Positions 1 through 64,000 of a stretch of DNA of 64,000 nt are shown piece after piece. The notes below the pieces were generated by a model that ran no database searches, had not been told where the DNA came from, and saw only the letters and a list, made by a program, of their open reading frames with translations. The DNA is from Bryopsis sp. KO-2023. Taxonomy: Eukaryota > Chlorophyta > Ulvophyceae > Bryopsidales > Bryopsidaceae. The DNA lies in the NCBI GenBank assembly GCA_030272585.1, contig BSYQ01000008.1, positions 496,001-560,000 of the forward strand, read 5' to 3'. Each line of letters starts with the position of its first letter. Positions within the stretch are counted from its first letter, which is position 1. Position numbers and translations under genes: made by a program.

Positions 1-94
1 TGCAAAAACTCTGCAAAAATTCCACGGAACCCAGCCATTAAATCTGTTGATATCGAGATATATATTGTTTTGGTGTCCACATTTCGTATTTCAG

Positions 95-700
95 TGACCA
101 GAAGGTTGAACTTGTGGAGATAATTGTCCATGCGCATGTTAAGAAAACACATAATAAGATTTTTTATTTCCGTTTCACCAGATTGTTAGGAAAGACGGTG
201 TATCCCGAGGTTTCGGTTTCGTCACTTTCAAGGACGAGATTTCAGTCGAAAAATGCCTCGTTCAATCTCACATTCTGCCTAATGGCCGAAGAGTCGACAT
301 CAAACGGGCGGTCCCTCGGGATCAAATGGGCCCCATGATGGGTCCAGTTTCCGGAGCTGGTGGATTCGGTGCAGGAGGGGGTGGTGGAGGCGGTGGCGGT
401 GGCGGCGGCTTTGGTGGTCGAGGGAGAGGAGGGCGGATGTCAATGGGGGGTATGGACGGTTACGGCTCGATGGGCGGAGGTTATGGCATGGGGATGAGTC
501 CTTATGGAAGCTATGGTGGCGGTGGTGGTGGTGGCGGTGGGGCTGGCATGGGCGGTTACGGTGGACTGGGTGGAGGTTATGGAGGCGGCGGAGGTGGCGG
601 TTACGGTGGAGGTGCTGGGGGTGGAGGGTATGGAAACTCTGGGGGCTACGGACGTATGGGCGGTGGACGAGGGTATGGCATGAGATACCGCCCTTACTGA
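95..700 (+). CDS. hnRNP A/DAZAP1-like RNA-binding protein, 3' end (partial)
   Basis: This is the C-terminal part of a two-RRM, glycine-rich RNA-binding protein; its 5' part lies before the window. The last exon (182-700) follows a pyrimidine-rich acceptor and opens in the middle of an RRM. It contains the RNP1 octamer RGFGFVTF and the closing strand VDIKRAVPRD, which resembles the end of RRM2 in DAZAP1 and hnRNP A/B proteins. A roughly 120-residue tail rich in Gly, Tyr and Met follows, and the stop is TGA at 698-700. A short upstream exon at 95-137 (ending VELVEIIVHAH) fits in phase and would supply the preceding RRM strand, but is less certain. Family members bind pre-mRNA and mRNA in the nucleus and cytoplasm, and the Gly-rich tail usually drives self-association. 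The antisense frame across the tail is an artefact of the GGN repeats. Confidence 0.85.
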
Positions 701-3589
701 GTTGTTTGAAGGTAAGAGGGTGTTCTCGAGGGAAGCATCGGGTGGGGTGGAGTTTTTCTTGTATTCCCTGGGATTTGGTGGTGTTGGTGCGCCCAGTTGC
801 ATGTTGGCATAGATTCTGAAGGTCTTGTTTTGGGCGGGGGGTTTTCTGTCAGAAGACGTCCGTGTTGATTGGAACAACTTTTTATCAGCTAGGTTTGATA
901 CTATGAAGAATCACTTGTCATACTTGTCTTTTCTTGTTTGTTTTTGGCCAACATATCCCAGGATTTTCGCCATTTTAATGGCTACACAACAGCGCCCCCC
1001 CCCAAAAAAAAAATCTTGTCGATTTAGTAGCAAATGAAGACAGACCCCCCCCACCGCGATCGTCATCCACTCCAAAATAGCTTGGAGAATCTCCTTTTTG
1101 ACATCCCCTCGTTATGCCCGTATAATGAAACATTAGCGACCTGTATCTTGGTCCTTTTTTTATCTTTGCAAGTTTTAAAACGTTTGGCATGCCCAGTGGA
1201 AGGGGCCCCCTCTCCCCTCTCCCCCTAATTACTTTTTTGAGTAATTGCTTTTTTGGGTTATAAAGCGTTCCCAGCATCAATTCTACAGTGCCAATTCTTC
1301 TGTGTGTTGTTCTTGCAGGGATCGATTACCAAAAGGGTTATGCAAACATCTGTAGAATAACGAAGTCCCCCTCATGCGCCAAGAAAAACAAGGGGGGGTT
1401 GCAACATGGTTGATTATAGGGGGTTCTTTGGCAGACTGCCTTTCTTTTCCAGGTTGACCGTTCGCTGTTCGGGCTCTATGTATGTGGTTGGTATTAACAA
1501 AAGAAGAAAAGCGCTTTTGCCTTATGCTTGACTTTTGAGTTGGAAAAAAGAAAGCCAAAAGAAAGAATCAATTCATTGCAGAGATTGAGCGAACTTTCCT
1601 GGACAGGAGGGGGGGGGGGGGGATATCAAAAAACCTGCTGATAATCAAATCAAGCAGGGGGGGGTCTGGAAGAAATAGGTTCGGGGGGTGGGGGGACTAG
1701 TGAGAAATTTTGGCAGGGTTTTGGAACGAGCCTCGGTCAAAATATGGGTGATTGGAAAAGAAGAGGAAATCCGGCGGGCGGGCGGGGGGGGGGGGGTTGA
1801 AAAAGAAAAAACCGAGGTAAACAAGAAGAGAGAGAGAGATATTTGCAAAGAAAAAGGAGCGAGTTTTGTACGTATGTGTGAAATGCAGTGGAGGGGAATT
1901 TTTCAACGCTCAAAAGCTTCAAAAAGAAAAAAAAATGTGGTGGTGGTTTTTTGGGGTGAGATGGGTTAGAGGGTTGGTTTTTTTGTTGTTCGCAGACAGC
2001 TGTGGGCTGTGAAATTCTCTTCTTTTTGTTCAGTTGTTTCCTCGCTTTCTCTGTGTTTCCCTTCGTAGATGACCCATGTATATGAAAAAAAAAATGAATT
2101 ACATATTATGTGTGTTAATACAATCTGGGCGAAAACCCAAAGGGCTTTATTGTGATCGGAAAAGAAGAGGCTCGTTAGAAAAAAAAAGCGGTGTAGGTGT
2201 TCCAGCGACTGTTGGCGAGTCAAAGCAGATTTTTTTTTCTGTCTGTGTGGCAGACATATTGCTTGGTAACTGCACACAAGAAAAATCAACAGGCATGCGT
2301 GTGAAAAAAAAGAAAAAGACTGATGGTTGCAGTTTGGGGGAAAATTTTGGGAGGAAGGGGTTGGTAGGGGAAAAAAAAAGGGTTACATGGGGTTGGATGG
2401 GGTGGGCGGAATTTTGGGGGCTCTGGGGCAGGTGGGAAAAAAGAGATAGGGGGGGGGGGGATTGTGTGCTGTTTGTACTACTATTTGGATACGTCACGTT
2501 TGATCTCAGTCGGTCGATTTGTGACCAAAATGAATCATGAGTCAGTCTAGTGACTTAAAATGGCACAACATCTGTACACAAACGTTGTGCGAGTCAGTCA
2601 GGGGCTGTTGTGTTACTCTCTTAACTCCGCTCATCTTATCCCACGCTTCACTGACGTCTCTCGTCAGTCGACACTGTGTGTGATTGTTTTCCGTTACGGA
2701 CGTCCACTCGACGCCGTTTCACTCTTCAACGGTTGGAACACCTCTCGAGTACAAGCTTTGTTCTAGTGACTCGCTGTAAATGTGTTCGTTTACATGGGTT
2801 GTGTTCTGCCTTTTTAAACACCAGGAGTTTCTGGCGCGCGACCCTTCGTCGTCCCCGCCAAAAACGCCAACTGAAACTGCAGGTGAAACGGCACGGTTTA
2901 CAGTCATAGCCGCCGTACCGCTTCGAGCTTACTGTCACGTGATATGTCCCATGTCCCAATTTGTTCGTTCTATTCCCCACCGCCCCTTAATAACGTTCAT
3001 TTTCCCCATCCATCTCAGTTCATTCATCTTTTTCACAACAGGGGCCGAGAAAGTGAGTCACCAGCAGTCGATTCTGGATTTGCAATGGCTGGCTAGCATG
3101 GGGTGAAAGGTGTTCCCCACAAACACAGGTTACACACTCAAATGTTCCCGAAATCCACAATCAGTGGTTCAAACCCGAAATCAACCATTCTCGAGGAAAT
3201 CGGACAAAAAACTTAGCCACTTGGCCACTTGGCCGTGAAAACAAAGAGACAGATGCATCCAGAATCGTTTAACCAACCAAACCCATGCGAAAATACCAGC
3301 AATGTTAAGAAGTCGAGATAAGATCATTTGATCAGGAAATTCCCAGTGGGAAGGTGGACAGAAAGATAGGTTCTTCCCAGAGTGCACACTCGTTTTCCGA
3401 TCTTTTCCCATTCTCTCCCAGATCTAAACCATCTGCACTGCTACAATTTATAATTTACCCCCCCGTCTCACAATGGAAAAGAATTGCAACTATATTGTGG
3501 CGAATTTGATTTGTTTTAGTTGCGTTTTCCTCCCTGCAGCTGCAGTATGCCAACAAAAGTATGTGGGCTCAACATCAACTTCGTTTGAG
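701..3589. other. spacer with G-rich homopolymer runs; no gene seen
   Basis: About 2.9 kb between the hnRNP-like gene and the F-box/LRR gene, covering two 3' UTRs (the genes are convergent). The + strand between about 1600 and 2460 carries runs of 9 to 13 G (for example 1610-1622, near 1780-1794 and 2449-2460) and A runs. A CpG-richer stretch at 2520-3000 contains an E-box-like TCACGTGA near 2935. Open frames here are short, of biased composition and unlike any family I know. I see no convincing exon. Confidence 0.5.
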
Positions 3590-6500
3590 TCAAATAAACA
3601 GCCTGCACCCTTTCCCCCTGTCCCTCAAAGTCCGCCAAAAACTACCCAAGTTAAAACCTGCCGCAATTGACAGACACCGAGCGTCCAGGACATCCCTTTT
3701 GTCATCGCGTATCTCGTCCCAGCCAAATTTTACACAAATCAACTCAGGGAGCAACGCAATGGCGTCCAAACTCTTGGTGAACTTCAGCGGATTGCTGCAC
3801 AACTTGATCGTTGTCAGTCGTGCCATTCTTCCAATGGCCGCTGGAACTTCCTGGAGGTCATTGTAGCTGAGGTCCAGCAGTTTCAACCCGATGGCCCCAC
3901 TCGGTTGCGGCAAGTCTCTGAGACTGCCATGGTTGAGAATCAACTCCTCGAGATGTGGCAGTTCGAACATTTCCGAGGGCGCTATTTCGAAGGTGCAGTT
4001 TTCAAGGTGCAATTTCTGCAGAGCGCCAACGTGAGAAGCAACGAAGTTGAACGCCTCTGGGATTCTGAGGGAGTGGATTGAGACTTTCAGACGCCTTAGA
4101 CTCGGAATGTTTTGGAAAACATGTGTCCCAGAGAGAACTTCGGGAATCTCCATCATAGGGGTGGAGGAGTTGATCGCCAGCGTTTCCAGTCCAGCCATAA
4201 CAGCGACGGAGGGCAGCAAAGCTCCATTCCATCGAGAATACGACAGTGTGAGGTCTTTCAGACCAGATATTTGCACCAGTTCTTTGGGCAGAATGTCTAC
4301 GTTTTCCAACGCGAGACGTCTGATGGTCGTCGGGAGCCAGATCAAGTGCAAGATTTTGTGTGTCGACGAGCACCTTCGCAACGTCACTTTCGTTAGCTTG
4401 GTCAAGTTCACCATCCCTCTTGCATTGTTGAAGAACGCAACGTGGCCCCAAACACACAGCTCCTGAAGGCTGCTGAGATTTTCGATGGCGCGGAGCGCAT
4501 TTCCCATGAAGTTTCGATGGAAGCATTTGATCAAGCGCAGCACTATAGGAAATCGCGCTCTGTGCGGGGTGTTTTACTGACCCCGCATAGAAGCCTAAAA
4601 CCCGTGTTTAGCCACGCACAGAGCCACAATAGCCCCGCACGGCTCTGTGCCCGGGTTTGGCCGGTCTGTGTGCGGGGTCCCAATTTCACCCCGCACAGAC
4701 TGGAACCCCGCACACAGGACCTGACGTCTTTCCCGTTGTGGGACCCCGCACAGATGAAACATAGCCCCGTACAGTGTGCGGGGTACCCTATCCTCCGTAC
4801 GGGGGTGCCGTGCGGGGTGGATATGGAAGACGTCAGGTTCTGTGTGCGGGGTTCCCGTCTGTGCGGGGTGAAATTGGGACCCCGCACACAGACCGGCCAA
4901 ACCCGGGCACAGAGCCGTGCGGGGCTATTCTGTCCCTGTGCGTGGGTGTTCAGGGTGCTGTGCGATTCTGGAACCACCCCGCACGAAAGAGTCATACCCT
5001 CGTACAGCTGTGCGGGGTCTCTGTGCGGGGTGGCTGTGAAAACCTTGTGCGGGCTCCTCTTGTCTGTGTGCGGGGTGATTGTTGAAGGCGTGTGCCAGCG
5101 TATTCCGCCCCCGTGCGGGGTCCTTATCTGTGTGTGCGGGGTGGTTGGTGAAGGCGTGTGCCGGTGTATTTCGTCCCTGTGCGGGGTCGCTGTGCGGGGT
5201 TATGTTGTGTGCATGCTGTGTGATTGTAGAAACATCTGTGTTGTGGTTGTTACAATAAAACTACGATGACAAGACCCCCTTTGAATGTAGACCCCATTTT
5301 TTTTTATCAAAGACTTGCCCATTCCCACTTATTCCAAAAAAGAAATAGAAACAAAAAAAAAGGCCCAAAACCATGAACTCCAATCCTACCATTCCGACCC
5401 TGCGCTTGTCTTTCAATAAAACAGACCCACTGACCCACTTCCAACTGTTCTATCATATGCATATGAATCCGGGTTCACTGAGGCTGGAAAAGTCTTAATA
5501 AAGTCAGTTTCCTGAATCAAAACCAAAGTGATGGGTCTGGGTGTTGCTGTTTTTTGCGTGTTTTTTTTTCAGTCTTCGATATTTTCGCTATATTTTCCCT
5601 AGCTGGTCAGGCCTAGCGGAGAGGGCGACCAACGCATCCACAGCAGCAGTGCTCGCACCGTACCTAAATTGCATCGTTGTTTTTGTAATTTCCTTTTTTT
5701 TTAATGATTTGAGACAACTTCTGTAAATAAAATATGATGTCATCTTTTTCTTATCTAGAAAATGAAAAACAGCTTCTAATATTCAAAAATAACGTTTTTG
5801 TTTCTCTTCCCTTTAAAAAACAAAAGGAAATTATATTCTCAAGCACATTTGAAAAAAAAGGGGGCAACCAAAAAAAAGAAAAGTTCATCAAAAGCAATTT
5901 TATTTTTGGAGGAAAAAAAATCAACACAGTCCTGCTACCCCTTTTTCTTTTATTATTCTTTCATTTTTTCTTTTTTTTCAAGGTGACACTCACCAGGAAG
6001 AGTCAGGCATGTTGTCATTCAGGATGACTGACAGCAGCGCCCCAATGACTGACTTGAATGAAGATGGCTTCGATGAATCGATGATTATCTCTTTCAACAA
6101 TGTGCATGCATACTCCAATGCAACTACATCCACATCATCCACATGGAAAATCTATATATTTTCAACATGAAAAAAATAAATAAAAACAAAACCATTCAAC
6201 CATTCATTGTTAAAACACAACCAGCCAATCAACCACAAACTTTAAAAATTCAGATTTCCCAAATCAAATGTAACGATTGTTTTTATTAGACATCCTTACA
6301 AATATTTACTTATTTCTTCTGTATATATATATACTACCTTAATTTATTTCCATACCACTTTTTAAAAAAATAAAAAATAGTACCTGTGTTTAATAACAAA
6401 AAGTTACCTGGATGATTGCATCCACATGTCCGACCAGCATGGGCCTCCACTGATCGATTCCCATAGTAAGTATTTGAATGGCACCCCTTGCCTAAGCAAT

Positions 6501-9500
6501 AACAGAAAATTAAGGGTTTTCAACAATTTTTTTTCATTTTTTTTTCCTTTCAACTCTTTCTTTCGTCTATGAATTTCAGACTGAATTCACTTCAATACTT
6601 TGAATTTACAATCGTTCCACTTTAAAACTCTTGAGTATTTTTTTTTAATTTTTTTTATATATTTCAATACACTTATGATGCAATCTTTTTAACATACCCA
6701 GATTTTGTTTGGAGCTCAAAGAAAAATGCAGAAAAATGAAAAGTGAAGTTTCGACCCTTTCCCCCTCCCCTTGTTCTTTTATTTCCTTTTTCTCTTTTTT
6801 TTTCTTTTTTTACAAGAATGAAATCGCTATGGAAAAAAAAAGAAAATTAAATCGCTTCCGAGAAAAAGAATAGATTTTTTTTTTCATACCTGAGTGTGTC
6901 AATGACATGTGGTGGTGATTTTGCCTCACAGCTGATTTGTTTTGCCAGACATCCAGGGGATGTGCCTGTTGCATATGCATTTTTATCAATAATCTACCTC
7001 AATTTCCAACTAGGATGTTGAGAATGAGGATGTTTGTGTGTGTTTTTTCCAGGTGGAAATAAAAATAAATAAATAAATAAACAGCAAAATTATGAATTTA
7101 AAAACAAAAATTTACTGGAAAGGTCTTAATTCTCCAAAAAAAAAAGGAAAAGAAAGACAAGTCGAACTCGACTAAAATACACGAGTGGCCGAATTCCCAT
7201 TTTTTTTCAAGTATATATAAAGAAATTCATCAAGGTTTTTATTACTAGATTTTTTTTTTTCGACCCTTTTCGAATCCTCACCCTTTTGCTCTCCACCAAA
7301 CGCGTCTTTGGCGAGAGGGGACAATTTCTTTTCGCGTCGTTTTTAACCTCTCTATATCTGTTCGATATGAGGATCAGGGACATCGCGACGCTGTCTGGCA
7401 GACACCCACTTTTGCACAGATGTTTGACCATCTCTTCCAAAGACACCATTTCCTCCACAGTCACACCCACCGTCAGTCCGATCAAATTGTTTGCTGTCAC
7501 CAGGGGATCTCCTGATGTTCCTGTTGGATTTTCAGAATCCTCATCTGACCAAGGTCATTAAAAAAATAAAGAAATGAGAAAATGAGAAAAAAAAACACTG
7601 ATTGTGTTTGTTTTTTTTGTTTTTTTTTTTTAAACACTAGTTCTGAAGCCATTTTTGTTTTTGAATCTGATTTTTTTTGGTTTATTTTTTGCAACTCATT
7701 AACAGAAAAAAAAAATTAAAAAATTTTGTTTCACATAAATTCTTCGAGGCTTTTTTTTCTTTTTTCTTGAATTCAAAATGAGATTAAAACCCTTTTCCAT
7801 GCAAAGTTTGAAAAACTCACTCTTCTTAATTTTATTTTTTTCAATTAAAGTGTTATATTATTTCGCACTCACCAGGACTGTCGATGTGAATGTCTCTGAA
7901 AGCGTCAATGACTTTTGACTGAATGGATTTATCCATGCTGAATATCAAAGTCAACATTGTTCTGACCGCATCATCCAGCCCTTCGATTTCGAACTACGAA
8001 AAAAAAAGGAAAAAAAAAATAAGACAGAAAAAAAAAGCCAATGCAATACGTATGTTTCTATAAAATTCTGTTTTCACTTTCTTTGCCCAGATTTCAAAAA
8101 TGGGTTGTCTTTTTCTTTCAGCAGCGTGATGGCAGCTTTCTGAATGAAGGCCGCCTTGTCTGACAGGTGTCGATAGCCCGCTTCTGCCAGCGGAACGTAG
8201 TGGTCTATCGGAATCACTTTGCTTTGCACCAGCATCGTCCACACTCCAAAAGTCCGAGCCCTGTGTGAAGGGTTTCATGTTCATCCGTTAGCATGGTGCT
8301 TTCAAATCTTTTCGGGTGCGGGGAAAAAAAAAAAAAAAAAGCTAAAAAAGCAAACACAAAAAAAACACGAAAAAAAACAAAAAAACTGAACCAAGAAAAA
8401 CAGGAAAAAAAAATATACACAAACAAACAAAATGAAAGTAAACACAAAATGAACCAAAAAAAAGCAGAAAAAAAAACAATTTATAAACCCCCCAAAAAAT
8501 GAAAAAAAGAGAAATAAACCGAAAAAAAAACAAACAAACAAAATGAAATAGAATAGAATGCTGCACGAGCGAACCCCCCTACCTCGTGTATGGGCGGACA
8601 TCCAGGAACCTGTCCATCAGTCCCTAGCGCCCTGTTCTGAAACCTCAAGCTCCGCTCAACATCCACCACCCCCTTTTCTGAACACCCCATGAGCCTGCTT
8701 TCGTTAAACACCACATGGCCCAGCGCCGAAACAAGAGAACTCCTGATCGTGTGGACCGAACACTCCCAACAAGGCGTCCCAAGCTTCGGGACACATGTAG
8801 TCGAGGTACGATAAACTTGACGAAGGGGGAAAACACCTGCGGAGCGTTTGTGCGGTTTACTAAAGCGGGGTTGGTTTCTGTAAAGCTATTTTGGGATGTG
8901 GCTGCCCCGATGTCCGACGAGTAGCGGTGGTGGCAGTAGCGGACATGGCGTTCTTAACTGGGGGGTGGACCAGCACGCAGGTGATAGGGGAGTAGCGATT
9001 ATGGGAGTAGCGATTATGGGGCGACACCCTCTGTGCGGGGTTGACTGTGCGGGGTTGTGTTCTGTGCGGGGCTGACTGTGCGGGGTTGATTTCAGCGGTT
9101 TCATCCGTCGCTGACGACTTCGTCAGCGACGGCGTTTTCCGGCCCCAGATCGTCACAGGAATGCCTGGGAGTCGAACCCAGGTATTTCCGACCATTTCCT
9201 TTCACTGCCGCGTCGGTTTTCGCGACTTCGATTTTCGGCGGAAGTCGACGGTGATTTTACTACCCCGCACAGAGCGGGTTTTCCCATAGTGCAGAATGCG
9301 GAGGTTGCGGCCAAAAAGGGAGAGCACCCCAACGTTGAAAGCGCTGATATCAAGACCGCCCCAAGTTGTGTGCCCAGACAACGCCACTCCTTCCAGCTGA
9401 TCAGCGTGCTTTGCCCACCTACCAACAAGCCACAGTCAATACTATCGGTGTGGTTTGGTGCTGCTGGGTTTTGCGATCATCATAGCGCTCCCCCACCATA

Positions 9501-9810
9501 AGTTGCTCATCTGCTTGGGCCAGCCCCAGCAGCAAATCCTCACATATCTCAACAACTGCGGGGTGCCATTTATGATCTCTCTCCACCGCCGACACACGAG
9601 GGGTATTGTGGTCAAATGTTCGAATCCCACCACTCGCTGCTCATGGTCATTCCCCTCATCCGACTTGCACTCCACCTCGAAGGTAGAGGTGAAAGGTTGA
9701 ACAACACTGGTAAAAATCTTGCTCAGAATATTATCGTCCAAGTCATCGATTGTACACCAGCCCTGTCTTGCGACAAGAGCATCGCAACTCTGTTCTATTT
9801 CTTCCACCAT
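3590..9810 (-). CDS. F-box and leucine-rich-repeat protein
   Basis: Model of 473 aa in three exons: 9810-9497, 9418-9264 and 4542-3590. Splice phases agree (2/1, then 1/2) and the total length is divisible by three. Exon 1 carries an F-box near residues 20-80, with DDLDDNILSKIF followed, after a charged insert, by IPLVCRRWREIINGTPQLLR. Exon 3 is a run of leucine-rich repeats, for example LSSLQEL, LPHLEELILNHGSL and LKLLDLSYNDLQEVP. F-box proteins of this type recruit substrates to SCF (Skp1-cullin) ubiquitin ligases, with the LRRs as the substrate-binding part. The start is the first ATG of the F-box frame; a further 5' exon is possible. The second intron is 4.7 kb against about 80 bp for the first. 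It is filled by an apparent mobile element holding a condensin gene fragment. If that intron is not spliced as modelled, the F-box and LRR exons belong to two genes. Confidence 0.7.
4540..4570 (+). repeat. left inverted terminal repeat
   Basis: 31 bp beginning GCACTATAGGAAA and ending CGCTCTGTGCGGGGT. The last 15 bases match the right copy perfectly in inverted orientation, and 28 of all 31 positions match. Read on the minus strand, its CTATAG forms the 3' splice site used by the last exon of the F-box/LRR model. Confidence 0.7.
4631..4926. repeat. foldback with ~102-bp near-identical inverted arms
   Basis: The left arm (4631-4733) and right arm (4825-4926) are near-perfect reverse complements around a ~90-bp spacer. 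Each arm contains CCCGGGTTTGGCC and several copies of the ACCCCGCACA/TGTGCGGGGT motif. The spacer carries further copies, including GTGCGGGGTACC and CCGTACGGGGGTG. The arms would form a long hairpin as single strand or RNA. The 275-codon open frame across this region is a by-product of the GC-rich repeats. Confidence 0.85.
4934..5250 (+). repeat. array of irregularly spaced GTGCGGGGT motifs
   Basis: To the right of the foldback the motif GTGCGGGGT recurs on the + strand at irregular spacing (for example near 5010, 5020, 5069, 5113, 5134 and 5181). The stretches between are related, such as GTGAAGGCGTGTGCC at two places. It reads as a decayed tandem array of a ~30-60 bp unit, part of the subterminal repeat region of the candidate element. 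Confidence 0.65.
5588..8850 (-). pseudogene. condensin complex subunit 1 (NCAPD2/CND1-like) gene fragment
   Basis: Intron-containing exons on the minus strand encode the middle part of condensin subunit D2, a HEAT-repeat protein of the chromosome-compacting condensin I complex. The exons are approximately 8847-8668, 8623-8583, 8260-8078, 7993-7873, 7520-7246, 6965-6890, 6486-6408, ~6098-5994 and 5663-5588. Diagnostic stretches in order are HTIRSSLVSALGHVV, LMDRFLDVRPYTR, LSDKAAFIQKAAITLL followed by NPF, VRTMLTLIFSMDKS, NLIGLTVGVT, GAIQILTMGIDQWRP and AAVDALVALSARPDQL. The N-terminal third and the C-terminal half are absent: upstream lies the repeat-rich element end, and downstream the frame stops after GKI (TAG at 5590-5588). 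A one-base frame change lies near 8755, inside the first exon. Several splice junctions still agree in phase (8583/8260, 7873/7520, 5994/5663), so this is copied genomic DNA, not cDNA. One junction (8078/7993) does not. Confidence 0.75.
9031..9086 (+). repeat. subterminal CTGTGCGGGG cluster, right side
   Basis: Four copies of (C)TGTGCGGGG(T/C)TG in 56 bp. They match the motif that fills the left end of the candidate element at 4556-5200. Just upstream, GGGAGTAGCGATTAT is repeated in tandem at about 8990-9020. Confidence 0.7.
9105..9132. other. perfect 12-13 bp stem hairpin
   Basis: CCGTCGCTGACGA is followed almost at once by its exact reverse complement, giving a very stable stem with a tiny loop. 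It sits inside the right end of the candidate element, next to the CTGTGCGGGG cluster. It could act as structured RNA or as an element-end structure; no function can be read from sequence alone. Confidence 0.7.
9164..9182 (-). other. tRNA T-arm / B-box-like sequence
   Basis: The minus strand reads CCTGGGTTCGACTCCCAGG, which is a canonical T-arm and matches the RNA polymerase III B-box consensus GGTTCGANTCC. I could not build an acceptor stem, D-arm or anticodon arm around it, so it is not called a tRNA gene. It may be a remnant of a tRNA gene or of a tRNA-derived SINE inside the candidate element. Confidence 0.45.
9262..9292 (-). repeat. right inverted terminal repeat
   Basis: Inverted partner of 4540-4570. 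On the minus strand it reads GCACTATGGGAAA and ends CGCTCTGTGCGGGGT. It overlaps the 3' end of exon 2 of the F-box/LRR model, and its terminal GT serves as that intron's 5' splice site. Confidence 0.7.
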
Positions 9811-12304
9811 CTCTTCCGAAGTCGATAGTTGGCACCATACAAATCAGCAAGTTGCACTTGGCCAAGACCAAGGTCCATGGACCACGTCTCTCCCCGTTCC
9901 TTAACAGTTTTCTGTTCTAGCGAAAGAACCCAACCAAAAGTTTCTCCTGGCTTATTATCGTTCTGATTCACATCGTGGGAAGGAATTGGTAGACTGTGTT
10001 TTTGTGGCCATGGGCTATTGAACGGCCGCCAGTCTTGAAGTTCCAGCCACGCCGAGAAGAAGGTGTGCAACGGATCTTTAATTTTGATTCAAATTCGCTT
10101 AGAAGCCACAACTTGGTTTTTTTTGTGGAAATCAGGCTGGTCATGAAACTGGACCAAAAAAGATACAATTGATTCCAGAATTTTCGTCTGACCATGGTCA
10201 GGAAGTCAAGTCAGTCAAAAGCAAGTCAAACAAAGGTCCCAACTTGGGAAAGGTAAACTCCTTTGGCGAAAGCAGTCGTTCTTTTCTTTTTTCTGTGGGA
10301 TCCCAGGGTGGACCATCCCTTTCAGTTTTATGATTGAAACAAGGGGATCCCATATTTCGATAGAAACTGATCCTTCCTTCTCAAAGTGGAGGCTGCAATA
10401 GATGACTTTTTCAACTCGGACGTTGACTCATTCGTATGTCAAAAGTCACAGATGGGAGGCCGATCGGCCTCAACAAAGGAACAGGATCCTGTAGAACACT
10501 TGACCATCTTTTGTTTGTTTGTTTTTTTAATTGATATTTTCTCTTGTTAAAAACAACTGCTAATGAGGTGTACTTTGTTGGCAACAATTGGCATTGACTT
10601 CTGATGAGAAACTAGAACGACTGTGGTTTGATCGATTGATTGGTCGGTTTAATAGCCTTTGGAAGTAGCAGCTTCTGAAAAAATCCTTAAAAAAAACAAC
10701 CCCAAAAAAACTGGCAGTTGGCTTGGCTGAGATGTAAGGGTTGTTGAAAAGGAACGATCATCCTTCAACATGATATGAAGCTGACCGGTCTAGACCGAAA
10801 TTAAATTAAATTCAGATCTGAATCACCCAGAATGGGTGTGCACGAATATCACAGGAACAGCACATTGAATTGAATTATATTGTAATCCTCCAGAAAAGAT
10901 GTTCTGGAGCAGTAGTTTTTGCGCCCATTCTGGCAGAAACAAAACAAACAGATTCCTAATATTCCTAAGAAACAAAAAAGATTGTCTGCCATTTTTTTTT
11001 GTGCCACAAAAAGGGCCAATACATTTTTTTAATAAGAAAGTTTTTGGGGTACATTCACCTGAAGTTTGGTAGCTTTTGTCACAACATAAAAGTTTCTAAG
11101 AAAGGGGAAGGGATGCAGATGTGAAAGGCACATCCAGCAGGCCGTGTGATTTCCATTCACGCAGCACTTGACCTGTGAACCCCCTCAAAATTTTGTTGAC
11201 GAGATGAAAGAAACAACTCTAGGCTTAGAAACCTTTTGTAAGTTTGCTGGGGAATAGCCTTGGAGAAGTTGGGGCCAGCGAAACTGAAAAAAGACGCTGT
11301 TCTGGAGTCATTGACCCTCTGCTCCACCCCCTTCAATGATTTTCCTTTTTTATATATATTTTTACGGTGGCATTTCTGACATCACCTAGCTGTGGACACG
11401 GTTTGATTTTTTTTTTTTTTTTTTATGAATGTACCTCAGATTTATTTTTAAAAACAGATATATATCTGTATATATACGCACACAGATTGGCATCCAGTCT
11501 TCTCTGACCCTCTATTCACTTCTGTTGAATTCACATTCTTACAGTAAAAAGTACGATCCCTGTTCCAGCCCCAGTCCCTTCAAATACCACAACCCAGAGT
11601 CCTAACTGTACAAATTGCACACCAACTACCCAACTGAATTAGCCCTTTCCACACTTCTAAAAATTGGTTTGAAAACTTTGCAAACAGCCAAATTCACTTT
11701 GTTTTCGCCAATGAACACAAAATAATGATGATTGAAACTGCACAAAGAAAAAACAGAAATCCATATTAAAAAAAAATCAGAAGGAAATAATTATATCATG
11801 GTGTGATTGTCATCTGGAACGATTCAGCTGGTACGAAAGGATTTGCAAGGAAACGGAACAGTGATGGGATGGTTTCTGTTCAAAGAAGTAACGGCAGAAA
11901 CATGCGTTCCGCGTTTTCTGTCGGGGGAGTGAACGAAGCGGCGTCCTGATTGCTTGTCGACAACTCGAAGGCATCGTCAGAGGAAGAACGTTTGAGAATG
12001 TGAGCGGCGTTTTTATTTGAGCGTCGGAGCGCGCATGGTGGTTGGAGGTGTCGTTTCTCTGGATGTGTGGTTACAGACCCACTCTCCACAAAACAGATCT
12101 TTTGCTCGCCTGGCGTTCTCGAACAAAACTGGTCGGAACTGAAAGCGACTGTTGTTCTGGCGGAGTTTCTGTCGTTTCCTGGAGGATGTTGCAATCTTTA
12201 CAGTTGGTGTTCACGAAGCTAGCTTTCGTGGCCCGTCGAACTTGCGCGCGTCAAAGCGTCTTGAGCGACTAAGACGTGGTTCTGCTCTGTCAAGATTGTT
12301 CGGG
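9811..12304. other. intergenic region between F-box/LRR and carbonyl reductase genes
   Basis: The two genes diverge, so both promoters should lie here. From 10200 to 11850 there are no long open frames and the composition is AT-rich, with short A/T runs and a 19-T tract near 11410. The last 400 bp before 12305 is richer in CpG and fits a promoter/5' UTR. A minus-strand open frame at 12194-11880 is Ser/Thr-rich and could be a stray exon, but no splice or family evidence supports it. Confidence 0.45.
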
Positions 12305-14864
12305 ATGGCACGCAACTTGGTTCTCGTCACTGGTGGGAATCGCGGTCTGGGCTTCGAGATATGCAAGAAGCTTGTGGCTTCGGGTAGCGACGTCTTGCTG
12401 GCGGCGCGGAATCCTCAAGCTGGTACGTCCCGACCGATACTAATACCTGGCAGCCGTTTCTGCAGGTCTGGGTTTTTTCGACGCCTTTGAATTTCGAGAC
12501 GTCGCTAAGAACAGTGAGACATTGGGAATCCATCCAAATATTTTGAAATTCATCCAAAATTTTTGGCAAAATCTGATCACCCCCCCCCCCCAATATATCA
12601 CCAATGTGAAAATTACACCACACAGCCAAAAAAGAAATCTAGCTGAACATAAGGGGGACTTGGTGAACCTCAGTCAGCTCCAATCTACCACCCAGATGAA
12701 TGTTCAACCTTTGCCAGTCATCCTTTGCCAGTGTCAAACTTTTTTGCTCTAAAAACAAATCAGGGAAAGATGCCAGTGCAAGGATCGAAGCTGACCTTGG
12801 CAAGAAGGGGGCCTGCATCCCAGTCATTCTCGATCAAAGCATTCCCTCCAGCATCGACAACCTGGTCGATGCCGTAAAGGCGAATCATGACCAGCAAATC
12901 ACTGCATTGGTGCGATCAAATCGTGCATCAGTGAAATAAGAATTCTGCGTTTTGTGCCTTCCCCTCCTCTTGATTAATTTTACCCCCCCAATGTGATTTC
13001 AAAACCGTCCAATCAAGATATCAGTCCAATACTCGACGAAAGTCCCGGGGCCAGCAAAAAAACACCAGAATAAGCCTGCTGTAGTGACAGATGTCCCCCT
13101 GGGCGATGAAATGCATGCCATTCATTAAGAAGAATCGAAAAAAGGGTGTCAAATCTCCAAGAATGATATCCCAATCGAATGTTGGTGATGTGTTAGTTTC
13201 CAAGGCCCAGTTGAAGCAGTTGAAAGCCTTCCCCCCCCCCCCCTTTTGTTACTCCAGATTTTAAGAAAACTTAATTCTGCATGGGAAAACCGGTGTTTTG
13301 CCAAATCCACCCAAACCCTTGACACAGAACCCCATTATTTCCCTGTGATTTCTCGGATCAATGAATTGTGTTGCACCTTGAATGTAAGGTAAGTACATAT
13401 ATATTGATGATAGGATGAGAAGCCCTGGAGATTGTTTTAATGAAGTCAAATTGATGCCTTGCAGCTTGACTTAGCTTCTTTTTTTTTTTCAAATCGTGCA
13501 TAGTTCAACAATGCTGGTATCATGGACCAAACGTGGGACAAAAACACATTCGATTTGGTGAAGATGACTAATTTCACTGGCCCCGTGACTCTGACACAAA
13601 AACTTGCACCACACCTATCCCAAGGTAAAGAATTTCCCCCCCCTGAAAACACATGTCTGATTTGCAGCTTTTTTTTCCACAGGCTTTTCATAAGCTGTTT
13701 GGTATCGTTGAAATCCCTTCCACTGCCCTTTTTTCCTTTTCCTTTTCCTATTTGTTTACTTTTCTGAATGCACTAAGCAAAAATCGATCGCCAAGAGGGG
13801 ATGCATGGATTATCTGCCAAGATCCATGTGATCCATATTTTCTTTTTTGTAACACTCAAATGATGCCTGACCATATTTTTCATTATTTTTTGCTTGAAAT
13901 GGTGAATTCCTTTGGCATTTTTGTTGTTTAGGCTGCCGTGTGGTGATGATGTCGTCTGGCCTGGGGGAATTGCGTGGATTTCCGAGCAGCAGCTCTTACC
14001 TCGAGGCAACTCGATCTGCCAAAACAATATCTGATTTGGAGGCATTCGAATTTTCACCAAGTGATGCGTTCAAATCTGGAACCTATGTGCCAACGTATAG
14101 GCTAACCAAGGCAAGTTTTCATGAAGCGGTTGATTTTTCCATCTCACTGATGGATCTGCTACCCTGGCAATATTGCTAGAGAAAAAAAATCATCCTCAAC
14201 ATTATCTTCACGTGCAAGAAAAACTTACTCTCTGTTATTGATTTCAGGAGCAAGCGGTGGCTGAGTTTTTCCTGCATGAATATGTTGCAATGGATTTCAG
14301 TGTTTCTTGGATGTGTTTCATGCTGAGTTGCTTTGGCTGCTTTTTGGATGAGTAGGGGATGCTGAATCGGGCGACCCAGTTGCTAGCCAAAGATCCCTAC
14401 TTTGTGTCGAAGGGAATCACAGTCAATGCATGCTGCCCAGGGTGGTGCAGGTAAACATTCCACATTTCTGGTGATTTTCATGTGTGCAAATCACTTTGGG
14501 TATTGCAAAATTATGGCTGCTGCTGTTTTGGTGGTGGGGGATGGGGCAATGTTGTGAAGCTCTTTCTGTCTATATGCTCGCCGGGGAATTATCCGCTCAG
14601 CATATTTTTATATCAACGAAATGTGCTGAGTTACCTTGCATTTTCTTGCCCCCCCCCGTTTTGTAAGGGGTATGAATCGAGTTTTGTGATTCCTTATTCT
14701 TTCTTCTTTTGTAACAAGTTTTTGCTGTTTTCAGGACTGACATGGGGGGCTCCAGAGCAACCAAATCTCCAGAGCAAGGCGCAGATTCAGCTCTGTGGTT
14801 TCTCAATCTAGAAACCCCAGTCAACGGCGAATTCCGAAGAAGTGGAGAACTCCTGGACTATTGA
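12305..14864 (+). CDS. carbonyl reductase-type short-chain dehydrogenase
   Basis: Model of 262 aa in six exons: 12305-12422, 12764-12909, 13504-13624, 13932-14110, 14356-14450 and 14735-14864. All phases agree. It is a classical SDR of the CBR1 family, NADPH-dependent reductases of aldehydes, quinones and other carbonyls, probably cytosolic. Visible features are the N-terminal Rossmann motif VTGGNRGLG (residues ~8-16), NNAGI at the start of exon 3, the serine strand RVVMMSSGLGELR, the catalytic YRLTK at the end of exon 4, and a family-typical C-terminus CCPGWCRTDMGG...ATKSPEQGA. Human CBR1 is 277 aa, so the length fits. The intron after the catalytic Lys codon begins with GC (AAG|GCAAGT), a GC-AG intron. 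The start is the first ATG directly before the Rossmann strand. It converges on the complex I subunit gene, with 726 bp between stops. Confidence 0.92.
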
Positions 14865-15590
14865 TTGGAAGAAAAAAAGTTTTTGCACACCCTGATCCTG
14901 GCAGGGTTTAAATTTGTTTGGTTTTTTTTCTGTGAACAAGCCTTTCTTTATTGGCTGTTCTGCATAATCGACATCAGTATTTGACAGGGATTAATTTTTG
15001 GCCAGACTGGGTGTAACAATGCGGTGCTTGCAAGCCTCGGGATTGCTGCTTCTTCGTTGCATTTGTTTTCTGGGAATAAAATGTGAGGTCGATAAAAATC
15101 CCTAATCAATCATGGCAAAAAGAAAGAAGGAAACGAGAACTGGCCCAGGAAATAGTTAGAGGCAACTCCACGGAGAGCAATACAACTTCTGATCGCTCCG
15201 AAAATAAATGCATTATTTCCAGAAGCTTTTGCCCTAGTTTGGCGTCGGTGATGAGCCACTTTGAAACACAGTTCAAAATGCAGACGGGTTGGTCACCAGG
15301 AAAACTAAAAATGCAACTCATGGTTTCGGGTGGGGCTGTTTCAATTCTTGCATACGTGGCCCTCCCTTTTCATCATTGTGTTGCTGTCTACTTGCATCTA
15401 TTGGGATTTCCAGAACAGAGCCATTATCGTCTTCCATTATAGAGTGCTCCCTCACCACACAGCCTTCTGAATGACACTTCAGACTTGTTGCTACAAGGCT
15501 TACAAAAGTACAAGTGCTGATTTTGATGCCAATCTTTTTTTTCCCCAACGTTCGTACCAACTCTCGCTCCCCACGAGAACTTGAATCATT

Positions 15591-16684
15591 TCATTTCTTT
15601 TCTTCCGCCCCTTGCACCTCCAGAGAATTTTCATTCAACCCCATCAGACGACCTGAACCCGGCAAAAAAAAATAAATAAATAAATAAAAAATAGATCACC
15701 CCTTTTCACGACAAAAATACATCTGGAATAAAAATTGCAAAGCTGGGGAGCTGTGGAAAACCCATCAGGGTCATCTACAACAGAAAAAGGGAGTGTGGGG
15801 TCTTTTTAAATACAAGGGTGTCGATGATTTTCAGCTACCTGATGCATTTTGATAGGCAAACAGAAACCCAGCGATGCCTCCAAGCAGACCAGCTGTGAAC
15901 ATTGATGGCCTTTGCAATCCAACAGGAGTGCCTGTACAGAGACGAAAACCATAGCATATATTTTCAGTTATATTCCACCTCCGCAACTGTCCAGAGGGTA
16001 ACTTTCAATTTCACAGACAATCCACAGATGTGTTTCTTGATGCTGAAATCCGTGCCCTTCAAAGCTGCAGATCGTTTTCCATTAACCCTCTGGGTGACAG
16101 ACGTAGAAGCATGTGGAAAGAATCCAGTGCCAAAAAGTATGGATGTGTTGAATCAACGCAATCCCTGCCTTTCTTGTTTTCACACAAGCTTTTGCTCCTG
16201 CTGTCGAATTTTCGAAACTATTGCCCAACTTTATTGCTGTTGGGATCGACCATGAGATGTCTAATGATTAAGGTGTGCTAAGAAAATCGGCAAGAAGCTG
16301 TGCATTACCTGAAATGAATCCAAAAGGAAGACTTGCAGCAGTGAGGCCTCCCCACCAACAGTAGTCGGTGCCCCGGAAATAGCTAACTGAAAGAAAAAAA
16401 GAAGAAAAAAAAGGTAAAAAAAATGGAGTCTTCAGCCCTTTTTTTCTTTTTTTTTGACAAGGTGTCAGTTGAAAAGAAACTTTACAAAGATTTTTACGAA
16501 GATGGAATTGAAACCAGGGCAAGAACAAGCTTTCATGGAGCGTTAAGGACTAAGCCTTAGCTTGCATTTTTTTCCAGAAAACCGAGATGGGCAACTCCCT
16601 CGACTTGTTTTTTTTTCACACACCTGTTTTCCACACGCCTGGCGCGGAATCCAGCACTGGGTACTTCGGCTGATCCAAAATCAT
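15591..16684 (-). CDS. mitochondrial complex I NUXM/20.9 kDa-type subunit
   Basis: Model of 97 aa in four exons: 16684-16624, 16386-16309, 15931-15839 and 15652-15591. All junctions are phase 1 and join cleanly. The protein reads PKYPVLDSAPGVWKT at the start, has two hydrophobic segments (a WWGGLTAASLPFGFISG-type stretch, then MFTAGLLGGIAGFLFAY) and then AYQNASGRLMG. The last motif and the N-terminal YPVLDxxP are the hallmarks of the accessory NADH:ubiquinone oxidoreductase subunit called NUXM in fungi and NDUX1/20.9 kDa in plants. It is a two-pass inner-membrane protein of the complex I membrane arm. After RLMG the usual FFPN segment is replaced by a short charged tail, NENSLEVQGAEEKK. The exons are too short to show up as ordinary long open frames. 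The gene diverges from the LOTUS gene across a 424-bp gap. Confidence 0.88.
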
Positions 16685-17108
16685 TTTTTTTTGCCAACTG
16701 TTGCGCACAGTCTCGCAACACAGAACGCAGGGAAACCCACAGGATGAAGATTTTTGCAATAATGCCTCCAAGTGTTTACTAATTCTCCTGTCCTCTCTAT
16801 TTTCGTCGTAATTGCCAGAATCTATGTGGAACATGTTGACTTTCTCCTCGACAAGCGCTGGCCCACGCTGCTGGGAGCGACTCTTCTTGCGCTATGTTTC
16901 CGGAAAGACACCGGGGCGATGGCGGAGGTGCAAATTGCAGGCGAGTGATCCCTAACCGTCTAACTGGATTTCGTTTTCTCCAGATCCGGTTGACGTTCTT
17001 CGACCCCAACTGGGTTTTCGGAGTGGTTTCGTGCGTGGCTGCAGAATCGAGCGCTCCGTTGTTTGGTTGAACGCTGGATAGACTTTATTTTTCCTGAGCA
17101 ACGAGCGC
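16685..17108. promoter_or_regulatory. probable bidirectional promoter
   Basis: The 424-bp gap separates the start codons of the divergent complex I subunit (-) and LOTUS protein (+) genes. Its middle (about 16850-17000) is GC- and CpG-rich compared with flanking introns. Short open frames cross it in both directions without family matches. No TATA box or defined factor site is evident. Confidence 0.5.
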
Positions 17109-20100
17109 ATGAGCCGGTTCTTTTCGTCGTACAGTTTTGGCGCTGGAAATGGGATGAACGCCGGCGGAAGGGGGCGACTGGTGGGTGGAAAGAAGAGGGA
17201 GAGTGTGGATTTCGCAGGAGGTGCCTATTTTACAGGCGGACAAGAGCCATTCGATTTGACAAGGGCACATGTTCAACACAATCCGGAATCGGTGGGTAAA
17301 GCGCTCACAGTGCGCTCGACAATGCGCTAACATTTTTTCCAGCGGATATGCCTCGATGGTTTGCCGTTTGCTGGTGGAAGTCCCAGACATGAGGAGGTTT
17401 ACAAGAAGAAAAAATACGCATCTCAGACAGGGACGTCGCTGATTCATTCGATTGCCTTTCGTGGCTGAACAGGGGCTCTTGACTGGGAGCTACGTGGTAG
17501 ACACGAATCGTCCTCCGCAAGAGAAACGTCGGAAGTTCGCGGCGAGTCCTTCGCATGTTCTGGCGCAAGGGAAGCCCCTGTTGGTCGTCCGCAGGGGCGA
17601 AATGCTTTCGAACTTGACGCACGTGATCGGAAAGTATGTGGGATGTTTGACGGGCACTGGGAAAGGGTTGTCGTTGGCCTCCTTGCGGGACGCCTTTCAG
17701 GCAACTTTCAGTTACCCACTCACCGTGGAAGGCATGGCTGGACACAACGACCTGCCCAAATTTCTCCGAGAGCAATTTTCAGCATCCCTCCAGGTGAGGT
17801 GCGACGACCGGGGAAACCATTGGGTTTATCCAATCGAGCCTCCCGCGCCGATTGGGCCCGTGGCAGCGGTGGTGTGCAAAGACGTCAAGAGCGCCGGTCG
17901 TGAAGCACTTGTGAGGATGGTGTCATCAAGAAAAGTCACTGAGGCGAAATTCAGAAGGTGGAAAGCTATGAGGGATATTATGGTTGCCAGTGGACAGCCT
18001 CTCCCGAGTCTGGAGAACTTATTGGGAATTCGACCTGAAAGGGCGACAGAGAAAGATTTTAGTCAATCCTTGGTGGAGGTGGGCGATGGTTCCATCCACA
18101 TATATATATACATATATATATATATATTTCTCATATGATGGAGAAATCAAAGAGGTCAAATTCAAATTCGATAGGGAGATGCAGTACATTGCACACTCAA
18201 CGATCAGTATTTTTTTAGAATAAAATAGAATTTATAACAGAATAGAAATTATTTTATTATTTGCTTTTTATCGATCAAAAGAAATATATATAATAGAAAA
18301 TACTGAACGACGCTTGTGCCAGAATTTTTGAAAAGGAAAAACAAAAAGGAAAAAAAGCACGCACATATTTTTTTCTAAACTTGCCACATCCAGGCCATCA
18401 CCCTGGTGGAAAAACTTTTATTGCATGAAACAAATAAAAAACCCGGTTTTCGCTTTATTTTTTTCGAAAAGAACAGTCAAGCAAACACTCATGGTTCTTT
18501 TATATTAAAGGAAACTGGATCAAGCCAGGGGAGGGTTGGACAGGCAGAAGAAAGAATTGGCTATCATTTGCCACATTTTGTTTCGGAGTTTGCAAAGATG
18601 TTCCCATCTTTTCAGATGGACACAGACTCTCACATGAGAATTCTCGAAAACCATCCGAAGCTGTGTGTCAAATCTGACAGTGCTGGAGAGAAGGTAACGA
18701 AAAAAATAAGTAATAAAATAAAAATAATAAAATAAAATAAATCAGAATGACTACACAAAGATGCCGATGATATCTTATTCTTTTATGTCTACTCTTCGTT
18801 TTTATTTTTCATAGTCTTTATTTTCTTTTTTTTGGTTTTTTTTTTCTGCATGTGTGTGACAGAAAAAAAAATCAAAAACTAAAAAGTTGTCGATGGGGTA
18901 AAATGGTGTATTTTTTGTGCAACAGTACATTGAGGAAAGGGAGCCTTCAGTGGATGACCTGAAGTTCTTGCTCGATTTGAGGTACTTGGACACTCTGTTG
19001 TTGTTTTTTTACGTTGCTCTTTTGGTTTACATCTTGTGTTGGAGATACAAGAAATCCCCACCCCCCCCCCCCCCCAAAAAAAAAAAAAGGAAAAAGAAAA
19101 AGTACATTAGCACTGGAACCGGGGCTGTGTAAAATTATTCTATTTTATTTTTTTGGTTTGAAATGCATAATATCGAGGCCCCCAGTCGTACTCAGTGCAA
19201 GCGAATTACTGTTTGAGGATGACTAAATGTTTTGAATTTCCATTTCTATGAGATGATGACACTGTATCATTGCTTCAGGAAGTCCATAGCTGAAATGTTA
19301 CTGGAGCCCTCCAACGGATTTTCCAAACGAGTTCATTCGAGCAGTATCGTTTCCAGGTGTGTGCATAGCCGCGAAAAAAAAATTAAAAATGTATCTAATA
19401 TATATTTTATTTTTTTTATCTACGACGAAAAATTTGCTTGGGGATGAAATTCTGAGTGAACTGATTAAAGGTTTTCGTGGCTTTTAATGTTTTATGGATC
19501 AAGAGTGAGGGAGAAAAAAAAACACTTTCGTTTTTTCTTTTTCTTTTGATGCCAATCTGTTCAGAATCTGATCAGGAGGAGCTCTTTTGCAACAACCTGC
19601 CCCATCTCCCAAAAAGAGTGTTTTTTTTTTCATTTTTTGACCATTTTCTTTCTCTCCAAACTCATTGGTTTTCTCCCTGTGTAGATTGGGGGACAAAGGT
19701 GAGGAGCATGCATTAAATCCCCTGGGGTTTACGGACCTTGGCCATTTGTTGCGGAACAATACAATGTTCGACATCCTTACTGGAAAACATGACAAGGCCA
19801 AGGGCAGGTACAGTATGATTCATCCAACAAACGTATAGCTCAAACGAACCTTTTTTTTCAACTATATAACTAGTAATAATTTTTGAACTGTATACAGTTG
19901 ATTAAGTGTCTGTTTTTATAGGCACATACATATGTGTCAATTTTGTTTTTTTCCATTTCATCCCATTTTCAACGCTTCGCCTTCCTTCTTTTCCAAAATT
20001 CGTATTGCCAATTAGACAGGCTTTTCCTTTTTTTTGGTGAAAAAATAAAATTGCCAGCATTTTTTTTTATGTTTTTTTCCACACCTTCAAGTCCTTATGC

Positions 20101-22337
20101 CAGACAAGGCCCCTACACAACAGAACAAAAAAAAAAGTATGAAAATTTTGTTTTCAAACACTAATGCTCTAGTTTGCTCATTTGTGCACACCCACCCCTC
20201 CCCCAAATTTTTGTTGGTACAGTTTTTTTTGGCGGGCATGAATGTCTACATCTTAAGGTGCATTATTCTCCGCTGAAAAACAATAAAATAAAAAAATTGC
20301 TCCAGGAAATTAAATTTTGTGTGTGGCATGTGCTGTGAACAGACAAGAACGAGTGTGGGATGTCGTTCTGGACCCTTTGCTGAACGTGAGGAATTTTTTG
20401 GAGGGCAGAATGAGTGCCCTTTTGAATCTCGATCCAATGGGCACCCTGCCCTTTTCGGTTCTGAGAAATGATTTCGAAAAGATGTTTCACAAATTGCATC
20501 CGGAAGCTTTGGGGCTGAAAAGCTTCGAAGCTGGAGAATGTCCCTACCTGAAGGTATGCGCCCTTTAAAAAAAAAAATCGACGAATTCAATTAAAAAATA
20601 ATATTTTTCTCGAACAATGGAGTTATCGGACCATGGTTTGATGCACGTCTTTATATTTTTTTGTGGATTTCCAGGATATTTGTAAGGTGGTGGCTGGCTG
20701 CTCGAACGAATTGTTTTTATGCCCAACGCTCCTTTGCAAGTTCAAGTGGATGATATGCAAGTTCGTATCGGGTGCACCCATCTTGACAGGTAAGATTTTC
20801 TTCCCCAAAATATTGCTCTTTTTCAAAATTTTGCTTTTCTTCCTGGGTTTTGCTTCTTGTTGAGATTTTGCACGCAGGGCAAAAGCAACCACACCCCTAC
20901 TCATAGAAACATGTAATATAGGCCTGACATGTAACTTTTGGATTTTTTTTTCTTTAAATTTGAGTTAAGTTTTCATTTCGAGGATGCAATTTCATTTGCT
21001 CCGTGACGATGTTTTGCCGTGAGCATATGTTTTTTTTTTTAATAAATAACTCTGAGGTGTTTATGTTTCTTTCTTGCTTTTTTTTATTTCGACTGGATCA
21101 CAAGGTTGTGCTAAACCTTTGTAGGAAATGAAGAACACATTCCTGGGGGTGGAGTTTCATTGCTTCAAATCACAGAAAGGTACAAAATTAAAAAATAAAA
21201 TAAAATAAATGCTCTGCAAAACAAGTTTGATGAACTCGGAAGATTGCTTTCTTGAAGGTTTTCGAAATTGTGGTTTGTTTTACGCTGAGGTCAATTTTTC
21301 CGTTCATTTTCTGTTCTTTTTGCCAGATTTTTGGAGATTTTCCGCACAGCTGCTACGTTGGGCGATCTAGGATACGACACTTGGGAGTCTTTGCTGAACG
21401 ATTTCCGAGATGTGTGCACCTATGTTAAGAGTGACGATGATTGTATCATCGTTTTGTTCCGACCCTCCCAGGAAATGAAGTCGCCCTTTTTGCAACAGGT
21501 GGGGTGCTTTGCCGACAGTTCAATGAATTGTACCTCACCGTACCATACCGTCCCATACCTTACCTCACCATACCGTACCGTACATCACTGTACCTCACCA
21601 TACCATACCATACCGTACCATACTATACTACAATTTGAGAGCGGTTTTAGAGTTTTTGCCTTGGAATGTCGCGAACATTGTTCATCTATTTATATTTGCA
21701 ATGATTCTTTTTGCCCTTAAGAATAATCAACACCTACCTGACTACCTTTTTTGCCCATGTGTTCGTTCCATGTCTCCAGTCCAGGAATTTGTTCACTGTT
21801 TCTCAGAACAACTGCGGACAGCAAGGCATGGCTCCTGCTAATCCCAATTCCCGGTCCAGCTCCAGCACCCCCGTCTCCCATTCGAACTTGGCCTCTGATG
21901 TGGCAGGGTCGGCTCAACAGCACACCCCAAACTTTACACGGCACAGCAACCCCCCAGCCCCCACACCCAACATCGGTAACCTCGCTAGCACCCCACCCAT
22001 CGAATCACGCCCCAGAAGCGACATGCGAAACAGTGCTCGTCCCCTCCAGATCGATTGGCTTGCAAGGACTTCCAAAAGGGAGAATGTGTTGCAGTGGGTT
22101 CACAATCTATCTCAGTTTCAAGCTGTCGCTGATCAGGGGCCCGACCTCTCCGGAAAAGTGGGGAAGATTTGGATGTCCTGTTGGGAAATGCTGGGTACGA
22201 TGCTTGAAACGCCTCAAGTGTCGAGCAGTGCAGATACGACTTGTCCGGTTTCCAGTCTGACCAATTCACAGGGGGAGGTGTGCGTACAAGCGCAGAGTGC
22301 GGGGGGGTTGTCTGGATCTGGGGTGGAAATGTTCTGA
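17109..22337 (+). CDS. multi-LOTUS (OST-HTH) domain protein
   Basis: Model of 836 aa in 12 exons: 17109-17291, 17343-17396, 17473-18078, 18394-18693, 18926-18981, 19279-19356, 19685-19807, 20343-20553, 20675-20789, 21125-21179, 21327-21498 and 21780-22337. Every junction keeps phase. About five LOTUS/OST-HTH-like segments are visible, for example LSLASLRDAFQATFSYPL (exon 3), HFVSEFAKMFPSF (exon 4), LGHLLRNNTMFDIL (exon 7), GTLPFSVLRNDFEKMF (exon 8) and TWESLLNDFRDVCTYV (exon 11). The N-terminus is rich in Gly, Arg and Ser. The last exon is a Ser/Pro/Asn-rich tail with a short ordered WMSCWEMLGTML stretch. LOTUS domains bind RNA (G-quadruplexes have been reported) or DEAD-box helicases in Oskar, TDRD5/7 and MARF1. 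No NYN nuclease domain or RRM is seen, so this resembles the LOTUS half of MARF1. The 76-bp intron 2 and the start are the least certain parts. Confidence 0.8.
21531..21630 (+). repeat. TACCATACCG-type minisatellite in an intron
   Basis: About 100 bp of imperfect 5-bp units (TACCA, TACCG, TACCT, CCTCA) in the last intron of the LOTUS gene, just after the exon ending at 21498. It is pyrimidine-biased on the coding strand, but the main acceptor lies 150 bp further on. Confidence 0.85.
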
Positions 22338-23582
22338 GAGGAAAACAAGCTTTGCATTGTGGGGTGTACGCACGGATGTTTGTAAGTGTGGGCTCCATGC
22401 AGTCCAGATCTGTGTTTCTTTTTTCTTGTTTGGGGATTTGGCTGGGTAACGAGATGTTTCTGGGTTCTAACTCCACCCAAGTTAGGTGGATGCGTTCAGC
22501 ATTGGCCAGGTGGTGATGACTGTCGGTTTGGCATTTTGAAACAAAAAGGTTGATAAAACAAGAGTTGATATAAAGAGGTGAGGACAGCGGTTTTCTGTCT
22601 TAGTTTCGGTGTGTAAAAGCATTGATCAAAAGATCATCCAGTATATCTTTATAAATGTATATTGGAATTTTTGTGTGAAATTGATTGCTGGGAAAGAAAA
22701 GTACTGCCAATCCCCCTTTTAGCCGGCCTGCTTTTTGTTATATGAAAATGCAAGGTGGTATGATTTTGATTTTGCATGGAGGGGTGATGGATGTCAATAC
22801 GTGGGAGCTGAGAAAGGTTATCCTCAACGTTGTGATGCTGTTCAAAATCTCAATTGTTTCAATTCAGAACAGAGGAAAAAACAAACAGCATCTTATTTCT
22901 GTTTGTAATTTGAATGACGTTTTGTCCACGAACCATGAAGCTGAGCATCCAATATTGGCTTTTCACAAGTGCGTTCCAAAAACAGTGAACAAGTTCAGCA
23001 ATCAAACAACCTGGTACGACCTTTCAAGTGGAAAAGAAAGGCAAACAGGAGCTTTTACTACAAGTCCAATAAAAAAAACAAAAAATAAAATAAAGCAAAT
23101 CAAGCAGGGCCCAATTCTGGCAACAGTCGAAGTGTTTATCCTTGGACTAGAAACAAAAGAACAGCAGGTTTTCCTTGGAAAACTTGAACCTAAAAAAAAA
23201 TCCACAGAAATTAATTTAAATTAATTTTTTTCTACACAGAGACCTCTCCAAAAGAAAAGATGGGGGGGAAAGAATGACAAAGAAAAGGAAAAAAGCTCGG
23301 CTGTGTTTGGTCCATGTTGGAAACATGTTTTTTTTTTTCCCCTGAAAGAAAGCATCGAAATTGAAGTAGTCTATTTGAAAACGATCCAAATTTTTTCTCA
23401 TCTAAAATACGAATCGGATGGCCATCATGTCCAATAGAAAGGACCTGTTTTTTCTGCTCCAAATCAGTTTTTTTTGACAAAATTTCAAGAAAGCAAGCCC
23501 CAAACATCACTTGACCAGTTCATTCCATTCGTAAGAAACAAATCCACAGCTTCTCATCACCAGAGTCGATCTGGCCGAGCGG
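22338..23582. other. 3' spacer with one long uncharacterised open frame
   Basis: This lies between the convergent LOTUS gene and the secreted-protein gene. A 179-codon + strand frame (22685-23224) has mixed composition but begins at a non-ATG codon, ends in low-complexity Lys/Ile-rich sequence and resembles no family I know. I treat it as probably non-coding; a real single-exon gene cannot be excluded. Confidence 0.35.
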
Positions 23583-24636
23583 TCAGCCGCAATTTGCGTT
23601 CACTGCATTGGTCCATTCAAAACCGAGGTCTACAGGATTCTGGCAATTGGCGGCTTCTTGATCGAGCAACAGCAGATCTGCACAGATGGACTCTCCAAAA
23701 AGCACCTCCTGAGAAGCAGCGGCGCGGCAGAATCCCCTGTGGAGTTCTTCGCAGGTAGCTTCCAGCACTCCAAGCAATTCTGGAAACCAGAAATTGAAAA
23801 AAAGAAAAAAGAAAGAAAGAAAGACAGTAGGCACCTCAATCGTTTCGGCTAGATTATGATATCGGTGCTTGATTGATATTCATACACAGCAAAACACATT
23901 CTATGTATTTGCTGTGGGTTTTTTTCATTTGGAATGCTTGTGTGGGGTTGGTTCACAGCAAAACTGAAATCGGCACAGCACCTGTTTATATAAATATTAA
24001 AAAAAAAACAGAAACAAGCTGCACATACCAGTTTGTTTGCAATCCATTCTCATAGGTTTTTTTTTTGTCAGCATTTGAAAAACAAAAAGAAAAGAAACGA
24101 TCTCATTTTTTAGAAGAAAAAGGCGCTTTCCGAGACGAAACCTTGAAAAAAAAAGAGAAAAAGGAACAAAAAAAAAGAGGTCAGGCAGAACTTACGCTCT
24201 TGCTGCCCTCGTTTGCGAATGTCCTCCATAATTTTCTGCACGTCGTTCTTAGCCAAATTTTGTGGGACCTCTTGCGGCATCTCAGAACCTGGATCGCATT
24301 TTTGGATAAAGTCTCGGCAGGCGTTGTTGGACGCCAGCGCGCCGATAGCACTCCCTCTGCGCTCGCATTTGTCCAAAACCTCGTCTTCTGCGAGAACGCT
24401 CTCTGCGCATCGTGCAGAAACCAGACGGCGTTACTTTGCCACTCGATCGTCACAGAAAAACAAACACCTGCGAATCGATTTTCGATCGCTCGCAAGCAAT
24501 ACGTTTCTTAAGTCAGAAACCCGATCGGTTCTGGGCGGCTGGTAATCCAACACTCACGTCCAGCTGCTGGAGCTGACCAGACAGCCAGGAGCATCCACAC
24601 CACCGCCAAAGTTGTATATGCGTGTTTCGAGTCCAT
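23583..24636 (-). CDS. small secreted cysteine-containing protein, unrecognised
   Basis: Model of 153 aa in three exons: 24636-24558, 24402-24196 and 23758-23583. Both junctions are phase 1 and fit. The first exon is a textbook signal peptide: a short polar start, then LAVVWMLLAVWSAPAAG with an Ala-x-Ala/Gly cleavage site. The mature part is acidic, with about seven Cys. It has KCERRGSAIG, ACRDFIQKCDPG, a helical Lys/Arg-rich NDVQKIMEDIRKRG stretch, then TCEELHRGFCRAAAS and ESICADLLLLDQEAANCQNP, ending NANCG. The Cys spacing suggests disulphide-bonded helices, but I do not recognise the family. The + strand is also open across exon 3; the signal peptide and the two phase-consistent junctions favour the minus strand. 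No lipid-anchor or transmembrane segment is seen. Confidence 0.7.
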
Positions 24637-25524
24637 CTTCCAGATACCACACCGCTCGCAACTCGAGAAAGAACAACGATCGCCGCCGATCAGCGCTGCC
24701 GCGTGCAGAGAATCCCCCCTTCTTCCCCAATCATTGGCGTCCGAGGAGCACAATCCAACCTTGGCACTGCTTGGCCCATCTCCGTCAGCCCCTTGAGCAT
24801 CAGAGTTGATGCTCGTGACTTGCACACTTTTTTCTTGTAATGGCAGTTTTGCCGGATTTCAGCAGTTGATCTCATATTCCTTGGTTTCTCTTTTCTTATG
24901 GGGGAGGGAGCTCATGTGAGGGGGAAAAAAAGAAAGTGCATGACAGTTGTTTTGCTATTCTGGTGGTGGCTGATGTGGGAATGAATGTATTGCTGTTCGC
25001 TTGTGGAAAATCTCTTGGGGAAAAAAACGAACTGTGTAAAATACTGGGACTGGTATGATCTAGTTGTATAACACCCAAGGCTACCACTGCTCCGATTTCG
25101 TTTCGACCCCTGTTGCTTTCAACAAATGTTGAATCTGTTGATTATATTTTCCTTGGAGACAATATCGATCACAAGGGAGCAACAATGTATCCGCAGGCAC
25201 ACTCCACATTCACTTGGACAATCTCTCCATTTTCAATATAAAGACAACTCAATATCTGAAAAAGAACATAAAAACACCCAGGCACTGGTGCTCCCAAATT
25301 TCCTTCCAGTTCAGTCATCCTTTTTTTTCCATCTGAGCTGCTGCTAATTTCTGTAAAAGTGTTTGGCAACTATCTCAAGAATTTTCACTCCATTCTTTCC
25401 CATTTCTCTTTCAACCCTCACAAAAACATTCCCTCTTCAAAGGATTCATTCCTTTTTTTCACATTCTTGTGCCACATTTTTTTTAAATTTCATATTGGGG
25501 TAATAACCATATGAAGCCAATCCC

Positions 25525-28500
25525 CCCCACCCCCATCACATGCTCCCCCTTTTCCCTCTTCGTTTTGGGGCCCAGCTTCCTTCTTTAGGGCCACCAGCCA
25601 AGGGACCCCTCGCCCAACCAACACCCAGGCTTCAAACTCTGTCTTCATCTTCTTTGTCTTGGTCTTCCTTCCGGCACCTGGTTATTTTGAGGGGGCAAGG
25701 GGGCATTTTCAATGAAGAAAAATACCCCCCTGCCCCCGGACAACACAGATGTGTTAATAGATTGTTGCTTAAAATGCCATTACATGAAATTTCACAATAC
25801 AACAAAAAAGAAGTGGATCCCACCGAGAAAAGAAAGCGATGTATGAAAACTGCGAACCAAAAAAACAAACTTACCATGGATTCTTGCCGAGTCCCCAAGT
25901 GTGGTCTTCATGCTCCTAGCTTGAGGGTGTGGGGAGAATGAGGGGCCCACTCGACTGGCAGCCCCGCTGGACCCCACTCTTTATCCTGCGGGGGAGCGGG
26001 GGTGGGGGCCACCAGAATTCTAAAATTCTAAAAAACCCAATCTGCCAAGTGCCGTGCTCATCAGTCCCTTCCAAACTTTCCTTTTCCTCTCCTGAGAAAA
26101 GTAAGCCGTGTTTGATGACAATCTGTTCTGTCAAGTTGAGGTGAATCCTGGTCTGGAACCAAAGCTGATCGTTCGAGTTTCTTTTTGGGATATTTTTTCT
26201 CCCTCCGACTGTGGCTTTTCCTACTTTCGCATCTGGAAACTTCATCCCCCCCCAAAAACAAATCCCTTCTTTTTTCTTTTTTTTTCCAGAAGGGAGTGAA
26301 TCCTCGCACTAGGCACTTGGCATCTAAACTTGTCCAGCACATACATCCCTGATGCGTTTCACCAAACAATGTTTATAAACAAGACTAAGACTAATTAGTC
26401 TTGACCCGTTAACCATCCCTTCCCATTCACTAAATGGGCAGGTGTCATCATCATCCTATGCCTTTGGAAAAAAAAACAACACCAGATAGATCTCCAGCAA
26501 CCAGTCTCCGGAGTGGTTCAAAAAATGACTGGACTCTCTAGGAAAAGAAAGCAGAAAAAAAAGTCAACAAAGATACATACACCAGGTAGAAAAAAAAGGG
26601 GAGACAGAATTCTTTTCTTGGCCCTCCAAGAATGCTATGGGTTTGAATCAGCGAACAAAAATTACAGGTTTGGGTAGGGGGCATTTTTGCAGCCATGCGG
26701 GAAATCACCTGAACATGAGGTGATCATCATCATCAGGCTGTTGGCACTCAAAAGCTTTTCTGGTTGATTTCCGGAACCAGAACGACTCCCCAAAAAATAT
26801 CCTCCATTTCCTGTTCACAACCAACCAAAGAATCTTCAGCCCATTTTAAAGGAACGTTTTCACATATGATCCACAGAAATTCTTTTTTGGCAATTGAAAA
26901 GGGAGTGAAATTATATAAAAAAAAAGTAGACAGCCAAACAAATGACCTGACCTCACCCCCGGTCACACGGTGTCACACTTTTTACAATTTAAAGCAGTAT
27001 TTTCTGGGGAATCTCTGTTGCGAGTTTTCGGCATTTACCACGTGACCGTCCAGAGGGTGCATGAGATTTAGATGTGTCGAGCAGTCCATTTTGCTTTCGC
27101 TGAAAATAGCCGGAGGTAAATGGTAAATTCCTCCAACATGAGTCAAAAAAGCACGTCTCGCCAGTGCGGCAGTGCCATGGCTGGAACAACACACACATCA
27201 TACTCAATCCATCTGCGCACCTTTGGAAAATAATTGTTTTGTTCAAAGGATTGCTTGTTTCCCCTCAGAAAAGATGGAGAAGAAAAATATAGGCAAACCA
27301 CCAGTTTTGAATGATAAGGTCATTTCATCCGAAGCCTCAGAAAGATAATAGGTTATAACCATGTGAAATTGATTTCACTTCTCTATGGACAAAGCAATCG
27401 CCACAGAAAAAACTTCCAACATTTTTTTTCGCCCTCTTCGTGTTCCAAGAGGAGGAAATGTGTTGTTTGAATTTACCGTATGAAGCAGCCACGAAATGCT
27501 TTCCATTGCTCCTCCCATTTTTGTAGCGCCAACTTTTAAGCATTTGGTTCCCACGATGCACAAAAACCTGAACAAAAAGTGTCATTACAAACAAGAGATT
27601 AGTAATGACTCACATCCAACTGTTGATGCATGCATATATTCCTGACTTTTTCACAATTCAACGTTGAAAAATTGATCTAATTCAGCAATGCAATGCGAAC
27701 CACCACCAAATCCATTTTCACCACCCAGTTTTGAACCCCCCCAACAGTTATGTTTTTGAAACATGTCAAATACTTCGAAACCTGAAAAATACATCCTGCA
27801 GAAGTCACCAAAAAAAAATAATAATAATAATAATAATAATAAGCAAAATATCTGCCAACCGAAAGAGAAACAACAAAACACCATTATATCCTGCTTTATT
27901 ATATTAGTTTTGATACAGAAATGTTGATGATCGTACCAGCATCACTTGTTATGAAGTCCTTCCTAATATTATGGAATCAATGGCAATCATCTCATCAGCC
28001 CAACCGAAATCTTGTGGAAACTTAAAATCCCCTGTTCAAAACAAATCAATATTCAATGAAACGGCACTTCCAATTCAACAAAAAAACATTTATCCATATC
28101 GAAAAAAAAAGAAAAGATAAGCAACTGAATAGATGGGCACATGGAGTCGGTCGCTTTCAAACTCATGGTACCATCAACCAGTTTTTATTGCCAGCATCAC
28201 ATTGAAAATCTTTCAAGTGTCCCAAAACAATATAATGATTCTTGAGGCAACCATCATTGAGGAGTTTTATCAGAGCAGCACAACGGCTGCCCATTCATTG
28301 CCCACCCCCCAAAAGAAAAAAAACTCACTCTCGCACTCAATTCTTACCTTTTCTAAATAAATTCATTGTTGTCATCTCAACCAATCTGAAATTAACTGAT
28401 GTGAAATCTCCTTTCCACAGCTATCCATGCCATCCATGAATTTTTCACCACTCAGGTGGTTTTTTTTCTTTCGATCACAAGCCGCAAAGAGACCTTATTT

Positions 28501-28670
28501 TGAGGAGAAAATCCCCCCTCATTTCCCCCAACCAACAAACATTTCTGGCTACTTATATCACCATCAATCTTTTGCCCTTTTGGTTTCCACCTCAAGTTGA
28601 CCAAATGTGCTGTTCCTTTTTTTCCCTTCTTCCCCTTGTCTTTTATAATTGAAAAAATACATTAATTCCC
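25525..28670. repeat. tandem unit copy 1
   Basis: The longest copy (~3.15 kb). It alone has an (ATA)n microsatellite at about 27818-27842. The donor at the end of the conserved DAGTIINISVSK exon-like block is lost here (CT|AATATA instead of CTG|GTATG in copy 3). Confidence 0.75.
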
Positions 28671-31600
28671 GAACCCCCCCCCCCCACCCCCATCGCGTGC
28701 TCCCCCTTTTCCCCTTCGTTTTGGGGCCCAGCTTCCTTCTTTAGGGCCACCAGCCAAGGGACCCCTCGCCCAACCAACACCCGGGCTTCAATCTTGGTCA
28801 GTGATCTCTCTCTTCGCTTCTTTTCTGTGGGCACCTAATTATTATTAGGGGGCAAGGGGGCATTTTCAAGGAAGAAAAATACCCCCCCGCCCCCGGACAA
28901 CACAAGTGTGTCAGTAGATTGTTGTTCAACACTTGACTAGAAGAAAGTTCTTAATAGAACAAAAAAGAGATTAAACACACGAGAAAAGAAAGCAATACAT
29001 CAAAGATGACCAAAGCAGAAACTTACCTTAGACTCCTGTGGAAATTTGGTGGGGCACTCTAACTGAGTCCCCCAAGTGTGATGCTCTGGCTGGCTCTGGG
29101 CTTGAGGGTGTGGAGGAGAATGAGGGGCCCACTCGACTGGCAGCCCCGCTGGACCCCGCCCTTCATCCTGCGGGGGAGCGGGGGTGGGGGGCACTACTGA
29201 TAAAAGAAAACAAAAAGAAAAAAACCACCACCACCTGCCAAGTGCCATGCTCATCACTTCCTTCGAAAATTTTCCTTTTTCTCTCCTGAAAAAAGTAAGC
29301 CTTGTTTGATAGAAACAAGGCTATCCTGTAATATTGAAACCAAAGCTGAAAATTCAAGTTCCTTTTTTTAGATTTTTTTTTTCTCCATCCACACGTGGCT
29401 TTCCCTACTATTGCATCTGAAAACTTGATCCAAATAAAAAAAGCAGCCCTCTATTCACTCTCTCTTAAAGTCCTCGCAATGGGCACTTGGCATCTAAATT
29501 CGTCCAACACATACATCCCTTGCTTTTTTTCAAAATTTCCTCAGATGTGTTTCATCAAACACTGTTTAGTCTTGACCCGTTAACCATCACTTCCCATTCA
29601 CTAAATGGGCAGGTGCCATCATCATCCTATGCCTTTGGAAAAAAAAAACAACACCAGATAGATATCCAGCGATTACTCTGGAATGGTTCCAAAAATGACC
29701 GGACTCTCTGGGAAAAGAAAGCAGAAAAAAAAAGTCAACAAAAATACACACAACAGGTGCAAAACTGTCTTTTTGAGTGATGATGTGGGATGGAATGAGG
29801 GGGCGCAAAAATTGAATGTTCGGCACCATGTGTGCACAGGGGAGGGGGCATTTTCGCAGCTATGCTGGTAAGTACCTGAACATTCTGAAATCCGGCAGCT
29901 CTTTCTTCGATGAAAAAAACGGTCGATTGGATGATGGAGGCTGTTAGCACGGTTCTCTAATGCATATTCTCCATTTCTCCTGCTCACAACACGGCAAAGA
30001 ATCTTCAGCCCATTGTCTGGGAACATTTTTACGTGTGATCCACAAAAATTCTATTTGGCGATTGAAAAGGGTGATAAATTTTATTTTTTTTGTAATTTGA
30101 AGCAGTTTTACTGCAGAATCTCTGTTGCGAGTTTTCGGCATTTACCACGTCATCCTCCAGAGGGTGGGTGAGATCTAGATGTGTTTAGTAGTCCATTCTG
30201 CTTTCGATGAAAATAGCTGGAGGTAAATGGTAAATTCCTCCAACATGAGTCAAAAAAGCACGTATCGCCAGTGGGGCAATGCCATGGCTGGAACAACACA
30301 CACATCATACTCAATCCATCTGCGCACGTTTGGAAAATAATGTGTTCAATGGATTTCTCGAAGAAAGCAAACAATGCAAACAGTTTTTTGCATGTTTGAA
30401 CAACGAGATAATTCCATCCAAATCCCTGAGACATTTTTAGAGAGGGTGGGTCCTTTTAACTATATGAAATTGATTTCGGAATGTGGCATCCACATCTCCA
30501 TGGATAAACACAGAAAAACAACGCATGAAGATTATTTTCGCGAGAGGGGAAAATTTGATGTTTGAACTTACCATGTGAAGCAGCCATAGTTTGCTTTCCA
30601 TGGCTCCTCCCATTTTCCCACCACCAACTATTTAGCATTTGTTTTCCAGCATGAAAAACCTGAACAAAAAGTTAAAACAAGATATGAGTATTGGCACACA
30701 TCCAACTGTTGATGCTTGCATAGATTCCTGACTTTTTCACAATTCAACATTAACAAATTGATCCAATTCAGCAATGCAACGCAAATCACCACTAAATCCA
30801 TTTTCACCGCCCAGTGTTGAAGCCCCCAGCAGTTAAGTTTTTGAAACTTATCAAATATTTCGAAGAAACAAAAATACATCCTGCAGAAGTCACCAAAAAA
30901 GCAAAATATCTGCCACCCGAAAGAGAAACATCAAATTGCCATTATTTTTTATAAAACCAGTTTTGATACAGAAATGTTGATGATCGTACCAGCATCACTT
31001 GTTATGAAGTCCTTCCTAATATAATGGAATCATATTAGGCAATCATCACATCAGCCCAACAATAATCTTGTGGAAACTTAAAATCCCCTGTTCGAAACAA
31101 ATCAGTTCCAATTCAACAAGAACACTTATCCATATAAAATAAATAAAAAAGAAACACCTGAATGAGATCAACACACGGAGTCGGTTGCTAGATCTTGTTG
31201 CCAGCAGCACATTGAAAATCCCTCAAGTGTTCCAAAAACATATACTGATTCTGAAGGAAACCATCATTGAGGGTTTTATCAGAGCAACACAACTGCTGCC
31301 AGTCATCCCCCCCCCCCCCAAAAAAAAAACCTTCAGCCCCTTGCCCAATTCTTACCTTTATTTCATAAATCCAATGCTGTCATCTCAATCAATCCCGAAG
31401 TAACTGGTGCAAAAGTTCCTCTCCACAGTTATCCAGGCAATCCATGAATTGATTGCCACCCAAATCCTTTTTCTTGTTCCATCACAAGGCGCAGAAAGAC
31501 ATTTTTTTGGGAAAAAATCCACCCTCATTTCCCTCAACCAACAAACATTTCTGGCTACTGATATCATAATTTTTCTTTCCCTTCTTGCTTTCCACCAAAC

Positions 31601-33560
31601 GTTGTTCAAACATCAAGTTCCTTTTAATACCTTATCTCCCTTTCTTTACTTTTCTTGATTGAAAAAATATATAAATTCCCCAACCCCCCCCCACCCCCAT
31701 CACATGCTCCCCCCTTTCCCCTTCGTTTTGGGGCCCAGCTTCCTTCTTTAGGGCCACCAGCCAAGGGACCCCTCGCCCAACACCCGGGCTTCAATCTTGG
31801 TCTCTTTGCTTGTCTTGGTCTTTCTGTGGGCACCAAATTATTATTAGGGGGCAAGGGGGCATTTTCAATGAAGAAAAAATACCCCCCTGCCCCCGGAGAA
31901 TTCAGATTTTGTCAGTAGATTGTCCAACTTAACTAGAAGAAAGTTCTTAATAAAACAAAAAAGTTATACAACACCGAGAAAAGCAAGCAATACATCAAAA
32001 ATGACCAAAGCAGGAAAAAAAGCTTACCATAAATTCTTCTGGATTTTTGGTGGGGCACTCTAACTGAGTCCCCCAAGTGTGATGCTCTGGCTGGCTCTGG
32101 GCTCGAGGGTGTGGAGAATGAGGGGCCCACTCGACTGGCAGCCCCGCTGGACCCCGCCCTTCATCCTGCGGGGGAGCGGGGGTGGGGGCCACCAGAATTC
32201 TAGAATTCTAAAAGGAAAAAAAAAAAACACCACCACCCACCAAGTGCCATGCTCATCACTCCCTCCGAAAAATTTCTAATTAATTTAATTTTTTTTTGAT
32301 GTGTTTCATCAAACACTGTTTAGTCTTGACCCGTTAACCATCACTTCCCATTCACTAAATGGGCAGGAGCCATCATCATCCTATGCCTTTGGAAAAAAAA
32401 ACAACACCAAATAGATATCCAGCAATTACTCTGGAATGGTTCCAAAAATGACCGGACTCTCTGGGAAAAGAAAGCAGAAAAAGAAGTCAACAAAAATACA
32501 CACAACAGGTGCAAAAAAAAAAGGTGAAGATAAAACTGTCTGTTTTGGCAGAATTCTCTTCTTGACACTGTAAGAATGATGTGGGATGGTGTAAGGCAAG
32601 AAAATCGATTGTTTGGCGCCATATGCACAGGGAGGAGGGGTAATTTTTCCAGCTATGTGGGAAATTACCTGCGATAAGAACGGCTAGGAGATTTTGGAAT
32701 CCAGCAGTTTTTTTTTTGGATCTGTGCTAGCCTGTTGGCACTCAGAAACTTCTGGTTGTTTTCTAGAGAACAGCTCCCCAGAACATATTCTCCATTAATC
32801 CTGCTCACAACACAACAAAGAATCGTCAGCCCATTGTCCAGGAGTATTTTTTTTTTGATCCACACAAACTATTTTGCTGTTGAAGAGGGTTGTAAAACTT
32901 TAAAATAAAAAAAAAAAGCCAGACGTCTGACTCGACCTCACCCCCGGTCACACGGTGTCACACTTTTTACAATTTGAACCAGTATTTTTCTGGGGAATCC
33001 TTTGCGAGTTTTCGACATTTACCACGCGATCCTCCAGAGAGTGCATGAAATCTAGATGTGTTGAGCAGTCCATTCTGCTTTCGATGAAAATAGCCGGAGG
33101 TAAATGGTTGCTCCTCCCATTTCGCACCACCAACTACTCAGATCTGTTTCTCAGCATGCACAAAAACCTGAACAAAAAGTTAAAACAAGATATGAGTATT
33201 GGCACACATCCAACTGTTGATGCTTACATAGATTCCTAAATTCTTCACAATTCAACATTAACAAATCGATCCAATTCAGAGCAAACCACCACTAAATCCA
33301 TTTTCACCACCCAGTTTTGAAGCCCCCAGCAGATATGTTTTTTGAAACTTGTCAAATCTTTCGAAGAAACAAAAAAAAAATCCTTCAGAAGTCACCAAAA
33401 ATGCCGAATATCTGCCACCCAAGAGGAACATGAAATTGCCATTATTTTTAATCATACCAGTTTTGATACAGAAATGTTGATGATCGTACCAGCATCACTT
33501 GTTATGAAGTCCTTCCTAATATTATGGAATCATATTAGGCAATCATTTCATCAGCCCAAC
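26950..33560 (-). other. exon-like blocks conserved between tandem units
   Basis: On the minus strand several short blocks with plausible splice borders recur in each unit. One has KDFITSDAGTIINISVSKL (27980-27925, 31033-30978 and 33533-33478), essentially identical in all copies. One has GNQMLKSW...NGRS (27560-27472, 30650-30562). One has HLPPAIF.ES.MD...THL ending at a GTG|GTAAATG donor near 27040, 30145 and 33027. One ends VEWAPHSPPHPQAQ with a GTAAG donor near 25875, 29033, 32030 and 34600. Reading frames are not all kept, so these are either degenerate copies of a multi-exon gene or repeated exons of one large gene. No family is recognised. Confidence 0.4.
28671..31680. repeat. tandem unit copy 2
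   Basis: About 3.0 kb. It keeps all the exon-like blocks seen in copy 1 but lacks the GACCTCACCCCCGGTCACAC stretch shared by copies 1 and 3 (near 26948 and 32934). This mosaic distribution suggests a deletion here or exchange between copies. Confidence 0.75.
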
Positions 33561-34250
33561 AATAATCTTGTGGAAACTTAAAATCCCCTGTTCGAAACAA
33601 ATCAGCTCCAATTCAATCCAACAGTAGTTCCAATTCAACAAAAACATTCACCCATATCAAACAAAAAAATAAGATAAGCAACTGAATGAGATCCACACAC
33701 GGAGTCGGTCGCTTTTGAACTCATGACACCATCAACCAGTTCTTATTGCCAGCAGCACATATTGAAAATCTTCCAAGTGTCCAAAAAAAATATAACGATT
33801 CTTGAGGCAACTGTCATTGTGGAGTTTTATCAGAGCAGCACAACTGCTGCCCATTCATTGACTACCTCCCCCAAAACAAAACACAACACAAAAAAGCCTT
33901 CAGCCCTGTGCCCAATTCTTACCTTTTTTTATCAATCCATTGTTGTCGTCTCAACCAATCTGAAATTAACTGCTGTGGAATTTCCTTTTCACAGTTATCT
34001 AGGCAATCCATGAATTTTTCACCACCCAAAACCTTTTTCTTTTTTGATCACAAGGCGCAGAAAGACATTTTTTGGGGAAAAATCCACCCTCATTTCCCTC
34101 AACCAACGAACATTTCTGGCTACTGATATCATCATTTTTCTTTTCCTTCTTGCTTTCCACCAAAAGTTGTTCAAACATCAAGTTCCTTTTTATACCTTCT
34201 CTCCCTTTCTTTACTTTTCTTGATTGAAAAAATATATAAATTCCCCAACC
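31681..34250. repeat. tandem unit copy 3
   Basis: About 2.57 kb. Near 33110 a deletion fuses the block containing NGRS directly to the HLPPAIFIES block, which are separated by an intron-like stretch in copies 1 and 2. The remainder follows the same order. Confidence 0.75.
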
Positions 34251-34850
34251 CCCCCCCACCCCCATCACATGCTCCCCCCTTTCCCCTTCGTTTTGGGGCC
34301 CAGCTTCCTTCTTTAGGGCCACCAGCCAAGGGACCCCTCGCCCAACACCCGGGCTTCAATCTTGGTCTCTTTGCTTGTCTTGGTCTTTCTGTGGGCACCT
34401 AATTATTATTAGGGGGCAAGGGGGCATTTTCAATGAAGAAAAAATACCCCCCTGCCCCCGGACAACACAGATGTGTAAGTAAAATGTTATTTAAGACTTA
34501 ACAATAAGAAAGTTCTTAATAAAACAAAAAAGTCATACAACCAACTGAGAAAAGAAAACAATACATCAAAAATAACCAAAGCAGAAAAAAACTTACCATA
34601 AATTCTTTTGGATTTTTGGTGGGGCACTCTAACTGAGTCCCCCAAGTGTGGTCTTGATGCTCTTGGGCTTGAGGGTGTGGAGGAGAATGAGGGGCCCACT
34701 CGACTGGCAGCCCTGCTGGACCCCGCCCTTTATCCTTATGGGGAGCGGGGGTGGGGGGCACTACTGATAAAAAACAAAAAGAAAAAATACATATTCCGTA
34801 CATATTCTGCCAAGTGCTCGTCACTTCCTCAGACTTTTCTTCCTTATTAA
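34251..34850. repeat. tandem unit copy 4 (partial)
   Basis: Only the first ~600 bp of the unit is present, from the CCCCACCCCC/GGGGCCCAGC segment to just past the CTCGACTGGCAGCCC segment. Unique sequence then begins. Confidence 0.75.
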
Positions 34851-35618
34851 ATATCCATAGGAGTGTTTTTTGAGAAAGGAAATCTCAATAAAACTCTGCC
34901 CACTTGTCCCACAAGCAAGGATATGAAAATGGAAGCGATTGATCCAACCTTGACGGATAGACAACCGCCAACGTCCAAGATTGGGGAAAATTCGATTCCC
35001 ACCAACACTTGATTTGATTCACCACGACAGGGTTCGCCACTTGCGAGGGCTTGGCCTTGATCTTAGATTAATTTTGCATTGCTCAGGGTCTGACTTTTTT
35101 CTTGAGAAACATCCTTTGATTGAAATAAGTCATTACACGCGAGAACAAAACGATTAATTTTTGTTGGATGATTGATTTTGCACGCAAACAGGCTTTGTTT
35201 GAAAAAAAACCACATTGATTTGGGCTTTGTTTGAAAAAGAACCACATTGAGTTGGACTGCTCCCACAACAATGGGCAATCCTTATTGAAACTGCTTCTTG
35301 GAGATACTGGTTGCAAATGCCCCGAAATAAACTTGAAAACAAGGAGGGATTGATTAGTTGAACGGTTCAACTTGAACCAAGCCCAACAAACTTTCTAAGG
35401 AGATCACACTTTGTTGAGAAGAGATCACACGTTGAAGCAACAGCCCTCCATTGTTGAGATGGATGTTGGAGCAAAAGAATATAGGACCTTTTGCCAATTG
35501 TCTCCCCCCCCACTTTTTTGCAGCAATAGAACCTCTTGGCAGAAATTATTTTGGCTCCGCTTGCATTAATGACGTCTTCCATGTCAGCCAGCCTGTACCA
35601 TTCTTTCTGGCTTTCTTC

Positions 35619-36045
35619 ATTTTTTAATTTATTTTATTTCTAGATTTCATTTCATTTTTTTTTCAATTTTCATTTCTAATTCATTTAATTTAATTTTTAA
35701 TTTAATTAATTTACTTTTAAAATTCATTTTTTTTCTATACTTTTTCTCACATTTTTTCATTTTTCAAAAAATATATACATTTTTTTTTCTGTTCATATTC
35801 TTTTTTTTCTTTTCATACTCTTTTTTCTTTTTCATACTCTTTTTTCTTTTTTTTTTTTAATTCTTTTTTTCTGTTCATACTCTTTTTTTTCTTTTCATAC
35901 TCTTTTTTCTTTTTTTTTAATTCTTTTTTTTTTTCATATTCTTTTTTCTTTTTTCATATTCTTTTATTTAATTTTTTTTAATATTCTTTTTTTTTTTTTT
36001 TTTTTTTATACTGTATATACATATATATTTTTATTTTTATTTTTC
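35619..36045 (+). repeat. T-rich simple-repeat block
   Basis: Over 400 bp almost wholly of T with A, C and occasional G. It contains many imperfect copies of TTTTCATACTCTTTTTTCTT and ends in a 19-T run and ATATAC repeats near 36010-36030. On the minus strand this is a polypurine tract. It marks a non-coding boundary between the tandem array and the next candidate exons. Confidence 0.85.
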
Positions 36046-36285
36046 TTGTCTTTGTTCGCGTTTGTGCAAACGCATTGCTCCCAATGACGAAATTCAATGA
36101 TTCCGAAAATAATACAGAACCTGCCGCATCCACATCAAAATCAAAAAAAGCCATAAATTTCTCTTTCTTTATTCCAGGTAATGCATCGCACGTCAAGGCT
36201 TGAAGTAACCATTTCTCAAAGCAGCATATTAAAGAAATCATTGTTTCGATGCTCACACATGGGGCTGTTTCACAAAACCACTGAC

Positions 36286-36381
36286 CTGCGCTCTGAGCAT
36301 ATTCCTTTCTTGCAATCCAAACATTGCCGACAACATAGCCGACCCATCATACAAAGGGCCCCAAATAAATATCTTCGAATT
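36286..36381 (-). other. possible coding exon (unassigned)
   Basis: The minus strand has an acceptor (GCTCGCAG), 32 codons beginning NSKIFIWGPLYDG and ending FGLQERNMLRAQ, then a GTCAGT donor. The composition is protein-like, but no neighbouring exon joins in phase, so no gene model is offered. Confidence 0.35.
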
Positions 36382-36563
36382 CTGCGAGCCAGCTGTCCTC
36401 AGACTTTTACAACGGAAGAGAATTCCAAGCAAACGATTCCTGACCAATATTCTCCTGCCTATTTTTAGCTTTCATAGGGGTGTCTGCAACACAGCAGTGA
36501 AACAAACATCAAAAAAATACATGGAGGACGAAATCTCACCCACTGGGCCTCAAATCATTGCAG

Positions 36564-36773
36564 GAACTCTCAATTGAGATCTCTTCCACAAAGACTGCCT
36601 CGAAAAAAACATGTTTGAACAAAAAAGGTGCATTCTTCTTATCTCTCGCACCTGAGGATTCCCTGACAGACCTAATATTTCTCACTGGGGATTCCGACCT
36701 CGATATGGAGCCATCCAGCCATGACTGGTGCATGGTCAGCAGCTCTGACATTGACACCCTGCCTTCAGCTTGA
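36564..36773 (+). other. possible terminal exon (unassigned)
   Basis: After an ATCATTGCAG acceptor the + strand is open for 69 codons to TGA. It encodes a basic then strongly acidic, Ser-rich tail (DSLTDLIFLTGDSDLDMEPS, ending DIDTLPSA). The antisense frame is also open and Ser/Arg-rich. No upstream exon could be joined with confidence. Confidence 0.35.
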
Positions 36774-36984
36774 GGGAGTTCTGATGCCGATCAGTGAATT
36801 CTCCCACTCCCCATGGTTTTTCTCAGATCGCCAGTTCGGAGGGCTTTTGAGAATTCTGAAGTCACCGAATTGACAGAATTTCCATATGTGGAGGGTTTCC
36901 ATATGATCGGAAAATAGTGCCTCCAGTCTCCAGCCAAGGCCCATCACAACCTACTGCAAAGCTACATTTGGTTAAAGCAGCTTG

Positions 36985-37172
36985 GGAGGTCCGAATCCCA
37001 TTGGAAAGCAATGGGGAATGATGGACTTTGCAGCAGCCATTTTTCGCTCTGTCACAACACAACACAGGGGTCTCCCAGTTGCCAAAAATGTGATGGACAA
37101 AGTTTCACCTATCAAAGGATAGCGATAGATGCCTGGCATCCGCAGGCGGATTGCATGCTTGATGGCTTGCAT
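36985..37172 (-). other. possible small two-exon gene (unassigned)
   Basis: From ATG 37172 the minus strand reads MQAIKHAIRLRMPGIYRYPL to a GATAG|GTGAAAC donor. Splicing in phase to the acceptor TTGTGACAG gives ERKMAAAKSIIPHCFPMGFG and a TAA stop, for about 46 aa in all. It is basic and could carry a mitochondrial presequence, but is too short to identify. Confidence 0.3.
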
Positions 37173-37617
37173 GTATTAGGTACAGACACTTGTTAGAAAT
37201 CACTCAGACAATCAGTACTTTACCCACCTTCTCTTGGCAACGGTGCAATGGGTAGCAATCAAAGTCCGGCTGAGCGACACACCCAGTGGAATCCAGTTAT
37301 CATTGCTTTGGATTCATGGAATATCCTTCATGGAGAAAACTTACTGAGCGACTACAGACCAACAGAAGCTCAGCTCAGCTCAACTATGCCGGATCTTTGA
37401 GGGAACCTATCACATGGGGTTGGGATCAGGAATGTACAGATATATTTTTTGCTTGTTCAGATTCATACACACACTGGATTTATCCCTGAGAAAATCCTTC
37501 ACCCACCAATATCATTGGCACCATTAAGAATGGGAGACACTTGACTTACAAAAAGTTAGTTAAAAGTTGGAGAACACTTCTGCAACTTTCGAATTAGTCA
37601 GCATGTGTTGGTTACAA

Positions 37618-37855
37618 CAGTTTTCTAACCTTGATGTTTTTGTTTCCCCTGATACTCAACAGCTCTTTTGACTGTGTGTTTTTCTTGACGTTATCGGTTA
37701 TCGTCAGTCCTCGGAAGAATGATCTCGACAGACATGGTGCTTCAACCAAACGTCTGGATGGGACAGCGCTGGAACGTCCTGTCCCTACACATGTATTTTC
37801 AATGAGTTTTGATCGGAAGTGAAGTCTTCGTAGGACCAAAGCGAATTTTCTGTGA
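37618..37855 (-). other. possible internal exon (unassigned)
   Basis: An acceptor (TTTGCTCACAG) is followed by about 77 open codons rich in Arg, Ser and Thr, for example KFALVLRRLHFRSKLIEN, and a donor AAG|GTTAGA. No partner exon was identified and no family is recognised. Confidence 0.3.
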
Positions 37856-38022
37856 GCAAATATAAGACGCACACAACTGCACCTCGTCGCCTCCCTTCAT
37901 CCTTACGCAAGTAACTGAAAATCCCCTTTGCTTCTAACCCCTTCCCGCGAGTTTCAACCCCAGATAACTAGACAACTGATGTTTATCTTCCACCCGACCA
38001 CACATGCGCGCGTATAAACCAA

Positions 38023-38034
38023 TTTTGGCGCGAA
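38023..38034. promoter_or_regulatory. E2F-like site TTTTGGCGCGAA
   Basis: The 12-mer matches the classical E2F/DP consensus. It stands in a locally CpG-rich patch (37980-38100) of an otherwise AT-rich spacer. It could belong to a promoter of a minus-strand gene to its left. A chance match is possible. Confidence 0.35.
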
Positions 38035-38912
38035 GGCCGCCAAAGACCAATTTCAACCCGTATAGTGCCGTACAGTGCCGTATAATTTCTCATGTCTGAC
38101 CTCCACACCCTTGGGTGGTTGGGACGATGTGCTGGTTATCTCTTTTGGGAACATTTTGCGTATTGTTTCAGGATTCTTGACACAACCCATATTCATTGTG
38201 AGGTACTTGCTGCTGTTGTTGTGAGTATGAGCGTCGGTCTCTGAGCAACAGGTCTCTGGGTTTTACCTTCTGGGTTCAGAAACATATTTCAGTGAAATTA
38301 GTGATTAGTGCTGCTTGTAGAATCCATCAGTCAGCTTGAGTTTGATTCCTGTTGGTTGGGGTGGTGGTAGTTGCGGCTAATGTGTGGGAGCTTGTCTAGT
38401 AAACCTGCTTTTTGGGTGTGATTCAATCATTTGACAATTCATTTCAAGTGTAATATTGCCTCCCTACTTGCTTATTCTAACCACGAAAAAATTGTACGAA
38501 GCACCTTGACATTTTTTTGATTGACATCCGTGCCTTCCCAAACTGCACGCCGATATTACAACCCCCATATTTCTCATCAAGCAGCCCTTTTCTTCTTTTT
38601 AGCCCTTTTACAAATCGAAACCCTGTCCAGCCCGCCCCCCCTATGAATTATCAAGAGATGAATGTTTCCCTTGCACAAAAAAACCCCACTCCGCTTATGA
38701 TGAATCCAGAATCACCAGACGCTCCACCCCTTTAATGTGCTCTCTTCCCACCCCCACCCCTTTCCCCCCGATTTTTTTTTCCTCTATTTTTCAAAGAAAA
38801 AAAAAAAAACCAACCATTTCTCTTGTCACTGGAAAAAAAGAAAAGTGATTTTTAAACCATTTTTTTAGTTTGGAAAGGGGGGAAGTTAATTTTTGGAAGG
38901 AAAAGGAATCGA

Positions 38913-41305
38913 TCATTTTTTCTTTTCTGTGGTTTCTCCCTTGGCTTCCTCTTTGGATTCTTTCGCGGCTGGAGCGACTTTTTCGGGACTCGGCTTGATG
39001 TGACTCCTCTTGTTTTCCAGTCGCATTTCTTTGTTGTCTATCAAATTGTGCAATGCGATCACGCATCTAATGAGGGAGGACACATAGACCGCCAGCATCA
39101 TATCGTTGGCTTTCACTGCAATCGTAACACAACCCACTGCTTCAACCAGCAAACTCCAACACAGAGCAAACTAGGGAAAAAAAAACAACTGATTTGAAAC
39201 GCGGTCGAACGAATTCCGGAAAGGACAATGTCTTTTCAACATGCACGTGTGGAAAGGGTAAAGAGTGTAAAAATTCCTGAAAGCAGCCAGTGTCATTTGA
39301 AAAGCAAAAAAAAATATTAAAGCAGAGATGCGAACAATGTCCCAACACCACCAGGCGAAAAACTTTTTCTGTGGTTGGCGCACCTGCTAATGAATTTGCA
39401 AGCGTCACAAGATTCATATTCGGGAGAAGACTGAAAATATCCTGAAAAAAAAACAAAAACCAGCAAAAAAGCCAACTCAATTATTCAGTGCTGTTTTTTT
39501 TATATCGATCTACAACGCCCTCGAAACAAAATGCTAACATAAGACACACACTCTAAATTGCAGCCAACTCTGCCCTCAGTATATCAGAATTTTTGAAGTG
39601 GCCACATAATCCCCACACAAAAAGACTGGATATCTGCAGGGAAACTCAATTTACAGCCAGGAGCAAAATTTACACTGCGACAAGCGCTTCTCTGCACAAC
39701 ATTTCCCTTACCTGCAGTTGCTTCATGATTTCGTGATTGACTGGCATTTTCCCATTCAACACTAGATCCAAATATTGCCTAATTTCTGCCAATCTGGAGC
39801 TCAATCCTCGGACACCCTGGACTTTCGCACTCACTTCGGTGGCCAACGTACTGACCGTAGCATCCTTCACATCCCTAAAAAAAAAGTAAAAAAAAATTAA
39901 ATCAGAAATTCCACCAGGTGGTTTTATGGCTCAGTGGAGCATTGGAATGGAGCAACAAATCTGAGAGAGTATTAAAGGGGGGTCCCATAATCGTAGCCGC
40001 AGATATGTCTGTCACAGAATGGAATGCCATCCTTCGGAATGGCAGAGAAGATGCTTGATAGGTCACCTCAGCAGATGCTCCACCCCGATCTCTTCGGCCT
40101 CTGTCTGACCAACCTCAGTTGGGACATTGACGAAAACTCTCTTGCTTTTCTCAGTTCCATCCTGAAACCCCACGTCAGACAGGGTTAACTCAAGCCCACA
40201 TGGGGCGATTTGGGAGGAGCTATACACTCTGTAGCTTTTTTTCATTTTTTTTTGGGGGGGGGGATTGCCTTGAACTCGATGCACGTTTCATCATTCATGC
40301 AAGATCCACCATGCGGAAAAAACAGAAACGAAAATAGATAGCAGTGTTGATTGGGCATTCACCTCTTTGACTTCCTCCTTGGAATAATAAGCGGTGATGG
40401 GTAGCCCCAATTCCTTGGGTTGCACTTCACAAATGACTAAAACTGGGTCGTCGCAGAACCTAGTAATGAGTTCGTTGATGTCCAGATCGGCCTCTCGAAT
40501 TCTGGGCCCGGTGCTGTACCATCCGACCACTCTTTCCCGGGCATTCACTTTTTTGAACATCCGGAAAATGTTCTCCAAGTAGCTGTGGTCAAGAAACCAA
40601 ATGCTGGGGTCCTTTGCATCTTCTTCGAATGGAACTGAGAAACACCCATGACAGCAGCATCTTGCATTGAGGATAGTAAAATGGCATTATTGTTCCATAA
40701 GGCTTTTTCAGTTTGATGTATTACATTTGAGAATATCTGCATGGGGGTGCGTTTGATTGTTTCTGTGGTTAATCATGTGAAAATGCTTTTTTACCCCCCC
40801 CAAAAGAGGTTTTCCACTTTTTTTGCATTGATGTTCATGCAAATTTACAAGCAACTTTGCTGGCTGCCTCTTTGGTATGTCGAAATAAGAAGCGAATTAA
40901 GAATCCTAAGAAAATTTCAAACCAGGAAGCCACAAATGCAGAATATACTCCCCCATCAAAAGGATAAGAAAAAGGAATTGAAGTGAAACACTCACTGTAA
41001 TTTCTCATTAAAAACGATCAAGGAATTCTTATTAGGAAACCAGAGGCAGATCTAAAAGCAGTGAAGGAAGCGTGTCCACAGTTTCACGTTGCTGGGGAAG
41101 AGGATCCATACAGGATCACCAAGAAATTGGTCCGTGAGAGATGCCTACCTGCGAAACTGTTGGTTATATCCACGACTCCTTTCCGAACATCCCCCAACAG
41201 AACGCCAACCACTCGCTTGCGACTGTCCCTGGCCACTCTATTGTAATGATCGACCACGCTCAACAACACCAAAGGATGCAACACGACTCGCTCTGGAACG
41301 ACCAT
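38913..41305 (-). CDS. PSMD7: 26S proteasome lid subunit Rpn8 (PSMD7)
   Basis: Complete 315-aa model in six exons with agreeing phases: 41305-41149, 40634-40363, 40161-40067, 39874-39712, 39441-39384 and 39115-38913. It is an MPN-domain protein: [26 protein letters not shown] and NSFAVPFEED, then [20 protein letters not shown] and [20 protein letters not shown]. Next come the [11 protein letters not shown] link, a helical C-terminal part ([34 protein letters not shown]) and a Lys/Glu-rich tail. Rpn8 forms a heterodimer with the deubiquitinase Rpn11. Like its orthologues it lacks the zinc-binding JAMM residues (HPL rather than the EXnHxHP pattern), so it is structural. Human PSMD7 is 324 aa. 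The ATG at 41305 directly precedes the conserved MPN start. The EML gene lies upstream in tandem, 657 bp away. Confidence 0.96.
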
Positions 41306-41962
41306 CACACAGGGGGGAAAGGAAGAAAAAGCTTGGTTCCGTGCGAAACAGGTTTTGAATAAAGTCTGTGCTGGGAGTCGTCACCAGAAAAAACCGAGTT
41401 TGTTGAAAGGTTGGTTCCGAGAGTGGATTTGTTGAACATTAAGAATACATCATTTTGCGTCACCAGTTTTAAGGAGGTACGAACCCCTCGCGTTTGGTTG
41501 TACTCAATTCGTGAAATTTTTTGGCAGTTGTTGATCCTGGTGCCTGATTTTGATTGGTTTCTTGGGTTTTTTTGGCATGTAACTTCAGTTTGTTTGTTTG
41601 TTTGTTTGATTGATCGGTTGGTTCCTTTTTTGCCTCTTTCAATTCGAGGCTGTTGAATACACTCGTTCGCAACAGCGATACCAAGTGGTGAAACGGCCGC
41701 CAAAGAACGCTTTACAGAATGTAAGCAAAATAAACGACCATACACCCAACCACCTTCTTCCTTAAATCCCTTCCTTTTCCTCCGAGTCTTCCCAACTAAA
41801 CCCCATGACCGACTCAGTTCTGATCCCGTTTACTGTATTCCACAAGGCGTAATTTTCCCCCACCATTTGAGACACACGTGTGGAATTTTGGTTTTCCCTC
41901 CCAACGAAGATGAAAGAGACCGTTACATGGAAAATCAACACACATATCCCGCGAGCCGTGAA

Positions 41963-44900
41963 CTATTCGCCCCAACCCCCGTCTTCATCTGTTTCGCAGT
42001 CTTGCGGCTCTGGCGATTCCTCGAGTCGGTCCCTTTCCATGCCCCCCTCCTCGTTTGACCCCTTCGAAACATCGTCCGCTTGAGTTGCGCCAATATCCTG
42101 GACGTCAGTGGTGTTGTGCTGGTCTCCTTTCACCCAACCGAAGCTCTTACCTATAAACACAAAAAGAATCGTTTGCCTCTCTACTGACAATGAACAAGAT
42201 CAACTTCCGACCACAGCAATGCAACTGTCCAGAGATTCTGTGGAGAAGAAAGTGGACCTGACGCGTCTAGAGGGCCCCAGATTGGCGGCGCTTCTGGCTC
42301 AGGCTCCGCCTCTGGCTCAATCCTGGTCGACCTGAACTGAAAGATGGCGCGATCTTTTCCTCCGGTGCTGCTGACCATCGTGTCATTTGAATTGAACCTC
42401 ACGCACACTACGTGCGAGGAATGTCCGCGGTATGCTCTGTAGGGAGCGTCCTCAACCACACATGGGTAGTTGAACAGCTTCACAAGTCCATCATCCCCAC
42501 TGGTCGCAAGCAGATCACCTAGACACGACACGGCCAAAACTCCGTTGCTCTTCCCCAATTTGTGTGCTAAATGCACTCAACTTCTAGGGGGGGATCGTAT
42601 TGCGCATTGGCGCCAATATACCATTGTGCGATCGATCGCAGGAGTTAACATCCGTTCCATCTGAGTACTCCGGCCATATACCCATCACTGGGAATCCCAA
42701 CACACAAGTCCAAGTTGCCCATTCCGCATCCCTTTGGCTGTGCTTGACCTAACGACATGCACATACGTTCAACCAATCCCCAGGTTCATCTCACGTCGGC
42801 GACAGCAAAGCATCACGGTGGTCCCAACCTGTTTCCCCGTCTTTGGGTTCCAATACAGTATTTCGTAGGCTGCGCAGTTGCTCTGCAAAACGGTGGAGTC
42901 GACGTTCCAGTCGAGATGGCGGACAGTGGCGGAGTGGCCAACACAGCGAGAAACCCGGCTGTACCCATTCGCGACGTTATATAGGTCTATGAAGGTATCA
43001 TAGGAAGAGACAGCCAAGTACTGGTTGTTCGGGGAGTACTTCATATCCGCAATGCCTTGAACTACATCTTTGGCAGAAAAGATCGGACGGAGGTCTTCCT
43101 CATGAACAACCTGGTCGAAAATACGGACCAAAATCATGGCAAACAGTCAGGACTGGGATGGATGTGGGAACCCAAAGCGAAGGTTGCATGCACACAATGC
43201 CCACCTTGATCCTCCCCTTCGCCCCTCCAACGGCTATGTGATGAAAATCCTGGTCGCCGTGAACGGGTGCGCTCGAAAAGCAGACAGTCCTTAACGCAAA
43301 GCCCATGTTCGCCGAAAGAACGATGTCCTTTCTGTTGGCGTCCCAGATGGATATCCATGAGCAGTCGCAGGCCGTGGCGAATATGTTTGGTTTCAACGGG
43401 TGCCAACTGATACCGTACAAATCGCCACTGTGTCCTTGCACCAAAACCTCCTGTCGAGGTGGAAAACAGTCAATACCATCCACAGGTGCGTTGCTTGTTG
43501 ATCAACTAAAGATGAATATCTCACATGGCGCTCGTCGGTTGCCCTCCATATATCGCACCCATTCGTCCCGACAACTATTTCTCCAGTGATTGGGTGGCAA
43601 TCAATCGCACGAATACCAGGGGGTCTCTCCTGGTATGCCTGCTCCCCATGAAGCTGGATCGACCTTGCATCACAGTTCCAACGTCAGGCAGAAAAAAACT
43701 ACAGATGCGAGAATGAAGAGGTCGAAGAGATCGCCATGAACTCACCTTGACGGCGTTTTATCCTCAACGGGCGCCCCGCTTGATACGTCCCACCACAGAA
43801 GGGAGCCGTCAGCACCTCCAGTTATCAACAGGTTCGAATCATTTCCTGTCAGAGCCATACCTCGTAGACCACCAAACGTAACGCTACCATCCGCAGCAGT
43901 TATTTTTGGACCTGATCTGTGAGCTGGAATCGACTTCACAGCTCGGCCATCCTGTACAGAGCAATCAAAGTGTTGGTGCATTAATATTGTCGCGTGCATT
44001 TTACGTGGATTTCCCTCCCTTTTCCTCCAGCAAGAGAATGATTGATGGTATTATCTGACCTTGAACACATATAGATCACCCGCAGCCATCCCTGCAACAA
44101 TGACGCCCTGGTCCTCTCCCGCTTTAGGTTTCAGGAACGCAATGCTGTTGACGTTTTGCATGGGATACTTGCCGAATGTCAACTGGGAGCTCTGCCAAAG
44201 GCCATTTTCGCCAGTTGGCTGCCAGATTTTTGCATGCTTCTTCCCGTAAGTTACGAAACGCTCGCAATATCCGTGCGAAGTGAATGGGTCCCAATGAGCG
44301 CCATAAACCTGCAGCCAGTGGTGTCTTCAAGCTCGACAACCCGAATCTGAAAGCAGCTCTGTGTGCGAATCCCACCTGAGGGGGCTCGCCAGTGAACCCC
44401 TTCCCTTCCGATAATCTGATTCCTGAGCGCCAGTCGAACACATACACCGTGTGAGGGTTGTCCATGGCGACGCACACAAGCTTCTTTCCATCTGGTGAAA
44501 ACGCAAGCGCAGCTATCCCTCGATCCTCCTTGTCAAAGGCGATTCGAGCTACTTCCGCCAGGGCAATCTCGCCGCTGGGACGCGAATCCCAAATGCACAC
44601 GTAGGGACCGCCGCTTTGAGAAGTGACCTGTAACACACATCCGTCCAGCTAAACAGCGACCCAACAAAAAGCAGACTTGTTTTCAAAGCCACTGATAATT
44701 CGCTCGACACTGCTTCCGCCTTTGATATAGGCAGCTTTCTCTTGGTTACCTGCCCCGTTGCAAACAGACTCTTGGCGGGGTAGTTCACACCATTGTGTTT
44801 CACCCGCGCAGAGCAAACAGCCATGCTCTTGATATCATCATTATGGCCAAGAAAGAATCGTTGCTGTCGATCCTCAGAGGAAAGCACCACACCGATACCC

Positions 44901-47900
44901 GCTGTGTAGTATGCGATTCCACAAGTGCTGGTAAAGAACAGATTTTGGGAGGTATTGTCCAGACCTGCAACATGTGTTACTTCCAGCGTCGACCAGTATA
45001 AAAAGCATTCACAAATTTCATTGAATTCAATAGACATGCACCATTGGCCAATGACCATCACTTTTTCGTCCATGGACGAAAGAGTGATGATGTGTCAGGA
45101 TTCCCAGACAACACTATTTACTGGTTGATCTGTTGAGACTTTCCCCGCTTGTCTTTTGCCACTCCAGTTCAAAAATCAAAACCCTCTCCTAAAATGAGGG
45201 CACAATCCTTCTTGACAAATCGTATACCCTCACCTGCATATCCGTAAACGAATTCCAGTTGCAATCTTGCTGATGGTATTTCTCCTGATCGTTCTGCCAA
45301 TGCAGGGTTCCACTCAGATGGGGTTTTGACTGATGACCGGCATTGTGGATATGCAATCCTCCCAGAGAATGCAGTTTTTTCTCCGACCACGAAAGCACCC
45401 TTTCGAACTGTTCAGAGTAAACACACTGACTGTCATTGGTGGCTCGATGGCCTTGTAGGATTGCTGTAAGCAAATTCAAGCAGGAAATCAAAAAGCCATG
45501 ACGCGTGCGTTGATCCTCTTAGAAATACCATTTGTAACTTTTCTTTCTGGCAGCTAAACACTGTACACTGAACTCTGCGTCTTGTCTGTTTTTTTTGTGT
45601 TATTCTGATGGTGTTCCAATGGGTTAAATGACCTTGCAAGTCATCAGACATTTGCTTGTTGGGCTGTTTTCCCAGAACAGCTATGAGTTTTGAATGAGGC
45701 ATGCAATCTGAATGCCCATGTTTGGAGAAAAATGCTTGGGCTTCTACTGCAGAAACATGGACCCCCAATTGATCCATCATGCTTCTGAAATCACTCAAGT
45801 ACATGTTTCCGCTGCCATCATCCATATCTCTGCAGCAATCAATGGCAATAAGCTTTGTCAGTAAAATGGAAAACCAAATCATAGGGTGAAAAAAAACAAA
45901 CATTTGCACTTTCCTGCGGAGCAATTCATCACAATAGCATTTTTAAGAACGAATATGGCAGCACACCCAAACAAATTCATTTGGATGGGTTCATGGGACG
46001 TTTTCCAGCCTCAATATAATGTGTTTTAAAAAAGAAAGGTTTTTTAAATGGTTAGGTATTGTGTTTAATCCTTTATTAAGAAAAAGTCACTAAAAAATTG
46101 TAAACAAAAAGCGAACAGCAAAAACTGTGGAATCTAAATCATCAGGAATTTCTGTGGAAGATGGATGCATGGAGAAAAACCCAGTGGGTATCAGAGTGGA
46201 AGCAATAGAAATTCTGAGGGGTAAGATCAAAAATTTTACTCAGTGGAAGTGTACACACACCTGAACAATTTTTTCAGAATATCTTTTTCAGCCTCGTACA
46301 CCGTTCGCCGGCTTTTCAGCGATTCGCGGATTTCCTGCTCCAATCGATACAGATGTGCTGCAGAAATTTGATCTTCGGGTTGAATCCTGGAAACCGGCCT
46401 CCCAGCCACTTTTGGTTTTTCAGGGGAACCCTCATGATCCCTGTAAAACACATGCACATGTCAGACCCCTTTTAATTCATTTTTTTAGATTTTTTTTTCG
46501 CGAGACACTGATTGCATCCATGCGCGACGTTGATAGTGAATTCATTCACTAAACATCTTTTTACCATCCACGGTATGGTTTCCGAACCAGAAAACATGAT
46601 TTCAATTCGAATTGAATCAACGTAAATACATGCACAACAAAATCATCCCCTTGCTTTTTTTTATGGTTTTTAAGGGCTCCCACCGAGTGCCAAACTTGGA
46701 AGCTTTCATCAGTCGATCCGTGTGTTTTCGATCTGAGGGTTGAGGAGGAGCAAAACTGAAGGTCCCAGTGGAAACCCCCTGGAGCCCATGGCCTTGCACT
46801 GGCACCTCATAACCATCAGGATTGGATGCCATCAATGGTCTTGATTTCCTGTTTGTTGCTGATGCACTCTGAGGTCTCCCTGGACAACCCAACATCAGAC
46901 AAGATTTCTGAACCAAAAAAGAATACCATAATACACTGGTCACCGGAACGAGAGTCAAACTGGCACTACGATGTGCTCCCAAGAATCTGTGTTTGGCATT
47001 TTTTGGCACTCAGAACAAATCAGTATTTGATCAACCCATCTAGCAGCATTGATCTGACAGAATCAAAGCTGGGGCATGGAAATCCAAAATGCAATGGACA
47101 CTGGAACAACTGAATCAGCTGCAAGGAATCCACATCGTCAGAAATCAGCTGAAAATCAGCTGAAAAACGGTACCAAAATTGTACTGCCGCCTTGTGGAAA
47201 TTAAGCCGTATGTATATATTTATAGATAGATACTGGTTCCACAGTATTGATGGATGGATGACTGTTCATGCATGCATTGGTAACCAGATAAATGGATGCA
47301 TCCATGGATGTATGGATGGTGAAGCTATTGTTGTTGTTTTTTTCAGCTATTCGGCCCATCCAATTAAGCTATACTTGGTGAATCGCACTTGTGGCAAATG
47401 CTTGGGGTCCATAGCCTTTGATTGGTGATGTGGTAGAACCGCTTTCCCATACATTTTTGGCACCGCATGAATTCCTGCGAATGGATTGTCGTCGACCCGT
47501 ACTCGGGCGAACCTCAGAATGATATGGTCTTGGCGCAGCGTTTTCATGAGACCTAATTTCAATCACGAAAATACCCACCATGAAAAGAATCAACCATGCA
47601 CCGTCTACCTTTCATTCGGCAGTCTGAGTGAGATACTCAGTATACCCTAATGAATCCAATACGTTGAGGATACCGATTACGGACCACCTTTGCTGGTCCC
47701 TCTTCCAAAAAAGTGATGCTACCCTTGTAGTGTCTTTCTTAAGTTTCTTTCCTGGGGCCCACCTGGCTCTCTCTACATCAGGTTTATCCAAACTCCGCCC
47801 AGTTGGAGCCTTTCCCCATGTCCCACCATACAATCCCCCCCCACCGAAGCCCTTCATTCGCCCAATGACCCCACCATCCCCTTGTTTTGCTGCTCGGACG

Positions 47901-47965
47901 ACTTCAGCCAGCCTCCTTCGAGTGGTTTCCCCCATTGTTTGGCCATGACCACCCACCCCCGACAT
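41963..47965 (-). CDS. EMAP-like (EML) WD40 protein with EF-hand
   Basis: Model of 1176 aa in 16 exons: 47965-47646, 47552-47375, 46907-46639, 46440-46261, 45829-45633, 45407-45234, 44964-44750, 44627-44376, 44308-44060, 43951-43746, 43663-43525, 43450-43205, 43110-42829, 42748-42622, 42566-42258 and 42150-41963. All phases agree. EMLs bind microtubules through a HELP motif and two WD40 propellers (TAPE domain). Seen here are the HELP signature LQLEFVYGYAG, then FFLGHNDDI, LFATGQ, VYVFDWRSG, VYGAHWDPF, GGADGSLLWWD, GHSGDLYGISWHP, GHSATVRHLDWNVDS, CVLGFPVMGIWPEYSDGTD and GHSSHVVCVRF...STGGKD. Before HELP comes a disordered basic N-terminus (~250 aa), a helical segment LYRLEQEIRESLKSRR, and an EF-hand loop DMDDGSGNMYLSDF. 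The tail is acidic, ending ETDEDGGWGE. The first two exons and the last donor are the least certain. Confidence 0.88.
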
Positions 47966-50900
47966 CTAAGCAACATTTTCAACAATTCTCTGGGTGTGCT
48001 TCTTCACATGGGTACAGCTTGGCTAGTATGTCTGACGCGGCTCATGCGTGTTGATAAAAAAAACAACTTTGAGCAGTTTTGTTGTGGTTTCTCAAACTGC
48101 ATCCATACAGTGGATTTTATTTGATTGATTATTTCAGTTGGCTGCTTTACGATCCGTTCGTGCATGATGCATAATCGAACCTGACCCCGTAATTACTCGA
48201 TTTCTGGCGTAAGGTGTGGCTTTCGGTGACGGGTTCCCGCCCTGTGCGTTTCTTCGACAATGGTCGTTTTGTTTGCACTCACTTCTTAGCTGTTGTTCGA
48301 GAATCCCGTTGATGGAGCGAGTTTATGTTATTCGTATCAGTCAGTTTCGAACCCCCTGTCGGGCGACTTGTGAAAAAAACTCTTTTCTCAGCTGTTGAGG
48401 CACCAGCCCCGTTTTTACTCACACATGGACCAGCTCCATTAACAGCATTTCGATGTGTAATGAACGTGATCGTCGACACGCACCACCAATGCAAAAAGAA
48501 AATAATAAAAGAAAAAAGAATTACGAAAAAAAACCAACACAAGAGACTCCCAACAAATAATAAATTCAAATTCTTTTTTTTGTGTTTGTTTTAAAACAGA
48601 CACCGGCAAACATTCAGGTGTTCACAAAAAAGGGTGGATAGCCCCTCGAACAATCGAAAACTCCTCTAAAATACCCCAACTACTGACAGAAAATTCCCCT
48701 ACTGCTGATTTCCCCGCACCCCCCCCCCTTCCTGTGTTTTTCCTTCACCATACAATTTTCGGCAATCCTTCGAAGCAACCCCCCGAAGTACAAACTGAAA
48801 GATCGAAAACCGAAAAAAAAGAAATGCAAGGAAAAAGAAAAAACACACGCACACTATTATTCCCAGTGGATACTTTTTGTTTTTTTTCGTTTTTTTTTTT
48901 CCCTCTTCGAACGAACCCCAACCTACAGTTCAAAATCAAAACACCCCATCATTATCATGCCCAGCTTTTCCCAAGGCATTGTAGTAAAAATATCAAACTG
49001 TATTTGAAATCAAGGAGGGGGAAAAAACCAACAAGAAAGAAAAAGAGGTGCTCTTTTCATTTTCTTTTCCCCTCTGTTTTTTTCCCTCTGTTTTTTTAAC
49101 CTCAAAAAACATAACCTTGTCATTGGATCCCCCAATCAAATCGTCAAACTCTACAAACCCCCCAGTCTTACTTTTTCTGTGCTGTTTTTTTTTTCCTTTT
49201 TTTTTTCCAAGATCCCCACCCACCCCAAAACTCACTTCCAAGAAATATTGCCAAGTAAAGCCTTGTTTTTTTTCAATTCAAGTGCATGTATGTGTAGATA
49301 TATATATATATATAGATCTGCCTGTGTATATATGTTCTGTATTTTTTATCCTTGAAATCTCTTTGAATTTCCCCTTCACTCTAATCTACAACCTCCATGT
49401 CTGTCCCCAACAAAAGCTTTTAAGAACCAGCATGGGGGAAAAAGAAATAAAATTCTGACGACACTCTTTACTAAAAAAGAGAAAGTACTAAATATTTCGG
49501 CCAGAAGGGGGGAGGGGAGCTGACTAAGAGAGATGGATGTGGCAGCCAAAACCCACCCTGTTCAAAACAAACCTAGAAAAGGAGTCTTGGCTGGAGAAGG
49601 CAAAAAAAGAAAACAAAAAAAATTGAACTACATCGAATATCGATCGGGACTTGAAACTTGAGCGAACTCTATTTCGTTGCCTTTTCTTTTTTCCTCCCCC
49701 CACCCCAAAACCCCTTTTCCTTTACTGAAATATAGGATCGATGCATCACCTTCCTGGCAGCCCAAGTGCCAAACCACAGTCCGTCTCACCTCAATATTTT
49801 TCCACTATTTTTCCCTCAGGGCACAACTTCACCAATTTCTACCCATGGAGAAAATGAAAACAAAAACATAAGGTCCGATCAGCCCAGTGGAATTCAGCCG
49901 CCATGGGTTCAGGATGATTTATTTATTTTTTCTTTTTCCAGGGCTGTTCGTTTGGAGATCGACCCAGGCAACTTTCATTCCAGCTCCACCACGTCCCATA
50001 ATTGCCTCTCTCTCTCCTGCAAAATACAGTGCCTTTCTTTCCCCCTCTCCTTTTCAAAATCCGTAATTCCAGCCAGCCAGCCTCTACTCGCCTTCCCCTG
50101 ATCCTCACTCTCTTCCAAAATCAAACCTTTTTCTCAAAAAAAACCTCCTCACAGTGCTGGGTAGTTTCGACGCTCCTCTCTCCCCCCCCTCTTTTTTCTC
50201 TCCCCTTACCAAGTGCCCTTTCATTGGGTTTTTACGGTGCTTTTTTTTCTTTTTTTTTCTCTCTTTTTGAACTCCACAACCATGCACACGAATACAGTTT
50301 TCTTCCTAGACTCCAATCCCATTTGCTACAGCCTGCTGAAACCTGCTCCTGGCACACTCGGTGAAAAAAGCCCATCCACCTCTCCTCTCCATCATTTCCC
50401 CAGACACACACAAGGGGAAAAAACAGAAATGCAATGATTGTTCCAACCAAGCTATCCTCAACCCAACAGCAAAAAGCATCAAAAAAAAATCGAAGGGAGG
50501 AAAATCTAGAACTAGCCGAGAAGCCTTTTCATTTTTGCTCGTGTTGCACACTCTTTTCCCTCTCCACCCCATGACTTTGGTTTCCTGAAAAATAGTTCAA
50601 AAAGATCCGGGGGGAAAAAAACGAAGCAAGGATAGCAGGAGAGGAAAAAAAAAAAAACAAAAGAAGGGACTAGCAGTGAAATGAGTGAAAAACCGTGTTG
50701 ATTGGAACAGTGTGGTCTTTTTTTCGAGTTCCAACACTCTTCTCACTCAAGTTCTCACACTTTTCTCACACTTTCTCTTTTTTTTGTCCCTTCTTTTCAG
50801 ACTAATTTTTCGTTTTTTTTGCCTACTTTCAAATTTTCTCCCTTCTAAACTCAACACACGCACATAGACATATTGAGGATCTTTTTTGGGGGGTTAAAAA

Positions 50901-51930
50901 CTCGAGTCAGCTGGGGAAAAGTGAAAATAAGTAATAAAACACACACACGCAAAATGTGGCAATGATGATGAGTATATATGGCTGTATATATACATACACA
51001 TATGTAACAAAATATTATCACACTATTTTCGCCTAGTAAAAAGAAACCCATATTAAAACTCCCCTCATTCTTTTTTCCCTCTTTTTTTTCCCCCTTTTTT
51101 TATAAATCCCTCTTCCGCCACCACTTTTTTAGTGAGGTTCAAAATTACACACCTGAACTTTTTCCCCCTTTTATGTTTTTTAACCCAAGTTTTGTGCTTT
51201 CAATTTAAAAAAAAAGAAGGAAAAAAAAACTCTATACATAAGTCCCCCCAAAACGAAAAAAAAAAAAATGAGAAAAATAGGTTTATAGAAAGACACTCCA
51301 TGTTTTTTAGAAACCCCCCTTTTAACCTTTTTTTTGTTGTAACCCCCCCCCCTTCCCCCTTTCTGAAATCTAGCCAATGTAAAATTTTTGTCTTTGATAG
51401 TTTTCTGTGAGGAAAAATATGTGTCCTCTCTTTTTTCTTTTTTTCCCTTACCTCCCCTTCCCAATTTGCTTTCTTTCCCGTCGAGTGCGTTTTTGAATAT
51501 ACTAACAGAACAAAAAAAGAAAAGGAAAAAAAATCATCACCCCCCCCTCTACCCCCAAAACCTTGATTTCCTTTCCCCAAATCTAACACCCCCAATTTTC
51601 TTTCCTTTTTTTTTCAAATACTCACTTTCGCACTCTGTCTTTTTTTTTTTTTCAACACCATTCTGCTCCACTTTTCTTTTTTCTTTTTTCAAACCTTTTT
51701 TTTCTCCCGAAGAAAAACTACCTAACCAAAAAAAAAAGAAAAGGATCCTTGAAAAGAAAAAAATAGGGAAAAAATATTCGAAGAAAAATGCTTTGATTTT
51801 TTTTTTTTTGCATCGTCGTTGCTGTTCAAGCCCCCGAACCCCAACCCTACCACCAAAACCAAAAAAGAAAAAAAAAGCATTATGTTGGGAATATGGAGGT
51901 AGAAGAGAAGAGAATGGGGGAAAGAGATTA
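47966..51930. other. long spacer of pyrimidine/purine tracts; no gene seen
   Basis: About 4 kb between the EML 5' end and the CAF1 3' end. The first 400 bp (to about 48400) is mixed sequence and may hold the EML promoter. From 48480 to 51900 the + strand is built of long T/C runs and A runs, with C runs near 48719-48728 and 51343-51352 and TATA repeats near 49300 and 50980. Open frames there (up to 183 codons) are Phe/Ser/Pro/Lys low-complexity and are not credible genes. No RNA gene was recognised. Confidence 0.6.
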
Positions 51931-54607
51931 CTACTCTAGGAAGTCAGGTTGCCAACCCCCTTGACCAGTGTCTGAACCTAGTCCATACAGAACACCGGCA
52001 TGGTGGACCGCTCCATCTACTCCCGAAAAGAACTTTTTTGCAAGCTTGATGAAGGTACACGAGGTGAGTAGACTGTCTGAACCCGCCTATTCATCGAAGT
52101 GGAAAATTTTGTTTTTTAGAATATTAAAAATACATAATAATAAATAACAATGCTCCGGAGCAAGTGCCAGGAAAAAAAAAGTCTCTGCGGCTTTCTCTTT
52201 TTTTTTTTTTTTACTCCGATACAGTTTATTTTTCTTCGCAACTTTTTTCCCTTTTCAAATCAGATGTCCACAAAAAAAAAGAACTCAAATTTTCCTCTCG
52301 CCAACACCATACCGATTGGACATTTTGAACGGCACAATTTACGTGCCAAAACCAAAGATTTTTTCTAAATCACAAGATCAATAATTACAATCAATAACAA
52401 AGGGATGAATTCTGTGTGTGTTTGAATTTACCTGGTGCTGAGGTCCAATCCGCTGCACTTGCAATGCCTCTGCTACTTTATTGAGACCACCGTGTAGATT
52501 GTCACAGAATTTCATCAGGTACTTGATGTCATAAATGGTCGGGAAGTATATCTGCAAGCAAATCACAAACAGAAATTTTCACGTCCCCTCCAAACAGCTT
52601 CTGGACTGAAAACCGACTTCTTCATTTTTTAAACAGTTCAATGAAAAAATTTCAAGGAAGCAAGCATAATCTCGACTTGTTTTTTTGAGCCGACCGCTGT
52701 GGATAATACTTCCATTCAACCTCCAAAAAGGTTTTTTTTCTTTTTTTTAAATACAAAGACGCGATTTCATTCCACAAATCCATCCACAGGCAAGTAAGCC
52801 CGCACACAGTCTGACATGCAATCAATCCTTAAAAAAACTGGGCTAGCTGAAAGCGTTTGCCCCCTTCCCTCTAGCTATGGAGAGGACCTTTACAGATATG
52901 TGTGTCATATATCATATTTTTTTCCAAGTGATGTTTCTTGTCTTAAATTCATTCAGTTTGGATGAATGTGTTGACACTGAAAAGGTAACCTTGCTGCATT
53001 CACCAATGTCTGATTTCTCAACAAATGCATGTTTTTCGGTCCATTTCACACAAGCTAGGCTTCCCTGAAGAACTCTGGATGCAGCTTTCTAAAGAAATTT
53101 GTTCTTTACACACACATGTTCCACTGACCTTTAACATATCGAAGAACTCCTCCTCTCCTGTGGGCAGCTCTTCCCCAGTGACCACTTTCAGCAGATATCC
53201 GAAATCGTATCCACTGTGAAAAGTCACCCATCGCACCTTGAAAAAAAAAAGACACACCAATTTGCACCTCAATTTCTACGAAAAACTGATCCTTCCTTTC
53301 CCAGCCTTTGTCGAGCCCGGATAAAAACAGGCCAACAAAATTACAGATTTTCGTTGAGCAGAAATTACGAAACAGAAAAAGAAATCACGCATGGAAAAGC
53401 ATGGGTTGTCTTTTCCCACCAACATACGTAAGCCCATTGCCTTCTGGAAAATATTCGAAAAAGATAAAAACAAGAGAGAGAAAACAAACAAACAAACATT
53501 CTCTTTTTCTTTTTTCACGGAGGGAGATTTAAAGGACTACCACTTTCTTTGCGATAAAATCCACAAAGTTTAATTTTTTCATGTACCTTTCCCCCCAAAA
53601 AAAAAAGAAAAAAAATAGTAATAGTGGTGTCATGTTTTGTTGGAGAATTATTGGTGGTGGGTTCCCAACCAAAATAAAAAGGACAGCAAAAAAATATGTA
53701 TAAAGATGGGAAGAAAGGCCCTCACCTCGTCGTTCAAAATGACGCCCGAAGTCATGAGCAGCTCTCCAAACCGTTCGACCTGGATTCCCATTTCTTCGTT
53801 CTTGGCGAAATCGATCCCCGACTGCTTCAGCAGCTCGATGCTGTCTTGTGCGTAAATGTCGTCGCTCAGTCGAAACTCCCTGCACAGAAAAAAAGCCCCA
53901 CCACACAAAGCATCTCATGGCTGAGCAGCAATTTCAGTGGCATAGAGCTGATGACGTCAGCACGTCGGTCGAAAAAAACAAAGCGAAGGGGAAGAAAAGC
54001 ATCGAGCAGCGAGGGAAAAGTTGAGAACAGCGCCCGCTGTACCTGAAGTTGAATTGCCACACGCAAAGCTCCCCCCCGATTGTGGGAAGCCCTCCCTCCG
54101 CGTTGGTGAAAGTAAGTCCCAGCTGAATCAGCTTTAACATGTCTACGTTGCACCTGTGGACAGAAACAAAACGTCGAACAGGAGATGGCTCAGCGAAAAA
54201 GAGCGCACCCCCAAAAAACATCTAGCGAAAGAAGAAACATGTTGAGAATGAAAGCCCGCGACTTTTTGCGTTCCCGACGAAAACATTCGGCTTTCTGGTG
54301 AAAAAGCCCTGGTCAAAAAAGTCCATTGAGGGAAGCGATTTCTTCACGACACATGCGTACAAACGAAACATGCTTTTTTTCGCAGCTGAACTCACTTCAA
54401 CGTTTGGTATTGATACTCCGTATTTTTCTTGAACGTCCCCACTGGCCGCACCACCACCCCGGGAAACTCCGTATCCATCGCCACATACGGGTATTCATCG
54501 ACAACCGTCCGCAAGAGTGTCATTTCCTCCTCCAGGTTGTCGTCCCACACGTCCCGCACGCGTAGGATTTCCCCGTTGCTCATTCTCGTGGTTAGCCCTT
54601 GAACCAT
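51931..54607 (-). CDS. CAF1: CCR4-NOT deadenylase subunit CAF1 (CNOT7/8-type)
   Basis: Complete 286-aa model in six exons: 54607-54396, 54153-54043, 53879-53726, 53236-53129, 52551-52432 and 52086-51931. All phases agree; human CNOT7 is 285 aa. It is a DEDD-family 3'-5' exonuclease that shortens mRNA poly(A) tails in the CCR4-NOT complex. Catalytic blocks are present: [12 protein letters not shown] (first D and E), [12 protein letters not shown] (third acidic residue) and YDIKYLMK. Other markers are [33 protein letters not shown] and [15 protein letters not shown]. The last exon, ending [19 protein letters not shown], is short but joins in phase. An alternative start is the ATG at 54583 (MSNGEILRV). 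The long introns are T-rich. It diverges from the PA14 receptor gene. Confidence 0.96.
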
Positions 54608-56553
54608 ATACGAGTCACGCCCGAGTAACCTTTCCAGAAAGCACAACTCCCGTCCCACGACCGTTTTGCTCGCTTTGCGAGTAGCTCCCTCGGCATAAGA
54701 GAGAGTACCGCGCGAACGAACCCTACGAACTGGGGCGTAGCAGTCCAGCTTCTTTTAGCTCCCCCCCTTTTCTTTTTTTCACCTTGCGCTCTCCTGGTTG
54801 TTGTTTTTTTTCCCTAGTGCGTCGCCCGTGCCTTTTTTCTTTTTCCTCCTTCGCTGCCTTCGCCGTCGCCCGTCCCGTCCACGAGTCGCTCGAAAGATGA
54901 AAGAGGCAAGCAATGGACTCACACACGGCCCCACTCAAACCGGAGAACGAACACCGCCGCGCAGATAGAATAAAACGGAAAGGGGAAGGGGGGAGAAAGG
55001 AAACACCAAGAGCTCGCCAGTCGTCTGGAGTCGTTACGGCAACCCCAGTCGCTGGCCCCTTTTCTGACAAGCGGTTTTCCGCGTGTACCAGCTCTTTTAT
55101 GTCGATAACGTTTGCTTGAACAAAATACCGCCCAGCGCGCAACGTTCAAAGTGAACAGTGTCGTGCCTGGGAAGGTTCCGACAATAAAGGCAGACACCAA
55201 AGCGAGCCAATGGTTGAACCTTCCAGGCAAAATCTATCGTAACCCTCCTCAATCATTTTGTTTAATGTGGTTCGATGGCAATGCTGACACAGCACGATTT
55301 GGGGCCATGTTGAGGGGTTTTTTTTCAAATTTCTGTCGATTTTAGGAATGCGATGTTGCTGGGCTGCTTCGGGTGTGGTCTTCTGTGGGGCAGTAGTTTT
55401 TGTCGATCGATCGATCGATTGATTATGTTGGGCAGTAGTTTAAAAAAAATTCATGGATGTATATTCCAGCATCAGGAGGATGAGGGCTTTCTCATTAAGG
55501 TTGCAATTAGGGTGAATGAGTAGTTTTATGCAGCAAGCAACCATGGAATTGTATTGTGGAGAAGGATGCTGTAGTCAATCGATCAACCAATCAGAAAACT
55601 GCAAACGTTTCTTAGATCGTGGGTTAAAAACGGCAAGGTTTTTTTAGGTCTAGAAGGAGTTTTCTCATTCTGCAGCAATCAAATAAGAAACGTCTCCTAC
55701 GTCTCCTACGTCCAACAGATCAGCTTCTCAAAGATTTCTCTCATTATTTATTCGATGTATTTCCTCCATCCAGTTGTGTTTCCCTTGAATTTACACTTGT
55801 GAATCTGCCTAGAATCCACTCAATTTTGGTCCTTCCATCTCTTATTCTTTCCAGTCCATGTTCATCTCTTTTTGCTTTCTTTGAGGGAGATTGCTCAAAG
55901 CAACCCCCGCCCCTTTTTTTTCAGTGGCGAGGCCCGACTGAGAACTTCATATCCGCTGAAGGGTTCCTTTATTTTTTACCTTGTCATTCGATTTTTCACA
56001 GACGAACATTAAATAGCATTGTGAAGAATACCACACATCTGGAGATATCAGTCCCACAGTAAAGACACGAGCACATCCAAACGCCGAATCAATCAAGTAT
56101 TAAGCAGTCTCAGATGGAAAACGAGGGATGAAAGTTTTTTTGGGAGGGATCGCTCCTGTTGGTTCGGCCTGTTTTGGAATTTAACAACAACAGGCCTTTT
56201 GGAAATTTTCTATGATCCACAAGCAGAAGTATGCTGAAGGATTTGCCTCTCCATTCCCAGTGCGCTATTGCCTGGGGATCGCAATGCGTGAGGCGGCTGA
56301 GAAGTAAGGAGTCCTTATTTCTTGGCCAGCTACTGGCGGCATCGGATGCCGCCCGCAGCTGGCATCTCCAAAGAAGTTTGACCGTGTATGCGGAAATACA
56401 GCATATAGTATGTCCTCCACCTGAGCGTTATGGATTTTTCGCGCTATGTAATTTCTCGAGCGAAGCGATGAGCGGTGGCCCACATGGCAGCATTTGGGTC
56501 CTCACGACCCTGCCCTTGCAGAGTGACGGCAGAGTGGAGGGAGTGGGGAACAG
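54608..56553. promoter_or_regulatory. divergent promoter region, CpG-rich near CAF1
   Basis: Gap of 1.95 kb between divergent CAF1 (-) and PA14-receptor (+) start codons. From 54650 to about 55200 it is clearly richer in CpG than the surroundings and is open on both strands, as expected of a promoter/5' UTR. A short GATC repeat lies near 55405-55425. From 55300 to 56200 the sequence is AT-rich, and 56230-56550 is again GC-rich and may be 5' UTR or an upstream exon of the + gene. No further gene is supported. Confidence 0.5.
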
Positions 56554-59316
56554 ATGGCCGCCATTTCATGCCCCGTGTGGGCATATATGTGTTTAGCATT
56601 GGCGACGTGCGTGGCCTCGATGTCGACGACTTGTGAAGACAATCCTCACACGTTTCTTCTCGAATTATGGCGAGTGGGGAATGACACTGAAGTCCTCACA
56701 GATGAGCTTTTCGAGGACGATCCCCTTATGAAGGCCACGTTTGGACAGATTGAATTCAATGAGGGGGAGGAAACCGTGTGGGAGCCGTTCCGCGACTTAT
56801 GGGACGAAACAGACGAATTCAATTATTTTGCTGTTAAGGCAACAGCCCAAATTTGCCCTTGCGAAGACATGACACTGCTCTTGTTCGTAAGCTCCGACGA
56901 CGGGTCCCGTTTGTACTTGGATGGAGAGCGGGTGATCAATATGAATCATATGCAGTCCATCACTGCTGAAATCACCCCAAGGCCAGTGGAGCTGCGGTCT
57001 GGGCAGTGTGTAGATTTGGAATTGCAGTATTTCGACGCCGATTCAAATCAGTTCCTGAATCTAGCATATTGGCAAATCTTCCCCCCGCCTCCACAAGATA
57101 GACTGAGCAGGGCACCACTTAAGGGAGATCAGATTTTCAACCCAACATGCTCTGTTCCCACCTGCGAGGAACGAACGGAAAATCCACCCCCAGAGGAACC
57201 ACCCCCCGAAGAAGACGAGCAACCAGGGGAGCAAGAAGTTGGTAAGGATGCACCCTATTCTGTCAGGAAGAAAATCAACAATATATTGCTTCTGAAATCC
57301 TGTTGTAGCAGGTTGTATTCCAAGCATATCTGAATATATATATTAAATATGTTCTTTGAGGATGTGGTATTTGTCACAGACGACCCTATCCCTGACGATG
57401 ACGATGACGACCAAACGTGCCCATCAAGTATGTTCTCCCAAGTGCAATACGCGCGAGATTTGCTTCTTCCATGGGGCAAGCTTGACTTCTCCAATAAGGA
57501 TAAGTGCCTGAAGCACTGTATGTGCCGCCACAGGAACGCTGGACGGCAGAGGAAACTGCTGCAGCTCCACAGTAAAGAACAAGGACAATAAATGTTGTGA
57601 AGAGGAAAACCCGGTCAGAGATATGGAAGGGTTGTGTTGCACATCTGAGCTGCTTGATGTGTGTGGAGTTTGCAACGGGACCTCCACGGGGATCGACGTC
57701 GTTTCTGGAGTATGTTGTAGTGCGTTGGACGGCAACGGAGAGTGCTGCGATTTGCCGGTAAGTCGGAAAGCTGCACAACGTTGGTTTCAAGAGGCATCGC
57801 GACCACCAGGCTTTCATACTCAAAGGGTTAATGGTTCGTTGCAGAGTGTCGTAGACGACTGCGGAATCTGTGGAGGAGATGGTAGGAGCTGCGACATGTT
57901 CCAGAGAATAAGAATGGAAAGGTCTGCCATGAATCCTACTCAGAGAAAGCTACTCTTGCAAGGCAGTGGCAGAGAACTGCTGGAGGTGATGAAATATGAT
58001 CGACGCAATACAGTACTCTACTGGGTCCGGCGGAAACACTAACTCTTCGTGCTATTACCCAGGCGCCTGCACAATCCCGCGCGGATACAGACGACCTCGT
58101 CGACGTCGATTCAACTGAAGATGCACCTCGAGAGGCGCCAGGGCCAAACGACGATGCGTGCGATGTTGAGTTACCAACACTGGAGGAACTCCACTCCTCG
58201 ATCGTGTCTGCACTGAATATAAGGTACCCAAGAATTTCATCAGAAAGTCCAAACACCATCGCCAGAACTCGGAATCATCACAAGTGTAAAAACGATTTTG
58301 TGTGGTGAAGGGAGGCCCGGGTCAATCTCACTGCAGTGGCTTCTGAATGCGGGGTCTTTGAACTTATGGTGGAAAGGCCGACAGTGGATGGAGACGACAC
58401 GATCACTTCGGCGGACCTTCAAGAGCGTTTAGCTGGCTTAGCAGCTGGGGGCTTTGTCCTTCGAATCACCGAGACGGGTTCTATTGGCGTTTGCAAGAAC
58501 CACCTCTGTGAATTTGGAGAACGCTTGCATTCTGGAACTCCTTGGGAGTGCCCTGAAGACTGTGAAAACGTTGTTCCTCAGTGCGTTGAGGTGGAGGGAT
58601 TAGCGTGCGGGAAGTTTGGCCTCTGTGATAGAGGAAAGTGCGATTGCTTTGAAGGATACCAGGGTGACGACTGCACCAGATGCAAGGTAGGTGCACAAGC
58701 TCAACCTGGGCTCGATACAAAACAATCCAATAATGGCCAGGGTGAATTTTGTGTTGCTTTTCACTGAACCAATTTTATGATGGAATGCTCAGCACCAAAC
58801 AAACGAGCATGATATTAAATCGTGGAAGGGAATGCCGTTCTCCTGATATTCAGACCGTGCACAGACTGAGCGCTCTCACAGATTTTAAATGTCGTTAACG
58901 TACTGCCCAATTGACAGTCAGGGTACGAAAAGGTAGCCGACACATGCCAACCTTCAAACAGCGTACCCCCTCCTCCACCCCCAGAAACACCCTGTGAAGG
59001 AGAAGGCTGTAATTCCAAATCGAAAATGTCGGACAAGACCAAAAAAATCCTTATCGGAGTGGGAGCTGGAATCGGAGGTAAGGTTTGCAAGTAGGCGGAA
59101 TGAAGCAAGTCCAGCCGTAGTTGAAATGCGCCATGGATGATGCATGTCCTTAAAAGGGAAAGTTATGTAGATGTATACGACGCGGTTCAGTCGTTGTATT
59201 TCGTTTTTTCAGGTACTGCACTTCTGGCTGGTGTGATAGTACTCGTGTACAAGGCCACCACCGCTTCCACTACAACAGCCGCTACGGGTGGGGGGGGCTT
59301 CGACACCATTACCTAG
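56554..59316 (+). CDS. PA14/Cys-rich/EGF single-pass membrane protein
   Basis: Model of 628 aa in eight exons: 56554-57241, 57380-57427, 57534-57757, 57845-57921, 58014-58223, 58311-58686, 58918-59077 and 59213-59316. All phases agree. An N-terminal signal peptide (WAYMCLALATCVAS) precedes a PA14-type beta-barrel with the diagnostic LLLFVSSDDGSRLYLDGERV (residues ~110-130). A Pro/Glu linker and an Asp run follow, then a Cys-rich part with CCSS, CGVCNGTSTG, ALDGNGECC and DDCGICGGDGRSC. After an acidic segment comes an EGF-like module, CGKFGLCDRGKCDCFEGYQGDDC. It ends with a Lys-rich stop region, one transmembrane helix (ILIGVGAGIGGTALLAGVIV) and a ~20-residue Thr/Gly tail. PA14 domains often bind carbohydrate, so a cell-surface adhesion or recognition role is likely (inference). 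Exons 4 and 5 are the least certain. Confidence 0.85.
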
Positions 59317-60315
59317 CTGCCACAGGGATATATCGCCACCCCACTCGCAGATGCCAGAAGGGTGTGCGTGCTGACACAACACAAATCGGAGAGATGCATG
59401 CACTGCATGCGAGGTGTTTTTTTGCAACTGGGAAGAACGACGAATGACGAATCCTGCAGACGAGAAGTAGAGTATAGGTTTTAAATGAAGTGGGAAGATT
59501 GTAGATGGTAGATCCACCTGAAGGGGCAGGCGCTGAAAAATAGACGAAGTTTTGAGGTTTTCGTTTTTTCTGAAGTGTTGTTGGGAGGAATGCAATGTGG
59601 CTTGAAATGCACATCCAGTTGAGACTGCTCCAAATGACTACTTGGGGACCAAAAAATACTCACAAAGACAAAACCAACCCCAACAGCAGACTAGCCAAAG
59701 GAAGAAAAGAAAAAAGTATGCAATCTGAAGCGCATCGAATTTGTCTTAAAATTGTCCTTCGCAATGTCGCTTTAAAGCTCCAAATTTGGAGTAGAACATA
59801 GAACCCAGCAGGAGAAACAAAAAATCATATCAATAAAAAAGAACCATTCTCACCTCCCTCAGACCGACATTTTTTTTAAATTGTTTTTTGTACAACAAAA
59901 ACAAGAGCAAAGCCAGCAATACCAGTTCTTGGATGAGGGCGTGTGCAGATTTTCTTTCCACCGGGGAGGGGGGACGGGGGCAATATTGACAAACACCATT
60001 GATCAGATTACAGCATCTGAGGGAAAAAGAACAAAGCAAAGAAAGACAAACATTTGTGAATTGGAGTGGCTCCTCAGCCCACATGTAATCGTCGATTGAT
60101 CGATTGTGGATTGGACAGTGGTCTCCTGATGTACTACATGCTTAGTAAGCAGAAACTTTCGATCAACTTCAGAGCCAACCACACGTGCACTGATGAACAC
60201 AAAGACAAGTTTCCATCCCTGTGCAGTTACACTGACTCCCCCTCTTCCCACAAATCCAACCAAATCTCTGACCGTTAAACTGTAATATTCAAAGTGTGTA
60301 ATATTTCAGCTGCCC
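59317..60315. other. convergent 3' spacer
   Basis: About 1 kb between the stops of the PA14 receptor (+) and the tail-anchored protein (-). It should contain both 3' UTRs. Open frames of up to 128 codons on the minus strand (59595-59209) lack family matches and lie mostly in the receptor's 3' UTR. I see no gene. Confidence 0.5.
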
Positions 60316-61949
60316 TCAGCGTTTCGAAATCACAGCGAATGAAATTCCACCCCCCAAAACCATTCCAAGAATAATATTTTTGACCCTCGTTCTCGGCCGC
60401 TTTTCCATGGATTTCCTCAAAATAGCGACTTGACGCTCCACCAACTCCAACTTCATTTTCAAACTTCGATTTTCATCCACGACACCGGCAAATATCACCT
60501 GCTACAGGAAAAAGAGAAGAAAAAAATCGCTTAGATTAGTGTACAGTCACATTTTCCGTAATTTTATTGGAAAAAACTAAAATGCCGCGGCCATCCATTA
60601 CAAGAAACTTTTCCCCACGCAAAAAAGATCAATAGTACTGCACCTCTGGAGGGTATCCCAGATCATCCAGGTCAATTGATCTTCGGCTCACCTGAGAAAA
60701 AAAGTCAGACAGAACTAAAGAAAAGTGAGCAAACACAGACAGATTTTGTCGAATTTTTGTTTGAAAAACCATAATATGAGGTGGCTGTAGACAGATAAAT
60801 GTGGGTTGCTCCACTCATGAGTTCTGATCCGCAATCTTGATTTTAACAAAAAATTGAGAAAGTGCATGGAGCATCCTCAAATCAGTATACTGATTAGAGG
60901 ATGAACACCAGGTGTAAAAAGAAAGAAAAAAGAAAAAAACATTCAGAAAAAGTCTTACTAAGCCCCTTTCTCCAAGACCTGGCATCCTTCCCTCTCTTCT
61001 GAGCCCAATGTTCAACCGAAACTGAGCAACAACAAAAAAGCGATCAGTTTGTCATGCACCTGATCAGTGAGCTTATGAACCCCCATCCCAAGCAGTTCAT
61101 TCACCAGGAGTCCAAGAAAAAAATAATAAAGTTCCGAATTTAAGTTTGTTTGATGTCAAACCTACCCTCTCATCAGGGGTTGAAATTATGACATCGCTGC
61201 AAGACCAATGTCCAGATGGCAAATCAGAGATTTTCCAGAAATACCAAAAATCCACCAGTCTCAGTTTCCCAGAAACCTCGGCCAAATACCTCCCTGCACA
61301 CATGTCTGACCGAAGCCCAATCTCACCACGACCCTAAAATACAATATCGATCATCAATTCAATTGAATTCCTGGTCGATCGATCTTATCCACCACTCCCT
61401 CCCTTTTCCTTTTTTTCACCACTGGAAAGCCTGGATATCCAGACAAGTGAAAATTCTACAACGCTTGTCCATTTAAATCTCAGGTTTTTCTTCACAGTAG
61501 ATGTGAGCTGGGAAACCAACGGTGAAAATTTCTTATGGTGAGCAATGAGGAGGGCAGCCTGTCCTGTCGATCATCAACTCTTCTTGCCAGTTTCGTGTCC
61601 TTGAGATCTGCTGGCGTTGCTTGCTTGCGTTAGAGATTTCCCTCCCCCATCCCCCATACCCTGATTTCCACCACAAACAGGCATTCTTCCGATTTTTGAT
61701 CCTGCGGCCGCAATCGCACGGCCCCATACTTATGAAGCGATCCTCTCTGCCCGCTCGCCTTCGCAGCCAATGGAGCGTCCTGAGAACACGCGACACAAAC
61801 ACGATTCCACCAGTCCACCCACCGACCCAACTCCTTGTCAAAGGGATTTGCACTTGTGCGGTCTCCGCTAGGGCAGGATCGAGCCAGACGCAAAAGAGCT
61901 GTTGAATGATCAGGGCGTTGAACCGAGCGTAAGGCTTACTTCTCGCCAT
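60316..61949 (-). CDS. tail-anchored coiled-coil protein, unrecognised
   Basis: Model of 236 aa in six exons: 61949-61940, 61898-61660, 61333-61166, 61021-60959, 60691-60644 and 60498-60316. All phases agree. The N-terminus MARTLLRLARS is basic and could be a mitochondrial presequence. A mixed globular part follows, with PFDKELGRWVDWWNRV, LHKYGAVRLRPQDQK, GRYLAEVSGKLRLVDFWYF and SDVIISTPDER. A short coiled coil (VDENRSLKMKLELVERQVAI) leads to a basic stretch and a C-terminal hydrophobic helix (NIILGMVLGGGISFAVI) ending in SKR. The layout of domain, coiled coil and C-terminal anchor resembles VAP-like or mitochondrial outer-membrane proteins, but no family motif is clear. The 10-nt first coding exon and the 41-bp intron are the weakest part. 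A competing out-of-frame ATG lies upstream at 62023. Confidence 0.65.
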
Positions 61950-62429
61950 AAACTCATGACGTCCCCATCGTTCAGCCCCTCCTTTGGCTTCGTGCACTTA
62001 ACGTATTCAAAACACTCCTCCATGGTTCTTTCACCAGCTCCTCGCCCAATTCTGCAACGCAGTGATTCTTTTCTTGTTTTCTCTTCAATCCAACGATCGA
62101 TCCTTCACGGTTTTCAAGCCAGCGCCGCCGTCATCTTGGACCGTTATGACGTGGGGTGGTTAGGTAGCCGAGTAATATCCTTGCCTGCTGGAACCGTCGA
62201 ACAAAATCAAACCAACCATCTTTTTGCCCCCAATGAAGGGACAATTCTAAAGTTTCTTACAATATAACCACCAATCGAGTCCTGCCTACCAACAAGCTTT
62301 CTCCTCCACATTGCTGCAATCCTGATATTCTCTCAATACGTTTCCAATCACTCCCTCATGAAAAATCATGCATGGAAAATCTAAAAAACAGGGAGTTTTG
62401 ATGGTGTTGCGGACTGGGGGGGGGAAAGT

Positions 62430-62620
62430 GACCCCCTGATGACGCACCCAGTACTTCTGATTTCATTCAAGTGGGGCATCGGTTGGGGAATCGCGACCTG
62501 TGGCAGGATGCGGTCCGCTTGCATTTCGAGGGGGGCTCCAAGAGTTTGCCGCTCTGTGGTGCAACGACGGCCGCCAATTCAACCGCCAAAACCGGGCAGA
62601 GAAAGGTGCGAACTTCGACT
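62430..62620 (+). other. possible 5' exon of the downstream + gene
   Basis: A GC-rich island of about 190 bp in AT-rich surroundings. One + frame reads VGHRLGNRDLWQDAVRLHFE then SLPLCGATTAANSTAKTGQR; another begins at an ATG (62439, MTHPVLLISFKWG). Either might be the first exon of the gene whose later exons lie at 63.5-63.9 kb. No splice join could be shown. Confidence 0.35.
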
Positions 62621-63520
62621 AGACACCTCGAAATGAAAACGTCAATTGGACCCTCGGCATTTTCACTAAAATCGCCAACAACAGGAAAAAAACCTGGAGC
62701 AAGGTTAGGCCAGACAAAGCTCGTGGCCCAGGGATGTCGATCTTGGGTGGAAATAGATGATTCTCAGTCTTTTTCCCTGCCAAATTTATGGTATTATCTC
62801 TGCTGAATTCGATCGAAGAGTGATTTGGGCGCACCTCCTCTGAAGCCTAACTCACAACCATTAGGAAAGCCTATTTTGGCCGGCAGTCCAATTAGTAACA
62901 GGCAGTTTCCATTCTGTGGAAGAAATGAGAGTGTAATTTTTTGTGGGGTTTGCGGTTTAGATGTCGGCGATTGAATCGTGACACTCGCATTTGGGGTGCT
63001 TCTCCAAATTGGAATCCTCAAAGCGTGCCTGATCCCAAGGTATGACTAAAAAGGCTAATTCGGGATGATCTGTGCAAGAATGAAACGTCCATTTCTCGAC
63101 TTGGAAGGAGAGAAGGGGCGGGGGGGGAGTAAAACTTTTGGTTGAGGTCTATAAATGTTGATTTGTAGAGGCAACGAACCCAACATGTACAAAAAAGAGA
63201 CAGAAGATGATAAAAGATCCATTTATACATATATTGTCGGAGTTTGGGTAAATGCTGGAGATCCCAAGCAGCCTTTGATCATGTCTTGACTAGATGCACA
63301 CCGCTGAAATCATTAGGCAAGCACGTTATTATTATTATATATTTTTTATTTTTTTGTGGATTATTATTTTTTTTTGGGGGGGGGGCGGACGATGGGGTGT
63401 CTCATGACAAATTCCTTTTTGACTTGAAAAAAAAAGCAACAGAAAAGAAAGAGTAGGGGGAAGATGATTTCCATTCAGGGTGAAAACTGTAGGTGATGCC
63501 TTCTCTCGATTTTGGCCCAG

Positions 63521-63930
63521 AAGATTGTGTCAAGGCTCAGCTCGATTCAATGAGGTCCAACGATGAACCTTGGTATGCTTATTTTTTTTCAATTTGATTA
63601 TCTCCCATTATCCAGACATATTACGAATGAATGAATGTTGAATTCACATATATATTTACATATATACGTCTTGTGAAATACAAATACAAATACGAAAAAA
63701 AAAGAATAAAATTTTATACAAATATTGAAGCCCAGGGTCTTTCGATTGCTTTCCTGTTTTTTGTTTTTCGGAGGAAAGGTTAATTATGATGTGGCAATTT
63801 TTTTTTTTGCACTTCAGGCCCAATCATGGATTGCAAACAATGTATGTATTTGCTGAGGATGCTGGAGGAATGGAGCGATCCTATTATTTTGGCTTTTCAA
63901 AAGACCTGTATCATTTTGATCATTTTCTTG
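63521..63930 (+). CDS. unrecognised protein, two internal exons; continues past window
   Basis: Two exons join in phase: 63521-63572 (acceptor GGCCCAG, donor TG|GTATGC) and 63818-63930 (acceptor CACTTCAG, donor TTG|GTGAGT). Together they encode DCVKAQLDSMRSNDEPWPNH, then GLQTMYVFAEDAGGMERS and YYFGFSKDLYHFDHFL. The sequence is compact, aromatic-rich and clearly protein-like, but I cannot name the family. Upstream exons (62.4-63.4 kb) were not resolved, and the gene continues beyond position 64000. Confidence 0.55.
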
Positions 63931-64000
63931 GTGAGTAATAGCAACATTTTCGGGAAAAAAAAGGTGAAAAGTAATGCAAAGGAAAAATGCATTTTGGGTC

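What the first reader, a model, noticed from the sequence alone, without database searches (positions are those of the whole stretch)
4540..9292. TIR-bounded element carrying a piece of a condensin gene inside an F-box/LRR gene intron
A 4.75 kb segment with inverted 31-bp ends (28/31 matching), GTGCGGGG clusters at both ends and a large foldback contains intron-bearing exons from only the middle of condensin D2, on the same strand as the host gene. A complete functional gene on the same strand inside an intron would be very unusual. A captured gene fragment in a non-autonomous DNA element explains the truncation at both ends and the repeats. Such Pack-type elements are known from plants (Pack-MULEs); this family, defined by CTGTGCGGGGT subterminal repeats, is not one I recognise.
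Basis: partly seen in the sequence, partly recalled or inferred. Interest (0 to 1): 0.88.

Follow-up and report, generated by a model that had tools for sequence, protein, structure and literature searches.

The report
Gene-carrying CACTA transposon in green alga
A 4.75 kb jumping DNA element in the nuclear genome of the seaweed Bryopsis carries a broken piece of a chromosome-condensing gene and has landed inside an exon of a leucine-rich-repeat gene; it belongs to a family of such gene-carrying elements that looks recently active, together with full-length relatives that encode the likely transposase.

Summary
Real. The element is window 4541-9291 (4751 bp): ends 5'-CACTAT..ATAGTG-3', 3-bp target duplication CAG/CAG, subterminal TGTGCGGGG repeats, a foldback, and a condensin-D2 (NCAPD2) segment with introns. 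The genome (91 Mb, 28 contigs) is Bryopsis sp. KO-2023, inferred from homologue names and a matching contig length. It holds 74 left-type and 74 right-type ends that pair into 65 elements; 23 of the 24 read in full have 3-bp target duplications. At least 13 paired elements carry the condensin piece, 6 a dynein heavy-chain piece, 12 a SWIM zinc-finger piece. A 12.9 kb relative encodes a hand-modelled, intact 13-exon, 1010-aa candidate transposase and a divergent second gene. So this is a Pack-CACTA: non-autonomous, presumably moved in trans, recent (five copies 99.7% alike). One surprise: the cargo differs from the C8 NCAPD2 gene mainly at silent sites (dN/dS 0.13) but from two end-less relics mainly at replacement sites. 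It seems to come from a working NCAPD2 copy not found in this assembly: lost paralogue or foreign gene. I found no green-algal Pack-CACTA report.

The parts
4538..4540 (.). target site duplication, left copy (CAG)
   Evidence: 23 of 24 elements read in full have a 3-bp duplication
4541..9291 (+). the element (4751 bp), L end at 4541, R end at 9291
   Evidence: full-length copies L031, L033, L035, L045, L047
4541..4570 (+). L-type terminal inverted repeat, CACTATAGGAAATCGCG...
4541..5518 (+). left arm with subterminal TGTGCGGGG repeats; about its first 885 bases are shared, in whole or part, with elements carrying other cargo
4612..4945 (.). foldback: 119-nt arms 4612-4730 / 4827-4945, 96% complementary
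   Evidence: a self-inverted match is also in the left arm of L058 and L059
5519..8778 (-). condensin D2 (NCAPD2)-derived segment with introns, matching L055 sense 2039-7317 in blocks
8116..8262 (-). condensin exon piece, cut at its 3' side by the internal deletion at about 8115
7859..7993 (-). condensin exon piece
7345..7545 (-). condensin exon piece
6399..6494 (-). condensin exon piece (ARGAIQILTMGIDQW...)
5993..6151 (-). condensin exon piece
8779..9030 (.). segment not matched in the NCAPD2 locus L055; part of it is shared with the end-less relics L057 and (80 bases) L056
9031..9291 (.). right arm: TGTGCGGGG cluster and R-type terminal inverted repeat (CACTATGGGAAAACCCG read inward)
9292..9294 (.). 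target site duplication, right copy (CAG)
3590..4540 (-). host LRR exon, part downstream of the insertion
9295..9435 (-). host LRR exon, part upstream of the insertion (same frame)
9445..9843 (-). weak F-box-like part of the host gene; two in-frame stops separate it from the LRR frame (short intron or decay)

Best explanation
The feature is a Pack-CACTA element: a non-autonomous DNA transposon with CACTA-type ends, subterminal repeats and a captured middle fragment of an NCAPD2 gene, without a transposase gene. Shown: ends, target duplications, many copies, different cargo in sister elements, a full-length sister with two intact gene models, and insertion into an LRR exon. Inferred: the 1010-aa protein of the full-length elements is the transposase, binds ends and TGTGCGGGG repeats (perhaps with the 478-aa second protein), cuts the short elements out and pastes them with a 3-bp stagger. 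Also inferred: the insertion inactivates the host LRR gene, and the condensin fragment is a passenger. The cargo most likely derives from a working NCAPD2 copy about 15% diverged at silent sites, not found in this assembly; it has decayed neutrally since and spread recently by transposition.
For: Ends: 111 exact matches to one end pattern genome-wide, 0 in the reversed-pattern control; 74 R and 74 L ends (controls 1 each), 65 inward L/R pairs of 3.06-57.8 kb, 18 ends unpaired. TSD: 23 of 24 elements read in full (of 65) share 3 bp; 1 of 24 would also fit a 4-bp duplication. Cargo: element-type condensin in 14 loci, 13 inside paired ends; dynein heavy chain D4 (AAA_8 E 1.5e-12) in 6 paired elements with a 366-bp, 97.8% identical donor on C1; SWIM zinc finger (E 5.6e-6) in 12 paired elements and no other locus listed. 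Recent: five condensin copies 99.66-99.81% alike, dynein pair 99.92%, L032/L041 99.98% (gaps left out). Full-length: 12,897-bp L059/L060 with hand-modelled 13-exon 1010-aa and 8-exon 478-aa genes, all introns GT..AG, no internal stops; L034, L043 and L046 are internal deletions of it; the second half of the transposase core query is >=94% identical in 16 loci, 14 within paired ends. Exon insertion. Origin: 21 silent, 10 replacement changes (dN/dS 0.13) against the C8 NCAPD2 gene, but 1:9 and 0:7 silent:replacement against relics L056/L057.
Against: The transposase has no Pfam transposase hit (its 14 hits lie on the glutamate run or are weak) and only Bryopsis homologues among the 7994 candidates scored; its assignment rests on location, motif order and a weak alignment (hhalign probability 2.4%, E 0.019, 1 of 30 shuffles as good). 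The H(3-4)H pattern occurs twice, so it is not very specific. L040 has no 3-bp duplication, and 18 ends are unpaired. No RNA or excision data. Splicing out is not fully excluded (1 of 550 GT/AG pairs fits frame and loose consensus). The origin inference uses 642 nt against the gene and about 300 and 210 nt against the relics; the relics against the gene give 9:7 and 6:5 (dN/dS 0.24, 0.25). The list was full (80 of 80), though a close working copy should have ranked high.
Confidence: 0.92

Rival explanations
1. A functional condensin gene sits as a nested gene in an intron of the LRR gene.
For: Exon pieces are mostly open and silent changes dominate against the C8 NCAPD2 gene.
Against: Only a middle part of the protein is present; a 1448-bp stretch of the gene, with what looks like an exon and a splice donor, is missing; the same fragment lies in 13 paired elements; against relics the changes are mostly replacements; the target is an exon.
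Confidence: 0.02
2. The element behaves as an intron (introner-like): it is spliced out, so the LRR gene still works. This could be true besides the best explanation.
For: One GT/AG pair keeps the LRR frame with a GTRNG donor and pyrimidine-rich acceptor.
Against: No GT at the donor edge or AG at the acceptor edge of the element; only 23 of 550 GT/AG pairs near the ends keep the LRR frame; read-through stops 29 codons into the element.
Confidence: 0.08
3. The elements belong to another superfamily (MULE-like or a new one) whose ends happen to begin with CACTA; the SWIM gene is part of its transposase.
For: SWIM zinc fingers are typical of MULE-type transposases (recalled); the SWIM frame was found only in elements; the 1010-aa protein hits no Pfam transposase.
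Against: 3-bp duplications and 5'-CAC..GTG-3' ends are what PMC12730594 calls consistent with EnSpm; the 1010-aa protein has D, C(2)C, H(3)H, E in the order that paper gives for that clade; no transposase-core match lies within any of the 12 SWIM elements.
Confidence: 0.07
4. The condensin cargo arrived between the arms by segmental duplication or repair, not by a transposition-linked capture.
For: Two relics, L056 and L057, carry the same fragment without ends or motif.
Against: Different genes occupy the space between related arms in sister elements. The relics show deletions different from the element's, so they look like siblings, not parents. How the fragment first came between the arms remains open.
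Confidence: 0.15

Closest known systems
Pack-CACTA elements of Arabidopsis and other flowering plants (Catoni et al. 2019, not held; described in PMC8903248 and PMC13317346, passages seen)
   Same: CACTA-end non-autonomous elements with captured chromosomal DNA
   Different: Host is a siphonous green alga; here one capture makes a multi-copy family with intron-bearing cargo from a gene copy not found in the assembly; the partner transposase is beyond Pfam's reach
En/Spm and dSpm of maize (recalled); general CACTA anatomy from PMC8978399 (passages)
   Same: Full-length two-gene element plus internally deleted derivatives; subterminal repeats; 3-bp duplications
   Different: The two genes here are divergently transcribed, and 22 of the 25 TGCGGGG motifs in the modelled second gene lie in introns
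Pack-MULEs of plants (recalled)
   Same: Host gene fragments between transposon arms
   Different: Target duplication is 3 bp, not the longer MULE one (recalled); ends are CACTA
Pack-TIRs of animals (PMC8277862, passages) and gene-carrying giant elements of the brown alga Ectocarpus (PMC12477816, passages)
   Same: TIR elements with non-transposase cargo outside land plants
   Different: The animal cases are described as mostly single-copy; the Ectocarpus families carry genes without transposase homology, called analogous to Pack-MULEs, and the passages seen name no host-gene donor

Membership tests
CACTA / EnSpm | termini 5'-CACTA..TAGTG-3' | tested here: met
   window 4541 CACTAT, 9291 ATAGTG; 74 + 74 ends genome-wide
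CACTA / EnSpm | 3-bp target site duplication | tested here: met
   23 of 24 elements read in full; 1 of 24 would fit 4 bp
CACTA / EnSpm | closely spaced direct and inverted subterminal repeats | tested here: met
   23 motif copies on both strands against 0.56 expected; foldback
CACTA / EnSpm | transposase with DDE and C(2)C, H(3-4)H between second D and last E (PMC12730594, passages) | tested here: inconclusive
   motif order present: D470, C489-C492, H670-H674 (also H690-H694), E762; catalytic residues assigned by eye
CACTA / EnSpm | similarity to Pfam Transposase_21 | tested here: inconclusive
   no such hit at E<=1 for the spliced protein; weak hhalign match to the genome's one Transposase_21 locus, 1 of 30 shuffles as good
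CACTA / EnSpm | second gene of unknown function in the full-length element | tested here: met
   8-exon 478-aa model, no Pfam hit at E<=1
Pack-CACTA | non-autonomous: no transposase inside | tested here: met
   no transposase-core match within C8:500541-505291; frames listed
Pack-CACTA | carries host (non-transposon) gene DNA with a donor elsewhere | tested here: met
   NCAPD2 locus L055, with the reservation that the direct donor is a diverged copy not found; dynein donor 97.8%
Pack-CACTA | mobilised in trans by the CACTA transposase | not testable with these tools
   inferred from near-identical copies at different duplicated target sites
Pack-MULE | long (about 8-11 bp, recalled) target duplication | tested here: not met
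   duplication is 3 bp
Introner-like element | splice sites at the element edges (recalled) | tested here: not met
   no GT/AG at either edge

The most novel reading that the evidence does not exclude
The condensin-bearing element was loaded in another lineage and came into Bryopsis sp. KO-2023 by horizontal transfer or introgression. The cargo's 15% silent divergence with strong constraint would be the divergence between two species' working NCAPD2 genes, followed by neutral decay and a recent burst of copies. It would be a gene-fragment shuttle between species, in a green alga.
Probability: 0.2. Interest if true: 0.78.

Novelty: new member of a known kind. Interest (0 to 1): 0.55.

Why it matters
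It extends gene-capturing CACTA elements to a siphonous green alga, with both halves of the system in one assembled genome: short loaded elements and full-length elements with intact gene models. The copies look young enough for the family to be active, so transposition, gene capture and exon insertion could be watched in a cultivated coenocytic macroalga. The silent-site pattern makes the origin of a captured gene testable: lost paralogue or foreign source. It also warns annotators: fragments of condensin and dynein in this genome are transposon cargo, and pieces of the candidate transposase are deposited as hypothetical proteins (BSKO_13183, BSKO_08195).

Tried and rejected
Transposase_21 as a direct route to the autonomous copy: two matches at one locus on C12, part of it with stops inside, and no family ends or motif in the stretches fetched around it. 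The SWIM frame as the family's transposase: no fuller gene seen upstream in the 7.5 kb copy L058, which is a SWIM element with a retroelement piece in it. Size as a sign of gene content: the 13.7 kb copy L053/L054 is large because an LTR retroelement with reverse transcriptase, integrase and chromodomain sits in it. Pfam scans of six frames with X at stops found nothing in the stretches of L034 and L039 given (of L039 500-5102 of 9274 bases) and in L059 only hits below the cut-offs. A homologue search with pieces of the C12 locus gave nothing among 3615 candidates, and one with the joined host protein nothing at E<=1e-20 among the 7999 candidates scored. Host paralogues for an empty site: best other match 29% identity, so none usable. 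A PDB search with 602 residues of the transposase gave nothing at E<=5. Frames of L055 outside the captured part, chosen by eye as condensin exons, gave no PDB match at E<=1, and Pfam only a sub-threshold Cnd1_N match (E 0.019); the gene's continuation rests on the Cnd1 domain next to it. A first splice test of the host included an upstream in-frame stop and so returned zero; it was repeated without that stretch. Literature: 8 searches.
Full report
What was checked. All of that is there. The inverted ends are 31 nt, 28/31 complementary; the motif occurs 23 times with at most one mismatch, all in the element, against 0.56 expected; the foldback arms are 119 nt at 96%.

Which genome. A search with the transposase found two deposited proteins, both from Bryopsis sp. 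KO-2023, one on a contig of 6,213,746 bases, the length of contig C7 here. A paper on its bacteria maps reads to that alga's assembly GCA_030272585.1 (passages seen). The name is thus inferred, not given.

The family. One pattern for the ends gave 111 exact matches in the 91-Mb genome and none for the reversed control. The two ends differ and give the element a polarity: 74 R ends and 74 L ends, with one match in the control of each. Taking neighbouring inward ends of opposite type less than 60 kb apart gives 65 elements of 3.06 to 57.8 kb and leaves 18 single ends; the longest pairs may be partly chance or nesting. I could read 24 of the 65 in full. Of these, 23 have a 3-bp target duplication, 1 would also fit 4 bp, and no target triplet occurs more than twice; the exception is L040. 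Subterminal repeats, two genes and 3-bp duplications are the anatomy given for CACTA elements in PMC8978399 (passages); CAC..GTG ends and 3-bp duplications are what PMC12730594 calls consistent with EnSpm (passages).

Cargo. Five of the 20 elements are full-length copies of the window element; the other 15 share its arms but not its whole interior. The element-type condensin piece is in 14 loci, 13 of them inside paired ends; three further loci are the gene on C8 and relics on C17 and C9 (the list was full at 80 matches). One class carries a dynein heavy-chain piece (Pfam AAA_8, E 1.5e-12) in 6 paired elements, with a 366-bp, 97.8% identical stretch on C1. Another carries a SWIM zinc-finger frame in 12 paired elements; the search lists no locus outside them. 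The copies are young: five condensin copies 99.66-99.81% alike, the dynein pair 99.92%, L032/L041 99.98%, gaps left out. Copy L033 (98.4-98.6%) differs mainly in its first 500 bp and near its other end, as if ends had been exchanged with another subfamily.

The partner. A 12,897-bp element on C4 (L059/L060; one on C11 has the same length) contains what the 5 kb elements L034, L043 and L046 have lost by internal deletion; the main shared blocks are 99.4-100% identical, the first 0.7 kb of L046 95.0%. With splice sites chosen by hand, it encodes a 13-exon, 1010-aa protein without internal stops and with all 12 introns GT..AG; the two deposited Bryopsis proteins follow most of the later exons independently. 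The protein has CCPAC near its N terminus, a glutamate run, D470, CPDC at 489-492, HSCLH at 670-674 (a second H(3)H at 690-694) and E762; [quoted passage not shown] Pfam finds no transposase: its 14 listed families lie on the glutamate run or are weak. The best alignment to the genome's one Transposase_21 locus joins VTGD..NAC..C in both, but at probability 2.4%, E 0.019, reached by 1 of 30 shuffles. Only Bryopsis proteins scored among the 7994 candidates of the homologue search. So the enzyme is assigned by position, motif order and family logic, not by proven homology. A second gene of 8 exons and 478 aa, also hand-modelled, runs the other way from the same middle region; 22 of the 25 TGCGGGG motifs in its exons and introns are in introns; Pfam has no match. 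The second half of the transposase-core query is at least 94% identical in 16 loci, 14 inside paired elements; more distant families stand at 76%, 54% and about 46%.

Where it landed. Joining the flanks with one CAG gives one frame of 363 codons across the site, so the insertion is in an LRR exon. Read-through from the host meets a stop 29 codons into the element. No splice sites lie at the edges; of 550 GT/AG pairs near the ends, 23 keep the LRR frame and 1 also meets a loose consensus. Across the 24 sites read, 7 have a frame across the junction longer than 95% of 200 base shuffles, so exons seem to be hit often. The host has no close paralogue (next match 29%), and two in-frame stops lie between its weak F-box part and the LRR frame, so it may have an intron there or was already decaying.

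Where the cargo came from. A fuller NCAPD2 gene is on C8 (L055). It has matching exon frames, keeps 1448 bp that the element lacks (with what looks like an exon), and has no ends or motif. A Cnd1 domain, the condensin C-terminal part, lies just beyond the fetched stretch on the same strand, C8:3155263-3155532 (E 7.9e-8, over the cut-off). Tests of frames picked by eye elsewhere in L055 were negative or sub-threshold. The captured 3.26 kb keeps introns, so it was taken as DNA. Against this gene four exon pieces (642 nt) differ by 21 silent and 10 replacement changes (dS 0.156, dN/dS 0.13), while the rest is 83-86% identical. Two relics without ends, L056 and L057, are 93.5-94% like the cargo in one block and about 82% in another, gappy one, and have other deletions. 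Against them the cargo shows 1 silent to 9, and 0 to 7, replacement changes; the relics against the gene show 9 to 7 and 6 to 5. The simplest reading: a working NCAPD2 copy, silently diverged from the C8 gene, gave rise to a dead chimeric fragment, of which the relics and the cargo are descendants. The numbers are small and not independent. No such working copy is in the list. It may be a lost paralogue, or a gene of another lineage. The relic L057 shares the segment next to the condensin part up to the base where the right-arm motif cluster begins, which marks the place where the transposon arm was joined, or lost.

How it likely works. Shown: the parts, the copies, the duplications, the exon insertion. 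Inferred: the full-length elements supply the transposase; it acts on CACTA ends and repeat arms; short elements are cut and pasted; cargo rides along. The capture step is not seen. PMC13317346 and PMC8903248 (passages) describe tandem insertion and aberrant excision for Pack-CACTA; a pair of elements 254 bp apart on C7 has the geometry, nothing more.

Novelty. 18 papers hold 'Pack-CACTA', 17 listed, none on green algae by title; the one on a diatom has it only in its references. 'alga' does not occur in PMC8903248 or PMC13317346. Searches on Bryopsis with transposable elements (10 papers) or nuclear genome, CACTA with gene fragment and green alga, Pack-MULE with alga, captured gene fragments with Chlamydomonas, EnSpm with Chlamydomonas and giant CACTA in red algae show no such report by title and start of abstract; the Ectocarpus paper (passages) mentions gene-carrying non-autonomous families in a brown alga. 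The library lacks most subscription papers, and the Bryopsis genome paper (Plant J. 2024, seen only as a reference) was not read. I therefore call it a new member of a known kind, in a new host group.

Changes made on checking. The SWIM count of identical copies, the block identities of L043/L046, the 4-bp wording, the caps, the hhalign probability and the relic-to-gene counts were corrected or added; some searches were run for the NCAPD2 gene, the retroelement and the diatom paper. Confidence went from 0.93 to 0.92, the transfer reading from 0.22 to 0.20 and the non-capture rival from 0.10 to 0.15, because of the full list and the small counts.

Noticed in passing
L059 element coordinates 9183-11877: The second gene of the full-length element has introns filled with the same TGCGGGG motif as the element's arms (22 of 25 in introns).
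   Followed up: partly
C7:2446995-2450351 and C7:2450606-2464728: Two elements of the family in the same orientation only 254 bp apart, the geometry needed for capture by joint excision.
   Followed up: no
L033: One condensin copy has a diverged left end over about 500 bp, suggesting end exchange between elements.
   Followed up: partly
C4:2725058, C2:6495918, C2:7681026, C8:245124 and others: Further loci with related transposase cores at 46-76% identity, several with long open frames, not linked to these ends here.
   Followed up: no
L053/L054: An LTR retroelement with reverse transcriptase, integrase and chromodomain is nested in a family member.
   Followed up: partly
SWIM elements, e.g. 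C5:1971015-1971671: SWIM zinc-finger frame scoring as identical over all 219 residues in 9 of 12 elements, with no copy listed outside elements; its donor is unknown.
   Followed up: partly
L049 about element 1712-4847: The dynein elements match only 366 bp of the dynein locus fetched, in about 3 kb of interior; the rest is of unidentified origin.
   Followed up: no
C12:548569-549374: The only locus over the Transposase_21 cut-off in the genome search, apparently degenerate and without these ends.
   Followed up: partly
C1:7959439-7960501: A second Cnd1-domain gene (four exon matches), perhaps the other condensin HEAT subunit.
   Followed up: no
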